Below are positions 1-64,000 of a stretch of 64,000 nt of DNA, one piece after another. The first letter of the stretch is position 1. Every line of letters starts with the position of its first letter. The position numbers were made by a program, and so were the translations under genes. The DNA comes from a bacterium (GTDB taxonomy: Bacteria > SZUA-79 > Acidulodesulfobacterales > Acidulodesulfobacteraceae), in NCBI GenBank assembly GCA_021845685.1, contig JAJZVN010000005.1, positions 1-64,000 on the forward strand. The letters run 5' to 3'. A model generated the notes under the pieces. It worked only from the letters and a program-made list of their open reading frames with translations, ran no database searches and was not told where the DNA came from.

Positions 1-70
1 TAAGATATAAGATATAAGATATTTTATATTAATAATACTTTAAATTATTTAAAGTTAATATAAAAGTAAT

Positions 71-817
71 ATGAAATTATATTTTTTAAAAAAATCATTA
101 ATTTTATTATTTTCATTATTTCTTATTTATATGATTTTTTTCTCTTTTTCCAAAATTAATTATTCTCAGAAAAACACGCAAACTCAATTGATAACTTTTC
201 TTAAATATTCCTCTATTAAACCTGAATTCATAAAATTTATAGATTTAAATTTCAACACATTATTTTCCGATTATTTTTGGACATTGTTTGTTCAAGAGGC
301 TTCTTCGGAAAAATTAGCTTATTTGCATTATCCTTATATGTATAAAATTTCGCTTATAACGGTAAAATTAAATAAAAGATTTAATTATGCGTATCAAGCT
401 TCAGGAACTCTTTTAGGACTTGCGGGAAAACCAAAAAAAGCGATAAAGATATTAAAATTAGGTCTTAAAAATATGGGAACAAATTGGAACATTCCGTTTC
501 TAATTTCATTTAATTACTTTTATAATATGGGAAATTACAGTAAAGCTGCTTATTATCTCAAATACGCGGTTGATACTGAGGGAAGTCCGAAATATCTTGA
601 ATTCTTGTATATTAAACTCCTTAATAATTCGCAAAATTTTACAAAAGCTAAATTATTTCTTGAAACAATGTATAAACATAATAAAAATCCAATTATAAAA
701 CATATTATAAAAGTTAGAATAAACGCAATAAATAAAGAAATTTATTTAAAATCTAAAAAAATGAAACTTCATATACCTTATAGTTTAAAATTATTTATAC
801 CTAAAAAAAATAAATAA
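71..817 (+). CDS. Membrane-anchored TPR-like protein, function unknown
   Basis: A 248-residue protein with one hydrophobic segment at about residues 8-28 (signal anchor or uncleaved signal), then a helical region. Around residues 105-200 there are TPR-like pieces (AGKPKKAIKILKLGLKN; MGNYSKAAYYLKYA) with the small-residue and aromatic spacing of tetratricopeptide repeats. The C-terminus is very Lys-rich. It lies 72 bases upstream of an ABC transporter ATPase and permease on the same strand, so it may be an accessory protein of that transporter, probably facing the periplasm. I do not recognise a specific family; no catalytic motif is visible. Confidence 0.7.
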   Translation: MKLYFLKKSLILLFSLFLIYMIFFSFSKINYSQKNTQTQLITFLKYSSIKPEFIKFIDLNFNTLFSDYFWTLFVQEASSEKLAYLHYPYMYKISLITVKLNKRFNYAYQASGTLLGLAGKPKKAIKILKLGLKNMGTNWNIPFLISFNYFYNMGNYSKAAYYLKYAVDTEGSPKYLEFLYIKLLNNSQNFTKAKLFLETMYKHNKNPIIKHIIKVRINAINKEIYLKSKKMKLHIPYSLKLFIPKKNK

Positions 818-889
818 ATAATAAATCAATAATTATATTCGCTAATAAGCAGGATAAATCTAAATCATCTAAAAAGGCAATTATTTCAA

Positions 890-1672
890 ATGATTGAAAT
901 TAATAATGTAACAAAATATTTTAGGGTCGGCTTTTTTGGAATTAAAAAAAATGCCGTAAGCAATCTTTCTCTTGCTATAGATAAAGGGAAAGTAACAGGT
1001 TTTTTCGGACCTAACGGGGCAGGAAAATCAACAACTATTAAAATGATAGTCGGACTTATCAAGCCTTCTTCGGGAAATATTAAAATTAACGGATATAGTT
1101 CTTTAGATTATAAAGCACGAAACAAATTAGGCTTTTTACCTGAAAACCCTGCATTTTCTCGAGGACTTAAAGGCATAGATATAATAAAATATTATTCAAA
1201 AATACTTAATATTAAAAATCACAAAGACGATACTGAAAGAGTATTGAATCTAACCGGTATATATTACGCCAGAAATACTCAAATACATAAATATTCAAAA
1301 GGTATGACGCAGAGGCTTGCTCTTGCCGTTTCTCTCCTCGGAGATCCTGAAATATTAGTTTTTGACGAGCCGTTGTCAGGTTTAGACCCTATAGGCAGAA
1401 AAGAATTTAAAGATATTATACTGCATTTAAAAGAAAAAGAAAAAACTATATTTTTTTCTTCGCATATTCTTGCCGACAGCAAAGAACTATGTGATAAAAT
1501 AGCAGTTTTAGTAAATGGAAAATTGTTAAAAAATAATTCATTGTCTTCTTTAGAAAACGAAGCCGATAAATTTTATGAAAAAATTGATAAAAATGTTAAT
1601 TTGGAATATAAAAATCCGTTAGAAAATTATTTATATAGTTTAATGATGAATAATAACAATAATAATAAATAA
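890..1672 (+). CDS. ABC transporter ATP-binding protein (ABC-2 export type)
   Basis: The cytoplasmic ATPase subunit of an ABC exporter. Walker A GPNGAGKST is at residues 40-48, the ABC signature is YSKGMTQRL near 135-143, Walker B LVFDEP is near 156-161, and the H-loop SSHILAD lies near 190. The 260-residue length suits a single-domain subunit of the CcmA/Nod/Gld type. The permease follows at 1751 on the same strand, so the two form one transporter. The substrate cannot be read from sequence. The C-terminus ends in an Asn-rich tail encoded by AAT/AAC repeats. A copy of this tail appears about 68 bases downstream (see the duplication at 1652-1793). Confidence 0.93.
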   Translation: MIEINNVTKYFRVGFFGIKKNAVSNLSLAIDKGKVTGFFGPNGAGKSTTIKMIVGLIKPSSGNIKINGYSSLDYKARNKLGFLPENPAFSRGLKGIDIIKYYSKILNIKNHKDDTERVLNLTGIYYARNTQIHKYSKGMTQRLALAVSLLGDPEILVFDEPLSGLDPIGRKEFKDIILHLKEKEKTIFFSSHILADSKELCDKIAVLVNGKLLKNNSLSSLENEADKFYEKIDKNVNLEYKNPLENYLYSLMMNNNNNNK

Positions 1673-1793
1673 TTAATAAAATATACAAAAAATACTTTAT
1701 TCGGCATTTTATTCTTTTAATGAATAAAGACAACAACAATAATAAATAATATGAAAAAAATACTTTATTCGGCTTTTTATTCTTTTAATGAAA
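1652..1793 (+). repeat. 68-base-offset tandem duplication of the ATPase-permease gene junction
   Basis: The Asn-codon-rich tail of the ATPase gene (about 1654-1673) reappears at about 1732-1750. The first 38 or so bases of the permease gene (about 1755-1793) have an upstream copy at 1687-1725. The upstream copy reads, in the matching frame, KILYSAFYSFNE and then a stop, with the ATG replaced by ATA. The simplest reading is one tandem duplication of the gene junction, after which the upstream permease head decayed. Confidence 0.8.
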
Positions 1794-2596
1794 TTAAAAA
1801 TTCAAAAATATTTTATTCATTTTTAATTTTTGCATTAATTTTAATTTCAGGGAGCTATTTTGTGTCGCAAACTAGTTTTATAGACCAGGGCAGAATTATG
1901 GTTGATTTTTCAATATTCGCAATTTCAATATTTAACATTTTTATAGGAATTTTTATAGGCGCATCTATTGTGTATGACGACATAGAAAAGAAAAGTATAT
2001 TTTTAAATCTAACAAAACCTATAAAACGAAGCTATTATTTAAGCGGCAGGATATTAGGGCTTATAATGGCTATAATTTTATCTACTTTTATTATGATGAT
2101 AATATTTTACGGCGTTCTTTTAATTATGAAAACATATATAAGTCCTGTATATTTTGGAAATATCGGTTTAGAAATTGTACCCCAGTCTATATTTGTTCAA
2201 GGATTTTTTATAATTATAGAATCAAGCTTTATTGCAATAATTGCAATCTTATTTTCATTAATCACATCTAAGGCTCTTGCCTCAATATTTACAATTATAA
2301 TACTGTTTATAGGGGAAGTTTCCGATAGATTAAACGCTTTAGTTAAACCTGCAAAAACAATAATAGACGGCAAAGTTAAAATTGAAAATCATATAAATCC
2401 GTTAATGGCTTTTATAGTGCATTTTTTATACACTGTTTTGCCTAATTTTTCAATCTTCAACATTTCTGCAGAAACTTCTTATAAAATAAATATACCTGCC
2501 GATATTATATTTTATCGCACTCTATATGGATTATCATATTCAATTTTATTATTTATTGTAGCTCTTGCTGTATTTAATAGAAAAGATATTTCATAA
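1751..2596 (+). CDS. ABC-2 type transporter permease
   Basis: A 281-residue integral membrane protein with about six hydrophobic segments: near residues 20-40, 53-75, 100-125, 148-180, a pair around 215-235, and a C-terminal one near 255-275. After the second segment comes YDDIEKKSIFLNLTKPIKRS, a pattern typical of ABC-2 permeases (a DxExxxI loop before TM3). It is the partner of the upstream ATPase. There is no Shine-Dalgarno sequence of note before the ATG. The start is supported because its first 13 codons are the part copied upstream. The exported substrate is unknown. Confidence 0.9.
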   Translation: MKKILYSAFYSFNEIKNSKIFYSFLIFALILISGSYFVSQTSFIDQGRIMVDFSIFAISIFNIFIGIFIGASIVYDDIEKKSIFLNLTKPIKRSYYLSGRILGLIMAIILSTFIMMIIFYGVLLIMKTYISPVYFGNIGLEIVPQSIFVQGFFIIIESSFIAIIAILFSLITSKALASIFTIIILFIGEVSDRLNALVKPAKTIIDGKVKIENHINPLMAFIVHFLYTVLPNFSIFNISAETSYKINIPADIIFYRTLYGLSYSILLFIVALAVFNRKDIS

Positions 2597-2632
2597 TAAT
2601 AAATTAACAATCTATTTATATTTATATCATAA

Positions 2633-2661
2633 TTGACTATTAAAATAAAAATAAATAAATA
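2633..2661 (+). promoter_or_regulatory. Candidate sigma-70 promoter for the exonuclease gene
   Basis: A TTGACT box at 2633-2638 is followed, after exactly 17 bases, by TAAATA at 2656-2661. A start site 6-7 bases further on would fall next to the ATG at 2669, implying a leaderless transcript; no ribosome binding site is visible before that ATG. The match lies in a very AT-rich stretch, so the -10 is weak evidence alone. Confidence 0.4.
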
Positions 2662-2668
2662 AACAAAT

Positions 2669-3343
2669 ATGAATACATCATCTAATGTTCTTATTTTTGA
2701 TACCGAAACCACAGGTATTATATTTCCTGTTTTAATAGAAGCAGCCGGTATTTACATAGAAGGCAGTCCTTTTGACGAACAAAACAATTTTTTTATTCAA
2801 AGATATAATCCTGAAAAACCTATAAGTTATGGAGCAATGGCTATTCACAATATATTAGACGAAGAGCTGCTTGATTGCCCTAAATCGTCTGAATTTAAAT
2901 TAGATGAAAATATAAAATACATAATAGGTCATAACATTGATTTTGATTGGTCTGTTATAAGCAAACCTAATGTTAAAAGAATAGACACCTGCGCCATGGC
3001 AAAAGCAGTCTTTCCAGAAATTGACTCTCACAGTTTAGCTTCTTTAAGTTATGCTTTATGCGAACCGTTTAATAGAAAAAAACTGAGAGAAACTTTAAAA
3101 ACTTCTCATAATGCTTTAACCGATGCTAAACTTTGTCTAAGTTTACTAAGAAAAATATTAATAAAAAAAGATTTACATAAGTGGAGTGATATTTATAGTT
3201 TTTCGGAAGAAGCGAGAATACCTAAGACAATGCCGTTTGGTAAATATAAAGGAACATCTATAAAAGATATACCGCCTGACTACAAAGAATGGATTAAAAA
3301 ACAACCCGATGTTGACGAATATCTTTTAAAGGCATTAAATTAA
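2669..3343 (+). CDS. DnaQ-like 3'-5' exonuclease with C-terminal DUF3820-like domain
   Basis: A DEDDh-family exonuclease. Exo I DTETTG (Asp11, Glu13), Exo II GHNIDFDW around residues 91-98, and Exo III SHNALTDAK around 145-153 carry the four acidic residues and the His. The C-terminal 35 or so residues (MPFGKYKGTSIKDIPPDYKEW) match the short DUF3820 module that often follows such exonuclease domains. At 224 residues it is a stand-alone nuclease rather than a PolC subunit, probably used in DNA repair or RNA trimming. The last codons and the stop are part of a 37-base segment that is repeated 73 bases downstream. Confidence 0.88.
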   Translation: MNTSSNVLIFDTETTGIIFPVLIEAAGIYIEGSPFDEQNNFFIQRYNPEKPISYGAMAIHNILDEELLDCPKSSEFKLDENIKYIIGHNIDFDWSVISKPNVKRIDTCAMAKAVFPEIDSHSLASLSYALCEPFNRKKLRETLKTSHNALTDAKLCLSLLRKILIKKDLHKWSDIYSFSEEARIPKTMPFGKYKGTSIKDIPPDYKEWIKKQPDVDEYLLKALN

Positions 3344-3441
3344 TATCTAACAATAGAAAGTTGTAAACACAATACGATAATCACCGCAAATACAATGCTG
3401 TCGAGCATTAAATTAATATCTAACAACAGAAAGTTGTAAAC
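3332..3441 (+). repeat. 37-base direct repeat copying the exonuclease gene tail
   Basis: The 37 bases at 3332-3368, covering the last three codons, the TAA stop and 25 bases after it, recur at 3405-3441 with a single T/C difference. The spacing is 73 bases. The 36 bases in between are unrelated to the repeat. It fills most of the space between the convergent exonuclease and DUF3857 genes. Confidence 0.9.
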
Positions 3442-3504
3442 TTTTTATATTTATATATTGATAATTTATATATCTTATATATAAAATTAGAAAATAATTA
3501 TTTT

Positions 3505-5700
3505 TTAATTTCTAGACAATCCTATATAGTAATTTTTAAGGTACTGGAGATATTCTCTTATTAATGATCTGAATTTATTATAATCTTTTTGTTTAATTCT
3601 TGATGATTTAGATATAAATTCTGATGTACATACCAATTTATTATTGCTATCATTATGAATATCGGCACATTTTGAAAATATTTTACCTGCCGCATTACTA
3701 ATATTTAATAAAGGGGGCATATAAAATAGCTTAAATTTCTTAGGTAAATTAATAGTTATCTTCGCTTTATGTTCAAAAGGATAACCTATCAATAAAGGGT
3801 AAATTCTTTTATTGCGCAAAACAAGATGCATCATTGAATTATCAATAGTTAAAGGCAGATGAAATATAAATTTATTTCCTGAACCCTGCATATAATTTTT
3901 ATCACCGAATTTTAATTTTAAAATAACATTTTTTTTAATATTTTTAATATGTAAATATTTAAAATATTTTATATTAGCCCCCGGAATAAAGGAATATAAA
4001 AAATCTCCGGCTTTTATTAACTTTTTATAATTATTCATATTTTTCAGACGTGATCGTTCAAATTTAGCATAAACACCTTTATAGATATAAGATATTTTGC
4101 CCCTAATTCCGCCATTTTTGTTTATTTTGCCTTTAAAGATATAAACTTTTTTATTTTGTTTAAAATTTTCTTCAGGCAGTATAACAAGCTTATATTTATT
4201 ATGTCCTAATATTTCAAGGGCTTTTCTTCCTGCAAGCGAAGAAGGCAGTTTAAACGCTTTTACGGAAGAAGAGTCTGGAAAAAGATAAAATGTTTTGTTT
4301 GCAATTATTACGGCTACTATAACCGAATCAAATTGCATCGGATTTATAATATGTTTATTGAGGTCTGAAGTATTCAGCGATGTTGTAATTACAGGATATG
4401 CTTTAACATGTTCAATTTTTAGCAGCGCAATCAATAAAGCGGCTAAAGATTTTGAATCGCCGTAGCCGTCGGAAAATGTTTGAAAAGCCTTAGCGGGTTT
4501 ATATCCGTTTATGCCATAACCTATCCCCGTATATTGAAATGATTTTGTAAAATTATAATATAAATTTGATATTTCTTTTAATTTTTTATTAATTGTATTT
4601 TTACCGTAATTGAAATGTTTAATTACAGCAACGTCATTATTTTTATTATTTTTAACCTTATTATTATTTATCTTATGAATGTAGTTAACCATATTTTTAT
4701 TATAAACTTCGGCTGATTTGAATAAATAGTAAAACCTTGAAGAAAGTTCTTCCCATGAATTAAATGAAGAAACGGAAATATATTTTCTATAATTTTCTAA
4801 AGAAGGCATATAGTTTTCTCTTTTTAAAGCAGATAAATTTAAAAAACTTAAATGCAATACATTATATTTTTTGTTTTTTATTATTTTAATTGTGCGAACG
4901 CAATTTGATTTTTTAATATTATGGAGATAAATATTTAAATACATATTTACCGGATAATATATAATTAAAGATATATGTTTAACAGGAATAGTTCTGGTAA
5001 AATTAACTGTATCAAAAACACTGTTTTTAATTAACGGTTTAAATGAAGTAATTTTGTATGAATAATGCAGTATAGACCCTGTTTCTACCGCAGGCATCGA
5101 AATTGTAAAATATTTAATATCCGAGTAAATAGGATAATTAACAGCAAAATTTGGAGATACGATATTTATTGCATGTTTTCCGAGCTTTATTTTAAACATT
5201 CCGTTTAACAATGTATATGCATTAATTAATTTCAGTCTTTGATATTTTAATGAGTACGGAATTACAACTTCAGAATATTTATTAATACTTCTTTCGGATA
5301 AAATTTTAATATTAGTGCTAACATTTTCTGTTAGCTGATATTTCTTGTTAATTCTGATTTTTATTATTCTGTTAAGAATTTCTGCGCCTGAATTTTTGTT
5401 TGCCTTTAATGGCTTTTTAATACCCGCTGTTTTACCGATGCCTTTTATCTTAGATATAATTTTATTATTAATTACACTTTTTTTAACTTTTTTGACATTA
5501 ATAATTTTAAAATTATTTGAAGTGTTTAAAGCAAATACTTTATGGCTGTTAAATAATAACATGCTGCATAAAGTAATTGATAAAATAAATCCTATTAAAT
5601 ATATTAAAGATAGGTTATCTATTTTTTTTTTATTTAGATTTAGTTTGATAAAAATAAAATTAAAATATTTTTTTTCTATGTCGGCATTATTAATTTTCAT
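3505..5700 (-). CDS. DUF3857/transglutaminase-like protein lacking catalytic Cys and His
   Basis: A 731-residue protein with a TM or signal-anchor segment near residues 28-50, a DUF3857-type beta-rich region (about 110-300), a transglutaminase-like core (about 360-490), and a C-terminal beta domain as in DUF3858. In this family the core normally has a G-D-C-K-D active site. Here it reads DGYGDSKSLAALL, with Ser416 (codon 4453-4455) at the Cys position. The usual F-N-H is QFDSV, with Ser459 in place of His. The Asp in LFPDSS is kept. It is therefore probably a non-catalytic periplasmic domain. An Asn/Lys-rich stretch occurs near residues 340-360. Start codon ATG with AGGAAA 5 bases before. Confidence 0.75.
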   Translation of the reverse strand: MKINNADIEKKYFNFIFIKLNLNKKKIDNLSLIYLIGFILSITLCSMLLFNSHKVFALNTSNNFKIINVKKVKKSVINNKIISKIKGIGKTAGIKKPLKANKNSGAEILNRIIKIRINKKYQLTENVSTNIKILSERSINKYSEVVIPYSLKYQRLKLINAYTLLNGMFKIKLGKHAINIVSPNFAVNYPIYSDIKYFTISMPAVETGSILHYSYKITSFKPLIKNSVFDTVNFTRTIPVKHISLIIYYPVNMYLNIYLHNIKKSNCVRTIKIIKNKKYNVLHLSFLNLSALKRENYMPSLENYRKYISVSSFNSWEELSSRFYYLFKSAEVYNKNMVNYIHKINNNKVKNNKNNDVAVIKHFNYGKNTINKKLKEISNLYYNFTKSFQYTGIGYGINGYKPAKAFQTFSDGYGDSKSLAALLIALLKIEHVKAYPVITTSLNTSDLNKHIINPMQFDSVIVAVIIANKTFYLFPDSSSVKAFKLPSSLAGRKALEILGHNKYKLVILPEENFKQNKKVYIFKGKINKNGGIRGKISYIYKGVYAKFERSRLKNMNNYKKLIKAGDFLYSFIPGANIKYFKYLHIKNIKKNVILKLKFGDKNYMQGSGNKFIFHLPLTIDNSMMHLVLRNKRIYPLLIGYPFEHKAKITINLPKKFKLFYMPPLLNISNAAGKIFSKCADIHNDSNNKLVCTSEFISKSSRIKQKDYNKFRSLIREYLQYLKNYYIGLSRN

Positions 5701-5910
5701 AAATTTTCCTATTTTTACTTTATTTATTTATTTATATTATTATTTATTTATTTTATTATTTATTTATTTTATTTATATATTTATTTTATTTATCTTTTAT
5801 TTATCTATTTATTTATTTATTTATTTTATATTATTATATTCATTTAATTTCAATTACATATAGAAAATATAGAAACATGCCTAAGCGGTATCTCTATTTT
5901 TTATTTTTAT
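5701..5910. other. T-rich low-complexity intergenic region
   Basis: Between the DUF3857 start and the end of the TIGR02757 gene is a long run of TTTA/TTAT simple sequence (about 5715-5850), followed by the decayed copy of the TIGR02757 gene tail. No gene or RNA is supported here. The plus-strand reading frame across it encodes only Phe/Ile/Leu/Tyr low complexity. Confidence 0.6.
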
Positions 5911-5943
5911 TTAATTTATATTACATATATGGAATATAGAACA
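5843..5943 (-). repeat. Direct repeat copying the 3' end of the TIGR02757 gene
   Basis: The segment 5909-5943 holds the last ten or so codons and stop of the minus-strand gene. It resembles 5843-5878 (about 30 of 36 positions by eye, one indel), with an offset of 66 bases. The second copy lies downstream of the stop in gene sense, so a degenerate gene tail follows the real one. Confidence 0.65.
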
Positions 5944-6999
5944 TTTTTCACAGTTATCTTCATTTTTGCTTTTAGTGCAAAGGTCAAGAATTCCAAGTCT
6001 TGTTATAGCAAAATCGTATTTTATAGGATCAAAATAATCTAATTTTTTCAAATTTTCCGTTATTTCAAGAGCCATTTTAAAAGAAGGATTTTTAAAATTA
6101 GTTAATCCTATATATCGGCATATTCTTGAAATATGAGTATCAACAGGCATTATTAATTGTGCGGGCGATATTTTAGACCATATTCCAAAATCAAGATTAT
6201 CGGAATTTCTTACCATCCATCTTAAATATAAATTTAATCTTTTACAAGGACTGTTATCTGAAGGAGATGTAAAAAAGAAATGAACCCTTGCATCCTTTGG
6301 CGGCTTGGCGGAGCCGTATATATGAGTATAATCAACTAATTTTAAAGCTCTTTCCGAAAAACTTACAATAGATTCTTTCAAGTTTAAAGCAATAGGAACG
6401 TAACCTTCCATAAAAAATTTTTCAATAGAATCATATTGCTTAATAATTTCGCTTAAAATGTAAAATAAAGCGATAAAATCGTTTTCTTTTATAAATCTGT
6501 AATATATGCCTTTAAATTGTTTAAAACCATCTTCTATTTTAAAATTTATAATAAAATCATAAAAGTTATGGTTAACTATTTTATCTATTTTTTCTAATAT
6601 TTTAAGAATCTGGCTAACGTTTCCAAATGCAAACCCTGCAGCAATAAAACCTGCTATCTCTATATCTCTTATTTTGTTAAATTTACGAACAAAACCTAAA
6701 GGATCGGAATAAAGAAAAGATTCCTCAAACTTTTCATATAAATCTTCAAGACATTCTTTAATTTTAATATTTTGATTTAAATTTTCTACGGGTTTTATTT
6801 TTCCGTTTTTATATAAAAAAGTTCTTCCGCTTGACAAAGTCCAGCAATCATTTTCTTCTAACGGATAAGGAACATCCCTTCCCCGTCCTACAAAAGTTTC
6901 TGTTCCGTCAATTATTGTGAGCCAGTTAAAATTATTATCCTGCCATAAAATAGGTTTAGTCAAAGTTTCGTTTGAATTAGAATCATTTAAATCAGCCAT
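5911..6999 (-). CDS. TIGR02757 (DUF2400) family protein with N-terminal extension
   Basis: Residues from about 75 on match the TIGR02757/DUF2400 family: SDPLGFVRKFNKIRDIEIAG, AFGNVSQIL, then PSDNSPCKRLNLYLRWMVR and DTHISRICRYIGLT. The fold is a helix-hairpin-helix relative of DNA glycosylases. The C-terminus has C-x8-C-x2-C-x5-C (DLCTKSKNEDNCEKCSIFHIC), close to the endonuclease III iron-sulfur motif C-x6-C-x2-C-x5-C, so a [4Fe-4S] cluster is likely. At 362 residues it is longer than the family's usual 230-270. The first 70 residues (TETFVGRGRDVPYPLEENDC and so on) look like a separate small domain. Its biochemical role is not established in the family. Confidence 0.8.
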   Translation of the reverse strand: MADLNDSNSNETLTKPILWQDNNFNWLTIIDGTETFVGRGRDVPYPLEENDCWTLSSGRTFLYKNGKIKPVENLNQNIKIKECLEDLYEKFEESFLYSDPLGFVRKFNKIRDIEIAGFIAAGFAFGNVSQILKILEKIDKIVNHNFYDFIINFKIEDGFKQFKGIYYRFIKENDFIALFYILSEIIKQYDSIEKFFMEGYVPIALNLKESIVSFSERALKLVDYTHIYGSAKPPKDARVHFFFTSPSDNSPCKRLNLYLRWMVRNSDNLDFGIWSKISPAQLIMPVDTHISRICRYIGLTNFKNPSFKMALEITENLKKLDYFDPIKYDFAITRLGILDLCTKSKNEDNCEKCSIFHICNIN

Positions 7000-7100
7000 T
7001 TATTTATTTTAATTATTGACTTATTAATTTTATAAATTAAATTTTTATTATTTATTTAGATTTTTTTATTATTTTTATTATTATGATTTAGATTTAATTT

Positions 7101-7177
7101 TTGTTTTATTTTGCGCTATTATAAACTGTTATGTTATTATTTATTTATTTTTATATTGTTTTATTTTACGCTATTAT
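7101..7177 (+). repeat. 22-base direct repeat, 55-base offset
   Basis: TTGTTTTATTTTGCGCTATT plus two more bases at 7101-7122 recurs at 7156-7177 with G changed to A. The core CGCTATTAT is the only non-AT-rich part of the intergenic region, which makes chance similarity less likely than for the surrounding simple sequence. Confidence 0.75.
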
Positions 7178-7232
7178 TATGAATTGTAGAATTATTTTTT
7201 ATTTAAATTTATTTATTATTTATAATTATTTA

Positions 7233-7265
7233 TAATTTATAATTTATAATTTATAATTTATAATT
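7233..7265 (+). repeat. 7-base tandem repeat (TAATTTA)n
   Basis: Four full copies of TAATTTA and a partial fifth lie directly downstream of the fprA stop codon. It is a simple-sequence tract, probably from slippage, with no function visible. Confidence 0.8.
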
Positions 7266-7272
7266 ACTTATT

Positions 7273-8505
7273 TTATTGCTCTGTAATTTTATAAGCAAAA
7301 TCCATCCCGAACTTTTCACATTTTTCTAAATCTTCTTCAAAAGGAACCATTTGTATTTTTAGTCCTTCAAGCAAAATCTCAAACTTCAAACTTTTTAATA
7401 TATCTTCTACCATTTTAACAGCTTCGCCGCTCCAGCCATAACAGCCGAATACGGCAGCTTTTTTATTTTTAACGTTTAGCATAACCAAAGACGATATCAT
7501 ATCAAAAATAGGCTTAGGCGGCTTAGCGTTAAGAGTCGGAGACCCCACGATAACTCCGTCAGAATTTTCAATTATATCAACAACATCGTTAATATCGGCG
7601 CTTATAAGATTACATAATACAACATCCGTTAAAGATTCTATTTGCGCTCCCTTTACCACATGTTTTGCCATCTCTTCCGTATTTCCGTAAGCTGATGCAT
7701 AAACAACAGCTATCTTTTTTAAACTTTTGTTTTTTTTAATATCCAAACTTCTATTGTAATACCAATCTAAATATTTTTGTAAATTTTCTCTTAATATCGG
7801 CCCATGAGAAGGAGCAATTATATCAAAATCATAATTTTTTAATTTTTCAATAGCGCTTAGCGCATAATTTTTAAACGGACGCATTATGTGTTCAAAATAA
7901 TATTTGAAAGCGCCAAATGCTGCTTCCTTATCATCTATTAAATCATTAAACATTTTTTCGTCGCAATAATGAGAACCGAGAAAATCGCAAGGCATCAAAA
8001 TTTTATCTTCCTTAAGATATGTGAACATCGTATCCGGCCAGTGCAAAAATGGAGCACTTATAAATTGAATAGTTTTACCGCCCAAATCTATTGAATCTCC
8101 GTCTCCTACGGTTATATTCTTGTAATCGGCTTTTATAATATGCTGAACAAAATGATGCGCATTTTTTGAATATACTAATGTAGCATTTTTTGCTATTTCT
8201 TTAATGCTGTGAAGAGCACCCGAATGATCAGGTTCAGTGTGATTTATTACGATATAATCTATCTTTGAAATATCGGTAATACCGCTTAATTTATCTATTA
8301 ACTGGTCCTTTGTATTTAATTTCACCGTATCTATAAGCGCTGATTTTTCTTTGCCTTGAATAAAATACGAATTATAAGTTGTGCCGCGCTCCGTAGGAAC
8401 AACTATGTCAAAAATTTTCAGGTCAGGGTCAAAGGCTCCTACATAATAAACACCTTCTTTAATTTTAATAGCCTTATTTGTATTTTTTGTATTTTCCATT
8501 ATCAC
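7273..8505 (-). CDS. fprA: FprA-type flavodiiron protein (O2/NO reductase)
   Basis: An A-type flavoprotein that reduces O2 to water and/or NO to N2O in the cytoplasm, detoxifying both in anaerobes. Residues 1-250 are a metallo-beta-lactamase domain with the diiron motif INHTEPDHSG (His89, Glu91, Asp93, His94), and further ligands at SAPFLHWPDT and DFLGSH and a late His in APSHGP. Residues from about 264 are a flavodoxin domain with an FMN loop YASAYGNTEEMA and SPTLNAKPP. The 410-residue length is standard. No rubredoxin domain or adjacent rubredoxin gene is present. Transcribed away from marC across a 337-base gap. Confidence 0.95.
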   Translation of the reverse strand: MIMENTKNTNKAIKIKEGVYYVGAFDPDLKIFDIVVPTERGTTYNSYFIQGKEKSALIDTVKLNTKDQLIDKLSGITDISKIDYIVINHTEPDHSGALHSIKEIAKNATLVYSKNAHHFVQHIIKADYKNITVGDGDSIDLGGKTIQFISAPFLHWPDTMFTYLKEDKILMPCDFLGSHYCDEKMFNDLIDDKEAAFGAFKYYFEHIMRPFKNYALSAIEKLKNYDFDIIAPSHGPILRENLQKYLDWYYNRSLDIKKNKSLKKIAVVYASAYGNTEEMAKHVVKGAQIESLTDVVLCNLISADINDVVDIIENSDGVIVGSPTLNAKPPKPIFDMISSLVMLNVKNKKAAVFGCYGWSGEAVKMVEDILKSLKFEILLEGLKIQMVPFEEDLEKCEKFGMDFAYKITEQ

Positions 8506-8842
8506 CGTCAGTTTAAATTTATAGAAGCTAAATCAGAAGTTAAATCAATCGAAGTTTATAAATTTAAGCTTAAACGCCTCCATAATTAATTAAAAGTTAA
8601 ATTTAAAAGTTAAATTATTAGACTTATCCTCTTATTATTTTATTATTTTATTTTTATGATATATTTTATTTTAATTCAAATTAAAATAAAATAAGTTAAG
8701 GTATAAAAATATATCTACAATACTGCTCTGATTGATTAATGCTAATTAATATTGTTTATTATACAATTTTGTATTATTATATAATTTTTTGAGTTAAATG
8801 TAAAATAATAAACATTATTAATTATAAAATTTATTTGTTTAT
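8506..8842. promoter_or_regulatory. Divergent fprA-marC intergenic region
   Basis: These 337 bases must hold the promoters of both divergent genes. Visible structure: a 12-base tandem pair GAAGYTAAATCA (8524-8547); and a perfect 14-base inverted repeat with a 2-base loop (8663-8676/8679-8692), a possible operator or hairpin. On the marC side TTGTTT (8752-8757) is followed after 17 bases by TATTAT (8775-8780), with an overlapping TATAAT at 8780-8785. In sequence this AT-rich, none of these can be fixed as the real promoter. Confidence 0.4.
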
Positions 8843-9472
8843 ATGTTGAATACCATTATAATTACAGCAATGTATCATATATTTCTTGCTTCAATACCTA
8901 TTCTTGTTGCAATTGATATATTCGGCATTTTGCCAATATATATTGATTTTATCAAAGATTCAGATGAAATTGAAGAAAAACATATCCGCAACAATTCTCT
9001 TATTACAGCTTTTACGGTAGGATTAGGCTTTTTATTTTTAGGAAAATTAGTTTTTTTAATTATGGGAATTTCTATTTATGATTTTGAAATAGCAGGAGGT
9101 ATTTTACTTTTCATAATATCTATAAGAAATTTAATATCAGGAAAAGAAAATTTAAAGAAATCTTTGAACAATGCAGATTTAGGCGTAGTTCCCATAGGAG
9201 TTCCTTTGATAGTAGGACCAGGAGTTTTAACAACACTTTTAATATTAGTAGGGGTTTATGGATACATCATAGTTACAATTTCTTTTTTTATAAATATTTT
9301 AATAGTCTATATTGTCTTAAAAAAAACCAGAATTTTAATAAAATTTTTAGGTAAAACAGGGTCAACCGCTGCAGGTAAAATAGCAGCTTTGCTTCTTGCA
9401 GCATATGCAATAATGATGGTAAGAAAAGGAGTTGCTAATACTATAATTCATTACTTGAAATTAAAAATGTGA
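8843..9472 (+). CDS. MarC family integral membrane protein
   Basis: A 209-residue protein with six hydrophobic segments. It has the MarC-family features ASIPILVAIDIFGILPIYI at the start, FEIAGGILLFIISI in the middle, and the conserved PIGVPLIVGPGVLTTLLIL loop. A second GKTGSTAAGKIAALLLAAYA segment resembles the family's repeat of the first half. The family's transport function is not established; it was once linked to multiple antibiotic resistance, but that link was withdrawn. It stands alone on the plus strand, and a hairpin overlaps its stop codon. Confidence 0.9.
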   Translation: MLNTIIITAMYHIFLASIPILVAIDIFGILPIYIDFIKDSDEIEEKHIRNNSLITAFTVGLGFLFLGKLVFLIMGISIYDFEIAGGILLFIISIRNLISGKENLKKSLNNADLGVVPIGVPLIVGPGVLTTLLILVGVYGYIIVTISFFINILIVYIVLKKTRILIKFLGKTGSTAAGKIAALLLAAYAIMMVRKGVANTIIHYLKLKM

Positions 9473-9481
9473 TTTAATTTC
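9457..9481 (+). terminator. Hairpin at marC stop codon
   Basis: A perfect 9-base inverted repeat GAAATTAAA/TTTAATTTC with a 7-base loop lies across the marC TGA stop. It is AT-rich and lacks a long T-run, so it is only a possible terminator between the convergent marC and ychF genes. Confidence 0.4.
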
Positions 9482-9595
9482 ACTTATTTGTAATATAATT
9501 AAAGTTGGCTATTGCAATAATTTAGCAACAAATGCACACCGATAACGTAATGCTTAATAATAGTGAAATAATTATTTTATGCAGACTTGTTAAAT

Positions 9596-10699
9596 TTAAA
9601 CATTAAATCTAAAATGCATAATATCGCCGTCTTTAACAATATAATCTTTGCCTTCAAGCCTTAAAGAGCCTGTTTTTGCGGCATTTGCTTCAGAACCAGC
9701 TTTAATAAAATCATCATAAGAAATAACTTCTGCTCTTATAAAACCTTTTTCGAAATCAGAATGTATTGTTCCAGCGGCTTGCGGAGCTTTAAAACCGTTT
9801 TTAATTTCCCATGCCCGTACTTCCTGCTTTCCCTGTGTAAAAAAAGTAATTAAACCTAAAAGTTTAAAACTTTCTTTGGCTACTATATCTAAAGCGGAAC
9901 TTTCTATACCATAATCGGATAAAAATGCCTTTTTATCGGATTCTTCAAGTTTTGAAAGTTCTTCCTCTAATCTTGCACACAATTTTATAACCGAAATATT
10001 TCTTGAATAAGCAATTTGCGTAATATCATCAATTTCTTTATTTGAAGATGAAGGAGAGATAAATTCTTCGTCAACATTTAATATATATAAAAAAGGTTTT
10101 ATTGATATTATTCCAAGCGATTTCAAAATGTTTTTTTCTTCCTCTGAAAAATTATCGCTGTTTAAATTACCGTTATCAGATAAAATTTTGCTAACATTTT
10201 GTAAAAATTCAAGATTTGTTTTAGCGGTTTTATCTCCGCTTCTGGCGATTTTTTCTAATTTTTGCATATGTTTTGCTATTATTTCAAGATCGCTTAAGGC
10301 AAGTTCCGTATTAATTATTTCTAAATCTCTAACGGGATTAACTTCACCTTCCACATGGACAACCGTTTCTTCCTTAAATATCCTTATCACCTGAATAATT
10401 AAATCCACTGTTCTCACATGGGAAAGAAATCTATTGCCTAGACCTTCTCCCGAAGAAGCTCCTTTTACAAGTCCTGCGATATCAACAAATTCAACGTAAG
10501 TCGGGGTTATTTTATCCGGATTAACTACTATATCGGCTAATTTATAAAGCCTTTCATCGTTTAATGGTTTAATACCGATATTAGGATCAATTGTGCAAAA
10601 AGGGTAATTGCTTGACTCTGCATTTCCTGAAGTTATCGCATTAAAAATAGTTGATTTTCCTACATTAGGCAAACCGACAATACCGCATTTTAATCCCAT
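9596..10699 (-). CDS. ychF: Redox-regulated ATPase YchF (Obg-like, OLA1 family)
   Basis: A translation-associated P-loop ATPase that binds the ribosome. G1 GLPNVGKST is at residues 9-17, G3 DIAGLVKGAS near 73-82. The G4 motif reads NVDE, the NxxE form that gives YchF its ATP over GTP preference. A coiled-coil insertion lies near 140-200, and the C-terminal TGS domain ends in AAKTGSLRLEGKDYIVKDGD. Length 367 is typical (about 363). It is the last gene of the minus-strand run ispE-spoVG-tRNA-prs-rplY-pth-ychF, separated from pth by an intergenic repeat. Confidence 0.97.
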   Translation of the reverse strand: MGLKCGIVGLPNVGKSTIFNAITSGNAESSNYPFCTIDPNIGIKPLNDERLYKLADIVVNPDKITPTYVEFVDIAGLVKGASSGEGLGNRFLSHVRTVDLIIQVIRIFKEETVVHVEGEVNPVRDLEIINTELALSDLEIIAKHMQKLEKIARSGDKTAKTNLEFLQNVSKILSDNGNLNSDNFSEEEKNILKSLGIISIKPFLYILNVDEEFISPSSSNKEIDDITQIAYSRNISVIKLCARLEEELSKLEESDKKAFLSDYGIESSALDIVAKESFKLLGLITFFTQGKQEVRAWEIKNGFKAPQAAGTIHSDFEKGFIRAEVISYDDFIKAGSEANAAKTGSLRLEGKDYIVKDGDIMHFRFNV

Positions 10700-10783
10700 A
10701 TTTTATTATATTTTATTATATTTTATTATATTAATTAAATTATATTATATTATTTAATTATATTCATTAATCCTGCAAAATTA

Positions 10784-10936
10784 ACTCAACTTCATCGTTT
10801 TTATTATTATAAAATTATAACTTATTGATATTGTTGCATTTTATTTTTTATTTTGTAGTCCCCATAGACATTTTTATTGCCCCCATAAATATAGTAATAT
10901 CAATATGCTGCTGGTAATTATAGTGAAGTCGGATTA
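10784..10936 (+). mobile_element. MITE-like repeat family 1, copy A
   Basis: About 153 bases between pth and ychF that match 59390-59541 at all but about eight positions, nearly all of them transitions. The ends are inverted relative to each other (CAACTTCA against TGAAGTCG). Inside is a 10-base inverted repeat TATTGATATT/AATATCAATA (10823-10832 and 10896-10905). There is no reading frame of note. A weaker shared stretch TTAATCCTGCAA lies just upstream of both copies. Size, inverted ends and two dispersed copies suggest a non-autonomous mobile element; a structured RNA is the alternative. Confidence 0.75.
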
Positions 10937-10959
10937 AGAATTAAAGTGTATAATATAAA

Positions 10960-11634
10960 TTAGCCTTTTAGAATAGAATTAAACTTATTCATTGTCTTTG
11001 TTAAACCATCATTAATAAATGATATAATAATATCATTTAACATATCAAGAATTTCAGGCATTTGTTTAATTTCATCTTTAGAAAAACGGCTCAATACATA
11101 ATCTGCGCCTGTTTTAAATTTATTTCTTAATTCAGAATTAATGCCTAATTTTAATCTTAAAAATTCTTTACTCTGTAAAGAATTAATTATTGAAATAATT
11201 CCGTTATGAGACCCGCCGCTTCCGCCGTATTTTATTTTAATCCTTCCGTAATTTAAATCGAGATCATCATGGATAACTATTATCAATGGGCCATTATCCA
11301 TATCTATCAATTCATTTTTATTGTTTTTATTGTCTGATTTATTTATTTGAATATCTGATTTTTTATAAAAAATATTATTTTTTTTTAATACTTCTTTGAC
11401 GGCAATACCGCTTAGATTCATAAAAGTTAAAGGCTTAATCAAATAAATAATCTTTTTATCTGCTAAACCGAGAAAACTTTTACTTGAAATAGCATAATTT
11501 TTTTTATTTATAAAATCAGGAAAAGAATTTGTTTCCGCAAAACTATCAACTGCTATAAAACCAAAATTATGGCGGGTAAATTTATATTCAATTCCTGGAT
11601 TTCCAAGCCCAAATATAAATATATCAGATGACAT
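10960..11634 (-). CDS. pth: Peptidyl-tRNA hydrolase
   Basis: Cleaves peptidyl-tRNA released from stalled ribosomes. The N-terminal signature FGLGNPGIEYKFTRHNFGF includes the Asn and the catalytic His22. KPLTFMNLSG (about 67-76) and HDDLDLNYGRIKIKYGGSGGSHNG hold the remaining active-site residues. The 224-residue protein exceeds the usual 185-195. The surplus is an Asn/Lys-rich insertion at about residues 90-115 (11290-11367), just before the IVIHDDLDL strand. It sits between rplY and ychF, a common arrangement. Confidence 0.96.
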   Translation of the reverse strand: MSSDIFIFGLGNPGIEYKFTRHNFGFIAVDSFAETNSFPDFINKKNYAISSKSFLGLADKKIIYLIKPLTFMNLSGIAVKEVLKKNNIFYKKSDIQINKSDNKNNKNELIDMDNGPLIIVIHDDLDLNYGRIKIKYGGSGGSHNGIISIINSLQSKEFLRLKLGINSELRNKFKTGADYVLSRFSKDEIKQMPEILDMLNDIIISFINDGLTKTMNKFNSILKG

Positions 11635-11710
11635 CAGCTTATTTTTAATCAGTTTAATTTTTTAAATAATATAAAATAATAAACTTATTTAAATTAAATC
11701 AATAAATTAA

Positions 11711-11794
11711 ATTTATTCGCTTTTGGACATGAAACCCAAAGCTAAAAAGCTTTTGCGACATTATCAAATTAATAAAATTTATTCGCTTTTGGAC
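11711..11794 (-). repeat. 18-base direct repeat copying the rplY gene tail
   Basis: The 18 bases 11777-11794, covering the last codons and TAA of rplY, are repeated exactly at 11711-11728, 66 bases further downstream in gene sense. Between them is a small hairpin-like element (CCAAAGCT ... AGCTTTTG, about 11736-11756) that may be the rplY terminator. Confidence 0.85.
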
Positions 11795-12426
11795 TGCGTC
11801 TGAGGTTTTGAGGCAGCAGTTTGCTCTGCTGTTTCAGATTTTTCTTCAGCTGCTTTTTGTGTTACCTCTTCAACATTTGGTTCTGCAATCATAACAATAG
11901 CAGCTTCAGGATCCGTTATTATTTCAAGTCCTTCTCCTATTTTTAAATCGCTCGCATGGAGTATATCGCCCACTTGAAGATTTGACACATCAACGTTTAT
12001 AACATCAACTATGTCTTTGGGGAATCCCGATATAAGAATATGCCTCATTAAAGGCTCTAATATTCCGCCCAATTTAATCCCTTCAGCTTTTCCGACAAAA
12101 TGCAATGCAGCTTCTATTTCTATTTTTTCATTCATTAAAACTTCATGAAAATCAATATGAATTACATTGTCCTTTACAGGATCTTTCTGAATTTCTTTAA
12201 TAACGGCAGTCTTTCCGTTTATCTCTTTTTTATCGCTGGTGACATCAATAAATGAAGAAATAGACGACTTGGAAAATGTTTTATAGAACTCTTTATAATT
12301 TAGTGAAATTGACACCGGCGAAGAATGTTTACTATATATAATTCCCGGAATAAATCCATTTTTCCTTAAGGATTTAACATTTTCTGTTTTTTGTCTTATA
12401 TTAATGTTTAAATTAACTTTTTCCAA
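11779..12426 (-). CDS. rplY: 50S ribosomal protein L25 (CTC form)
   Basis: The long L25/CTC form that binds 5S rRNA. The N-terminal L25 domain contains SLRKNGFIPGIIYSK and the segment KDPVKDNVIHIDFHEVLMNE; the C-terminal TL5/CTC domain has PKDIVDVINVDVSNLQVGD and HASDLKI. The tail is a low-complexity Glu/Ala/Thr/Gln segment. The start is a TTG codon (12424-12426), chosen because AAGGAG (12434-12439 on the reverse strand) stands seven bases upstream. Length 215 is typical for CTC proteins. It lies between prs and pth. Confidence 0.96.
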   Translation of the reverse strand: MEKVNLNINIRQKTENVKSLRKNGFIPGIIYSKHSSPVSISLNYKEFYKTFSKSSISSFIDVTSDKKEINGKTAVIKEIQKDPVKDNVIHIDFHEVLMNEKIEIEAALHFVGKAEGIKLGGILEPLMRHILISGFPKDIVDVINVDVSNLQVGDILHASDLKIGEGLEIITDPEAAIVMIAEPNVEEVTQKAAEEKSETAEQTAASKPQTQSKSE

Positions 12427-12547
12427 CTTATATCTCCTTTTTATCTTTATTTATTATTTATTAATATTTAGTTTTATCCTATTATTACTGAAGAATAGAT
12501 TATACCAAATTTTTTATTAAAAATATATTTATTTATTTTAATTACGA

Positions 12548-13495
12548 TTAAATAAATAAAGAGCTGACGGAATCTTCATCATATATTCTTTTTACAGCTT
12601 CGCCTAGAAGAGTGGCAACACTTAATACTTTAATTTTTTCTGAGCTTTTTAATTTATCTTTTTGATCAATACTATCTGTAATTATCAGCTCTTTGATAGG
12701 CGAATTGTTAATTTTATTAATAGCATCGCCTGATAATATCCCATGCGTAGCCATCGCTATAATTTCTCGAGCTCCATTATCTTTTAGCGCAACTGCGCCT
12801 TGAGTAATAGTTCCTGCGGTATCTATCATATCATCCAGCATAAGAGCTACTTTATCTTTTACATCGCCTATAACATTCATTATTTCAGCAACATTTGCTT
12901 TAATTCTTCGTTTGTCTATTATTGCTAAAGTTACACCTAAATGTTTTGCAAACGCTCTTGCTCTTTCAACTGCTCCGGCATCTGGCGAAACAACTACAAT
13001 ATCTGAAATATTATAATTTTTTTCTTTTATATATTCGACCATAATAGGTACTGCGTAAAGATGATCTACTGGAATATTGAAAAATCCTTGAATTTGTCCT
13101 GCATGCAAATCCATTGCTAAAACACGGTTAGCTCCTGCAGTAGTAATAATATCAGCGACTAATTTACTTGTTATAGGTACTCTAGAAGCAGTTTTTCTAT
13201 CTTGTCTTGCGTACCCATAATAAGGAATAACTGCGGTAATTCTTTTCGCCGATGCTCTTTTCATAGCATCAACCATTATCAGTAATTCCATTAAATTTTT
13301 ATCAACAGGGGTAGATGTAGATTGAACTAAGAATATGTCATTGCCTCTAACATTTTCATTAATATTTATAAAAGTTTCTCCATCGCTAAAACTGTATACT
13401 TCAGCATCACCGAGAGGAATACAGAGATAATCGGCCATTTTTTTAGCTAATTCATAATTAGAATTACCTGTAAATAATTTTAATCTGTCTAACAT
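12548..13495 (-). CDS. prs: Ribose-phosphate pyrophosphokinase
   Basis: Makes PRPP from ribose 5-phosphate and ATP for nucleotide, His and Trp synthesis. The 315-residue chain has the class I features: GNSNYELAKKMADYL at the start, NENVRGNDIFLVQSTSTP, IPYYGYARQDRK, the divalent-cation site DLHAGQIQGFF, and the PRPP loop MLDDMIDTAGTI near residue 219. The C-terminal ATTHG-like segment reads MATHGILSGDA. It is directly upstream of rplY and downstream of tRNA-Gln, an arrangement also known in Deltaproteobacteria. Confidence 0.97.
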   Translation of the reverse strand: MLDRLKLFTGNSNYELAKKMADYLCIPLGDAEVYSFSDGETFININENVRGNDIFLVQSTSTPVDKNLMELLIMVDAMKRASAKRITAVIPYYGYARQDRKTASRVPITSKLVADIITTAGANRVLAMDLHAGQIQGFFNIPVDHLYAVPIMVEYIKEKNYNISDIVVVSPDAGAVERARAFAKHLGVTLAIIDKRRIKANVAEIMNVIGDVKDKVALMLDDMIDTAGTITQGAVALKDNGAREIIAMATHGILSGDAINKINNSPIKELIITDSIDQKDKLKSSEKIKVLSVATLLGEAVKRIYDEDSVSSLFI

Positions 13496-13779
13496 GAGAT
13501 TATTTTCCTCAGTTAATTGCGTAAAGTAACTATTAATTAATAAATTACCAGCGAAAAAAGATACTATTTACATAAACCATAAATAATATATTGTTTTGGA
13601 GTAAACTATCAATAAATCAATCTGCAAATTGTCGCCATAAGCCATAAATTGATAGACTTTTTGTCTTAATTATAACTACTAAAGTGTATTCTTGCTATTT
13701 CAAATTATTTTTAAAATATTTTTTACTTTTCTATTATTAAATTCTTAATTATATTAATCAATTAATAAATATACTCAGT
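13496..13779. other. Intergenic region between tRNA-Gln and prs
   Basis: The 284 bases upstream of prs hold a loose inverted repeat CTATCAAT ... ATTGATAG (about 13607-13654) followed by ACTTTTT on the plus strand. No coding region was found. The prs leader and any promoter must lie here, but no convincing -35/-10 pair could be fixed. Confidence 0.4.
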
Positions 13780-13854
13780 TGGCTGGGGCGGGAGGATTCG
13801 AACCTCCGAATGCAGGAATCAAAATCCTGTGACTTGCCGCTTGTCGACGCCCCA
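13780..13854 (-). tRNA. tRNA-Gln (anticodon UUG)
   Basis: Read on the minus strand, the acceptor TGGGGCG (13848-13854) pairs with CGCCCCA (13784-13790), followed by the discriminator G and an encoded CCA (13780-13782). The D stem is GAC/GTC, the anticodon stem CAGGA/TCCTG with loop TTTTGAT (anticodon TTG), and the T arm GGAGG-TTCGAAT-CCTCC. It lies between spoVG and prs on the same strand and may be co-transcribed with them. Confidence 0.98.
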
Positions 13855-13920
13855 ATAAAAAAATAAAAATATATTAAATCTATCTAACCAATATAATATA
13901 ACAAAAAAAATTACTCTCAT

Positions 13921-13959
13921 TAAATATATTAAATTTATTTCATATATTTAATATATTTA
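13921..13959 (-). terminator. Hairpin downstream of spoVG
   Basis: A perfect 14-base inverted repeat (13921-13934/13946-13959) with an 11-base loop lies 27 bases past the spoVG stop. On the minus strand it is followed about ten bases later by eight T residues. It fits an AT-rich intrinsic terminator or a processing stem before tRNA-Gln. Confidence 0.5.
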
Positions 13960-13985
13960 TTTATTATAATTATTGTAAAATTAAA

Positions 13986-14264
13986 TTAATCTAAATCATT
14001 GTCTGTATTGCCAGCAATTTTTTCATTGTAAGCCTTTAATACTGCAGATTCAATTAAATTTCTGGTTTCATTATTTAAAGGATGGGCTATGTCTTTAAAT
14101 ATGCCGTCTTTTCTTTTTTTGCTAGGCATTGCAACAAAAAGTCCATCTTTTCCGTTTATAATTTTAAGATCCCTCACTACAAAGCAATTGTCAAATGTAA
14201 TCGCAACATAAGCTTTTAATTTTTCTTCATTAACAGGAAAAACATTAACTTCGGTGATTTGCAT
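13986..14264 (-). CDS. spoVG: SpoVG family septation/RNA-binding protein
   Basis: A small regulator of the SpoVG family, first known from Bacillus septation and shown in several bacteria to bind nucleic acid. The sequence MQITEVNVFPVNEEKLKAYV, then ITFDNCFVVRDLKII, GLFVAMPSKKRKDG and KDIAHPLN, is diagnostic. The start is placed at the internal ATG at 14262-14264, because GGAGGT lies six bases upstream (14271-14276); the longer frame starting at 14288 has no such site and would add eight residues that overlap it. That gives 92 residues. Position next to ispE is widespread. Confidence 0.95.
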   Translation of the reverse strand: MQITEVNVFPVNEEKLKAYVAITFDNCFVVRDLKIINGKDGLFVAMPSKKRKDGIFKDIAHPLNNETRNLIESAVLKAYNEKIAGNTDNDLD

Positions 14265-14312
14265 ACAAGAACCTCCAAATTTAGCCATTAATTTCAGGCT
14301 TTTTTATTCAAA

Positions 14313-15356
14313 TTAATTTTGCAATTGATTTAATTTTTCTTTAAAATTAGTTTCTCCTAAAAATTTAAACTTTATTTGGCTGCTAAATCTTTCTTTCCCA
14401 ATATTATTCAAATATATTAGTGCATCTTTTTTTGATTTAAATACTCCGAACATAGCCGACCCGCTACCTGACAACATACCTAATTCGGCTTTCATATTTT
14501 TTTTTATCATAGAATTTTTAATTTTTTTAAGTACAGGGTATTTATTCAGTATTACATTTTCAAAATCATTTTCACATTTTAAATCTATACTTAAATTGAT
14601 GCAATTTTTTAAATCTATATTTTCAAAATCATTCTCATTCTTTATATTTAATTTATCAAAATTATAGTTAAAGTTCAAATTGAATATGTTATAGTAATTT
14701 ATTTTTTTTGTCAATACTAAATCATCAAATGCATCATAAGCTTCTTTGGTGGATACTCCAAATTTTGGCACAACTACAGTTATATAATATTTCTTTAACG
14801 ATCTTTTTGATATTGATTTTATTATTTCACCGTTTCCGGTAACAAAAGAATCTTTTTCCTTTAAATAAAAGCTCACATCGGAACCTAATTTTATTGCAAT
14901 ATTATTTAATTCATTATAATTTAACGGATTATTGTATATTTTATTTAAAATATTAAGCATTCCTGCCGCATCGCTTGATCCGCCGCCTAATCCTGCCTGC
15001 ATAGGAATATTTTTTTCAATAATAGCGTTTATATATTTATTTTTTAAATTAATTGTATTAAAAAATAAATTAGATGCTTTAATGATTAAATTTTTATCAG
15101 TTGACAGCTCTTTTTCAAGATTTTCTGTATATTCTTGTAATTCTTTTTTAGTCAATTGGCTGGCAACAGCTTCTCCCGGTATATTTTTTAATTTATTTCT
15201 ATCTTCATTTATTTCAAATGTTACTTTGTCAAAAATAGATATTCTTCTAATTATTGAAAAAATATTATGTAAATTATTGGCAGGATTTTTTTCGCCGATT
15301 TTTAAAATGAAATTTACTTTAGCAGGAGCTAAATAAGAATATCTTATATATTCCAC
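14313..15356 (-). CDS. ispE: 4-diphosphocytidyl-2-C-methyl-D-erythritol kinase
   Basis: The GHMP kinase of the MEP isoprenoid pathway. The start YLAPAKVNFILKIG and the ATP loop PMQAGLGGGSSDAAGML (about residues 117-133) are diagnostic; the C-terminal LGMLSGSGSAMFGVF is the third GHMP motif. It starts with GTG (15354-15356), 13 bases inside the 3' end of nuoN, so translation is probably coupled. At 347 residues it exceeds the usual 280-300. Most of the excess is an Asn/Asp/Lys-rich insertion before the third motif. That insertion contains a 21-residue in-frame duplication (ENDFEN twice). Confidence 0.95.
   Translation of the reverse strand: MEYIRYSYLAPAKVNFILKIGEKNPANNLHNIFSIIRRISIFDKVTFEINEDRNKLKNIPGEAVASQLTKKELQEYTENLEKELSTDKNLIIKASNLFFNTINLKNKYINAIIEKNIPMQAGLGGGSSDAAGMLNILNKIYNNPLNYNELNNIAIKLGSDVSFYLKEKDSFVTGNGEIIKSISKRSLKKYYITVVVPKFGVSTKEAYDAFDDLVLTKKINYYNIFNLNFNYNFDKLNIKNENDFENIDLKNCINLSIDLKCENDFENVILNKYPVLKKIKNSMIKKNMKAELGMLSGSGSAMFGVFKSKKDALIYLNNIGKERFSSQIKFKFLGETNFKEKLNQLQN
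14556..14640 (-). repeat. 63-base in-frame duplication inside ispE
   Basis: The 15 bases ATTTTCAAAATCATT occur at 14556-14570 and 14619-14633, with flanking similarity on both sides (TTAAATCTATA also occurs twice). The offset is 63 bases, or 21 codons, and produces the repeated peptide ENDFEN in IspE. The frame is kept, so the duplication is tolerated in a loop region. Confidence 0.8.
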
Positions 15357-16909
15357 AATGATGTTACCGATTTAGCTGCAAAATTGATAAACGGCTGCGG
15401 AAATACGCCGAGTATTAAAGTAAAAATTAAGCATAGAATTATTACTATAACTAAAGCAGAAGTTACGTGATTTTCTTTTATAATTTCCATTTGACCGTTA
15501 TTTACGGTTACATTTGAATCATTAATTACATCAGCGATAGAATTATTATTGGACTGATTATCTACCATATACATTTTAACAATTATTTTAATATAATAAT
15601 ATGCTGCAAATGCACTATTTAATATAGCTATAAAAACAAGCCAGTAATATCCAGATTTAATAGCAGCGGAAAATACAAAAAATTTTCCCATAAAACCGGA
15701 CGTTACGGGTATTCCCGCCAATGACAAAAGAAAAAAAGAAAATGCTGCTGCGGTGAGCGGGTATTTAAATCCAAAACCGTAATAGCTTTTTATATCAACT
15801 GAAGCTAATTTTAAATTTTCAAACATAATGACAATTCCAAAAGCGCCTGCAGTCATAAAAATATATGCCAGCAAATAAAATAAAGTTCCCGATATACCGT
15901 AATAGCCGCCTGCAATAATTCCTATTAATATATAACCTGCCTGTGCAATAGAAGAATAAGCAATAAGACGTTTTAAGTCAGTCTGCAATAATGCCGCAAA
16001 ATTACCGAATGTCATAGTCAACACGGCTAAAATCCATAAAATATTATAGAAATTTAATATATTAAAGCTATATATAGAAGTAAAAACTCTAATAAATATA
16101 CCAAAGGCTGCAACTTTTATTCCTGTTGCCATAAGATTTGTAACAGGCGTAGGCGCTCCGTCGTAGCTGTCAGGTGTCCACGTATGAAAAGGAAATAACG
16201 ACATTTTAAATGCCAGACCAACTAATAAAAGAACTAATCCTATTGCTAAAAAAGTATGCGAATTATAGATGTAATGCGCTTTGTAGCTTTGCTGAAATAT
16301 AAAATTATGTATTTTATATAAATTTAAATGCCCTGTCGCAGCATATATAAAAACAGACCCGAATAAGAAAAAAGCTGAAGCAAAAGTACCTAATATAAAA
16401 TATTTCATAGCGCCTTCGGTACTTCTTGATTCGCCCTTTAAATAACCTGTTAAAATATACGCGGCTATAGACATAAATTCAATTGACAGAAAAATCATAA
16501 TAAGATTAATTGATGACACTAAAAGCATCATTGCGGAAATAGAAAACAAAACAAGGCTATAATATTCGGGTATTAGAACATTACGCGTATCAAAATAATT
16601 TTTTGATAATAAAATAGTAAGAAAACCGGATAATAATATTACAGTAAAGAAAAATACATCAAATTTATCAAAAATAATTGAACCGTAAAAACCATGTATT
16701 GTATGATTAGATAATATAAAAAGATAAAGAAAAGAAAATACAATACCTATTAAAGCGATATAATAAGAATTTTCGCCGTTCTTTATACTCTTAAACAGTC
16801 CTAATAATAAAATAATAAAAGCAAAAATTATTAGTACCGCTTCAGGCATTACACTCAATAAACTTTTTTCTAAAAAATATTCGCTATACATTTGTGTTAA
16901 ATCAAGCAT
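15344..16909 (-). CDS. nuoN: NADH-quinone oxidoreductase subunit N
   Basis: An antiporter-like membrane subunit of complex I with about 14 hydrophobic segments. It has the signature KMSLFPFHTWTPDSYDGAPT with its Lys and the HTW, and DLKRLIAYSSIAQAGYILIG with the conserved Lys of the second half. Length 521 fits (about 480-520). It is the last nuo gene, overlapping nuoM by eight bases and ispE by 13. There is a soluble Asn-rich loop near residue 455-480 before the last helix. Confidence 0.97.
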   Translation of the reverse strand: MLDLTQMYSEYFLEKSLLSVMPEAVLIIFAFIILLLGLFKSIKNGENSYYIALIGIVFSFLYLFILSNHTIHGFYGSIIFDKFDVFFFTVILLSGFLTILLSKNYFDTRNVLIPEYYSLVLFSISAMMLLVSSINLIMIFLSIEFMSIAAYILTGYLKGESRSTEGAMKYFILGTFASAFFLFGSVFIYAATGHLNLYKIHNFIFQQSYKAHYIYNSHTFLAIGLVLLLVGLAFKMSLFPFHTWTPDSYDGAPTPVTNLMATGIKVAAFGIFIRVFTSIYSFNILNFYNILWILAVLTMTFGNFAALLQTDLKRLIAYSSIAQAGYILIGIIAGGYYGISGTLFYLLAYIFMTAGAFGIVIMFENLKLASVDIKSYYGFGFKYPLTAAAFSFFLLSLAGIPVTSGFMGKFFVFSAAIKSGYYWLVFIAILNSAFAAYYYIKIIVKMYMVDNQSNNNSIADVINDSNVTVNNGQMEIIKENHVTSALVIVIILCLIFTLILGVFPQPFINFAAKSVTSLWNI

Positions 16910-18443
16910 TGAATAACCCCATTTTTGCTTTAATTAGATTGTAAGCATATTTATTATGTTCTATTATATTCACAAAATGTACAACTGTTGGATTTATTCT
17001 GCTCAGAAGTACATCCGGATATAATCCTATAAAAAACATTAATAAAATTAACGGTAAAACGGTAATTATCTCTCTTAAAGTCATATCTTTAAAATTTTCA
17101 TTATTTTTATTTGTAATATCCTGGAACATAACCCTTTGGAACATCCATAATAAATAAACTGCCGTAAAAATAATACCGCTCGTTGCAAATATAGTAAATA
17201 CAGTGTATTGTTTAAATGACCCTACTAAAATTAAAAATTCTCCGACAAATCCGTTTAATCCAGGCAAACCAACTGATGATAAAACCGCTATCATAAATAA
17301 AGCAGCAAGAATTGGAGCTTTTTTAGTCAAACCCCCAAAATCTGCAATTAGTCTTGTATGACTTCTTTCGTAAAGCATTCCTACAAAAAGAAAAAGCGCT
17401 CCTGTAGATATGCCGTGATTTATCATTTGAAGAACAGAACCGTCAACGCTGACTGCCGTCATCGCAAACAATCCAAGCACTATAAAACCCATGTGCGATA
17501 CGCTTGAAAAAGCGACCAATCTTTTTAAATCTTTTTGGACTATTGAAACTAATGCGCCGTAAATTATACTGATTACTGCAAGGACAAGTATAACGGGCGT
17601 AAGTATAATAGACGCTTCTGGCATCAACGGGATTGCAAATCTGAAAAAACCGTAAATACCAAATTTAAGAAGTACGCTGGCAAGAATAACGCTTCCTGCC
17701 GTAGGTGCTTCGGTGTGGGCATCAGGTAGCCATGTGTGAAATGGAAAAAGAGGTATCTTTACGGCAAATCCTAAAAATATCGCTATAAATAAAATTATCT
17801 GCAACGTTAAAGGGATATTTGTATGATAAAGCTTTAATAAATTGAATGTGAAATTGCCTGTCTGGTTATAATGCAATATAAATATTGTAATTAGACCGAA
17901 AAGCATTATAAGCGAACCTGCCAGAGTATATAAAATAAATTTAACCGCTGAATAAACCTTCCTGCCCGTACCCCATATTCCTATAATATAATACATAGGT
18001 ATAAGCATAAACTCCCAGAACAAATAAAATAAAAGAATATCTAGAGAAGCAAAAGCACCAAGCATGAATGTTTCAAGCACAAGCATTAAAATCACAAATT
18101 CTTTTACATGTTCTTTAATATATTTATAGCTTGATAATAATGCTATAAATGTCATTAAAGTCGTAAGCAATATCAAAAATAAACTTACTCCGTCTATGCC
18201 GAGAAAATACGTTGCCCCGAATTCGCGAATCCAGCTGAATCTTTCTACAAATTGAAATTGATATGTATTTGACTTAAAATATATAAATAAAAATAAAGAA
18301 ATTACGAATTCTGCCAGGGATAAAATAGTGGCAAGGTTTCTCAATAAACCTTCCGCTTTTTTATTTATAAAAACCAGCAGAAGAGCTGATAATAGCGGAA
18401 AAAAAATTATTATAGATAAAATATACTTTAAAAAAATACTCAT
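16902..18443 (-). CDS. nuoM: NADH-quinone oxidoreductase subunit M
   Basis: An antiporter-like proton-pumping subunit of complex I, 513 residues and about 14 helices. The essential Glu is in FYLFWEFMLIPMYYIIG (about residues 138-155), and the Lys in AVKIPLFPFHTWLPDAHTEA. The second conserved segment is QKDLKRLVAFSSVSHMGFI. It sits between nuoL and nuoN in the usual order. Confidence 0.98.
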   Translation of the reverse strand: MSIFLKYILSIIIFFPLLSALLLVFINKKAEGLLRNLATILSLAEFVISLFLFIYFKSNTYQFQFVERFSWIREFGATYFLGIDGVSLFLILLTTLMTFIALLSSYKYIKEHVKEFVILMLVLETFMLGAFASLDILLFYLFWEFMLIPMYYIIGIWGTGRKVYSAVKFILYTLAGSLIMLFGLITIFILHYNQTGNFTFNLLKLYHTNIPLTLQIILFIAIFLGFAVKIPLFPFHTWLPDAHTEAPTAGSVILASVLLKFGIYGFFRFAIPLMPEASIILTPVILVLAVISIIYGALVSIVQKDLKRLVAFSSVSHMGFIVLGLFAMTAVSVDGSVLQMINHGISTGALFLFVGMLYERSHTRLIADFGGLTKKAPILAALFMIAVLSSVGLPGLNGFVGEFLILVGSFKQYTVFTIFATSGIIFTAVYLLWMFQRVMFQDITNKNNENFKDMTLREIITVLPLILLMFFIGLYPDVLLSRINPTVVHFVNIIEHNKYAYNLIKAKMGLFNA

Positions 18444-18581
18444 AGATTTTCCTGTTAAATAAATAATATATTTATTAATTTAATTAAGTTTTCAATATTT
18501 ATCATTATAATAATAAACTAAACAATAAACTTGCTTTGCTGTATGAAATTAATATTTAGTATTGTATTAAAAGTTTAATTT

Positions 18582-20465
18582 TTATCTTACAAAATAATAA
18601 GCTAAAAGAGCTATAACTCCGACGGTTAATGTAACAATATAGCTCATAAGCATTCCGTTTTGCAATTTCCTTACTTTTGACGATGTAATGCTTACATATT
18701 GCGCTATGCCGTTAACTGCACCGTCTATAACCAAAATATCCACTATTCTCCATAAAAAAATAGCAAAATTTTTCATAGGGTTCACTATTACAAAATCATA
18801 TATTTCATCAACGTATAATTTGTTATATGAAAGATCATATATAGGTTTAAATTTACTTTTAAGTTTTTCAAGATCGAATGATTTTTTTATATAAAAAACA
18901 TAGGCGATATATATTCCGCCTAAACCGGCAATTACAGAAATTGCGCTCAGCAAATACCACGGATAATTATTTACGGCTGGAGCAAAATTGAACGAGTTTG
19001 CAAAATCTTTATTTATAAATTTATAAAATATAGAATGATTAAATGGCGGAAGACCGATAAAACCGAATATACCTGCTAAACAAGCAAGTATTATTAAAGG
19101 TATAGTCATAATTTTTGGCGATTCATGGACATGTAAATTTTTATCAACATGAGATTCTCCGAAAAAAACATTAAAAATAAGCCTGAATATATAAAATGCG
19201 GTCATAAAAGCCACAAGCACGCCGATAATCCAGAATAAATAATCTCCTTTATTAAATAAATCAGCCAGTATTGCATCTTTGCTGAAAAATCCTGAAAAAG
19301 GAGGGATACCCGATAATGCCAACCCGCCTACAATAAATGTTATAGCTGTTATTTTCATTTTTGAATATAAGCCGCCCATTTTTCTCAGGTCTAACTCCCC
19401 GCTCATTCCATGCATTACGCTGCCTGCAGTTAAAAACAAAAGTCCTTTAAATATAGCATGCGATAATAAATGAAACATTCCCGCAGCATAAGATCCTATA
19501 CCCACTGCCATAAACATATAGCCTATCTGACTGATAGTGGAATAAGCAATTATTCTTTTGATATCAAATTGAGTTAAAGCACTAAAGGCGCCAATGAAAG
19601 CAGTAACACCTCCGATTATTAATACAACATTAGAAGCATCTGGGGAATAAGAAAATATAATGTGGCATCTTGCTATAAGATATACTCCTGCAGTTACCAT
19701 TGTTGCTGCATGTATAAGCGCGCTGACAGGAGTTGGTCCTTCCATAGCGTCGGGCAGCCAGACATAAAGCGGGAATTGCGCAGACTTACCTACTGCTCCG
19801 GCAAGAAGCAATAAAGCAATAGTTGTAATTAAATAAGGAGGCAATGTATGAATATCGGAAAAAACAGTTGAATAATTTAATGTGCCGATAGTTATAAATA
19901 TCAGCATAACTCCCAATGCAAATCCAAAATCGCCTATTCTATTTACAATGAAAGCTTTTTTACCTGCATCTACCGCAGATTTTTTTTCATACCAGAAACC
20001 TATGAGAACGTATGAACATAATCCGACTGCTTCCCAAAATACATACAATAACAAAAAGTTATTTGCCATAATCAGCATGATCATTGAAAAAACAAATAAG
20101 TTCAGATAAGAAAAATATCTTGCAAAACCTTTATCATCTTTCATATAGCCTATTGAATAAATATGAACTAAGGCGCTTATACCCGTGACCATAACTAACA
20201 TCACTACGGACAATCTGTCAATTGTAGTTGACACATTTACCTTAAAATAGGAAGCATCAATCCATTGATATAGAATAGAAGTAAAGCCATGCCCATAAGC
20301 AACAATAAAAAATATTATGACGGAAAGTATAAATGAAATTATTATAAATATACTTCCCAAATATCCGGAGTAATTTTTGAAATACTTTCCGAATACCCCC
20401 CATAAAATTGCGCCTAACAGCGGGAAAAAAGGGATAAGCCAAACTATTAAATCTTTTGAATTCAT
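18582..20465 (-). CDS. nuoL: NADH-quinone oxidoreductase subunit L
   Basis: The distal antiporter-like subunit of complex I, 627 residues. It has YVFWEAVGLCSYVLIGFWYE with the key Glu, KSAQFPLYVWLPDAMEGPTP with the Lys, and HAATMVTAGVYLIARC and DIKRIIAYSTISQIGYMF. The C-terminal part includes the amphipathic lateral-helix region and a final membrane helix, as expected of full-length NuoL. It is separated from nuoM by 138 bases with no clear feature. Confidence 0.98.
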   Translation of the reverse strand: MNSKDLIVWLIPFFPLLGAILWGVFGKYFKNYSGYLGSIFIIISFILSVIIFFIVAYGHGFTSILYQWIDASYFKVNVSTTIDRLSVVMLVMVTGISALVHIYSIGYMKDDKGFARYFSYLNLFVFSMIMLIMANNFLLLYVFWEAVGLCSYVLIGFWYEKKSAVDAGKKAFIVNRIGDFGFALGVMLIFITIGTLNYSTVFSDIHTLPPYLITTIALLLLAGAVGKSAQFPLYVWLPDAMEGPTPVSALIHAATMVTAGVYLIARCHIIFSYSPDASNVVLIIGGVTAFIGAFSALTQFDIKRIIAYSTISQIGYMFMAVGIGSYAAGMFHLLSHAIFKGLLFLTAGSVMHGMSGELDLRKMGGLYSKMKITAITFIVGGLALSGIPPFSGFFSKDAILADLFNKGDYLFWIIGVLVAFMTAFYIFRLIFNVFFGESHVDKNLHVHESPKIMTIPLIILACLAGIFGFIGLPPFNHSIFYKFINKDFANSFNFAPAVNNYPWYLLSAISVIAGLGGIYIAYVFYIKKSFDLEKLKSKFKPIYDLSYNKLYVDEIYDFVIVNPMKNFAIFLWRIVDILVIDGAVNGIAQYVSITSSKVRKLQNGMLMSYIVTLTVGVIALLAYYFVR

Positions 20466-20674
20466 ATAATATAATATACCTTTTAAAATTATATTAATTT
20501 TATATTAATTTATATTAATCGCTAAATATATTATTGAACAAATATTTTCCGAAAAAATAATAATGTTTTAATTATAAAATACAAGTATTTGTTTTTAATA
20601 TCTTAATTATTATTTAAATTTTTAAATTAATAAAAGAATTTAAAAATATGAAAAGATTTATAGATTATATTTAT

Positions 20675-20974
20675 TTAAAATTTTAATTCATTTGCATCAT
20701 CTATATTTATTGTTCCTTTTTCTCTATAAAAAGCGATAGCGATTCCTAACAAAATTGCTGCTTCGGCAGCGGCAACAACCATAATGAATATAACAAAAAT
20801 ATCTCCGCTAATTAAATTTAAATATTCGGAAACAGCAACAAAACCTAAATTTGCGGCATTAAACATTAATTCTAAACTTAAAAAAATAGTTATAAGATTT
20901 TTTCTTATCAAAACACCTAACGCGCCAATACAAAATATAATTGTTGCCACAATTAAATAATCATTTACATTCAT
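20675..20974 (-). CDS. nuoK: NADH-quinone oxidoreductase subunit K
   Basis: A 99-residue membrane subunit with three helices. It carries the proton-channel Glu residues in LEL (SLELMFNAANL) and the later VVAAAEAAILLGIAIAFYRE. Normal length (about 100). It lies between nuoJ and nuoL; 209 AT-rich bases follow it before nuoL, with no feature seen. Confidence 0.97.
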   Translation of the reverse strand: MNVNDYLIVATIIFCIGALGVLIRKNLITIFLSLELMFNAANLGFVAVSEYLNLISGDIFVIFIMVVAAAEAAILLGIAIAFYREKGTINIDDANELKF

Positions 20975-21064
20975 ATTTTTAAGTTCCGATTTATAAATTT
21001 GTATTATTTTATTTTATTGTTCTTTTATTTGATGTTTAATAAGTTAGAATATGTTATGTTAAAT

Positions 21065-21562
21065 TTATTTTTTAGCAAAAATATAAGCGCCTATAACTGC
21101 TACCAGCAACAAAATAGAAGCTACTTCAAACGGAAAAACATACTTAGTAAATAAGAATTCTCCTATAATTTGGGTATTGCCTATTTTATTGATTACTGTA
21201 TTTGTATAAATGCCCGTGGGCTTTTTTTCGCCCGCCGCGTTAAGATATAATATAACTTCTAAAGTGAATAGTCCGATAGCTATAATACTTATAGCTATTT
21301 GATGAAAATCTTTAATTGCTCCTTTGATTTTAGCTAAGTTAAGCAGCATAATAACTAAAACTATAATAACAGCGATTGCGCCTGCATAGACCATAATTTG
21401 CATCGCAGCCAAAAATTGCATATTAAGAAGTATATAGAACCCTGCCAATGCAAAAAAACACAAAATTATGTATAACGCAGAGGTTAATGGACTCTTAACC
21501 AATATTACCATCAACGCAGAAACAATTGCAATTATTGAAAAAATATAAAAAAGCGCTTCCAA
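21065..21562 (-). CDS. nuoJ: NADH-quinone oxidoreductase subunit J
   Basis: A 165-residue, five-helix subunit of the complex I membrane arm. It has PLTSALYIILCFFALAGFYI, then the pi-bulge helix region MQIMVYAGAIAVIIVLVIML, which is central to coupling. The last helix VASILLLVAVIGAYIFAKK matches the family C-terminus. Located between nuoI and nuoK. Confidence 0.96.
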   Translation of the reverse strand: MEALFYIFSIIAIVSALMVILVKSPLTSALYIILCFFALAGFYILLNMQFLAAMQIMVYAGAIAVIIVLVIMLLNLAKIKGAIKDFHQIAISIIAIGLFTLEVILYLNAAGEKKPTGIYTNTVINKIGNTQIIGEFLFTKYVFPFEVASILLLVAVIGAYIFAKK

Positions 21563-21617
21563 AATTAACCTCGCAAATTTATTTTATTGTATATAATAAA
21601 TATAATAAATTTATAAA

Positions 21618-22130
21618 TTAAAGTTTTATAAGTTTGTCTATTCCAAAGATTCCTTCATCTCTAGTATAAAATCCAAATTCAAATTTATCCGACATACTGA
21701 TGGCCTCTTCCGGACAAATTTCTTCACAATATCCGCAGCATATGCATCTCAGCAAATCTATTTCAAATGATTCAGGGTGCCTTCTTCCGTCATTGTAAAT
21801 ATTATTTTCAAGTTTTTCAAGACTTTTATTTTGTTTTTGCCTCTCGGTAAGCTCATGTTTGTTTCCATAATCTACATATCCGAGTTTAATTTTGATAGCT
21901 TCCGAAGGACAAACCGTCTGACATAGCATACAGGCTACGCATCTTAAGGAATTATCTTTATTAATATTAAGTTTTGGGACACCCCTAAACCGTTCAGCTA
22001 ATTTAAGTCTTTCCCTCGGATACTGAAATGTTACAGGTTTTTGAAAAAATGTAGTTAAAGTGGTTTTTAAACCTATAAGTAAGTTTTTTGTTATCAGTAT
22101 TAATGAATTTTCTTCTTTTTTAGTATCCAT
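21618..22130 (-). CDS. nuoI: NADH-quinone oxidoreductase subunit I
   Basis: The peripheral subunit with two [4Fe-4S] clusters (N6a and N6b) passing electrons towards NuoB. The cluster motifs are CVACMLCQTVCP (about residues 63-74) and CICCGYCEEICPE (about 129-141), each ending in Pro. The N-terminus has the expected GLKTTLTTFFQKPVTFQYP membrane-surface segment. At 170 residues it is typical. Between nuoH and nuoJ. Confidence 0.97.
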   Translation of the reverse strand: MDTKKEENSLILITKNLLIGLKTTLTTFFQKPVTFQYPRERLKLAERFRGVPKLNINKDNSLRCVACMLCQTVCPSEAIKIKLGYVDYGNKHELTERQKQNKSLEKLENNIYNDGRRHPESFEIDLLRCICCGYCEEICPEEAISMSDKFEFGFYTRDEGIFGIDKLIKL

Positions 22131-22237
22131 AAGATTGCAAACAACTATATATTAATATATTAAATTAATTATTTTTATTATATTATTTATATTATATTTA
22201 TATATTTAAACCAATAATGTTAAACTTTTATATTTTA

Positions 22238-23224
22238 TTATTTTCCCAATAAAATCATTATAAACCCTGTTACTACAATATTAGCCAATGATAAAGGAAG
22301 TAAAATTTTCCAGCCAAGATCCATAAGCTCGTCATATCTCAGTCGAGGGTAAGTCCATCTAAACCAGAGATAAATAAGTATTACTAAAAAAACTTTTATC
22401 ACAAACCATAGAACCGACGGAAGAAAAGGTCCTTCCCATCCTCCCAAAAAAAGTGTAGTAATAATTGCTGAATTAATAACTATTTGACCATATTCCCCAA
22501 TAAAATAAAATGCAAATTTCATACTTGAATATTCTGTATGGAAACCCGCAACTATTTCTCCTTCCGCCTCGCCAAGATCAAAAGGAACCCTGTTCATTTC
22601 AGCAGTTGAAGCGATTAAATAAATTAAAAATCCGATTGGCTGATAAACAATAAACCACATATGCGACTGCGAAGAAACTATTTGCGCCAGACTTAAATTT
22701 CCCGCTATCATAATCACGCCGATTATAGAAAGAACAAGCGAAAGTTCATAGCTTATCATTTGAGCGGCAGTTCTTATAGCTCCCAATAATGAATACTTAC
22801 TGTTTGATGCCCATCCTCCGATTACAACACCGTATATTCCCAACGAAGAAAGCGCTAAAATAAATAATATTCCTATATTAACATTTGTAATTTGAAGCGG
22901 GACAATGTGCCCAAATATTTTTATCGGAGCGCCAAACGGAATAACCGCAAATGTTGTTAAAACAGGGATAACAACAATAATAGGTGCAAGAATAAATAAT
23001 ATTTTATTTGCATCCGCAGGTATAATATCTTCTTTAAAAAACAGCTTTATTCCATCTGCTATAGGTTGAAGATATCCGTGAAAACCCGCCTCCATAGGTC
23101 CTAACCTATTTTGTATGCGGGCTGCTACCTTACGCTCTAAAAGTGTCAGATAAGCTGCGGATAAAAGCAGAACGCCAAATACTATAAGTATTTTTATTAA
23201 TGTTGTAATCAGCCAAAAAATCAT
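22238..23224 (-). CDS. nuoH: NADH-quinone oxidoreductase subunit H
   Basis: The quinone-site membrane subunit of complex I, 328 residues and about eight helices. It carries ERKVAARIQNRLGPMEAGFH (the ERK...GPN-like loop), PIADGIKLFFKEDIIP, the acidic loop AEMNRVPFDLGEAEGEIVAG and the YSSMKFAFYFIGEYGQI segment. Late RWTYPRLRYDELMDLGWK forms the quinone chamber rim. Between nuoG and nuoI. Confidence 0.98.
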   Translation of the reverse strand: MIFWLITTLIKILIVFGVLLLSAAYLTLLERKVAARIQNRLGPMEAGFHGYLQPIADGIKLFFKEDIIPADANKILFILAPIIVVIPVLTTFAVIPFGAPIKIFGHIVPLQITNVNIGILFILALSSLGIYGVVIGGWASNSKYSLLGAIRTAAQMISYELSLVLSIIGVIMIAGNLSLAQIVSSQSHMWFIVYQPIGFLIYLIASTAEMNRVPFDLGEAEGEIVAGFHTEYSSMKFAFYFIGEYGQIVINSAIITTLFLGGWEGPFLPSVLWFVIKVFLVILIYLWFRWTYPRLRYDELMDLGWKILLPLSLANIVVTGFIMILLGK

Positions 23225-23264
23225 GATTTAATAATTTATAATTTTATAGTTAAAATTTAAATAA

Positions 23265-25388
23265 TTAATAATATACTTTCGTTTTATCGTTATAATAAAA
23301 CTTGCTTCTCGTCTTTATCTTATTATGATAAGTTACATTTTTTGATTTAATCAATTCAATAAATTTATCAAGTTCGTCTTTAATATTGAATTGAGCGCCA
23401 AACTTAGATGCGAGATCGGATAAAATAGTTGAAATACTATTCCTGTATCCTTCAATGTGAAATTCATTATTTACATGAGTAATCTTTCCTTCAAAATTTT
23501 CATAAAAACTATCCTTTTCTTCAAGAAAATCAAAAATAGGAAAAACAATATCTGCGAAAGGCAATAATTTATTTGTTTTAGATGAAAAAACAACAAGCAT
23601 TTCCAAATCTGAGACATATTTTGTCAATTTTATAATTCTATCTTTTTCTTCGTAATCGCCAAAATAAATTAAATTTTTAATATCTCCTTTTTCTATTGCC
23701 TTAATGATACCTTCAAACGGCAGCATATTTTTTTCAGGCATAACTCCTGCAAAATTAAGCCCTCTATAATTAAAATGTTTTATCAGCGGATAAACATATA
23801 CAATTTTCTGTTCATCTCTAAGAAATTCAACAATCTCTTTAATAATTAGAAGGTCTTTATTCATATTAAATGAAGATGAAAGACAATCGCCAAGAATAAC
23901 CGATATTGTATTAGAGTTAAGAATAGAATCAATAACAATATCTTTTTTTTCAAAATTATGATTATACATATTATGCCTGAATTCATCTAAATAAGAACGC
24001 AGTTCTTCAATTTTTAAATCAAACTTAAATGAGGCTATATCTTCAAATCTTGAAAATGCATTTACTTTATCTATATGTCTTAAAATATTTATCAAAATTA
24101 ATTTGCCGCCGTGTTCTCTGCGGTTTTTCATTATATTATAAGCAACATAAGGTATAGTGTTTTCAATAGATCCTATATAAAAAATAACTTCGGAATTTTG
24201 AATAGTTTTAATATCAAAATCTTCTTCAGATTTAAATATTTCTTTAAAATATAAAAAATTATTTAAATATAGCGAGGGCTGGTCAATATCAAACCCAAGC
24301 GGATTTAACAACTCTTTAGCAAATTTAGAAATTACAAATCCATCAGTCATAGAAACTGAAGGAGATACAAGAATTGCGGTTTTATCAGTTATCCTGCCGT
24401 TTAGGGTATTAATATTTTTAAGCCTCGAGTTAAATTGTTCTAAAGCCTCGCCGTAAGTGCATTCTTCAGCTTTTGATTTCTTTTTTATCATTGGAAATTT
24501 AATATAATAATCACTGTTCTCATTTTTACCAATTGATTCATAAAAAAAACCGTCTTTACAAAGATAGCCGCCATTTAAAGCGGCAGTTCTAACTAAAGTT
24601 TCTGCTGCTGCGTATCTATAAAACTCTATTCTGCAAGCAGCGGAACACTTATCGCAAATAGAGGAAAACGGCGACACTTGCCAGTATCTTTCTTTAAACT
24701 TAGACGGTTTTGAAATTAGTGCACCGACAGGACAAACTTCTACGCAATTTCCGCAATAATAACAATCTAAATAATCAACATCTTGCTGAATTTCCATAAA
24801 CGAACAGTTCTCTGACGGAATTGACCCGGTTTCTATCTTATCGTCACCTTTTAAGCCTATATAAGCATTAAATCCTTTATCTTTGATTTGATAAAACGGG
24901 TTACCGTACATATCGGTACATACTCTTATGCATCTTGAACATAACACGCACCTTGTTGCAGTATATTCTATGAGGTCGCTTTTAAATATATGCGTTCTAT
25001 CGGGAAATACCTTTTTATCTTGTTGAGTCGTAAGTCCAAATTCGAATGAAAGATCCTGTAAAATGCATTCGCCTGATTTATCGCAAACAGGACAATCAAG
25101 AGGATGGTCTAGCAAAAGATGCGATAATACTTCTTTTCTTATATCCCATACTTTTTCTGTATCGGTTAAGATTTCATAGCCTTCTTTTACTTTTGCAACA
25201 CAAGACGGAAGAGGATTTTTAACCCCTTTAACCTCAACCACGCAGATTCTGCAAGAACCAATCGGTTTAAGACGTCTTAAATAACATAAAACAGGAATTT
25301 TTATGCCTACTCTAGACGCAGCCTCAAGAATAGTAATGCCTGATTCAGTTATAATTTTTTTGCCGTTTATTGTAATTTCAATATCCAC
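23265..25388 (-). CDS. nuoG: NADH-quinone oxidoreductase subunit G (iron-sulfur subunit)
   Basis: A 707-residue protein. The N-terminal [2Fe-2S] motif is CYLRRLKPIGSCRICVVEV plus a later Cys in LPSCVAKV. The His-Cys cluster is HLLLDHPLDCPVCDKSGEC. Two [4Fe-4S] motifs follow, CVLCSRCIRVC and CYYCGNCVEVCPVGAL. The molybdopterin-oxidoreductase-like part starts near residue 245 with CDKCSAACRIEF. The C-terminal half is more diverged. In normal complex I it takes electrons from NuoF/E; here its neighbour is the NuoF-GltD fusion. Confidence 0.96.
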   Translation of the reverse strand: MDIEITINGKKIITESGITILEAASRVGIKIPVLCYLRRLKPIGSCRICVVEVKGVKNPLPSCVAKVKEGYEILTDTEKVWDIRKEVLSHLLLDHPLDCPVCDKSGECILQDLSFEFGLTTQQDKKVFPDRTHIFKSDLIEYTATRCVLCSRCIRVCTDMYGNPFYQIKDKGFNAYIGLKGDDKIETGSIPSENCSFMEIQQDVDYLDCYYCGNCVEVCPVGALISKPSKFKERYWQVSPFSSICDKCSAACRIEFYRYAAAETLVRTAALNGGYLCKDGFFYESIGKNENSDYYIKFPMIKKKSKAEECTYGEALEQFNSRLKNINTLNGRITDKTAILVSPSVSMTDGFVISKFAKELLNPLGFDIDQPSLYLNNFLYFKEIFKSEEDFDIKTIQNSEVIFYIGSIENTIPYVAYNIMKNRREHGGKLILINILRHIDKVNAFSRFEDIASFKFDLKIEELRSYLDEFRHNMYNHNFEKKDIVIDSILNSNTISVILGDCLSSSFNMNKDLLIIKEIVEFLRDEQKIVYVYPLIKHFNYRGLNFAGVMPEKNMLPFEGIIKAIEKGDIKNLIYFGDYEEKDRIIKLTKYVSDLEMLVVFSSKTNKLLPFADIVFPIFDFLEEKDSFYENFEGKITHVNNEFHIEGYRNSISTILSDLASKFGAQFNIKDELDKFIELIKSKNVTYHNKIKTRSKFYYNDKTKVYY

Positions 25389-25521
25389 TTGATATAATCC
25401 TTATTATATTCAAAAAATATAATTAAAAAAACAATCTTAATAATCAATAAAAATAAACATTGATAAGCATATAATATTTAATATAATAATAATAATTTTA
25501 GTCGGTAATTATCTTAAAATT

Positions 25522-27426
25522 TTATTCAAACTTTACAAGCATAAGAAAATAACACCTCATACATCTTGTAGATTCATAAATAACGTCATCGCTTGTTAAA
25601 CCCTTATCAATCTCCGTAAAATTATTTATAAGCTTTTCAACAGGTTCTTCCACTTGTTTTGCAGCAAGATTCCCTTTTGGGAAATCAGTATAATCTATAA
25701 CCTCTTTTTTGTCATAAACACCGATATCTTCAAAAAAATATTCAAAAAGGCAATCGTCTGTTGCTTCAAACAAACCTGTTCTTATATATTGGTCTATTCT
25801 TCTTGCGGCATTTTTACCATCACGATTTGAATCAACTATACTAATAGGACCGGTAAATGCGTCGCCTCCGACAAAAACTCCTGGCATATCGGTCATATGC
25901 GTAAATTTGTCTGCTATTATTGTTTTACCTTTATTTGTTTTAATCTGCGGCGTATCTTTCAAAAAATCAAAATCGGGAACCTGCCCTACTGCCATAATAA
26001 ATGAATCGCACTCAATATCAAAATCACTACCTTCTATCTCGACAGGACTTCTTCTACCGCTTGCATCAGGGTCTCCAAGCTTCATTTTTATACATCTTAC
26101 CCCTTTAACGACTCCATTTTCTTGAATAATGCTTACAGGATTGGTCAGGAATTCAAATTTAACGCCTTCTTTAATGGCAGGATCAATCTCATAGTCAGCC
26201 GCCGGCATCTGCTCTCGAGATCTTCTATATACAACTATAACTTCCTTAAACCCTAGTCTGATTGCAGTTCTGCAGCAATCTATAGCAACATTGCCGCCGC
26301 CTTCTATTATCACTTTATTGCCGATATCTATTTTATTTCCAAGTGTAACATCGCGTAAAAACTTAACCCCTTCATAAAAACCTTTAAGATTGTCGTTTTC
26401 TCCCGGTAAACCTATATTTTGCCCTTTATGAGCGCCGACTGCAACGAATACGGCTTTAAAATTTTGCTCAAAAAGATCCTGTATCTTAAAATCCGTTCCA
26501 AGCCTTTGATTTAATTTATAATCAATTCCTGTTGAAAGAATATAATTAATTTCTTTATCTAAGAATTCTTGGGGCAGCCTGAACTTTGGGATGCCGACGT
26601 TCATCATGCCGCCCAAAACAGGTAATGCTTCAAATATAACAGGCTTATAACCCATTAGACGCAAATAATACGCACAGCTTAAACCGGCCGGACCTGAACC
26701 TACAATTGCTACCTGAATTCCATTATCTTTGATTGTAAACTTTGGCTTAATATTAGAATAAAATTCATTATCGGCGGCAAATCTTCTAATTAAACATATC
26801 TGAATAGGCTCATCTACATTTGCTCTTCGGCAATTATCCTGACATGGATGAAAACAGCTTCTACCTAAAATACCGGCTAACGGGGTGCTTCTTCTGGCGG
26901 ATTCAAGGGCATCTTCAAATCTGCCGTCTCTGACTCTTTCAATCCAGTTTGGAATGTCAAGTTTAGACGGGCATCCATTAATACAAGGAGCAGTTATATG
27001 AGTTATATAATTTCCTTTTGGTATAATTTCTTTATTTGTTATAGCTTTTTCAAAATCTTCTCTAAAATTATCAATTAGCTCGGTAACAGCCAGTGGTCCC
27101 ATATTCCCGACAGTACACTTAGAAGATGATAAAATCCAATCGCATTGATTTCTTAATCTATTCAAATCTTCTAAAATAGCGCGCCCATTACATATATGTT
27201 CAAGAATATCGGAGGCAACCGAAGTGCCGATCATGCATGGAGTGCAAACACCGCAGGAAATCTTTTGAAGCTCCTGCATATAACATCTTGCAAGATCAAC
27301 TTTATTATCCTTATCATCAAGTAAAACTATGCCCTTCCAGCTAAGTATAGAGGATATTTCAGTATGACCCGATCTTTTAAAGTATGAAAGATCTAATTTT
27401 GGACTAATTTTATTAATTAATTTCAT
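25522..27426 (-). CDS. NuoF N3-cluster domain fused to GltD-like NAD(P)H:FAD oxidoreductase
   Basis: In the nuoE/nuoF position is a 634-residue hybrid. Residues 1-130 match only the C-terminal N3-cluster domain of NuoF: SCGVCTPCMIG with Cys58, Cys61, Cys64, and Cys104 40 residues later. The FMN/NADH Rossmann and SLBB parts are absent. From about 145 it is a glutamate-synthase-small-subunit-like domain: APCINGCPSKLDIPNW and CFHPCQDNC (iron-sulfur Cys), VAIVGSGPAGLSCAYYL (FAD), EGGGNVAIDCCRTA and YRRSREQMPA (NAD(P)H), and GVFVGGDAFTGP near the end. It could feed complex I from NADPH or NADH through FAD; ferredoxin is a further option. Partners are inferred only from the operon. Confidence 0.9.
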   Translation of the reverse strand: MKLINKISPKLDLSYFKRSGHTEISSILSWKGIVLLDDKDNKVDLARCYMQELQKISCGVCTPCMIGTSVASDILEHICNGRAILEDLNRLRNQCDWILSSSKCTVGNMGPLAVTELIDNFREDFEKAITNKEIIPKGNYITHITAPCINGCPSKLDIPNWIERVRDGRFEDALESARRSTPLAGILGRSCFHPCQDNCRRANVDEPIQICLIRRFAADNEFYSNIKPKFTIKDNGIQVAIVGSGPAGLSCAYYLRLMGYKPVIFEALPVLGGMMNVGIPKFRLPQEFLDKEINYILSTGIDYKLNQRLGTDFKIQDLFEQNFKAVFVAVGAHKGQNIGLPGENDNLKGFYEGVKFLRDVTLGNKIDIGNKVIIEGGGNVAIDCCRTAIRLGFKEVIVVYRRSREQMPAADYEIDPAIKEGVKFEFLTNPVSIIQENGVVKGVRCIKMKLGDPDASGRRSPVEIEGSDFDIECDSFIMAVGQVPDFDFLKDTPQIKTNKGKTIIADKFTHMTDMPGVFVGGDAFTGPISIVDSNRDGKNAARRIDQYIRTGLFEATDDCLFEYFFEDIGVYDKKEVIDYTDFPKGNLAAKQVEEPVEKLINNFTEIDKGLTSDDVIYESTRCMRCYFLMLVKFE

Positions 27427-27473
27427 ATTTTTATTAAAATAAAATCATTGAACAATTAATTTTTTAAATTTTT

Positions 27474-28688
27474 TTACCTATCGCTTTCTCCTAATAAAAA
27501 ATCAATACTCCCTATAATGGAAACAAGATCTGCGAGCAAATACCCTTTGCACATTTTGCATATTGCGCTGATACTGCAAAAAGACGGAGGTCTGACACGC
27601 ATTCTGTATGGAAAAGCCGAACCGTCAGAAACTATATAGTACCCTAGCTCTCCGCGAGGATTTTCAATAGAAACATAAGCTTCTCCTTTGGGAGGCTTTA
27701 TTCCGTCCATGCCGTATTTAAACAGTGAAATCATTCCTTCCATTGTAGTTAGAGCTCTTTTTTTAGGAGGTATAACATACTGCGGATACTCATCGTAACT
27801 TAAATACTCTCCTTCAGGAATATTTTCAACCGCTTGAGATACAATCTTAAGACTTTGCCTCATTTCTTCAATTCTAACTAAATAACGGTCGTAAACATCT
27901 CCGATATCCCCTACTGGAATATCAAAATCAAAATCTTCATAGCTTGAATAAGGATTATTTTTCCTGACATCATATTTTAATCCGCTGCCTCTTAAATTAG
28001 GGCCTGTAAAAGCAAAACTTACAGCATCTTCAGCTGAAATTATTCCTATATTTTTAGTCCTTTCAAACCATATTTTATTTTTTGTAAGCAATGCCTCATA
28101 TTCGTCAATTTTTTCAGGGAATATTTTAATGAAATCGCGTATTTTATCTATAAAATAATGGTGAATATCCATTGCAATACCGCCTACTCTGAAAAAAGAA
28201 GGAGTCATCCTTGAGCCTGTCATTGTTTCAATAATATCAAGTATAAGTTCTCTTTCGCGAAAGCAATATAAAAATTCCGTTAACGCACCTATATCAACGG
28301 CATGTGTTCCGAGCCAAACTAAATGAGAACTTATTCTTGTTAATTCAGCAAGAATAACCCTCACATACTCGGCTTTTTTAGGCGGTTTTACTCCGCATAG
28401 TTTTTCAACCGTAAGTATATATCCAAGATTATTGCCCGCTCCTGAAACATAGTCCATTCTGTCCGTAATAGTCTCAGCTTGATGATACGTTCTAAATTCA
28501 GCAAATTTTTCCATACCTGTATGCAGATAGCCGATTATCGGCTCGGCGCTTATTACTGTTTCGCCGTCTAATTTTACAAAGATCCTTAGGACCCCGTGAG
28601 TGCTAGGATGCTGAGGACCGATATTAATGGCAAAATCGCCGACATCAATTAGAAAATCTTTATATTCAAGCATAGATTTAGTATCCAA
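27474..28688 (-). CDS. nuoD: NADH-quinone oxidoreductase subunit D
   Basis: The 49-kDa-type subunit forming the quinone pocket with NuoB and NuoH. It has INIGPQHPSTHGVLRIFVKL (with the key His), GYLHTGMEKFAE, RMDYVSGAGNNLGY and the closing VSIIGSIDFLLGESDR, where the family ends in ..DP.DR. GENPRGELGYYIVSDG-like IENPRGELGYYIVSDG and RPPSFCSISA are present. 404 residues is typical. Separate from nuoC. Confidence 0.98.
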   Translation of the reverse strand: MDTKSMLEYKDFLIDVGDFAINIGPQHPSTHGVLRIFVKLDGETVISAEPIIGYLHTGMEKFAEFRTYHQAETITDRMDYVSGAGNNLGYILTVEKLCGVKPPKKAEYVRVILAELTRISSHLVWLGTHAVDIGALTEFLYCFRERELILDIIETMTGSRMTPSFFRVGGIAMDIHHYFIDKIRDFIKIFPEKIDEYEALLTKNKIWFERTKNIGIISAEDAVSFAFTGPNLRGSGLKYDVRKNNPYSSYEDFDFDIPVGDIGDVYDRYLVRIEEMRQSLKIVSQAVENIPEGEYLSYDEYPQYVIPPKKRALTTMEGMISLFKYGMDGIKPPKGEAYVSIENPRGELGYYIVSDGSAFPYRMRVRPPSFCSISAICKMCKGYLLADLVSIIGSIDFLLGESDR

Positions 28689-28734
28689 AAATATAATTTA
28701 TTTGTTTATAAAAAACTATACATAGTACAACTTT

Positions 28735-29256
28735 CTAAATATCAACTAATCCTGGCGTGTCATAATTTAAACTTTCAACAGAGGGCCTCTTTCTGAGCGG
28801 ATAATCTTTAAGAAGAGGATGTCCTTCCCAATCATCAGGATTTAATATACGTTTAAGATCCTGATGACCCTTAAATTTAAGACCGAACATATCATAAATT
28901 TCTCTTTCAAACCAATTTGCAGAGTCATAAACAGATGTCAAACTTGGGTATTCTGTTTCATCTATTTTACTATGACATTTAACAAACAATCTAAAATTAT
29001 TTTTTGTAGAATAAAAATTATATATAATCTCAATCCTTTCTGAACTTTTTGGATAATCAACTCCAAAAAGATCACTGAGCATATCAAAATTGAGTCTTAA
29101 ATCTTCCTTCATAAATTTGACTAATTCAATCAAATTTTCTTTTGCCGTTGTTATACGCACCTCATCATTAGAAGTATCAGTTGAAATAATATTCTTCTGC
29201 ATCACATCTTTAATTACGCTTAGCGCAAAAAACGGGTCCATATTTTTGCTTTTCAT
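28735..29256 (-). CDS. nuoC: NADH-quinone oxidoreductase subunit C
   Basis: The 30-kDa-type peripheral subunit, 173 residues. It contains LFGVDYPKSSERIEIIYNF and the family signature WFEREIYDMFGLKFKGH, followed by RILNPDDWEGHPLLKDYPL. Located between nuoB and nuoD. The N-terminus is less conserved, and the start is set by the ATG at 29256. Confidence 0.97.
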   Translation of the reverse strand: MKSKNMDPFFALSVIKDVMQKNIISTDTSNDEVRITTAKENLIELVKFMKEDLRLNFDMLSDLFGVDYPKSSERIEIIYNFYSTKNNFRLFVKCHSKIDETEYPSLTSVYDSANWFEREIYDMFGLKFKGHQDLKRILNPDDWEGHPLLKDYPLRKRPSVESLNYDTPGLVDI

Positions 29257-29317
29257 ATATAATATATAAATAATGAATTAAAATTGTTTATTGACATAAA
29301 AAAATTTACAATTACTT

Positions 29318-29788
29318 CTATATCCTTAATGTTCCTTTTTCAATTTTCTCCTGTAATTTCACAATGCCGTAAATAAGAGCTTCGGGACGTGGAGGACATC
29401 CAGGTACATAAACATCTACAGGTATAATTTTATCTACACCTTGAACAACGCTATAAACATTAAATAATCCGCCTGAACATGCACAATCGCCCATAGCGAT
29501 TACCCATTTTGGATTAGGCATTTGATCATAAAGCCTTTTTACTACAGGCGCCATTTTATATGAAACTCTGCCTGATACAATCATTAAATCGGATTGTCTC
29601 GGCGTTGAACGAAATATTAGTCCTAAACGGTCAATGTCATAACGGGATGAAGCAGAGGTCATCATTTCAATGGCACAGCAAGCTAAGCCGAAAGTAGCTG
29701 GCCATATTGACCATTTTCTTCCCCAAGAAACCAATTTATCTAAAGCAGTCGTAAGAACATTGTCTCCTAACTGATCTTCTAATCCCAC
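29318..29788 (-). CDS. nuoB: NADH-quinone oxidoreductase subunit B
   Basis: Carries cluster N2, the final electron donor to quinone. The motif [11 protein letters not shown] gives the tandem Cys, with further ligands in [13 protein letters not shown] and [12 protein letters not shown]. 156 residues is typical. The GTG or ATG start overlaps the end of nuoA by ten bases, so translation is coupled. Confidence 0.98.
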
Positions 29789-30138
29789 TTAAGCGCTCCT
29801 TTTTTCCATATATAAATAAGCCCGAAAACTAAAATGGCTATAAATAAAAACATTTCAACAAAGCCGTATAAACCTAAACTTGAAAATACAACTGCCCAGG
29901 GAAATAAAAATAACGCTTCTATATCAAACAGCAAGAAGAATATTGCGATTAAATAAAATTTTATGTCAAATCTTACATGCGGTTCACCCACAGGTTCTAT
30001 GCCGCATTCATAAGCCTTTAGCTTTCCTTTTTCAAAAGTTTTCTTACCTAAAAGAGAAGAAAAAACTACCGTAAAGACTGCAAAAAGTATTGCTATTACA
30101 AGCATTATCAGAATAGGCAAAAACGAGTTCTGTTCCAT
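29779..30138 (-). CDS. nuoA: NADH-quinone oxidoreductase subunit A
   Basis: A 119-residue, three-helix membrane subunit. It has [20 protein letters not shown] with the conserved Cys-Gly-x-Glu loop, [18 protein letters not shown] with the Asp/Glu pair, and [20 protein letters not shown], the family C-terminus. It is the first gene of the nuo operon; a promoter is seen about 90 bases upstream. Confidence 0.98.
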
Positions 30139-30229
30139 TTATTATAATTAATTTAATATAAATATATTTTTAATTTTTATAATTATAATTATAATTAACA
30201 TTTAAATAATTAACATTTAACAGTTTTAC

Positions 30230-30258
30230 AATTTAATAAATTTTCAATAAAAAGTCAA
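30230..30258 (-). promoter_or_regulatory. Probable sigma-70 promoter of the nuo operon
   Basis: On the minus strand TTGACT (30253-30258) is followed after exactly 17 bases by TAAATT (30230-30235). It lies 92 bases before the nuoA ATG, in the 260-base gap after the pepA stop. The -35 box is strong for this genome; the AT-rich -10 gives less information. Confidence 0.6.
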
Positions 30259-30398
30259 GAAATATTTTCAAAAAAATACTTACTATATAATGATAGTTGT
30301 TATAAATTAGTATTATTACATAACCTAAATCACTATTTAATTAAGTATAAATTATAAAAACAACAAATATGCAATAAATATAATTTGTATTTATTAAT

Positions 30399-31985
30399 TT
30401 ATTTCTTGCTTTGATTTAAATAATATAACAATGTTCTTACGCCTACACCTGTAGCGCCTTTTGTATTATATGCAAAACCTGTTTTAGTAAATGACGGACC
30501 GGCAATATCTATATGGCACCATTTAATATTATCGGAAACAAATTCTTCTAAAAACATACCTGCGGTTATAGCTCCGCCGTATCTATTACCGACATTTTTC
30601 AGATCTGCTATGGGGCTCTGCAGCTTTTCTTTCATGTTGTCGTCAAAAGGCAGCTCCCACATTCTTTCTCCTGCCGTTTCGGAAGTTGAAAGAATATTTT
30701 TAATAATTTCTTTATTATTACCCATTACGCCTGAAGTATATTCGCCTAAAGCCACAACACAAGCTCCCGTTAAAGTCGCCAGATCAATTATCTCGTCAAC
30801 GCGTAGATCGCAGGCATACGATAATGCATCTGCAAGCGTAAGTCTGCCCTCTGCATCGGTATTGTCAATTTCTATAGTCTTTCCGTTCAATGCTTTAACT
30901 ATGTCGTCAGGCCTCTGCGCTCCGCCGCCGGGCATATTTTCGCATGCAGCCACAATACCGTGAACTTCGGCATCAGGAGAAATTTTATTTATAAATTTCA
31001 TAACGGCAAGAACACTGCAGGCTCCAGATTTATCCGATTTCATCGTCGTCATATAATCGGCAGGTTTTAAAGAAAGTCCGCCGCTGTCAAATGTAATACC
31101 CTTTCCTATAAGAGCAATTTTTTTAATTTTATCTTTTTTGCCGTTTTTATTATCTTTATTTTTTTTATCATTATTGTCATATTGAAGATGAATAAATCTG
31201 GGTGGATTTTTAGATCCCCTTGCTACCCCGTAAAACGCATTCATTCCTAATTCTAAAATCTTATCTTCATCAAATATTTTACATTTTAAATTATTATCTT
31301 TAGACATTTCTTTAGCAACAGATGCAAGATATTCAGGATTAATTACATTGCCCGGTTCATTAACTAAATCTCTTGCAAAATTAGTAGCCGAAGATGTAAT
31401 TTCTCCAAAGGCAAATCCTTCTTCTATATCTTTTATATCTGATTTATTTAACTTTAAATCTTTGAAAAAAACTTTTATTGCTTTTATAACAGTATTATTA
31501 TTATTGTCATTTTCCTTTTTATTTTTATTTTTAGACTTATATTTTTTAAATTCATACATCCCGAGTTCTGCGCCTTCAACAATGGAAGCGCCTGCATAAA
31601 ATAAATCATTTTTTTTAAATAAATTATCCGGCACAACAATCGCAATTTTTTCTAGGGCATTGCCTCTTGCAGTCTTACATGCCGTTGATACCAAAATTCT
31701 AATAATATCAGAATTAAAATTATTTCTTTTTCCTAATCCTGCTATTAAAATATAAGATGGATATTCAATCAATAATTTTTTATCTTTTTTAGCTCTAAAA
31801 TCAATTTTTTTAATTCTTTCATAAATTAAATCTAATTTTTCAAAAGAACTATTATTTAGAAAAGTTTTTTCTTCCCCTTCAAATACTCCGAAAACTAAAA
31901 TATTACTGATATTTTTTATATCTTTTTCATTTTTTTTAATAAGTTCTAATATTTTTTCTTCTGTTTCTATTATCTTAAATTCCAA
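30399..31985 (-). CDS. pepA: Leucyl aminopeptidase (M17 family)
   Basis: A cytoplasmic zinc/manganese aminopeptidase of family M17. Motifs: GKGITFDSGGLSLKP (metal-binding Lys/Asp), DKSGACSVLAVM, and the M17 signature NTDAEGRLTLADAL (about residues 378-391). A TTG start (31983-31985) is chosen because AAGGAGG (31993-31999) stands seven bases upstream; an overlapping ATG out of frame stops after five codons. The 528 residues include two Asn/Lys-rich insertions, near residues 145-170 and 265-290, not expected in the family. It follows acs and precedes the nuo promoter region. Confidence 0.95.
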   Translation of the reverse strand: MEFKIIETEEKILELIKKNEKDIKNISNILVFGVFEGEEKTFLNNSSFEKLDLIYERIKKIDFRAKKDKKLLIEYPSYILIAGLGKRNNFNSDIIRILVSTACKTARGNALEKIAIVVPDNLFKKNDLFYAGASIVEGAELGMYEFKKYKSKNKNKKENDNNNNTVIKAIKVFFKDLKLNKSDIKDIEEGFAFGEITSSATNFARDLVNEPGNVINPEYLASVAKEMSKDNNLKCKIFDEDKILELGMNAFYGVARGSKNPPRFIHLQYDNNDKKNKDNKNGKKDKIKKIALIGKGITFDSGGLSLKPADYMTTMKSDKSGACSVLAVMKFINKISPDAEVHGIVAACENMPGGGAQRPDDIVKALNGKTIEIDNTDAEGRLTLADALSYACDLRVDEIIDLATLTGACVVALGEYTSGVMGNNKEIIKNILSTSETAGERMWELPFDDNMKEKLQSPIADLKNVGNRYGGAITAGMFLEEFVSDNIKWCHIDIAGPSFTKTGFAYNTKGATGVGVRTLLYYLNQSKK

Positions 31986-32045
31986 TTTTCATCCTCCTTA
32001 ATTTATTTATAATTAAAATATGATTAACAATTATTAAATATTGTT

Positions 32046-32065
32046 AAATATTATTAATAATATTT
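32046..32065 (-). terminator. 20-base palindrome after acs
   Basis: AAATATTATTAATAATATTT is a perfect palindrome touching the acs stop codon (TCA at 32066-32068 on the plus strand). As an RNA it would form a short AT hairpin. It could be a weak terminator; in this AT-rich sequence, chance is a serious alternative. Confidence 0.35.
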
Positions 32066-33970
32066 TCAATCTTCTTCAATTGTTGAAAGATCCCCTTCGC
32101 TTATACCCATTTCTCGAGCTTTTAAAACTCTTCTCATAATTTTGCCGCTTCTCGTTTTTGGTAAAGAATCTACAAATTCAATCTCGTCTGGTTTTGCAAT
32201 AGGTCCTAAATGGGTACCTACGTTATTCCTTATATCTTCTATTAAAAAATCGCTTTTTTCAATTCCAGATTTTAATACGACAAACGCCTTAATAGAATTT
32301 CCTTTTAAATCATGAGGTTTTCCTATAACAGCGGATTCGGCAACTGAACTATGAGTAATTATAGCACTCTCTATTTCGGCTGTTCCGAGTCTGTATCCCG
32401 ATACTTTAATAACATCGTCAATTCTGCCCATAACATAAAAATAACCGTCATTATCGCGCTTTGCGGTATCTCCTGCTAAATATACGTTTTTACCGAATTT
32501 AGAAAAATAAGTATCTTCATATTTTTTATCGTCATTATAAATTGTTCTCATCATTGACGGCCATGGTTTTTTAATAACTAAATAACCTCCCTTTTCAGAT
32601 TCAACACTGTTTCCGTTTTCATCAAATATATCTGCGTCTATACCTAAGAAAGGTTTACCGCAAGAACCGGGTTTAAGCGGCATTGTCGGAACAGGCGTAA
32701 CTAAAAAAGCTCCTGATTCTGTTTGCCACCATGTATCCATTATAGGGCATTTCTCTTTGCCTATATGTTTATAATACCACCTCCAAACTTCCGGATTAAT
32801 AGGTTCTCCGACACTGCCCAAAATTCGCAGCGAACTCAAATTATGCCTGTTTGGCCATGCTTCACCGTATCTCATCACGCCTCTTATGGCAGTGGGTGAA
32901 GTATAAAAAATATTTACGCCGTATTTTTCAACAATTTTCCACCATCTGTCTGGATACGGATAAAAAGGAGATCCCTCAATCATCAAAGTAGTGGCTCCGT
33001 TAATAAGCGGTCCGTAAATAATATAAGAATGCCCGGTTATCCATCCTGGATCGGCGGCACACCAGTATGTGTCTGAATCTTTTATATCAAAAACATATTT
33101 AGACGAAATGTAAGTTCCTACGGCATATCCTCCGTGGACATGCAATATACCCTTAGGCTGCCCGGTAGTACCGGAAGTATATAAAATAAAAAGCGGGTCT
33201 TCGGCGTCCATTTCTTCCGTCTTACAATAACTGCTTGCAATAGGAAGCTTCATTAATTCGTCATAGTAAAAATCACGAGTAGGGTCTATATTTATATTAT
33301 GTTTCGTCCTTTTAACAACGATGACTGTTTGAACTATAGGAGCTTTTTTAACGGCATCATCGGCTATTTTTTTTAATTCTATGATTTTTCCTGCTCTATA
33401 TGCTCCGTCGGAAGTAATAAGTATTTTACTCTTAGCGTCTAAAATTCTGTCTTTTAATGCATCTACGGAAAAACCTGCATAAACTACACTATGAATTGCG
33501 CCTATTTTTGCGCAGGCAAGCATGCAGATGGCGATTTCAGGTATATTCGGCAGATAAATTGTAACTCTGTCGCCTTTTTTTACTCCAAAACTTTTCAAAA
33601 CATTGCTAAATTTATTAACTTCTCTGTAAAGAGCAAAATAAGTATATGTTCTTTCCTCGCCGTTTTCGCCTTCCCATATAATTGCAAGTTTATTTTTTCT
33701 AGATGTATGAATATGCCTGTCTAACGCATTATGCACTATATTTATTTTGCCTCCCGTAAACCACTTTGCAAAAGGAGGATTGTAATCTAAAACTCTATCA
33801 TAATGCTTAAACCACTCTAACTGCCTTGCAATTTCGTCCCAGAATTTCTCGTTTTCATTAATAGAATATTTATAAAGCTTATCATAGTCTTCTACGTAAG
33901 AATTTTTTATTATTTCTTTAGATGGATTAAATAAATCTTTTTCAGATGTCAGCGTATCAAAAGTATCCAT
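32066..33970 (-). CDS. acs: Acetyl-CoA synthetase (AMP-forming)
   Basis: Activates acetate to acetyl-CoA through acetyl-AMP. It has FILYTSGTTGQPKGILHVHGG, DTWWQTESGAFLVTP, GDTAKRDNDGYFYVMGRID-type core motifs, and the acetylatable Lys in PKTRSGKIMRRVL near the end. I place the start at ATG 33968-33970 because AGGAGG (33980-33985) lies nine bases before it; a longer frame from 33988 would have this ribosome site inside its codons. That gives 634 residues, normal for Acs. It suggests acetate can be assimilated or oxidised. Confidence 0.96.
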   Translation of the reverse strand: MDTFDTLTSEKDLFNPSKEIIKNSYVEDYDKLYKYSINENEKFWDEIARQLEWFKHYDRVLDYNPPFAKWFTGGKINIVHNALDRHIHTSRKNKLAIIWEGENGEERTYTYFALYREVNKFSNVLKSFGVKKGDRVTIYLPNIPEIAICMLACAKIGAIHSVVYAGFSVDALKDRILDAKSKILITSDGAYRAGKIIELKKIADDAVKKAPIVQTVIVVKRTKHNINIDPTRDFYYDELMKLPIASSYCKTEEMDAEDPLFILYTSGTTGQPKGILHVHGGYAVGTYISSKYVFDIKDSDTYWCAADPGWITGHSYIIYGPLINGATTLMIEGSPFYPYPDRWWKIVEKYGVNIFYTSPTAIRGVMRYGEAWPNRHNLSSLRILGSVGEPINPEVWRWYYKHIGKEKCPIMDTWWQTESGAFLVTPVPTMPLKPGSCGKPFLGIDADIFDENGNSVESEKGGYLVIKKPWPSMMRTIYNDDKKYEDTYFSKFGKNVYLAGDTAKRDNDGYFYVMGRIDDVIKVSGYRLGTAEIESAIITHSSVAESAVIGKPHDLKGNSIKAFVVLKSGIEKSDFLIEDIRNNVGTHLGPIAKPDEIEFVDSLPKTRSGKIMRRVLKAREMGISEGDLSTIEED

Positions 33971-34129
33971 TAAATACATCCTCCTCATCTTATTCTATTT
34001 TAAATTTTCTATGACCTTTTTTGCTTCTTTAATTTATTATAAAAATATTTTGAATTTATAATTATTTATTTTATTATATTGATTTGATACCGTACCAATT
34101 GCGACAATGCTGTTGTCTTCAAACAAAGT

Positions 34130-34158
34130 AAAGTTAAGCTCATCCTTGCCTTAACTTT
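34130..34158 (-). terminator. Hairpin downstream of the chemoreceptor gene
   Basis: AAAGTTAAG/CTTAACTTT forms a perfect 9-base stem with an 11-base loop, 21 bases after the stop of the chemoreceptor. On the minus strand it is followed by ACTTTG, so no long T-run is present. The region 33989-34178 otherwise shows no feature. Confidence 0.45.
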
Positions 34159-34178
34159 TAAGTTTAATTCATAATTAA

Positions 34179-35966
34179 TCAATATTTAAATTTTTTCATT
34201 ATATTTATTAGTTTTTCTAATTCAGAATAAACTGAAGCAGCTTCTTCAGTTGCATTTTTAGCCTTGCCTGCATTTGATGAAGCAAGGTTTGAAACTTTTT
34301 CTATATTTTCGGATATTTCTGAAGTAGCGGCGGTCTGCTCTTCCGAAGCTGCAGCAATTGAATCAATCTGATCCGCTAAGCTTAAAATATTTTTTTCTAT
34401 ATTGCTTAACGATTCACCTGCCTGAGAAGCAAACTCCACCGAAGTATCAACTACCGTAAGAGTTGAATCCATCGACGATTTTGTAGCTTGAGTATTTTGC
34501 TGAATAGTCTGGACTTTAGAAACAATTTCTTTTGTAGCTTCTACTGTTCTTTCCGCTAATTTTCTTACTTCATCCGCTACAACGGCAAAACCTCTGCCCT
34601 GCTCTCCAGCCCTCGCAGCTTCTATAGCCGCGTTCAATGCTAAAAGATTGGTCTGGTCTGCTATATCATTAATAACGGATATAATTTCCCCTATTTCTAA
34701 CGAGCTTTTTTCTAGTCCGTTAATCAAAGAACCTAATTTTCCTGTTAGCACTGCAACATTTTTAATACCTGATACCGCATTTTCTACTACATTAAAACCT
34801 TTTTTTGCGTTATCGGATGCTTCTTTCGCAACATTGCCTACTTTTTGCGTATTGCCCGCTATCTCCTTGATAGTCTGCGACATCTCTTCTGAAGCGGCGG
34901 CTACATGAGTAGAAAGTTCCGACTGCTCTTCTGCTTTTTCGCTAATCTCGGTAATATGAGTTTCTACCGAAGTGATGATATCTACAATAGCCATTGCTTC
35001 TTCATTTACCGATTGAACTGTGATTCTTAAATCAATAATAAATTTATTAATTTTATTAGCTACAGCAGTAACTTCGTCATATATGGGATATTTGTGAACC
35101 TTGCATTTTTCACAAATATCTTCTCCTTTCTTGCCAAAACGATCTATTTGTTGATGCCAGCATAGTTCTTCCAATTCATCTACGTTTAACATGCAATCCT
35201 TATGTCTTTTCTTGATAATATTCGGCATATCGTAATAATCCAATGGAATTAGCTTGTTTAAACCTCCTTCTAATCTTATCTCCCGCATTCTATTAAAAAG
35301 ACTTTTCATAGGTTTGATAAAAATAAACTTCAAAACAATATATATTAAAAATATAGCAAGAATAAGAACGATTAATGCGGATACTATAATAATACTTAAA
35401 AACTTGTTAGAAGAGTTAACGGTATTTTTAAGAGAATAAAGTAATTCTACGCCTCCGAGCGTAGTACCTGTTTTCACGGTATGACATTCAAGACAATTGA
35501 GTCCGCGCTCTTTCGTTCTAGCAATAAAAGGAACTCCGACCATAAGATAAGGCTTTCCGTCTTTATAAAACTCTTGAGTTATAGTCTTCTTGGATGCCAA
35601 TATTTTTTTATCAAAAGACGTAGTAGGAATTTCCTGTTTTAAACCATGTCCGAATTCTTTATCTACAGGTTCTCCTCTTAAAAGTTTAAAAGCATCTATT
35701 CCATGTATTTTTCTGTATATTGAAAAAAGTTGTTTCCTGTCGGCTTTCTTTGAAATCGTGCCGTTAATCATCATTGCATTTAAACTCGACAGCATTGTAT
35801 TTGCGGTGATTATCGCATTGTTTTTGGTTGTTTTAATAGCAAGATGTAATTGGGTCGTATAGGCATAATACGAACCGCCCAATAATATGACGATAAATAA
35901 GGCTGAAATAATTGTAAGCAATTTAGTTTTTATTGAAATCTTTTTTAATCTTGATAAATCAAACAT
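34179..35966 (-). CDS. Methyl-accepting chemotaxis protein with heme-c sensor domain
   Basis: A 595-residue membrane receptor. TM1 is at about residues 16-36 and TM2 at 189-213; between them is a periplasmic PAS-like (DUF3365/Tll0287-type) sensor containing [11 protein letters not shown], a c-heme site CxxCH (Cys158, Cys161, His162). After TM2 comes a four-Cys segment (Cys258, Cys269, Cys285, Cys288), then the helical signalling domain with the conserved hairpin tip [50 protein letters not shown], here split at its middle in citation only. Such heme-c receptors are known in Geobacter. Probably senses redox or gas ligands. GGGGGC-type ribosome site precedes the ATG. Confidence 0.93.
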
Positions 35967-36381
35967 TATAGCCCCCTTGCTGTCAAGTTGATTTACTGCG
36001 GTAATATAATTATAATAATATAATAATAATATTGTTAAATAGCAAAATTAAATGGATTAATAAATGCAATATTTCCGATTTTGCATTATTATATTAAATA
36101 ATAAATATTTTAGTTAAACAAGAAAAAAATTATAAAATAACATCGACAGAATTATTATTTTTTATTTATTTAATTTAGTTATTTAATATTTATTTAATTA
36201 CCTAACTTTTCTATGAATTTTATATATTACAGGACATTATAACTATGCGATATTATTATGCTGCTTATTTTATAAAATAGATAATGTCCTGTATATTAAT
36301 ATACAGGACAAATAAAAATAATATAAAAATATTTAATAAAAATAGAAAGTTCAAATGTTCTTCATAAAAAATAAGAAAAAG
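35967..36381. other. Hairpin-rich intergenic region upstream of the chemoreceptor
   Basis: These 415 bases separate the chemoreceptor from the response regulator. Contents: a hairpin TAATAAATGCAA/TTGCATTATTA at 36058-36091 that could lie in the chemoreceptor leader, then the repeat element at 36194-36393. No reading frame is supported, and no -24/-12 sigma-54 promoter of the GG-GC type was seen. Confidence 0.5.
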
Positions 36382-36393
36382 TTAGGTAATTAA
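36194..36393 (-). mobile_element. Hairpin-rich MITE-like element at the response-regulator 3' end
   Basis: A segment of about 200 bases with inverted ends: TTAATTACCTAACTTTTCT (36194-36212) against the reverse complement at 36374-36393, with one indel. Inside are TACAGGACATTAT (36228-36240) inverted at 36281-36293, and a perfect 24-base palindrome with half-site GTCCTGTATATT (36286-36309). The outer right end supplies the last codons and stop of the regulator gene. Only one copy occurs in the window, so mobility is inferred from structure. Confidence 0.5.
36286..36309 (-). terminator. 24-base perfect palindrome past the regulator gene
   Basis: GTCCTGTATATT meets its exact reverse complement at 36297/36298. 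It lies 73-96 bases past the regulator stop in gene sense and can pair alternatively with an ACAGGAC copy at 36229-36235. It may act as a transcription terminator or be part of the MITE-like element. Confidence 0.5.
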
Positions 36394-37746
36394 TGCAATC
36401 TTTCTATATAAATTTCTTTCGCTGATACCTGCTATATCGGCAATTTCAGATTTGCTGAAACCTTTATGCAATAAATACCTTAGATATTTTTTTTCAATTT
36501 CATTTAATGAAATATGGGAATCAAATAAATATGTAAAATCTGCATTATTTATTTTTCCGCAGCCGTTAGACGGGATGATTTCTACCTGAATATGTTCAGG
36601 CATTATCCTGTCGTTCCCGTCGGATAAAACTATAGCTCTTTCAATAACATTTTTTAGCTCTCTCACGTTACCCGGCCAATTATAGCTTAAAAGCTTATCT
36701 ATAGCATCTGGAGAAATAATTTTTGTCGTATTAATTTTATTTTTTTTTGTCATAAAAAAATGTGCTAAATAAGGAATATCTTCTTTTCTGTCTCTTAAGG
36801 GAGGCAGTTCTATGATAAAACCGCTTATTCTATAATACAAATCTCCTCTGAACTTATTTTCTTCAATCATCTTCCTTAGATTTTTATTTGTAGCGGTGAT
36901 AATCCTGGTATCAATTTGAATATTTTTAGAAGATCCGACTCTTCTGAAACTTTTAGCGTCTATTATTCTTAACAATTTTGATTGTATGATATTGCTTATT
37001 TCTCCAATCTCGTCTATAAATAATATACCTTTATCGGCATACTCCAAAAGCCCTTTTTTTAAAATATCTGCGCCTGTAAAAGAACCTCTTTCATGACCGA
37101 ACAATTCAGATTCAAATAAATTTTCGGAGAGGTTGCAGGAATCTACTATTATAAGAGGATTATCTGCCCTGTCTGACAATCTATGCAGAAGATTTGCGCT
37201 AAGTTCCTTGCCTGTGCCTGATTCACCGAGAATCAACACATTGATATCCGATTTAGCAGCTAAACTGACGTCATCAATAACTTTTTGCGCTGCTTTAGAC
37301 TTACCTATAAAATATTTTTTGGAAATTTCTCTTTTAAAATAATCTGCTTTAACTTTTAAATTTATATTTTCAACCAATCTTTTAATAGTAAGACTAAGTT
37401 CTTCAAGGCTTAGCGGTTTAACAAGATAATCATATGCTCCTATTTTCAAAGCGCTCACAGCGCTGTCTATACTTCCAAACCCTGTCAGTATTATAACTTC
37501 GGATTCTTTTGTTTTAGATTTGATTGTTTTTAAAAGATCTATTCCCGACATACCGGGCAGTTTTAAATCGGAAACCACAATATGGAAATAATAATTTTTA
37601 AGATGTCCTATGGCTTCTTCTCCAGAGGATGCGGCAACAGTATCATAACCCTGATTTTTCAAATAACCCATTATTATGTTTCTGTAATTTATATCGTCAT
37701 CAACAATTAATACAGATATTGTATTATTAGACATTGAATTATTCAT
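36382..37746 (-). CDS. Sigma-54-dependent response regulator (NtrC family)
   Basis: A 454-residue enhancer-binding protein. The receiver domain has IVDDD, phosphoacceptor Asp60 (VVSDLKLPG) and Lys110 (YLVKPLS). The AAA+ domain has Walker A GESGTGKE (174-181), the sigma-54 contact loop as GSFTGA (221-226, usual GAFTGA), Walker B LFIDEIGE and PGNVRELKN. A Fis-type HTH (GFSKSEIADIAGISERNLYRK) ends the protein. The upstream kinase overlaps by eight bases, so they are a pair. Targets are unknown. The last codons lie inside an inverted repeat. Confidence 0.95.
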   Translation of the reverse strand: MNNSMSNNTISVLIVDDDINYRNIIMGYLKNQGYDTVAASSGEEAIGHLKNYYFHIVVSDLKLPGMSGIDLLKTIKSKTKESEVIILTGFGSIDSAVSALKIGAYDYLVKPLSLEELSLTIKRLVENINLKVKADYFKREISKKYFIGKSKAAQKVIDDVSLAAKSDINVLILGESGTGKELSANLLHRLSDRADNPLIIVDSCNLSENLFESELFGHERGSFTGADILKKGLLEYADKGILFIDEIGEISNIIQSKLLRIIDAKSFRRVGSSKNIQIDTRIITATNKNLRKMIEENKFRGDLYYRISGFIIELPPLRDRKEDIPYLAHFFMTKKNKINTTKIISPDAIDKLLSYNWPGNVRELKNVIERAIVLSDGNDRIMPEHIQVEIIPSNGCGKINNADFTYLFDSHISLNEIEKKYLRYLLHKGFSKSEIADIAGISERNLYRKIALIT

Positions 37747-38890
37747 AAGGCACTTTTATAGTAAATTTTGTTCCGATATTTTCTTTTGATCTGACATCTA
37801 TTGAACCGCCTAACGATGTTATTATACTTAAACTGATTGACAATCCCAGACCTGAATTATTAGTGTTTTTATTTTTTGAAAAAAACGGATCAAAAATTCT
37901 TTTAATATCTTCTACCGAAATACCTTTTCCGTTATCTATTATAAAAATTAATATATAATTTTTCATTTTTTTAGTTACAAAATAAACTATTCCTGAATTT
38001 TCATTAACAGCCTGGATAGCATTAATTCCTATATTTAATATAACCTGTCTTAATCCTGCATCTGAAAAATTAATAACGGGCAAATCTGCGGCAAATTTTT
38101 TTTTAATCATAACATTTTTTTGATTTGCAAGAAACATTAAAAGAGATACGGTTTCGTTTATTGAATTATTAACATCTACTATATCAGTAGGTTCGGAAAC
38201 AGGTCTTGAAAAGAGAAGCATCTTTTGCGTTATTGATTTACATCTTTCTATTTCGCTCTGCATTAATTCAAAATATTTTTTAATATCGCAGCTTCCAGGT
38301 TCTATTATTATTTCAGAATTGTTCAAGCTGTGCTCCAATTCTTGATTTCCTGCAATGCAGCTTCTGACCATATCAATAGATGCAAGAATATTGTTTAACG
38401 GATTGTTTATTTCATGCGCTACTCCTTCAGCAAGATACGCAACTTTAGCAAGTCTTTGGGATAAATTAAATTTTGTCTCGCTGCTTGAACCGGAACTTAT
38501 TTGTCTTACTACCTCAACCGCGTAAACTTTTCCTGTATTACTGTCTATAAAAGGGGCTGAGCTAATTTCAACAGCTATTTCTTTATTTTTGCATCCAAAA
38601 TGACCGTGAATAACTTTAACTGTATTCTTCTTTTTAATAACTTCTTCTATAGAACATGATTCTAACATAGGATCACATGGATTGTCTCTCAGGTGCGATA
38701 CTTTATAGCAATAATTACCGATTATTTCGTCTTGAGATAAATCTGAATTATTTACAAATGCTTTATTGGCATAAATAATCCTGAAATTTTCATCAATAAC
38801 TATTATACCATCGCTTATACCGTTCAAGATATCATAATAATTTAATGAAGAAATTGACATAAATTTACGAACCCTATCCAAATAATACAA
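37739..38890 (-). CDS. PAS-domain sensor histidine kinase
   Basis: A soluble, 383-residue kinase with no TM segment. The N-terminal PAS domain (about 18-130) contains a Cys/His cluster C-Y-x3-H-x5-C-x6-C (Cys61, His66, Cys72, Cys79) that could bind metal or sense redox. The H-box is EGVAHEINNPLN with His159. The ATPase domain has N-box NIGINAIQAV, G1 IIDNGKGIS, F-box FDPFF and G2 SGLGLSIS. It is the partner of the overlapping NtrC-type regulator; the next gene is the heme-c chemoreceptor, which suggests a shared signal. Confidence 0.94.
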   Translation of the reverse strand: MYYLDRVRKFMSISSLNYYDILNGISDGIIVIDENFRIIYANKAFVNNSDLSQDEIIGNYCYKVSHLRDNPCDPMLESCSIEEVIKKKNTVKVIHGHFGCKNKEIAVEISSAPFIDSNTGKVYAVEVVRQISSGSSSETKFNLSQRLAKVAYLAEGVAHEINNPLNNILASIDMVRSCIAGNQELEHSLNNSEIIIEPGSCDIKKYFELMQSEIERCKSITQKMLLFSRPVSEPTDIVDVNNSINETVSLLMFLANQKNVMIKKKFAADLPVINFSDAGLRQVILNIGINAIQAVNENSGIVYFVTKKMKNYILIFIIDNGKGISVEDIKRIFDPFFSKNKNTNNSGLGLSISLSIITSLGGSIDVRSKENIGTKFTIKVPYE

Positions 38891-39253
38891 TATAATACAA
38901 TACAGCTAACATTTAAAATTATTGATTTTTATTATATCATTTTTAAAAATTGTCATTAATAATATAATAATATATATAAAAAATAAATATAAAATTAAAC
39001 AAATTTTTTTTAAATACATTAACCCGATTTCACCATAATTAACAGCAGATAAATTTTTCTTGACTATATGAATTAATTTTTATAAAATTATATGTCATTT
39101 AATTTATTAATATTTATTAATATTTATTGATGATAGTTTAGTTAAGTATTAGATTAATGATTATAATATACAAAAATTATGCAATATAATATTATATAAG
39201 TTATAATATTATAAAAACTACAATAATATAAATAATATATATAGAGGTATTTT
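38891..39253. promoter_or_regulatory. Divergent region between kinase and rplU
   Basis: The 363 bases between the minus-strand kinase and plus-strand rplU hold the rplU promoter at 39060-39088 and a 160-base rplU leader. The leader is AT-rich (TTAATATTTATTAATATTTATTG repeats near 39105-39130); no ribosomal-protein binding structure could be recognised. No gene is seen. Confidence 0.5.
39060..39088 (+). promoter_or_regulatory. Probable sigma-70 promoter of the rplU operon
   Basis: TTGACT at 39060-39065, a spacer of exactly 17 bases, then TAAAAT at 39083-39088. It precedes rplU by about 165 bases and would drive rplU-rpmA and probably obgE-proB-proA-nadD-rsfS. The same TTGACT-17-TAAA(A/T)T form occurs upstream of nuoA. 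Confidence 0.6.
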
Positions 39254-39568
39254 ATGAACGATTATGCAATTATTAATTCAGGTTCTAAACAATATAAAGT
39301 ATCTATAGGAGATACTATAAAAACAGAAAAAATAAACATTGAAAAAGGCGGCGGGGTAACTTTTAGCGCCAGTATGACAAAAAAAGGCAATGAAGTTATT
39401 ATAGGAAATCCTATTATTGAAAATATTAACGTAAAAGGAATCGTCATTAAAGAAGAAGGTAAAGCAAAAAAAGTTATAGCTTTTAAGATGAAAAGACGAA
39501 AAGGCGAAAGAAAAAAGATTGGACACAGACAAAGATTTTCTGAAATTAAAATTACGGAAATTTCTTAA
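39254..39568 (+). CDS. rplU: 50S ribosomal protein L21
   Basis: A 104-residue 23S rRNA-binding protein. The family pattern is DYAIINSGSKQYKVSIGDTI at the start, a middle segment VIIGNPII, and the C-terminal KMKRRKGERKKIGHRQRFSE signature. An AGAGG ribosome site stands eight bases before the ATG. It is the first gene of the rplU-rpmA-obgE run. Confidence 0.98.
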   Translation: MNDYAIINSGSKQYKVSIGDTIKTEKINIEKGGGVTFSASMTKKGNEVIIGNPIIENINVKGIVIKEEGKAKKVIAFKMKRRKGERKKIGHRQRFSEIKITEIS

Positions 39569-39699
39569 AAAGTATTTAAATTATTAAATAACCGTAACTG
39601 TGATTATATAAATATTAAGATATAAATATAAGATGATATGGTTTAGATAAAATAAACAATAAAATAATTTTAATAATAAAAAAATAAAAGGGTGTTAAA

Positions 39700-39957
39700 A
39701 TGGCTCATAAAAAAGCTGGAGGCAGCTCAAGAAACGGTAGAGACAGCCAAGGTCAAAGACGCGGCGTGAAAAAATTCGGCAGTGAAAAAATAAAAACTGG
39801 ACAAATTATTGTTAGACAAGTCGGTTCTACATTTCATCCCGGAAAAAATGTTAAATCTGGCAGAGATTATACACTATTTGCTATAGCTGACGGTTACGTC
39901 AAATTCCATTATGGGAAAAATGACAGAAAATTTGTAAGCGTTGTTAACGAATTATAA
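39700..39957 (+). CDS. rpmA: 50S ribosomal protein L27
   Basis: An 85-residue protein near the peptidyl-transferase centre. The start [20 protein letters not shown] and the [15 protein letters not shown] and [13 protein letters not shown] segments are diagnostic. No N-terminal processing extension of the Firmicutes type is present. GGGTG lies before the ATG. It follows rplU by 131 bases. Confidence 0.98.
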
Positions 39958-40145
39958 TCTGCGATAATAAAATAAAATTATAAGAAGTAATTATTTATTA
40001 TTATATTATAATTATAATAATATATCATTGGTTATAAAGGTTATAAAATTATATTTTTTAATAACTTCAAGTTTCGTCGTATAAATTTGTCGGCTGTTAT
40101 CGGCAGATAGCAACCAATATATCTATATTATCCTACCCATAACGG

Positions 40146-40180
40146 CTATGCAATTTATTGTTTTTATATAAATCGCATAG
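40146..40180 (+). promoter_or_regulatory. Hairpin in the rpmA-obgE gap
   Basis: CTATGCAATTTAT (40146-40158) pairs with ATAAATCGCATAG (40168-40180), a 13-base stem with one mismatch. It lies 70 bases before the obgE start in a 292-base gap. There is no T-run, so attenuation or an mRNA-processing stem are both possible. Next to it, 40081-40145 is the least AT-rich part of the gap and could belong to the same structure. Confidence 0.4.
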
Positions 40181-40249
40181 AACTCAATTTTATAATTTTA
40201 AAAAGATTTAAATAAATATTTAATAAATAATAGTTTTTATTTTACTTAC

Positions 40250-41257
40250 ATGAAATTTATAGACAATGTTTTAATAACCGTTGTTTCAGGAAACGGGGGG
40301 AAAGGTGCCGTTAGTTTCAGACGAGAGCGGTTTATACCGAAAGGGGGACCTGACGGCGGAGAAGGAGGAAACGGCGGAGATGTCATTATTATCGCAGATC
40401 ACAATGTTTTAAGCCTTCTTGATTTTAGATATAAACCTAAATATCCTGCTGAAAACGGAAGAAGCGGACAAGGCGCAAACAAAAAGGGAAGAAACGGACA
40501 TGACATTAATATAAAAGTTCCGGTAGGAACATCGGTAATTGATTTTGAAACAAACGAAATTACAGCAGACCTTACTAAAGACGGCGAGAGATTTATTATT
40601 TGCAAAGGAGGTATAGGCGGCAAAGGAAATGCCTTTTTTAAATCTTCTACTAATAGAAGACCCCGCTTTTCACAGCCGGGAATGCCTGGAGAAACTAAAA
40701 AAATATACCTTGTTCTAAAAAGTATAGGGGACATTGGGATAATCGGTCTTCCTAATGCGGGGAAATCTACGCTGATTTCTAAACTGTCCAAGAGTCATCC
40801 TGAAATATCTTCCTATCCTTTTACTACAAAATCTCCGAATCTCGGCGTATCTATAGATGAAGAAACAGGCAAATCTTTTGTTATAGTAGATATACCCGGT
40901 ATTATGGAAGGAGCTTCGGACGGATACGGATTAGGTATAATTTTCTTAAAACATATTGAGAGAGCTAAAATTTTATTACATTTAATAGAAATAGGCAAAC
41001 CTGATGAAATTATAAATAAGTTTAATATCGTCGTTAACGAAATAAATAAATTTAACAAAGATATATTGACAAAAAAACAGATTGTCGTTATAAATAAAAT
41101 TGATACAATAAAAAATAAAAAGGAATATAATAATATTAAAAATAAAATAACCGAATATCTAAAACCTTCAGGGATTGAACTATTATTTGTATCTGCTTCT
41201 CAAAATATAGGCTTAGATGAATTAAAAGCAAAATTGAAATTATTAGTAGATTATTAA
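40250..41257 (+). CDS. obgE: Obg family GTPase (CgtA)
   Basis: A ribosome-assembly and stress-linked GTPase of 335 residues. The Gly-rich Obg fold (about 1-158) has FRRERFIPKGGPDGGEGGNG and GANKKGRNGHDI. The G domain has G1 GLPNAGKST (about 166-174), the switch with TTKSPNLGV, G3 DIPGIMEGA and G4 NKID. It ends after the G domain, so the C-terminal OCT domain of some Obg proteins is absent, as in many Proteobacteria. Starts the obgE-proB-proA-nadD-rsfS series. Confidence 0.97.
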   Translation: MKFIDNVLITVVSGNGGKGAVSFRRERFIPKGGPDGGEGGNGGDVIIIADHNVLSLLDFRYKPKYPAENGRSGQGANKKGRNGHDINIKVPVGTSVIDFETNEITADLTKDGERFIICKGGIGGKGNAFFKSSTNRRPRFSQPGMPGETKKIYLVLKSIGDIGIIGLPNAGKSTLISKLSKSHPEISSYPFTTKSPNLGVSIDEETGKSFVIVDIPGIMEGASDGYGLGIIFLKHIERAKILLHLIEIGKPDEIINKFNIVVNEINKFNKDILTKKQIVVINKIDTIKNKKEYNNIKNKITEYLKPSGIELLFVSASQNIGLDELKAKLKLLVDY

Positions 41258-41292
41258 AATATAAATTAAGTTTGAACTAAAAATTTAAAATA

Positions 41293-42447
41293 ATGACTGA
41301 AATTATTAATCAAAATAATGATTTCTTTAATTTAAAAAAAAGAATAGTAGTAAAAATAGGAACTCAGGTTTTAATTGACAACGAGGGTAAATTATCCCCT
41401 GCATCATTTAAAAAAATTACAGAATTTATTAATGCTTTAAAATTAAAAAGAAAAGAAATCATTGTAGTTTCATCCGGGGCAATTGCGGCAGGAAGAAATG
41501 TTCTGAATATTGAAACATCTGCTAAATTTTTGACTATTCCTCAAAAACAGGCTTTAGCTTCTTGCGGACAATCTCTTCTTATGAAAACTTATTCATCCTA
41601 TTTTAAAAAATATAATATAAAAACTGCTCAAATTCTTTTAACCAAAGACGATATATCGTCAAGAAAAAGATTCACTAACGCAAGAAATACTATTTATGAA
41701 TTATTAAAAAATGATGTTGTCCCGATTATTAATGAAAACGACACTATAGCAACGGAAGAAATTAAATTTTCAGATAATGATTATCTTTCTGCACTAACGG
41801 CAAATCTGGCCTGCGCAGATCTTTTAATAGTATTATCTAATGTTAACGGGGTTTATGATAAAAATCCATCTTTAGATAAATTTGCAAATCAGATAAAAAT
41901 AATAGACGACATAAAACATTTTATTTCTGATTTTAAAGATACTTCAAAAAGTATTCACGGAACCGGGGGTATGAAATCAAAACTTGAGTCGGCTTATATT
42001 GCTTCGGAAGCAGGAATAGATACCATTATTGCTTCAGGAAAAGACAAAAAAGTCCTTGAAGATATCTCAAACGGTAAAATCACGGGAACATTTATTTTAT
42101 CTTCCGGCGAAGACATTAACAAGAAAAAACACTGGCTTATATTCGGCATGAAAAAAAACGGTTCGTTAATTTGCGATAAAGGCGCGGAAGAAGCTATTCT
42201 TCTCAATGATAAGAGTTTACTTGCAAGCGGCGTTATAGACGTTAAAGGTGATTTTAAAAAACATGACGGTGTATATATTGCTAATGAACAAAATAAAATT
42301 ATTGCCGCCGGAATATCTAATTTTGATGCTGAAGAAATAAAAAAAATTAAAGGATTAAAATCAAGCGAAATTCAATTAATATTAAATAGCATAAATGCCA
42401 AAGGAATAGGAATAGCCGTGCATAAAAATAATATGGTACTCCTCTAG
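41293..42447 (+). CDS. proB: Glutamate 5-kinase with PUA domain
   Basis: The first step of proline synthesis, phosphorylating glutamate. The amino acid kinase domain has RIVVKIGTQVL, IIVVSSGAIAAGRNVL, VPIINENDTIA, SDNDYLSALTANLACADLLI and GTGGMKSKLESA. The C-terminal 100 residues form a PUA domain (GAEEAILLNDKSLLASGVIDV). 384 residues is typical for the long form. Its product is passed to ProA, encoded next. Confidence 0.97.
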   Translation: MTEIINQNNDFFNLKKRIVVKIGTQVLIDNEGKLSPASFKKITEFINALKLKRKEIIVVSSGAIAAGRNVLNIETSAKFLTIPQKQALASCGQSLLMKTYSSYFKKYNIKTAQILLTKDDISSRKRFTNARNTIYELLKNDVVPIINENDTIATEEIKFSDNDYLSALTANLACADLLIVLSNVNGVYDKNPSLDKFANQIKIIDDIKHFISDFKDTSKSIHGTGGMKSKLESAYIASEAGIDTIIASGKDKKVLEDISNGKITGTFILSSGEDINKKKHWLIFGMKKNGSLICDKGAEEAILLNDKSLLASGVIDVKGDFKKHDGVYIANEQNKIIAAGISNFDAEEIKKIKGLKSSEIQLILNSINAKGIGIAVHKNNMVLL

Positions 42448-42580
42448 AATTTTAAATATTATTAATATTTTTTAGAGATAAGCGATCATTGATTGAATTA
42501 TTATTATGCTTATGGTGTATTATAAATTAATATTGCATTTAATATCTTAATATAAATATAATATAAGGTTATGAATAATT

Positions 42581-43852
42581 ATGAACAATCAAAATCTCAG
42601 TATAGAAATTATTGCAAAGCAAACATATGAAGCAAGCAGATTTATTGCAAATTCAAGCAGTGCAATTAAACTCAGCCTGCTTAATGATATTGAAAAATTA
42701 CTGATTGATAAAAAAGAATTTTTAAAATCGGAAAACTTAAAAGATATAACAAGCGCTAAAATTAATTCGCTTAAAAAACCCTTAATAGATAGACTGACTA
42801 TTAGCGACAACACTATGGATTCAATAATTAAATCCATAGAAGATGTCAAGAAAATAAAAGACCCTATAGGTGAAATTGAAAATATATCCATAAGACCTAA
42901 CGGTCTTATGGTCGGAAAAATGAGGATTCCGCTTGGAGTAATAGGTATAATTTATGAATCAAGACCAAATGTCACGATAGACGCTTCTATACTCTGCTTA
43001 CTATCAGGCAATGCGGCGATTTTAAGGGGAGGCTCCGAAGCTATTAACTCTAACCTTGCTTTAATTTCTATCATAAAAGAAGCTTTAAGAAAAAACAAAT
43101 TGCCTGAAGAAACTATTTCAATGGTTCCTTATACCGACCGCTCTGCCGTTATAGAACTTATATCACAAAAAAAATATATTGATCTTATAATACCGAGAGG
43201 CGGCGAGGGATTAATTTCATTCGTAACAGAAAACTCAAAAATTCCCGTAATCAAACACGATAAAGGGGTCTGCCATATTTACATAGATGAAGCCTGCGAT
43301 ATTCAAAAAGCCGTTAAAATTGTTATAAACGCTAAAGTTCAAAAACCTTCCGTATGTAATGCTCTGGAAACGCTTTTAGTCCATGAAAAAATAACAGACG
43401 AATTTATGCCCGTTCTATTAAAAGAATTACATAGCAAAGGAGTAGAAACAAGACTTGACGGCAACCTTTTAAATATATTTAAAAATAAATTTAAATTTAT
43501 AACTGCCGCTTCCGATAATGATTGGGATGAAGAATACTTGGATCTCATTTTATCAATCAAATCCGTAAACAATATCGACTCTGCTATTGAACATATAAAA
43601 GAACACGGGTCAAATCATACTGAAGCAATAATAACGGAAAATTATACAAATGCAATGGATTTTATTAGAAAAGTTAATTCTTCCTGTGTTTTAATAAATG
43701 CATCTACAAGATTTAACGATGGATTTGAGCTCGGACTTGGTGCGGAAATAGGCATATCTACGTCAAAAATACATGCATACGGTCCGATGGGAGCAAAAGA
43801 ACTTACTACAACAAAATTTGTGGTTTTCGGAAATTATCAGACAAGATTATGA
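42581..43852 (+). CDS. proA: Gamma-glutamyl phosphate reductase
   Basis: The second step of proline synthesis. 423 residues, with PLGVIGIIYESRPNVTIDAS, LRGGSEAINSN, and the catalytic Cys in QKPSVCNALETLLVHE (about residue 257). The C-terminal GAEIGISTSKIHAYGPMGAK is a family signature. Its TGA stop overlaps the nadD ATG by four bases (ATGA), which implies translational coupling. Confidence 0.97.
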   Translation: MNNQNLSIEIIAKQTYEASRFIANSSSAIKLSLLNDIEKLLIDKKEFLKSENLKDITSAKINSLKKPLIDRLTISDNTMDSIIKSIEDVKKIKDPIGEIENISIRPNGLMVGKMRIPLGVIGIIYESRPNVTIDASILCLLSGNAAILRGGSEAINSNLALISIIKEALRKNKLPEETISMVPYTDRSAVIELISQKKYIDLIIPRGGEGLISFVTENSKIPVIKHDKGVCHIYIDEACDIQKAVKIVINAKVQKPSVCNALETLLVHEKITDEFMPVLLKELHSKGVETRLDGNLLNIFKNKFKFITAASDNDWDEEYLDLILSIKSVNNIDSAIEHIKEHGSNHTEAIITENYTNAMDFIRKVNSSCVLINASTRFNDGFELGLGAEIGISTSKIHAYGPMGAKELTTTKFVVFGNYQTRL

Positions 43853-44508
43853 AGATAGGAATATTCGGCGGATCATTTAATCCTATTCATTTTGGTCACT
43901 TAAGAACATGCGAAGAACTTATTGAAGGAATGCCCCTTGATAAAATAATATTTATACCGTCCAATATTACTTCAAACAAGAATGAAACTACAAAAAATTC
44001 TAAAAATAGATTTGAAATGGTAAAAATTGCTATAAAAGACAATTCTAAATTTGAAACGTCCGATATTGAAATTAAAAGGGGCGGAATATCTTTTTCTTAC
44101 AATACTATAAAAGAATTAAAAAAAAAATACCTTGACGACGAACTTTTTTTCATTATAGGGTTTGAGGCTTTTACTGAAATAAGAAATTGGAAAAATAGCC
44201 CTTTGCTTTTTGAGATGACTAATTTTATAATTATTAATAGAGGCATGGATATAAAAACAATGTATGAAAATTTAGCTGCCGTTGCAAAATATGTTCCCGA
44301 TGCCGTTCAGAATAGAATTACAATCGATATAGCGCGCGATAGATTAATAATATCCCCTGAAAATAAATTAATAATATTATTTGAGGTTACTAAACTAGAT
44401 ATATCTTCAACCAAAATAAGAAATAATTTTAAAAAAAAATTATCTAATCGTTTCCTCTTGCCAAATGATATAATTGAATATATAATAAACAATAATATAT
44501 ATATGTAA
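43849..44508 (+). CDS. nadD: Nicotinate-nucleotide adenylyltransferase
   Basis: Adenylates nicotinate mononucleotide in NAD synthesis. The nucleotidyl-transferase site GGSFNPIHFGHL (residues 6-17) has the HxGH motif, and LDISSTKIRN is the second conserved segment (ISSTxIR). 219 residues is typical. It is coupled to proA by a four-base overlap. Confidence 0.96.
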   Translation: MKIGIFGGSFNPIHFGHLRTCEELIEGMPLDKIIFIPSNITSNKNETTKNSKNRFEMVKIAIKDNSKFETSDIEIKRGGISFSYNTIKELKKKYLDDELFFIIGFEAFTEIRNWKNSPLLFEMTNFIIINRGMDIKTMYENLAAVAKYVPDAVQNRITIDIARDRLIISPENKLIILFEVTKLDISSTKIRNNFKKKLSNRFLLPNDIIEYIINNNIYM

Positions 44509-44593
44509 TTTGCATAATTAAAATTAAACGTAAAAGTTCTTATATACTAAATAAATAACAAGCTAAACTATATAATAATAAAAAATAAAATCT

Positions 44594-45007
44594 GTGAATT
44601 CAACTACATTAGAAAAGATTGAAAGTAATATCGAAAGTAATAAAATAATCCTAAGGGAAAAATTTAAAAGGACTAACAAAGAAATAAGGGCTGTTATAAA
44701 TTATTTATCCGATAAGAATGCAAAAAATATTATAGTTCTTGATATTAGAAAAGTCTCCCAGCTTGCAGATTTTATCATTATTGCAAGCGGAACATCCGAT
44801 AGACAGGTTTCAGCTATTGCCGATAATGTTTTAACATCGGTAAAAAGAAAACCTGCAGCAATTGACGGAATTGATACTTCAAGATGGGTTGCAATGGATT
44901 ATGGCGATATGATAATACATATTTTTCTTGAATCTTACAGATCTTTTTATAATCTTGAAAATTTATGGCCTGATGCTAAAGAGCTTATCGTAGAAGACAA
45001 AAACTGA
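44594..45007 (+). CDS. rsfS: Ribosome silencing factor RsfS
   Basis: Binds L14 and blocks subunit joining when nutrients are low. The core KNIIVLDIRKVSQLADFIII, then ASGTSDRQVSAIADNV and DTSRWVAMDYGDMIIHIF, identifies it. The track start is a GTG at 44594. The 137 residues exceed the usual 105-120 by about 30 N-terminal residues, so a later start is possible, but no ATG in frame offers a better ribosome site. It follows nadD by 85 bases. Confidence 0.93.
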   Translation: MNSTTLEKIESNIESNKIILREKFKRTNKEIRAVINYLSDKNAKNIIVLDIRKVSQLADFIIIASGTSDRQVSAIADNVLTSVKRKPAAIDGIDTSRWVAMDYGDMIIHIFLESYRSFYNLENLWPDAKELIVEDKN

Positions 45008-45256
45008 TTATTACTAAAATATGCCTGCAATTATTTATACATAATTTATTCAATAGTTTATACATTGATAGAATATTAACAATATACTCAAGTTATAATT
45101 ATTATATTATTATAAGGATGTGTTTATATATAAATATTAATAATTTACTTAAATATATCAACTTTAATAAAATTAAAAAATAATCTTTTTTCTTTTTAAT
45201 GTTAATTATTAATTTAAAAATAATTAAATAAGAACATAATATATAATAAAATTTAT
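45008..45256. other. AT-rich gap before lapB
   Basis: These 249 bases contain only AT-rich simple sequence. A 21-codon frame at 45118-45183 begins ATG just after AAGG and ends in a stop; its composition is not protein-like and its ribosome site is too close. No promoter or RNA could be supported. Confidence 0.5.
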
Positions 45257-46621
45257 ATGTATTTAATAGTCCTTTTTGTATTAATTTTAATACTCGTCGC
45301 TTTTTTTGAATATCTTTATGTTTTAAATCCGATAAAAATCCCGCTTCATTATCTTCCTGGAAACCATAACGCAGTAGATTATTATTTAATTTTTTACATT
45401 TTTGCCGCTTTTTTAATAGGTATTCTGTTATTTCTTATTATTACTCTAATAAAAAATATTACCGTTTATCTAAAAAATTTGGTAAAAAACAAAAAACAGT
45501 TTATTATTACAGAAATAGACAACTCAATAGATAAAGCTGAAGATTTATACATTAAAGCCCAATACGATAAAGCAATTGATATTTTAAAGAAATATATGTC
45601 CAAATATGAAAATAGTATTAAAGCATATCTTTTATTGTTTAAAATATATAAACATAAGGGAGATTTTAAATCTGCCGAAACATTTATTAATAAAACACTT
45701 GAAATAGATGGAAATAATGTAAAGGCGCTTAATGAAGCAGGGAACCTATATAAACTTAATAAAAATTATGAAAAAGCGGCATCTTTTTTTAATAAAGCTG
45801 TTGAAATTGCTCCCGATAATCTTTACGCAGTACTGCAGCTTAAAGATTTATACATAAAAAATTCAGAATGGAAAAATGCTTATAAAATGTCAAAACTTTT
45901 TTTAAGCCAATCCAAAGATAAAAATATTAATAAAAAAGAAGAAAGGGATTTGACGGGATTAAAATATGAATTTGGAAAATTTCTTCTTGAAAATGAAAAT
46001 GATTTAGAAAGGTCCGCAAAAAGATTTAATCAAGTTATCTCTCAGGATAAATATTTTGTTGGCGCTTATATATCGCTTGGCGATATTTTAGTTAAAAAAG
46101 ATAAAACAAACGATGCATTTAAACTATGGGAAAAAGCTTTTTTAAAAACAAACAGTTTTGCAGTGATTATAAAAATGGAAGATGTCGCAATTAAAATAAA
46201 CAGTCCTCAAAATATAATCAAATTTTATCAGGAACTTATATATAATAATCCAGAAAAATGGGAATACAGGTTGTTTCTTGCAAAATTTTACGTACGCATT
46301 GAAATGGTTGATGAAGCCATATCTAATCTTAAGACTATCCCCGTTTCTATATTTAAAGATAGCTCATTATATCTTCTTCTCGGCGAATGCTATTTAAAAA
46401 GAGGGAAAATGAACGAAGCCTCATCTTCTTTCAGAAAAGCGTTAAAAAATCAGTATCCCGTAAAATTACCGTTCGTATGCTCTAAATGTAATTATAGTTC
46501 ATTAAACTATACAAGCTTATGTCCTTCTTGCTTTTCATGGAATACAATGAATATCAGATCAAGTTCATTATATGAATCTTTTGCAAAAGAAGAATCGCAA
46601 AATATTTTTAATTTATCATAA
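45257..46621 (+). CDS. lapB: LapB-like TPR protein with rubredoxin-type zinc ribbon
   Basis: A 454-residue protein with hydrophobic segments at about 1-20 and 46-70, at least six TPR units from about 95 to 400 (for example YEKAASFFNKAVEIAPDN), and a C-terminal four-Cys ribbon CSKCNYSS...LCPSC. This architecture matches LapB/YciM, which in E. coli recruits FtsH to LpxC and so controls lipid A synthesis. The second N-terminal membrane segment is longer than in E. coli LapB. The lpx genes sit in the same window at 57-62 kb. The role by homology is likely but not certain. Confidence 0.82.
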   Translation: MYLIVLFVLILILVAFFEYLYVLNPIKIPLHYLPGNHNAVDYYLIFYIFAAFLIGILLFLIITLIKNITVYLKNLVKNKKQFIITEIDNSIDKAEDLYIKAQYDKAIDILKKYMSKYENSIKAYLLLFKIYKHKGDFKSAETFINKTLEIDGNNVKALNEAGNLYKLNKNYEKAASFFNKAVEIAPDNLYAVLQLKDLYIKNSEWKNAYKMSKLFLSQSKDKNINKKEERDLTGLKYEFGKFLLENENDLERSAKRFNQVISQDKYFVGAYISLGDILVKKDKTNDAFKLWEKAFLKTNSFAVIIKMEDVAIKINSPQNIIKFYQELIYNNPEKWEYRLFLAKFYVRIEMVDEAISNLKTIPVSIFKDSSLYLLLGECYLKRGKMNEASSSFRKALKNQYPVKLPFVCSKCNYSSLNYTSLCPSCFSWNTMNIRSSSLYESFAKEESQNIFNLS

Positions 46622-46746
46622 TTTTACTATTATTAATAATAAATTTTATACGACTAACTAAGTAACTAAGCAAGTAAGACATTAAAATCATCTAAAATTC
46701 TATCTTAAAATTCATAAATCATATTATAAATATAAATAATAATTTA

Positions 46747-48297
46747 ATGAAAAAATATAAAAGTGCTGCTTTGATAATACTTGACGGATTCGGTTTATCT
46801 GATAAAATGTATGGTAACGCTATAAAAAATGCAAAAGCTGATTTTATAAACGAAATTTTTCAAAAATATCCTTTTACTTCCTTAAAAGCTCACGGAAAAG
46901 ATGTAGGGCTTCCTTACAATACTATGGGCAACTCGGAAGTCGGTCATTCAAATATAGGAGCAGGAAGAATATTAATGCAGGACCTGACTAAAATTGACGA
47001 AGCGATAGAAAATAATACTTTAAAAAACAACAATGTTTTATTAAATTTTTTAAATTCAGTCAAGCAGGGAAACGGGAGAATCCATTTAATGGGTTTGATT
47101 TCAGAAAGCGGAGTACATGCAGAATTGAGCCATTTATTATATCTTATAAATTTTTTTTATGAAAATAATGCAAAAGAAATTTATATACATGGTTTTTTAG
47201 ACGGCAGGGATTCACCGCCTAAAAGTTCTGACGCTTTTCTAAAAAAACTATTGAACGGTATAAAAAAAACAGGTGGAAAAGCATCGGTTTCAAGTTTAAT
47301 CGGCCGTTTTTACGCAATGGACAGGGATACAAGATGGGATAGAGTTAAAATTGCCTTTAATATGCTTACGAAGTTAGAAGGCGAAAAATACAATGATGTT
47401 TTTGAAGCAATAAACGATAACTATTCTCAAGGAATTACCGACGAATTTATAAAACCGTCTATAATAAAACAAAATAATTACAGAAAAGACGGCAGGATTA
47501 ATACTGAAGACGGGGTTCTTTTTATAAATTTTAGAGCAGATAGAGCAAAAGAAATAACAGAAGCCCTTTCTTTAGAGGCATTTAATTTTTTTGACAGAGG
47601 TTCATTTAAACCTGTTAAAAATTTTATATCTATGACAAAATATGACGATTCCTTTAAAAACAAATATATAATTGAACCGCAAAATTATAAAAATATATTG
47701 GGCGAAGTAATTTCCGATAATAATCTAAAACAATTTAGAATAGCAGAAACTGAAAAATATGCGCATGTAACTTATTTTTTCAATTGCGGGCGTGAAGAAC
47801 CCTTTGAAAATGAGGACAGACTATTAATACCTTCTCCTAGAGAATATAGAACATATGATTTAATACCTGAAATGAGCGCTTATAAAATTAAAGATGCTTT
47901 AGTTGAAAAATTAAAACTTAATGAATATTCTTTATATGTTTGTAATTTTGCGAATTGCGACATGGTTGGGCATACCGGAAATTACGATGCTGCAGTTAAA
48001 GCCGTAGAAACCGTTAATTTTGTTCTTAAAGAAATTATTCCCGTTATTTTAAAAAATGACGGGGTTTGCATAGTAACCTCAGACCATGGAAATGCCGAAA
48101 CTATGATAGACGGCGATAACGGTACTCCTATGACTAACCATACGCTTAATCCTGTCCCGTTTTGTATAATTTCAAATTATACAAATGAAATTCCGAAACT
48201 AAAACAGGGAAGATTATCCGATATAGCACCCACAATACTTAGGCTTTTAGATATTAATATACCGACGGAAATGACGGGGCGCGTTTTATGGGAGTAA
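46747..48297 (+). CDS. gpmI: 2,3-bisphosphoglycerate-independent phosphoglycerate mutase
   Basis: A metal-dependent glycolytic/gluconeogenic enzyme of the alkaline phosphatase superfamily. It has LIILDGFGLSD at the start, MGNSEVGHSNIGAGR with the catalytic Ser, GFLDGRDSPP, SLIGRFYAMDRDTRWDR, VTYFFNCGREEPFE, NFANCDMVGHTGN and VTSDHGNAETM metal ligands. 516 residues is typical. Ten bases separate it from the next gene. Confidence 0.98.
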   Translation: MKKYKSAALIILDGFGLSDKMYGNAIKNAKADFINEIFQKYPFTSLKAHGKDVGLPYNTMGNSEVGHSNIGAGRILMQDLTKIDEAIENNTLKNNNVLLNFLNSVKQGNGRIHLMGLISESGVHAELSHLLYLINFFYENNAKEIYIHGFLDGRDSPPKSSDAFLKKLLNGIKKTGGKASVSSLIGRFYAMDRDTRWDRVKIAFNMLTKLEGEKYNDVFEAINDNYSQGITDEFIKPSIIKQNNYRKDGRINTEDGVLFINFRADRAKEITEALSLEAFNFFDRGSFKPVKNFISMTKYDDSFKNKYIIEPQNYKNILGEVISDNNLKQFRIAETEKYAHVTYFFNCGREEPFENEDRLLIPSPREYRTYDLIPEMSAYKIKDALVEKLKLNEYSLYVCNFANCDMVGHTGNYDAAVKAVETVNFVLKEIIPVILKNDGVCIVTSDHGNAETMIDGDNGTPMTNHTLNPVPFCIISNYTNEIPKLKQGRLSDIAPTILRLLDINIPTEMTGRVLWE

Positions 48298-48306
48298 AAT
48301 ATAGAT

Positions 48307-49251
48307 ATGGTATTGAAATCCTTTTATTCTTCTAACGAAAAAATTAGATTAGATATATTTCTAAAAAATAATTTAAATAATTTTACAAGGTCATTTATTA
48401 AAAAATTAATTGAAGCAGGCAATGTATCCGTCAATAATTTAATAATAAAAAAACCTTCGCTGATTATTAAAGCTGGCACATTGATTAGCATAGAAGAACC
48501 TGAAATAAAAAAAGATACATTGAAATCTTTTGATTTTCCTATAGATATTATTTATGAAGATCATATGATAGCAGTTATAAATAAGCCTGCGGGCATTAGC
48601 GTACATCCGTCTAAAGGAGAATACGAAAAAACTTTAGTTAATGCTTTAGTCGGTAAAATATCTAATCTTTCAGGCATAGGAGGCATTGAAAGACCTGGTA
48701 TAGTTCACAGATTAGATAAAGACACGTCGGGAATTATGCTAATCGCAAAAAATGATGAATCGCATAATGCACTTGCGATGCAATTTAAAAATAGAATTAT
48801 TAAAAAAACTTATATAGCTTTTGTTTACGGTGTTTTTCAGGAACGTACCGGAAATATTGAAGGATTTATTGAAAGAGATCCCAAAAATAAAATTAAAATG
48901 AAATTATCAAAGACTAAAGGTAAACATTCGGCTACTTCATTTAAAACGGTAAAAACTATAGACGGCATTATAAGTCTTTTAGAAATAAATCCTCTTACGG
49001 GCAGAACTCATCAAATCAGAGTCTCTATGTTAGAAGCAGGTCACCCGATATTAGGAGATAAGGTTTATAAAAAAACCGAAATTAGAAATAAAAATGAATT
49101 TAAAAAATTTAAATTTATTGATAGACAAATGCTTCATGCATATAAAATATCTTTTTTGCATCCAAAAACCGGTGAAATTATGATTTTTATTGCAAAACCT
49201 CCGCAAGATATGTTATGGGGACTTAAGGATACCGAATATAATATAATATAA
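48307..49251 (+). CDS. rluD: RluA/RluD family pseudouridine synthase
   Basis: Modifies uridine in rRNA. An N-terminal S4 RNA-binding domain (RLDIFLKNNLNNFTRSFIKK) is followed by the catalytic domain: IVHRLDKDTSGIMLIAKN with the active Asp (motif HRLDxxTSG), NKPAGISVHPSKG and LTGRTHQIRVSMLEAGHPI. 314 residues fit RluD more than RluA or RluC. Precise rRNA target cannot be read, so the symbol is provisional. Confidence 0.88.
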   Translation: MVLKSFYSSNEKIRLDIFLKNNLNNFTRSFIKKLIEAGNVSVNNLIIKKPSLIIKAGTLISIEEPEIKKDTLKSFDFPIDIIYEDHMIAVINKPAGISVHPSKGEYEKTLVNALVGKISNLSGIGGIERPGIVHRLDKDTSGIMLIAKNDESHNALAMQFKNRIIKKTYIAFVYGVFQERTGNIEGFIERDPKNKIKMKLSKTKGKHSATSFKTVKTIDGIISLLEINPLTGRTHQIRVSMLEAGHPILGDKVYKKTEIRNKNEFKKFKFIDRQMLHAYKISFLHPKTGEIMIFIAKPPQDMLWGLKDTEYNII

Positions 49252-49262
49252 TATGATATGAT

Positions 49263-50039
49263 ATGATATTTTTAAATAAAAAATTTAATATTAATTACAA
49301 CCTTGTTTTTGGTTTTGGAGATAAAAAAATTGATTTTCAAACAAAAAACATAAATGAAAGGTTTAATCTTTTAAAAGAAATAAAATTAAATTATTGTATT
49401 AAAAATGCAAACGATATAAATATTGCAGAATTAAATCAGGTTCATGGCAATACCGTTCTTTCTATTGAAGAACAGGATATAAAAAAATTTTCGGTAAAAA
49501 GAGAACTATGCGATGCGGACGGGATTTTCACATCTTTAAAAAATTATTTGCTGTGTATAAAAACTGCAGACTGCATACCTTTATTATTTTACGATAAAAT
49601 TTCAGAAACTATAGGGGCTGTTCACTGCGGATGGCGCGGAACATATAACGGTATTCTAATCAACACTAAAAATATGCTTGCAGGCTACTACAATTTAAAT
49701 CTTGAAAATATTATCGTCGTTATAGGTCCCGGAATTTGCAAAAATTGCTATACTGTTAAGGAAGATTTATATGAAAAATTTATAAATATAAACATAAATT
49801 ATAAAAATTATTTTAAAGCAAGGCAAATTAATACCAAAAATTATAATTACATAACTGAAAAGTTTGAAGAATATTTATTTGATTTAAAAGGTCTAATTTC
49901 TGATATTCTTTTAACTTTAGGATTTCGTAAAGAAAATATATACAATATAAATCTATGCAATTATGAAAACGAAAATTATTTTAGTTATCGGAAAAATAAA
50001 ACTGATTCAAGGTTTGTTTCGTTTATCGGAAAATTATGA
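49263..50039 (+). CDS. pgeF: Peptidoglycan editing factor PgeF (YfiH, multicopper-like)
   Basis: The DUF152/YfiH family protein, a Cys/His zinc enzyme reported to remove wrong amino acids from peptidoglycan precursors; related proteins act as purine nucleoside phosphorylases. Motifs: LNQVHGNTVL, KTADCIPLLFYD, GAVHCGWRGTYNGI and GPGICKNCYTV. The metal ligands (His, Cys, His) are all kept. The 258-residue length is standard. The start follows a short TGATA repeat. Confidence 0.93.
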   Translation: MIFLNKKFNINYNLVFGFGDKKIDFQTKNINERFNLLKEIKLNYCIKNANDINIAELNQVHGNTVLSIEEQDIKKFSVKRELCDADGIFTSLKNYLLCIKTADCIPLLFYDKISETIGAVHCGWRGTYNGILINTKNMLAGYYNLNLENIIVVIGPGICKNCYTVKEDLYEKFINININYKNYFKARQINTKNYNYITEKFEEYLFDLKGLISDILLTLGFRKENIYNINLCNYENENYFSYRKNKTDSRFVSFIGKL

Positions 50040-50096
50040 CATTTAAATTAATATAATATATTATATATAGATATAAATTAATAATAGGAATTAAAA

Positions 50097-50696
50097 TTGT
50101 TAAAAATCGGTTTAACAGGTTCTATATGCTCAGGTAAAACGACTGTTTTATCTTTTCTTAAAGAAGCAGGATTTCTTACGATAAATCTTGATGAACTATC
50201 AAAATCGCTATTAAAAAAAAATACCGACGAATATAAAAAAACAGTTGATTTTTTCGGCAAAAACATTTTAAATAAAGATGAAGACATCAACAGAAAAATT
50301 CTTGCGCAAATTGTTTTTTCAGATAAAATTAAAAAAAAAATTTTGGAAAATATTATTTATCCTGCATTAAGAAAGAAAACTAAAGAAATTTTAGATTTAA
50401 ATTGCAACTCAAAAATAGCTGTTATTGAAGGGGCTGTTATATTTGAATCAGGATTTTATCGAGAGATGGATAAAATTATTCTCGTTGTATGCGATTATTC
50501 AAAGAGATTGAAGAGGGCTATCTTAAAATTTACGTATGAAGATTTTGTTAATCGGAATAAGTTTCAATTTAAGCAGCCTTATAAAATTTCTAAATCTCAT
50601 TTTATAATCAATAATAGTTACGGTTTAAATTTTTTGAACCCTCAAATATGCTTATTATTAAACTTTCTTAACAATATTAATAATACTAATAATTGA
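50097..50696 (+). CDS. coaE: Dephospho-CoA kinase
   Basis: The last step of coenzyme A synthesis. P-loop GLTGSICSGKTT (about residues 5-16), INLDELSKSLL, and KILAQIVFSDKIKKKILENI. The start is TTG (50097-50099) with AGGAA eight bases upstream. 199 residues is typical. The usual K-x2-AD-x-VI-x-N-x-G near the C-terminus reads ISKSHFIINNSYG, so AD is replaced, but the Asn and Gly remain. A long palindrome follows its stop. Confidence 0.93.
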   Translation: MLKIGLTGSICSGKTTVLSFLKEAGFLTINLDELSKSLLKKNTDEYKKTVDFFGKNILNKDEDINRKILAQIVFSDKIKKKILENIIYPALRKKTKEILDLNCNSKIAVIEGAVIFESGFYREMDKIILVVCDYSKRLKRAILKFTYEDFVNRNKFQFKQPYKISKSHFIINNSYGLNFLNPQICLLLNFLNNINNTNN

Positions 50697-50718
50697 TATA
50701 TTATCTATAAAATCCTAT

Positions 50719-50772
50719 TATATACTGTTATATAACTTATATATACATATATAAGTTATATAACAGTATATA
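50719..50772 (+). terminator. 54-base palindrome downstream of coaE
   Basis: A perfect 26-base inverted repeat (50719-50744/50747-50772) with a two-base centre (AC), beginning 22 bases after the coaE stop. Half-site core: ATACTGTTATATAACTTATA. It is the longest perfect palindrome seen in the window. As RNA it would be a strong hairpin and could end the rplU/gpmI-coaE transcript; there is no long T-run after it. A DNA-level role (binding site or insertion target) is equally possible. Confidence 0.65.
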
Positions 50773-50864
50773 AATAAAATTATTTATTTTAATCTAACTT
50801 TAAATCTAAAAATAATTATTTAGCAAAATATAATTACTGTTTAAATTAAATATTAATTTAAATC

Positions 50865-51076
50865 ACCGTCAGAAATTATTAAAACTATTTCAACATATGA
50901 TAAATACTTGATTCCCGCTTTCACAGGAATGATGCCGAATAGGTTAAAATTTAAGCCTTTGCAAAGTTATTCCTGCACAGGCAGGAAAGTTCCGAAAATA
51001 GAAACGCATGCCGTTTCTGTTCACGAGGCTATAAGCCGAGAGCTAAGCGGTCATCCGGAAAAAAATTTCTAATGGT
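50865..51076 (+). mobile_element. MITE-like repeat family 2, copy A
   Basis: 212 bases between coaE and the GGDEF gene. The left end ACCGTCAGAAATT and the right end AATTTCTAATGGT are inverted. The interior contains CTTGATTCCCGCTTTCACAG and GTTATTCCTGCACAGGCAGG hairpin units of the REP-like type. It matches 62076-62224 in the opposite orientation over its full length, apart from an extra block of about 60 bases (about 50990-51055) with two more hairpins. The block is less AT-rich than anything nearby. Confidence 0.78.
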
Positions 51077-51187
51077 TATTTAAGGTATTATATAAATCAT
51101 TGTAAAATAAAATAGAAAAATATAAGAATAGCATATCAAAACATTATTTAATTAAATACTTGCTAAATCAATAAGGAGGTTTTATAT

Positions 51188-52237
51188 ATGGAAAATAATA
51201 ATATAAACGGTCATGAACATTCCGGCTTAAAATTTATTAAAGAACTTACTGAAGCAGTTAATCAAAATAAAACTCTGGAAGAAATTTTACACTTTGTAAA
51301 CATCAGTTTTGATCTTGTTTTTGGCGCAACGGCAATTATGTTTGTAAGTATTAAGAACAATAAAGAAATTAAAATTATAATTTCAAGGGGTATTTCTCAT
51401 GAATATACTATAAAAACTCAATTATATCCTTCCGAACAGCTTCTTAAAACACTTATTAAAATTTCAAATAACAATAAATCTTTTTATACCGACTTTAAAG
51501 AAAATTTGCCTGAATTAAATAGCGTAAAAACAATAAATTTTGAGCACAGTAATATTAAAGAATTATATATTTATCCATTATTTATCAATATAGAAGAATA
51601 TAATAAAAATAACGAATCAATGAGCGTTGTTATCTATTCCGTGAACGGTTTTAAGAATTACGCAGACGCGGACGGCAGTATAAAAAATACTTTTGATATT
51701 ATTTTTTCAATACTCTCATATATAATTAAAGCAAAAAAATGCGATGAAGCTATATTGGAATGCTCTAAATTTGATCACACATCAGGTCTTTACAATTTTA
51801 AATATTTTCATCAAAGATTATTTGAAGAAATGCAAAAAATTAATTCTGAAAAAGGCATCATGTCAATTGCTTTAATGTCAATTAATAAATTAAATGAATT
51901 TAATTCTTTATTAGGACATGCGGCAGGTGATGCCGCTATCAATTTTATTGGCGGCTCAATACAAAAATACGTAAGAACTTATGATATTGCCGCAAGGTTT
52001 GGAAACAAAATCATTATTTGCTTTCCGGATTTAAGCAAAACAGACACAAAAAAAATTATTGAAAATATATTTTTAGAAGCTCAGGATCATTTCATAAAAC
52101 AAAATAATAACATTATATCTATGAATGCAGGGATTGCCCAGTATCCCGATGACGGCAGCACAGAAAGAATAGTAGTTGATTTAGCTGAATCAAGAAGATT
52201 TGAAGCAAGAAGAAATTTAAAATGGAGTATAATTTAA
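51188..52237 (+). CDS. GAF-like plus degenerate GGDEF domain protein
   Basis: A 349-residue soluble protein. The first 175 residues look like a GAF-type sensor (AVNQNKTLEEILHFVNISFD at the start). The rest has the GGDEF fold: HTSGLYNFKYFHQRLFEE, MSINKLNEFNSLLGHAAGDA and MNAGIAQYPDDGS. Where R-x-GGDEF should be it reads RFGNKIIICF (51995-52021 region), so the catalytic GGDEF is GNKII and diguanylate cyclase activity is unlikely. It may act as a c-di-GMP-independent sensor or binding partner. AAGGAGG precedes the ATG, and rho follows by 33 bases, an arrangement worth noting. Confidence 0.85.
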   Translation: MENNNINGHEHSGLKFIKELTEAVNQNKTLEEILHFVNISFDLVFGATAIMFVSIKNNKEIKIIISRGISHEYTIKTQLYPSEQLLKTLIKISNNNKSFYTDFKENLPELNSVKTINFEHSNIKELYIYPLFINIEEYNKNNESMSVVIYSVNGFKNYADADGSIKNTFDIIFSILSYIIKAKKCDEAILECSKFDHTSGLYNFKYFHQRLFEEMQKINSEKGIMSIALMSINKLNEFNSLLGHAAGDAAINFIGGSIQKYVRTYDIAARFGNKIIICFPDLSKTDTKKIIENIFLEAQDHFIKQNNNIISMNAGIAQYPDDGSTERIVVDLAESRRFEARRNLKWSII

Positions 52238-52270
52238 TTTAATTAATTAAGATTAAGGAAAGAGGAAATT

Positions 52271-53536
52271 ATGAATGTAAAAGAATTATCTATAAAAAAA
52301 ATATCGGAACTAATGATAATTGCTAAGGAATACAGTATAGAAGGCGCCTCCGGAATGCGTAAGCAGGATCTGATTTATGCGTTATTGCAAGCCGAAACCG
52401 AAAAAAATCAAACAGCTGAAAAAAACGGGTTAATCACAGGCGAAGGCGTACTTGAAATATTGCCTGACCAGTATGGATTTCTAAGATCATTAGAATCTAA
52501 TTATCTGCATGGACCAGATGACATATATGTCTCTCCTTCGCAAATCAGAAGATTTGGGCTTAGAACAGGAGATACGGTCAGCGGAATAATAAGGCCGCCT
52601 AAAGACAATGAAAGATTTTACGCCTTATTAAAAGTTGAAAGCGTAAATTTTGAAGATCCTGAGATTGCAAAGGAAAAAATTTTATTTGATAATTTAACCC
52701 CTCTTTACCCGCAGGAAAAAATAAAATTAGAATTTGATTCAAAAAATCTTTCCACAAGAATGATGGATTTACTTATTCCTATAGGTAAAGGACAGAGGGC
52801 GCTTATAGTAGCTCCTCCAAGAACAGGTAAGACTATTCTTTTAAAAGACATCGCTCATGCTATAAATGCTAATCATAAAGAAATATTTTTAATGGTTCTT
52901 TTAATCGACGAAAGACCTGAAGAAGTCACGGATATGCAAAGATCTATCAGCGGAGAAGTTATAAGCTCAACATTTGACGAGCCGCCTCAAAGACATATAC
53001 AAATAGCAGAAATAGTTATTGAAAAAGCAAAAAGGCTTGTTGAAACAGGTAAGGATGTAGTTATTTTATTAGATTCCATAACAAGGCTTGCAAGGGCTTA
53101 CAATGTTACAATTCCGTCTTCAGGAAAAGTTCTTTCAGGCGGCGTTGATTCAAATGCATTACATAAACCTAAAAGATTTTTTGGGGCAGCAAGAAATATA
53201 GAAGAAGGCGGAAGTTTAACTATTATTGCAACAGCCTTAATAGACACAGGCTCTAGAGCGGACGAAGTAATATTCGAAGAATTTAAAGGCACGGGAAATC
53301 TTGAAGCCAACTTAGATCGAAAACTTGCGGAAAAAAGAATATTTCCTGCAATAGATGTTAATAAATCAGGGACAAGAAAAGAAGAGCTGCTTATAGATAA
53401 AGATCAATTAAAAAAAATATGGGTTTTAAGAAAGGTTTTATCTTCGATGGACACTTCGGATGCTATGGAATTTTTGATAGAAAAAATAAAAAATACAAAA
53501 ACAAATGCCGATTTTCTTAACCTTATGAATCAATAA
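52271..53536 (+). CDS. rho: Transcription termination factor Rho
   Basis: An RNA-dependent hexameric helicase/ATPase. The N-terminal helical Rho_N domain ([20 protein letters not shown]) precedes the cold-shock-like primary RNA-binding site with DQYGFLRS. Walker A is [11 protein letters not shown] (about 178-188), Walker [17 protein letters not shown], and the secondary site R-loop is [20 protein letters not shown]. 421 residues is typical. GAGGAAATT precedes the ATG. Confidence 0.98.
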
Positions 53537-53582
53537 TTATCAATTATCAAAAATTTTATAATAAACTAAAAATTATTATCTA

Positions 53583-53610
53583 TTTTAATTTATAATATTA
53601 TGAATTAAAA
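53583..53610. terminator. Hairpin between convergent rho and waaA
   Basis: TTTTAATT/AATTAAAA (53583-53590 and 53603-53610) can pair as an 8-base stem in the 115-base gap. The symmetry lets it serve either gene. It is fully AT, so evidence is weak. Confidence 0.3.
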
Positions 53611-53651
53611 TCTAAAGTTAAAATATTAATTATCTATAATATTTTTAATAT

Positions 53652-55178
53652 TTAAATTATATTGCCAAAATGTATTAACAGATTTAAATTTTTAACTGAT
53701 GAGCCTTGATTTCTTTCTATGATATTTAATGCCTCTATAGATGCCTCGGATGATTTTTTTTCATTATTAATAAAAGTATAAATAGCGTTAAAAAGTTCTT
53801 CCGGATTTGCAGCCATAACACCTGCGCCGGAAGATACAATTTCATCGGCAATTTGTTGAAAATTTTCAACAAAATTTCCAAAAACAACAGGCACTCCAAA
53901 GAATAGAGGCTCCAACATATTATGACCTCCGCCGGGCGGTACCATGCTGCCGCCTATAAATGCAATATCCGCTATGCTGTATAATGAATTTAATATTCCC
54001 ATTTTATCTATAATTATAATATTGTTATGAGATTTTAACTTTAAATTAATTTCGTTATTATCATATTCTGCGATAGCATTATCATTTTCATAAACAGTAT
54101 AATTACGATTTGTTTCTATCATATCGTGATTAAAAATTAAAGAGGAAATTTTAACATAATCTAATTTATATTTTTTAATTAATTCAGAAACATATTTAAA
54201 TCTTTCAGGATGCCTCGGCGCTATCATCAGACAAAGTTTTATATTACGATTATAATTATAATTGTTGCTATCATCAATTTTTTTAACTAATTTTAGAAAT
54301 ATATCTAATATTATTTGTTCTTCTCTTTCATGCGTACTGCCCGCAATTATTATTTTTGTTATATAATTATTTAGTTGGTTTGCGCTATTTGATTTAATAT
54401 TGTCGTTATTAATACAGCTGTTGATTATAGCGTCTTTATATTTAATACCTTCAATTTTAAGTTTTTTTATTTCTTCTTTTTGTACGGTATCAAATTTCAT
54501 GTTTCCTGTAATATATAATTTGTCTTTGCTTATTCCTAAATCAAGAAATTTATTATAATAATTTTTTGATATACAAGCCGTTAAATCAATGCACTCAAAT
54601 ATATATCTGAAGAAAAATTTAAATTTATAATAATTTCTGAAAGACCTATCCGATAATCTTGCATTTAAAATAAAAATAGGTATATTAGTTTCTTTTAGTT
54701 TATTAAATAAATTAGGCCATATTTCGGTCTCTATAGATATAAAGCATACAGGATTTATTAAATTGATAAAATTTTTAACCGAAAATAAAAAATCATACGG
54801 AAAATAAATCACAAAAATAGGTATCCCTTTAAATTTTTTAATTGCATTTTCGTATCCTGTTTTTGTCACTACGGAAAGATATATTTTTTTCTGCTTTTCC
54901 TTACTATTAATGTTATTATTAATGCGGTTCAATAATAAATTAATAAAATAAAATGATGCATTAACTTCACCTACCGAAACTGCATGAATCCATAAAGATT
55001 TACTTTTTTTATTATTATTCTTATTATCTTCGGTAAAACTCAAAGAAGGTATTAATTTATGGAAAAAACCGGAAGCGTGTTTATTTTTAATTAAATATAA
55101 AAAAAGCATAATAATTAAAAAAAAAGGCAGGCTTATATATAAAATAAGATTATAAATAAAAAAATATATTCGCTTCAT
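53652..55178 (-). CDS. waaA: 3-deoxy-D-manno-octulosonic acid (Kdo) transferase
   Basis: Adds Kdo to lipid IVA at the inner membrane. A TM anchor (about residues 5-28) precedes the GT-B fold: WIHAVSVGEVNASFYFINLL, YFPYDFLFSVKNFINLINP, TEIWPNLFNKL, NARLSDRSFRNYYKF, GNMKFD, AGSTHEREEQIIL and GGSMVPPGGGHNMLEP. 508 residues are more than the usual 420-440. The surplus is Asn/Lys-rich inserts, for example near residues 50-60, 80-92, 255-268 and 300-312. It is 15 bases downstream of msbA. Confidence 0.95.
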   Translation of the reverse strand: MKRIYFFIYNLILYISLPFFLIIMLFLYLIKNKHASGFFHKLIPSLSFTEDNKNNNKKSKSLWIHAVSVGEVNASFYFINLLLNRINNNINSKEKQKKIYLSVVTKTGYENAIKKFKGIPIFVIYFPYDFLFSVKNFINLINPVCFISIETEIWPNLFNKLKETNIPIFILNARLSDRSFRNYYKFKFFFRYIFECIDLTACISKNYYNKFLDLGISKDKLYITGNMKFDTVQKEEIKKLKIEGIKYKDAIINSCINNDNIKSNSANQLNNYITKIIIAGSTHEREEQIILDIFLKLVKKIDDSNNYNYNRNIKLCLMIAPRHPERFKYVSELIKKYKLDYVKISSLIFNHDMIETNRNYTVYENDNAIAEYDNNEINLKLKSHNNIIIIDKMGILNSLYSIADIAFIGGSMVPPGGGHNMLEPLFFGVPVVFGNFVENFQQIADEIVSSGAGVMAANPEELFNAIYTFINNEKKSSEASIEALNIIERNQGSSVKNLNLLIHFGNII

Positions 55179-55193
55179 TATTATTATTATTAT

Positions 55194-57041
55194 TTATTGC
55201 ATCTGCTTAATTAGAAGATTCTTATAAATACCGTCTATTTCAATCAATTCTTCATGATTACCCTGTTCAACAATTTCTCCGTTTTCCATAACATATATGT
55301 TGTCTGCTTTTTTAACTGTTGAAAGTCTGTGCGCTATAACTATAGCAATTTTATCTCTGCAAAGATTAAAAAGCGCTTCTTGAATATGCCTTTCCGATTC
55401 ATTATCTAATGATGCCGTTGCCTCGTCCAAAATTAATATCGGGGCATTTTTTAAGAAAGCCCGCGCCATTAGAATCCTTTGCTTTTCTCCTCCAGATAAT
55501 CTTAAACCTGATTCATCCACTAAAGTATCATATCCTTCGGGAAGATTAATTATAAAATTATGCGCATATGCAAGTTTAGCGGCATTAATAATCATATCGC
55601 TATTGACGCCGTTATACTTGCCGCTGTTATGTTTTTTGATATTTTCTTTATCTATACTATGATTATGATTAATATTTTGATTTTCAAAAGAAGCGCCGTA
55701 TGCTATATTAAACTTAACGGATTCGTTAAATAAAGAAACCTGCTGAGATACATAAGAAATATTATCTCTTATTTCTTTCAAGCTATATAAATTTATATTC
55801 TTACCGTTAATTAATATTTCTCCTTCATCTGGTATATAAAAACCCGGAATTAGCATAGATAAAGTACTCTTGCCGGCTCCTGAACGCCCGACTATCGCAA
55901 TTATTTTACCTTTTTCAGCATCTAAATTTATATTTTTAAGGTCAAAACCATTTTCTTTATTGTAGCTGAAATATAAATTCTTAATTTGCAGCCTTTCTAT
56001 ATTTTTAGGTAAACTTTCGCCTTTAGAAATATCTTCAAAATTATCTTCCATTATTTCAAACACCCTAGAAGATGCGGCTATCCCTTCTTGAAGATTATTG
56101 TTGAGCCTTGAAAGACTTTTTACAGGTTCGTATAAAAGTAAAATGGCAGTTAAAAATGAAAAAAAACTGCCCGGAGAATATCCATATTTTATAACCTGCA
56201 GACCGCCGAGAAATATTATAGCGGAAACTGCAATACCTCCTACTAATTCAACAAACGGAACGGTTATACCTTTAATTTTAGTTATTCTGATAAGAAACCT
56301 ATATAATCTGTCGGAAAGTTTTTTGAACCTTCCTATTTCAAATTTTTGCATATTATACGCTTTAACTATTCTTAAATTTGAAATAGTTTCATCAAGAAAT
56401 TTAGTAATATTACCCATTTCGTTCTGCGTATCAATACTGGTTTTTCTAGTTTTTTTTCCAAGAAGAGAAACAGGAATTATAGCCATCGGAAAAAGTATAA
56501 ACACTGCAATAGCTAAATAAAAGTCCATATAAAAAATAACTGCAAGAAGAACTATAATAGTTAGTATATCTTTTGCTATTGCGCTTAAAGCATTTGATAC
56601 GGTATGCTGAATAAGATTAACATCATAAGTTATTCTAGCTATAAAAACACCCGTGGGTATCTTATTTAGCTTAGTTACGGGAAGATTTACTATAGATTTG
56701 TAAACATCGTTTCTAATGTTTTTTATTATATTTTGTCCGACATATCCCGTGTAGTAAGATTCCATATAATAAAAAATTCCTTTTGCAATAAATATTGCTA
56801 TCACTAATAACGGTATTAATATAAGTTCCTCAAAGCTTTTAGAAACAAATATATCATTAATAAGCGGTTTAACAATATATGCAAGTATTCCCGTCAGCAA
56901 AGAAACTATGCTCATACTGATCAAAGCCATTATCAGCCGATTTTTATACGGCCGCATATACGGCAAAAGCTTCTTTAATATGATATAGGATTGTTTATTT
57001 TTTTGCTTATTTTTTTCTATTTTTTTTTTATTTTTAAACAT
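55194..57041 (-). CDS. msbA: Lipid A export ABC transporter MsbA
   Basis: A half-transporter that flips lipid A-core across the inner membrane. It has an N-terminal six-helix domain (about 30-330) with PLINDIFVSK and GVFIARITYDVNLIQ. The ATPase has Walker A IVGRSGAGKSTL, Q-loop YVSQQVSLFNESV, signature LSGGEKQRILMARAFL, Walker B ILILDEATASLD and H-loop AHRLST. 615 residues. Between Q-loop and the helix INAAKLAYAHNFI there is an extra Asn/His/Lys-rich insertion of about 25 residues (about 55608-55694). Within the lpx cluster. Confidence 0.95.
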   Translation of the reverse strand: MFKNKKKIEKNKQKNKQSYIILKKLLPYMRPYKNRLIMALISMSIVSLLTGILAYIVKPLINDIFVSKSFEELILIPLLVIAIFIAKGIFYYMESYYTGYVGQNIIKNIRNDVYKSIVNLPVTKLNKIPTGVFIARITYDVNLIQHTVSNALSAIAKDILTIIVLLAVIFYMDFYLAIAVFILFPMAIIPVSLLGKKTRKTSIDTQNEMGNITKFLDETISNLRIVKAYNMQKFEIGRFKKLSDRLYRFLIRITKIKGITVPFVELVGGIAVSAIIFLGGLQVIKYGYSPGSFFSFLTAILLLYEPVKSLSRLNNNLQEGIAASSRVFEIMEDNFEDISKGESLPKNIERLQIKNLYFSYNKENGFDLKNINLDAEKGKIIAIVGRSGAGKSTLSMLIPGFYIPDEGEILINGKNINLYSLKEIRDNISYVSQQVSLFNESVKFNIAYGASFENQNINHNHSIDKENIKKHNSGKYNGVNSDMIINAAKLAYAHNFIINLPEGYDTLVDESGLRLSGGEKQRILMARAFLKNAPILILDEATASLDNESERHIQEALFNLCRDKIAIVIAHRLSTVKKADNIYVMENGEIVEQGNHEELIEIDGIYKNLLIKQMQ

Positions 57042-57056
57042 AAATTTAATTATTTA

Positions 57057-58211
57057 TTACTTCGCAAAAATGTTTTTATTTATAATTTCTGCAGTTTCTT
57101 TGAATGGATTTTTAGCAGAATCTAGAGCTGAAACAGTTTTTTCTATTTCGGAAATTACCGTTTTGCGATATTCATCATTTTTTAAGTACTTTACCGTTTC
57201 ATTATACACATTTTCAGGAGTAAATTGAGATTCAATCAGCTCCGGCACTATTCTTTTCCCTGCTATTATATTTATTAATCCTATATCTTTTACTGTAACA
57301 ATTATTTTTGCGATTAAATAGGTAAAATAATTTAAATAATATACTATTATAATTGGTTTTTTAAACATTGCGGCTTCTAATGAAGCCGTTCCGGATGCAA
57401 CAATTATTATATCGCTTTGCAAAAGCGACTCTTCAAAATAGTTTGATATATTATAAGTTTCTTTTGGCAATTTAGATTTATCTAACTCTTTTTCTAAAAC
57501 TGAAACGTCAATACCTTTTCTGAAAGGAAATATAAATAAAGCATCAGGGTAATTAAAAAGTATAAGTTTAGCGGATTCTGCAATCCTTGAACTATGGTAT
57601 TTTAATTCTGATTTTCTTGAACCCGGTAAAAACGAAATTATAGGATAACGCTTTTTTTTTAAATTTTTATTATCTATATTATTTATCTTTACGGTTTTTT
57701 GTAATTTATTTAATCTGTATTGAAGCGGATTCCCACAATAATACACTTTTATACCTTTCTCTTCATAAATATTTATTTCAAAAGGAAATATAACTACAAC
57801 AAATTTTATGTATTTTTTTATAAAATATATCCTTTTATATCTTGAAGCCCATATCTTTGGAGGGACATAATATACAACAGGAATGTTTAATTGATGTGCA
57901 TACTTCGCAATTTTAAAATTAAATGTAGGAAAATCAACTAAAATTATCAAATCAGGTTCGTTTAGTTTAATCCATGCTAAAACACGTTTCAATATTTTTT
58001 TTATAATCGATATTTTTAAAACAACTTCAATAAAACCCATAACGGCAAGCTCATTTAAATCTGCAATAATTTCTACTCCTTCAGATTTTAAATTTTCACC
58101 GCCCATCGCATAAAAATCGGCATCTGGCTTAATCTTCTTAAATTCTTTAATTAAACCGCATGCAAGCCAGTCCCCTGAAAGCTCTCCTGAAACTATTAAT
58201 ATTTTTCCCAC
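57057..58211 (-). CDS. lpxB: Lipid-A-disaccharide synthase
   Basis: Joins UDP-diacylglucosamine and lipid X to make the lipid A disaccharide. Motifs: VSGELSGDWLACGLIKEFKK, FYAMGGENLKSEG, ILVDFPTFNFKIAK, YYVPPKIWASR, FLPGSRKSELKYHS and IVASGTASLEAAMFKKP. The start is GTG (58209-58211). 384 residues is typical. The 258-base gap to lpxI contains the 16-base tandem repeats. Confidence 0.97.
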   Translation of the reverse strand: MGKILIVSGELSGDWLACGLIKEFKKIKPDADFYAMGGENLKSEGVEIIADLNELAVMGFIEVVLKISIIKKILKRVLAWIKLNEPDLIILVDFPTFNFKIAKYAHQLNIPVVYYVPPKIWASRYKRIYFIKKYIKFVVVIFPFEINIYEEKGIKVYYCGNPLQYRLNKLQKTVKINNIDNKNLKKKRYPIISFLPGSRKSELKYHSSRIAESAKLILFNYPDALFIFPFRKGIDVSVLEKELDKSKLPKETYNISNYFEESLLQSDIIIVASGTASLEAAMFKKPIIIVYYLNYFTYLIAKIIVTVKDIGLINIIAGKRIVPELIESQFTPENVYNETVKYLKNDEYRKTVISEIEKTVSALDSAKNPFKETAEIINKNIFAK

Positions 58212-58369
58212 TTATTGCTTTTTGAAATTAAATATATTTTGAACATAAATTGATTCTACATAATTTAATTTAAATTTTTTTATTTAATTTATTTAAATTA
58301 ATAATTTAATATATAAACAAATATTTAAACTATTTTTTTATAGTAAATTAAATTAATGTTATTAAAAAC

Positions 58370-58449
58370 TAACTATAAAAGTAACTAACTATAAAAGTAA
58401 CTAACTATAAAAGTAACTAACTATAAAAGTAACTAACTATAAAAGTAAC
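58370..58449 (+). repeat. 16-base tandem repeat, five copies
   Basis: Five exact copies of TAACTATAAAAGTAAC run from 58370 to 58449, followed by a decayed start of a sixth (TAATTATA). They lie upstream of lpxB and just past the end of lpxI on the minus strand. The identical copies imply recent slippage or selection. Not a CRISPR: there are no spacers. Confidence 0.95.
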
Positions 58450-58469
58450 TAATTATATTAATTAACACA

Positions 58470-59276
58470 TTATATTACGTAAACCGCTATACCATAATCA
58501 TTAGATTTCTTAATAAATTCCTGTTTATTAATTATTATTGTATTTTTTTCAAAAGCTAAACATTTACATTGTGAATCATTCATAACATCTAATGTGCCTG
58601 TTCCGACAGCCGGTACATCAAATCTCAAGTCTTGGTTCGGCTTATTTACCTTTACGACAACTGCACCGCCGTTAGCTAATTTTCCGCCTCTTAAAATTGT
58701 TTCGTCTGTTCCTTCAATAGCTTCTAAAGCCATTACCGATAAATCTTTGACAACCGCTGTCTGTCCTATGTCGGCTCCTGCTATCAATTTTGCGGCATCA
58801 TATCCGAAATTAATATCCGCCAACTCTTTTGATGACGGTTTGCGGGCTGACAACATTCCTTTTTCAGGAAATATAGAAGATAAATAATTAGTTTGGGGTA
58901 CTATAGTTAAACCTTCTTTCTCTAAATATTTACATATAGCATTTAAAATAGTATCGTCTTTTCTGTCTTTAAGTGACAAAAAAAGAGTGATAGCTTTTAA
59001 ATCAGGCTTTATTTTTTTAAACATTAAAGTTTTTTTAACCTTGCCTGCCATAATAATTTCATTGACATTTTCAGATTTAAAAAACTTTATAAGTTTTCCA
59101 AGTTCGCCGACGCTTATATAAGTAATAGAATCTGCATAGTCATTAAGCTTTTCCCCTGCTTCTTCTTCAATGGCGCAAACGCAGACATAGAAACCTAAAG
59201 ATTTAAGTTTTTTTATATATAAAAGGGGAAATTCTCCATATCCCGCTATAAGGCCTATTCTTTTTTGATTGATCAT
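58470..59276 (-). CDS. lpxI: UDP-2,3-diacylglucosamine diphosphatase LpxI
   Basis: The DUF1009/LpxI enzyme that replaces LpxH and makes lipid X. The N-terminal IGLIAGYGEFPLLYIKKLK, then NEIIMAGKVKKTLMFKKIKPD, KDLSVMALEAIEGTDETILRGG, and the C-terminal DVPAVGTGTLDVMNDSQCKC, where the catalytic Asp lies. 268 residues. It is located between lpxA and lpxB, a typical place for lpxI. No lpxH is in the window. Confidence 0.95.
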   Translation of the reverse strand: MINQKRIGLIAGYGEFPLLYIKKLKSLGFYVCVCAIEEEAGEKLNDYADSITYISVGELGKLIKFFKSENVNEIIMAGKVKKTLMFKKIKPDLKAITLFLSLKDRKDDTILNAICKYLEKEGLTIVPQTNYLSSIFPEKGMLSARKPSSKELADINFGYDAAKLIAGADIGQTAVVKDLSVMALEAIEGTDETILRGGKLANGGAVVVKVNKPNQDLRFDVPAVGTGTLDVMNDSQCKCLAFEKNTIIINKQEFIKKSNDYGIAVYVI

Positions 59277-59389
59277 TAAAATTATAGTTATTAAATTAGC
59301 TAATATATACCGTATAAAAATTTGAACTAAGTCAATATTAAATTAATAAGCGAACACCGCAGGCTTTAATCCTGCAATATTATACTTAT

Positions 59390-59541
59390 CTCAACTTCAT
59401 CGTTTTTATTATTATAAAACTATAACTTATTGATATTGTTGCATTTTATTTTTTATTTTGTAGTTCCCATAGACATTTTTATTGTCCCCATAAATATAGT
59501 AATATCAATATGCTGCCGGTAATTATGGTGAAGTTGGGTTA
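59390..59541 (+). mobile_element. MITE-like repeat family 1, copy B
   Basis: The second copy of the 150-base element of 10784-10936 (about 95% identical by eye). Here the inverted ends CAACTTCA/TGAAGTTG are perfect. Its end (GGGTTA) overlaps the TAA stop of lpxA at 59539-59541, so the element forms the immediate end of that gene. The upstream flank has a small hairpin GCAGG-CTTTAAT-CCTGC (59359-59375). Confidence 0.78.
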
Positions 59542-60309
59542 TCTAGTTATGCCTCGTTTAGAATTTAATATGAATTCAATAAATTTTTCTACAATTGGAT
59601 TTGTATTTATTTCACTTTTAATTTTACTAATAGCGTTTTTAATTGTTAATTTAGATCTATATACTATTTTATATGCATTTTTTATAGCATCTATTTCTTC
59701 TTTTAAAAAACCTCGCCTCTCAAGACCTATTTTGTTAATGCCGTAAATCCTAGCTCTATCTCCTGATGCGATCAAATAAGGCGGAATATCCTGAACCACC
59801 ATAGTACCGCCTGAAATTAGCGCAGATTCGCCTATTTTTGTAAATTGATGTACGGCGCATAAACCTCCAAGTATTGCAAAATCATTAATTTCCACGTGTC
59901 CTGCAAGAGTTGCATGATTAGCCAATATTACATAATTTCCTATAACGCAATCATGGGCCACATGGGTTGACATCATAAAGAGATTAAAATCGCCTATAAC
60001 TGTAACTGAATTACCTGTGATTGTACCAGGATTAAATGTAGCATATTCTCTAATTATATTATTGTTGCCTACTATAAGTCTTGTATTTTCGCCTTTATAT
60101 TTAAGATCTTGGGGGACCGAACCTATTGACGCAAATTGGAATATCTTGTTATTATTCCCTATCTCCGTATTGCCTTCTATAACAACATGAGACGCAATTT
60201 TATTATTTTTGCCTATTTTTACATAATCTTTAATTATACAATATGGACCGACATCCGTAGAATTATCTATAGTGACATTTTCTCCTATAATCGCAGTTTT
60301 ATCTATCAT
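59539..60309 (-). CDS. lpxA: UDP-N-acetylglucosamine acyltransferase
   Basis: The first step of lipid A synthesis. A left-handed beta-helix of hexapeptide repeats (for example VIEGNTEIGNNNKIFQFASI) has the catalytic His in STHVAHDCVIGNYV and a helical C-terminal segment after YGINKIGLERRGF. 256 residues is typical. The gene ends inside a dispersed repeat element. fabZ lies 63 bases upstream. Confidence 0.97.
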   Translation of the reverse strand: MIDKTAIIGENVTIDNSTDVGPYCIIKDYVKIGKNNKIASHVVIEGNTEIGNNNKIFQFASIGSVPQDLKYKGENTRLIVGNNNIIREYATFNPGTITGNSVTVIGDFNLFMMSTHVAHDCVIGNYVILANHATLAGHVEINDFAILGGLCAVHQFTKIGESALISGGTMVVQDIPPYLIASGDRARIYGINKIGLERRGFLKEEIDAIKNAYKIVYRSKLTIKNAISKIKSEINTNPIVEKFIEFILNSKRGITR

Positions 60310-60372
60310 AACTTAATAAATATTTTTAATTTTAATTAATTTATTTAAATTTATCTGTATTACATTATTTAT

Positions 60373-60855
60373 TTATTTATTATTTGCAACAAAAGATGCC
60401 ATAAGATTTGCCTCGCAGCATAATATGTTATCAACTAATGCCGTACCGCGAAATACCCATATCATTTGTTTTTTTTTAATAAGTTCAACGTTTAAAATTA
60501 TAGTGCTTCCTGGAAATATAGGTTTTCTAAATCTTGCTTTATCAATTCCCATAAAATATGTGAGCATATCTTTCATAGCATCATCTTCGGCAGTTTTATA
60601 AGCCAAGATACCGCCTGCCTGGGCTAAAGATTCTAAAATTAATACTCCGGGCATAACAGGATGATTAGGAAAATGTCCTTGAAAAAAGGGCTCATTCATA
60701 GTTGTATTTTTGATAGCTTTAATAAACTTTCCTTTTTCAAGACCGACAACTTTATCTATTAGCAAAAAAGGAAATCTGTGCGGAAGAAGACTCATTATCT
60801 CTTTAATATCCATAACACAAGAATATGTCTCCTCCGCAGTTTTAATGTTGTCCAT
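60373..60855 (-). CDS. fabZ: 3-hydroxyacyl-ACP dehydratase FabZ
   Basis: Dehydrates 3-hydroxyacyl-ACP in fatty acid elongation and competes with LpxA/LpxD for the substrate. The hot-dog enzyme has LPHRFPFLLIDKV, the catalytic His in FFQGHFPNHPVMPGVL and the Glu in ILESLAQAGG. 160 residues is typical. Its place between lpxD and lpxA is standard. Confidence 0.97.
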   Translation of the reverse strand: MDNIKTAEETYSCVMDIKEIMSLLPHRFPFLLIDKVVGLEKGKFIKAIKNTTMNEPFFQGHFPNHPVMPGVLILESLAQAGGILAYKTAEDDAMKDMLTYFMGIDKARFRKPIFPGSTIILNVELIKKKQMIWVFRGTALVDNILCCEANLMASFVANNK

Positions 60856-60984
60856 AATTAAATTACCTTTAGATATAAATTAATATTGCTTATTGCTTAA
60901 TATTGCAATAAATAATAAATTACTCTGCCGATTTATTGCTAAATATTAATTTAAAGATTTTGCAGTATTTTAGAAAATAAGTTA

Positions 60985-62028
60985 TTAAAATATATTTTGT
61001 ATTTTTTTTATTTTATTAAATAATTCAGGTAACTTTTTAAATAAAACCATTGAAAGGCGCCATTCTTTAATAGGTATAGCAGGAGAACCTGCAACAACTT
61101 CATTATCTTTAATGTCGTGCGATATACCTGATTGCGCTGCTACCATTACATTATTTCCGATAGTTAAATGTCCGGCTATCCCGACTTGACCTCCCATAAT
61201 TACATTATTTCCTATAGCAGTGCTTCCTGCAATACCGGTTTGAGAAGCAATAGCACAATTTTCGCCTATTGAGACATTGTGTGCAATTTGAACGAGGTTA
61301 TCTATTTTTGTCCCTTTTTTTATAATCGTAGAACCAATAGCTCCTCTATCTACCGAAGTTAAAGCACCTATCTCAACATCATCTTCTAATACGGCGTTTC
61401 CAGAGTGGACTATTTTAACATACTCTTTACCATCTTTAGCGTATCCAAATCCATCGCTTCCAATAACTGATCCCGCATGTATAATACAATTATTGCCGAT
61501 ATTAGATTTATTATAAACGGTAACATTTGGATAAATAATAACATTATCCCCTATATTTACATTTTGTCCAATAAATACTCCGTGCATAATTTTACAATTT
61601 TTCCCTATTTTGGAGTCTTTTTCTATACAAACGTTAGGGTATATTATCGTATTGCCCCCGATTATTACCGTTTTATCAATGAAAGCATCGTCAAGCAAAA
61701 ATTGATTCGACGAAAAATCGTCATTATTAGAGTTATAAAACAATTGTGATGCTCTAGCAAAAGCAAGATAAGGATTTTTTGTGTCTAAAATTGTAAATTG
61801 TAAATTTTCTAACGGGTAATCTTTTAATAATGAAAAATCCATTATCAGCGCAGCGGCTTTTGTTGTATTTATATATTTTATATATTTACGATCTGAAATA
61901 AAACTAATCTCGTCTTTATCGGCATCTTTTAAAGAATTTATCCCCTTTATTTTTAAATCGGCGAAATTTACTTCGCCGATTATATTCAGAGATAACAATT
62001 TTGCAATTTCTTTTATAGAGTAATCCAT
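60985..62028 (-). CDS. lpxD: UDP-3-O-(3-hydroxyacyl)glucosamine N-acyltransferase
   Basis: The third step of lipid A synthesis. An N-terminal LpxD uridine-binding domain (residues 1-100 with NSLKDADKDEISFISDRKY) precedes the beta-helix of hexapeptides and the catalytic His region KIDNLVQIAHNVSIGENC. 347 residues is typical. Between skp (over a repeat element) and fabZ. Confidence 0.97.
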   Translation of the reverse strand: MDYSIKEIAKLLSLNIIGEVNFADLKIKGINSLKDADKDEISFISDRKYIKYINTTKAAALIMDFSLLKDYPLENLQFTILDTKNPYLAFARASQLFYNSNNDDFSSNQFLLDDAFIDKTVIIGGNTIIYPNVCIEKDSKIGKNCKIMHGVFIGQNVNIGDNVIIYPNVTVYNKSNIGNNCIIHAGSVIGSDGFGYAKDGKEYVKIVHSGNAVLEDDVEIGALTSVDRGAIGSTIIKKGTKIDNLVQIAHNVSIGENCAIASQTGIAGSTAIGNNVIMGGQVGIAGHLTIGNNVMVAAQSGISHDIKDNEVVAGSPAIPIKEWRLSMVLFKKLPELFNKIKKIQNIF

Positions 62029-62339
62029 TTTAAATATGCGCTAATAAATTAAAATTCTTATTTTTCCATTAAATAACCGTTAGAAATTTCTTTTTCTGGA
62101 TTCCTTCATGTGCAGGAATGACGTTGCGAAGGTTTAAATTAACCTATTTGATGTCATTCACGCGAAAACGGGAATCAAGTATTTATTATAATATATTGAA
62201 TCAGTTTTAATAATTTCTAACGGTAATTTTAAAATTTTTTATATTTTTTAATAAATTCAATTAAATTATTAAATCAATTAAATCAGTGCTAATTTAATAT
62301 ATTATTATATAAAATATATTTATTTATGAACTCTAATTA
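62029..62339. other. Gap between lpxD and skp holding a repeat element
   Basis: The 311 bases upstream of lpxD contain the family-2 element (62076-62224) and, on either side, AT-rich sequence with no gene. A promoter for lpxD may lie here, but none could be fixed. Confidence 0.6.
62076..62224 (-). mobile_element. MITE-like repeat family 2, copy B
   Basis: 149 bases with perfect 13-base inverted ends, ACCGTTAGAAATT and AATTTCTAACGGT. The interior, on the minus strand, reads CTTGATTCCCGTTTTCGCGTG, then GTCATTCCTGCACATGAAGG. It is the shorter relative of 50865-51076, in the opposite orientation, and lacks the extra block of about 60 bases. Probably a non-autonomous mobile or REP-like element. 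Confidence 0.8.
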
Positions 62340-62861
62340 TTAGGCATTCATCTTACTTAAAACCTGATTAGTAATATCAATTGAATTAACTCTATAGACG
62401 ACATCAGGACGATCAATGATAAGTATATAGCCTTTTTGTTTTGCAATATTTTCTATTATCACGTTAATTTTTGCAACAATACTTTTTAATAAATTAAACC
62501 TTTTTTCAGAAATCACGCCTTGAACATGTTTTTCCTCGGAAGAAAAATTAGTAATATCAGTTTCAAATTCTCTTGTTTTTTTAAGTTTTTCAGACGAAGA
62601 CATTATTGATGAATTTTGCTTTAAATCATTATGAAGCGTTGTTATTTTTTGTTTTAAAGCACTTAATTTTGCTTTATATTTTGTCACCAATGAATGAAGA
62701 ATAGAATCAGCTTTCTTTCCCTGCTTTGACATTGCAATTACTTTCTGCATATTTACAACCGCAATATTAGAGCCGGCAGCTTCGGCTTTTGAAGTATTAC
62801 TTAATAAAATTAATGCAAACAATAAAATTAAAATAGAAAAAATTAAACTTATTTGTTTCAT
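62340..62861 (-). CDS. skp: Skp/OmpH family periplasmic chaperone
   Basis: A chaperone for unfolded outer-membrane proteins. A signal peptide is at residues 1-28 (LIFSILILLFALILLSNTSK, cleavage near AEA-AG), then IAVVNMQKVIAMSKQGKKAD, a Lys-rich coiled coil at about 60-130, and ILIIDRPDVVYRVNSIDITN near the end. 173 residues is typical. It lies between bamA and lpxD, the standard order. Confidence 0.93.
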   Translation of the reverse strand: MKQISLIFSILILLFALILLSNTSKAEAAGSNIAVVNMQKVIAMSKQGKKADSILHSLVTKYKAKLSALKQKITTLHNDLKQNSSIMSSSEKLKKTREFETDITNFSSEEKHVQGVISEKRFNLLKSIVAKINVIIENIAKQKGYILIIDRPDVVYRVNSIDITNQVLSKMNA

Positions 62862-63030
62862 AAAACCTCCGATTGTTTTTTTGTTTTATATAAAACTTAT
62901 TTATATTTATTTTAAATTATTCAATCAAATAAACACCATCAATATAATATTTAATCAAAACAATTTGAATATTATTAATATTTTTATATCAAATTATACA
63001 TTTCATGCAAGTTATAAAACTTTAATTTAT

Positions 63031-64000
63031 TTATAATCCGCCAAAACCTTCGCCCATACTGAATTGGATTCTAGTACCGGTATTTCCGTTAATAGGCGTT
63101 CCTAATATTTTACCGTATGTTATTTCAATGGGTCCGAATGGAGAGTACCAGTTAAAACCTATACCGGCTGCCTCATCAAGATTAAATGGATTAATTGTCT
63201 GCGATGTTGTCCATGCGTTACCAGCATTCCACCATAAAAAACCATAAAATCCCATTTTTTTCATAATAGGGATAAGATATTTTGCTCCCACGGTCATCAT
63301 TCTTGTGCCGCCATAAAGCAAACCGTTTTCTGTAGGTCCGACAGAATCATACATAAATCCTAGAAGAGGATATGTATTGGTAATACCGCCGACAAAAAAC
63401 CGTTGATATATAGGCAATGGAACATTAGAATTTGTAGGGTCTATATATCCCCCCTGAATGCTCGTCATAAAAGACGTTCCCCACCATAAAGGAATATAGT
63501 GATTTTCCTGAGCGGTAAATTTAATAAAATCATCATTTCCTCCTATGAGGGAACCTGCTAAACTTGCTCTAAAACTTGCCATATCTCCTGCCGTAGGAAC
63601 CATAGGATTGTTAAGAGTATTGTACACAGTAGTAAAAGATACCTCGCTTGTTATAAGCTTACCCTGAGGAAGTATATTTGCTAAACCAGGAATTATCACC
63701 GAACTATCCTGTTCAATCAAATATCTTACATATTCCGTAAGTATGCGCCTATATAAGGGAACCCCGACTGTAACAGAGCCGCCGGCCGAACGGTATGCAA
63801 ATTCATAATAAAGAGAATTGAAAGTATCGTATACCGATGCATCAATAGAAATAGGTCTCCCGTAAAGATATGTAAGATACGGCTGCATAACATTCAAGCT
63901 GTATGATTGATAAGGTCCGCCTACCTGAGCATTAAGAGAAGCAGATATACCTGTTCCGAACAGGTTAGATTCTGATATTGAAGATATTGCCATAAATGAC
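63031..64000 (-). CDS. bamA: Outer membrane assembly factor BamA, C-terminal part (incomplete)
   Basis: The 3' end of an Omp85 protein; the frame stays open at the window edge, so residues upstream are missing. It is the C-terminal beta-barrel: alternating strands such as GSVTVGVPLY, with RFFVGGITNTYPLLGF and DSVGPTENGLLYGGTRMM and the closing strand SPFGPIEITYGKILGTP with RIQFSMGEGFGGL. The normal loop-6 motif VRGF/Y is absent (NTYPLLGF instead). Three residues follow the last Phe. Its place before skp and lpxD supports BamA over other Omp85 proteins. Confidence 0.88.
   Translation of the reverse strand, partial: SFMAISSISESNLFGTGISASLNAQVGGPYQSYSLNVMQPYLTYLYGRPISIDASVYDTFNSLYYEFAYRSAGGSVTVGVPLYRRILTEYVRYLIEQDSSVIIPGLANILPQGKLITSEVSFTTVYNTLNNPMVPTAGDMASFRASLAGSLIGGNDDFIKFTAQENHYIPLWWGTSFMTSIQGGYIDPTNSNVPLPIYQRFFVGGITNTYPLLGFMYDSVGPTENGLLYGGTRMMTVGAKYLIPIMKKMGFYGFLWWNAGNAWTTSQTINPFNLDEAAGIGFNWYSPFGPIEITYGKILGTPINGNTGTRIQFSMGEGFGGL

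Follow-up and report, generated by a model that had tools for sequence, protein, structure and literature searches.

An N3-GltD fusion gene of the SfrB type at the nuoE/nuoF place of a bacterial complex I locus, and a probable route for NADPH electrons

Introduction

Complex I is the textbook NADH machinery of respiration, and in its known form the N3 domain is the part of NuoF that hands electrons over to NuoG. What delivers the electrons, then, when a nuo locus encodes a NuoG but neither NuoE nor NuoF? This question is raised by a locus found in a stretch of 64,000 nucleotides (from here on, the window) from a bacterium of the family Acidulodesulfobacteraceae, and its answer bears on what serves as the physiological donor for nuo loci without nuoEF. 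A preliminary description, made from the DNA alone, had read the gene at the E/F place as a hybrid, in which an N3 domain is joined to a GltD-like flavoprotein, without the FMN/NADH and SLBB domains of NuoF.

Alternative input modules and reduced forms of this machinery have already been described, namely the Nuo-Bfu complexes (PMC9304861), the 11-subunit complexes (PMC11238625), the Stn enzymes (PMC10482914) and the Sfr-like proteins (PMC3543383). In the SfrAB system, SfrB is GltD-like and SfrA is NuoG-like, and together they act as an NADPH:Fe3+ oxidoreductase (PMC7483475). Our searches of the open-access literature brought up no account of a complex I in which an SfrB-type subunit takes the place of NuoEF.

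In this work we analysed the domain make-up, the conserved ligands, the genomic context and the distribution of the hybrid gene. Based on these, we consider it quite probable that a complex I of 13 genes is encoded here, in which NuoE and NuoF are replaced by one SfrB-type NADPH dehydrogenase protein, feeding N3, NuoG and, ultimately, quinone.

Results and Discussion

The nuo locus

The locus is a run of genes on one strand (minus), in the order nuoA, nuoB, nuoC, nuoD, fusion, nuoG, nuoH, nuoI, nuoJ, nuoK, nuoL, nuoM and nuoN. All the genes for the membrane arm and the Q-module (nuoA-D and nuoH-N) are present: nuoA (29779..30138), nuoB (29318..29788), nuoC (28735..29256, assigned by gene order and sequence) and nuoD (27474..28688, TIGR01962, E 1e-156) on one side of the fusion and, on the other side of nuoG, nuoH (22238..23224), nuoI (21618..22130), nuoJ (21065..21562), nuoK (20675..20974), nuoL (18582..20465), nuoM (16902..18443) and nuoN (15344..16909). 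Neither nuoE nor nuoF is found in the locus, which likewise encodes no BfuB (the NuoF-type FMN subunit) and no BfuC (the NuoE-type subunit). Between nuoD and nuoG, in this otherwise complete nuoA-N locus, lies the N3-GltD (SfrB-type) fusion gene (25522..27426, minus strand, read from 27426 to 25522), which starts with ATG and runs for 634 residues; the possibility of a stop or frameshift between its two parts, raised by the preliminary description, was checked and the frame is uninterrupted.

The NuoG encoded next to it (23265..25388, minus strand, 707 residues) keeps its cluster ligands: those of N1b (C35, C46, C49 and C63), of N5 (H95, C99, C102 and C108), of a two-cluster ferredoxin-like stretch which includes N4 (C147, C150, C153 and C157; C209, C212, C215 and C219) and of N7 (C245, C248, C252 and C277), all of them 100% conserved in the 25 sequences compared (25/25). 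Its best match in the PDB is the NuoG of Aquifex. The two CxxCxxCxxxC motifs of this protein are both complete, as in HydA and FdhA, and it may thus bind an additional [4Fe-4S] cluster compared with the NuoG of E. coli.

This locus shares with the canonical 14-subunit complex I the membrane arm, NuoB, NuoC, NuoD, NuoI, NuoG and the N3 domain of NuoF; it differs in the absence of NuoE and of the FMN/NADH and SLBB domains of NuoF, in place of which there is an input of the FAD/GltD type. The 11-subunit complex I of Desulfitobacterium is similarly encoded by an operon without NuoE and NuoF, but it lacks NuoG and a dedicated input protein, whereas here both NuoG and an input flavoprotein (the N3-bearing subunit) are encoded. 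The Nuo-Bfu complexes, proposed for Geobacter, Deferribacteres and others, are also forms of complex I whose nuo operon encodes another kind of input module (PMC9304861), but they have the FMN protein BfuB together with BfuC, and membership of this class was rejected, given that the locus holds neither.

Domain make-up and cluster ligands of the fusion

Three Pfam domains were identified in the fusion protein. The first is the NuoF-type N3 [4Fe-4S] domain (PF10589, E 3.9e-18; residues 44-127, 27046..27297, minus strand), which is the only part of NuoF that was kept and which retains all four ligands, Cys58, Cys61, Cys64 and Cys104; these had been pointed out in the preliminary description and are invariant across the phylum in our alignment. 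In the PDB this domain aligns to C-terminal domains, namely those of HydB, of beta subunits of formate dehydrogenase and of NuoF. It is followed by the GltD-type cluster domain (PF14691, Fer4_20, E 1e-19; residues 145-222, 26761..26994, minus strand), with Cys148, Cys152, Cys191, Cys195 and Cys199 located by the alignments, and by the double dinucleotide fold for FAD and NAD(P)H (PF07992, E 1e-29; residues 238-528, 25843..26715, minus strand), which is matched by NfnA and StnC. Neither PF01512 (the FMN domain) nor SLBB was found by Pfam in the protein, and the hybrid nature that had been proposed for the gene is thus borne out by both the reading frame and the domain search. The solved chains closest to the GltD part are the NfnA of 9n5u (2e-115), 9bov_A (4e-114) and StnC (8oh5_C, 1e-98). 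An AlphaFold prediction of the whole chain, computed from 23 mostly near-identical rows, was poor (mean pLDDT of 55), with confidence in the N3 region only.

The C-terminal tail carries an RC-x2-C motif (Cys622 and Cys625; 25552..25650, minus strand), which is kept in every homologue aligned. This tail (residues 593-625) matches weakly, over 33 residues of 4ylf_B and 5jca_L, the ExxRCLQC motif that stands at the N-terminus of GltD and NfnL. As read from the sequence, two cluster ligands are moved in the fusion from the N-terminal end, where canonical GltD and NfnL have them, to the C-terminal end. Seven conserved cysteines (C148, C152, C191, C195, C199, C622 and C625) are therefore available for two [4Fe-4S] clusters, as would be expected with an eighth ligand other than cysteine. 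Near the eighth-ligand position the fusion has Arg214 (in all 17 of the 17 phylum sequences aligned) and an extra cysteine, Cys211, one helical turn away and also invariant in the phylum, and either of the two may be the eighth ligand. In all the other N3-GltD proteins of the alignment this position is a lysine. NfnB has a glutamate there, and in StnC the position is taken by Lys170 (or C114); the K170R variant of StnC retained about half of the dye activity (PMC10482914).

The nature of this position also bears on a confurcating mode of action, which the preliminary description had offered as an option: the FAD would split or join electrons among NADPH, ferredoxin and quinone, in the manner of NfnB or Nuo-Bfu. 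The fold is indeed shared with NfnB, with Arg283 of the fusion aligning with the flavin-neighbouring Arg201/Arg239, and Nuo-Bfu complexes have been proposed in other bacteria (PMC9304861). Nevertheless, the FMN subunit of the BfuB/NuoF type and NuoE, which form the confurcating pair of the Bfu and Stn enzymes, are absent, the operon shows no second acceptor partner and no NfnA-like partner, and StnC, which has a lysine at the position discussed above, is reported to have lost bifurcation in its GltD domain (PMC10482914). Bifurcation of the NfnB type was rejected, since the glutamate ligand of the FAD-proximal cluster is replaced by Arg214. Confurcation by the complex that bears the fusion is thus unlikely, and we give the whole bifurcating or confurcating reading very little credence.

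Distribution in the phylum and search for a separate NuoE/NuoF

The nearest named record of the fusion (99% identity over residues 1-235) comes from Candidatus Acididesulfobacter diazotrophicus, a MAG from acid mine drainage, which the tree places in the phylum Ca. Acidulodesulfobacteriota. A genome paper on these bacteria recorded nuoE, nuoF and nuoG as missing; in contrast, we found nuoG and a single gene at the E/F place. Of the 30 genomes of the phylum, 28 carry the fusion, always with nuoD immediately upstream and nuoG downstream; the other two are incomplete (86% and 59%). In the 24 loci from the named collection, the nuo gene order is unbroken across the nuo genes that each holds, with a spacing of -4 to 144 bp between nuoD and the fusion and of 5 to 154 bp between the fusion and nuoG.

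The window's own genome is fragmented (96% complete, in 199 contigs), and one might suspect that the gene is an artefact of assembly or annotation, or else a pseudogene in decay. Yet the gene is intact in the 28 genomes, which span six genera and include a 5-contig assembly, with 66-99% identity over residues 1-235 and with all the key cysteines invariant. Such conservation of the gene and of its place means that the fusion is not an assembly accident; a frameshifted or pseudogene origin was rejected on the intact frame and its conservation across the phylum, and the chance that we are dealing with an artefact of any kind is negligible.

A separate nuoE-nuoF pair elsewhere in the genome was the other check called for by the preliminary description, which had taken the fusion to replace both subunits. 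In the window's own genome, the sole matches to PF01512 and PF01257 fall in one gene on another contig (C18), a fusion of a truncated NuoE with a NuoF, placed directly upstream of a 1070-residue subunit of the formate dehydrogenase type, with which we pair it. Across the phylum, a PF01512 gene occurs in 18 of the 30 genomes and, in the neighbourhoods that were fetched, it lies beside an FdhA-like gene, with the exception of two cases at contig ends. No PF01512 was found in seven of the 19 good genomes of the phylum, all seven being more than 90% complete (G010, G016, G017, G022, G027, G028 and G029). A nuoEF pair elsewhere was rejected on these grounds, the survey of the own genome and of the phylum indicating that this complex has no NuoF encoded outside the locus, and the proposed replacement stands.

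The NuoE-NuoF fusion on contig C18 (L002:7296-9572, FdhB-like) has features of its own. Its NuoE part ends before the [2Fe-2S] domain, and it contains long Asn-rich inserts of low complexity, which are also present in an MFS transporter nearby (L002:4098-5492). These inserts reach 65% Asn over 40 residues, and a check of 51 ORFs of the window revealed nothing of the kind (0/51).

Nucleotide specificity

The second nucleotide-binding loop of the fusion (residues 374-404; 26215..26307, minus strand) reads GGGNVA...YRRSR and is a predicted NADP(H) site, according to the alignments and to the rule by which the GxGxxA pattern is taken as NADP(H)-binding (PMC7483475). In StnC, which was solved with NADPH (PMC10482914), the aligned loop reads GGGNTA...YRRT. 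Given that GGGNVA fits the pattern and that StnC has a similar loop, NADPH is the likely electron donor of the fusion; the entry of electrons from NADPH through FAD, suggested in the preliminary description, gains from this fit, from the retention of YRRSR and from NfnA and StnC being the closest solved chains.

Nucleotide specificity deduced from motifs can mislead, and motifs in the second fold are no proof of it. Accordingly, we weighed a GltD-type module that is NADH-specific or accepts both nucleotides, the complex being then an NADH dehydrogenase with another flavoprotein. No PntB-type transhydrogenase was found above the cut-off in the phylum, so NADH would need another sink, a point that can be counted in favour of this reading. 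The loop, however, matches the sequences of NfnL and of the NADPH-binding StnC and NfnA, besides following the GxGxxA pattern, and we regard the use of NADH as unlikely.

Relatives in other phyla

The preliminary description had also proposed to look for the fusion in other nuo operons. An earlier scan of the genome contigs used patterns that were too specific, matching the phylum and one Bacillota protein; the wider search was made with an HMM of residues 1-235 of the fusion in 386 genomes, and retrieved two further classes: (a) N3-GltD proteins of about 650-690 residues and (b) proteins of about 1030 residues in which a complete NuoF is joined to GltD. Fourteen members of class (a) were fetched, of which seven lie in nuo operons (L088, L089, L090, L092, L097, L100 and L101), five beside a lone NuoG/FdhA-like gene and two beside a short gene similar to NuoG or hydrogenase. 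Besides its phylum-wide presence here, the same architecture takes the place of E and F in nuo operons of no fewer than three further GTDB phyla. In the phylum of genome G362 it is present in 16 of 24 genomes, with the order FUS-G-A-B-C-D-H-I-J-K-L-M-N (FUS being the fusion) in 13 of the 16 carriers and the remaining three on short or truncated contigs; PF01512 is absent from two carriers of this phylum (92% and 97% complete). The orders are A-B-C-D-FUS-G-H-I-J-K-L-M in the phylum of G263 (2/2 genomes) and FUS-G-J-K-L-M-N in the phylum of G337 (3/3 genomes).

The six members of class (b) that were fetched (L102-L107) all have FdhA/NuoG-like or FeFe-hydrogenase partners, and three have NuoE-like genes beside them. 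They share the N3-GltD joint with the window fusion but, unlike it, they retain the FMN and SLBB domains, and they possibly form a bifurcating class that uses NADPH plus NADH. One of them (L107, G272:C1:205000-224500) belongs to a nuo operon with NuoF, NuoG, NuoE, the NuoF-GltD fusion (1036 residues) and an FdhA-like gene between nuoD and nuoH. Other arrangements were also seen. In a Bacillota MAG (L085:8893-12470) the gene for an N3-GltD protein immediately precedes that of a group A [FeFe] hydrogenase, and this couple is likely an NADPH-linked hydrogenase, similar to the SfrB-HndD pair reported from Pelobacter carbinolicus. At L090 (G346) two tandem NuoG-like genes follow the N3-GltD gene in the nuo operon. 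In the wider family the third cysteine of N3 is not universal, several members having Gly in place of C64.

In a tree of the shared part, the root of which is not fixed, the proteins of the phylum form one clade (100/100) and the long class forms one group (94/97), while the short forms located in nuo operons are scattered, requiring four context changes even if the count is restricted to the well supported branches. From this scatter, the N3-GltD module has probably moved several times between nuo and Sfr-like contexts.

The occurrence of the same architecture beside lone NuoG-like genes outside nuo operons, where it probably makes a soluble enzyme, implies that position alone is no proof of complex membership. 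The fusion and NuoG could form, or also form, a soluble NADPH oxidoreductase like SfrAB, leaving a membrane complex in the 11-subunit style without a fixed input module. Pairs of the SfrA/SfrB kind are found outside nuo operons (L091, L095, L096, L098 and L099), and there are known complexes of 11 subunits that lack the N-module (PMC11238625). On the other side, the D-fusion-G-H order within a complete nuo cluster holds for the whole phylum and recurs independently in others, and NuoG retains N7 and a sequence of the complex I type, closest in the PDB to that of Aquifex. A soluble enzyme of this kind seems to us quite unlikely, and we retain the reading in which the fusion is the input subunit of complex I.

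Proposed working of the complex

From sequence and synteny we infer that the fusion assembles into the complex and uses NADPH over NADH, and we propose the electron path and direction that follow. NADPH would reduce the FAD of the GltD domain, and single electrons would then pass from FAD to the two GltD-type [4Fe-4S] clusters and on to the N3 cluster kept from NuoF. The next carriers would be N1b/N4/N5 of NuoG and the usual chain to quinone, with proton pumping driven via the normal membrane arm. The first half of this path has a precedent in StnC, where the transfer is reported to be linear, from NADPH through FAD and two GltD clusters to the NuoG domain (PMC10482914), and SfrAB provides a further one, with GltD-like and NuoG-like subunits acting on NADPH (PMC7483475, PMC3543383).

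The likeness to these systems is nevertheless partial. In Stn/Nfn-Bfu (StnABC, and NfnABC of Thermococcus), which provide the closest solved structures, a GltD domain also feeds a chain of the NuoG type, but there the GltD forms an insertion within the NuoG subunit and is accompanied by a bifurcating NuoE/NuoF pair, whereas here the GltD is fused after N3 and no such pair remains. SfrAB of Geobacter shares the combination of a GltD-type flavoprotein with a NuoG-like subunit, with no need for NuoE or NuoF, but it is a soluble two-subunit enzyme and not a module within a complete nuoA-N locus. The proposed link with SfrB draws on its published description (PMC7483475, PMC3543383) and on the domain make-up; this probable kinship, as well as the strand, the RCxxC tail and the distribution, extends the preliminary description, of which the replacement of NuoE/NuoF and the NADPH input through FAD are kept and confurcation is given up.

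The standard potentials of NADP (about -320 mV, -380 mV in vivo) and menaquinone (-74 mV; Table 1 of PMC9304861) give a driving force that is enough to pump, and a large proton gradient could reverse the reaction, in which case the gradient would be spent on moving electrons from quinol to NADP+. Reverse flow to NADPH is an attractive possibility in view of the missing PntB and of the rTCA cycle reported for CO2 fixation in these bacteria. More tentatively, and with clear doubt on our part, this may be a complex I coupled to NADP(H) in both directions, which would act in place of the missing proton-pumping transhydrogenase: its forward mode would respire NADPH, its reverse mode would feed NADPH directly to the rTCA cycle, and the SfrB-type module would have been swapped onto NuoG repeatedly.

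Implications

If the proposed replacement is true, bacteria that were recorded as lacking nuoE, nuoF and nuoG would possess a full complex I, fed through an input of the NADPH type, and reconstructions that label such loci as 'incomplete' or 'NADH-dependent' would be wrong. For four phyla or more, this would also change how the two nicotinamide pools are connected with respiration. Additionally, our results suggest that the N3 domain is an exchangeable docking piece on NuoG, which would be useful for understanding the evolution of complex I and for its engineering.
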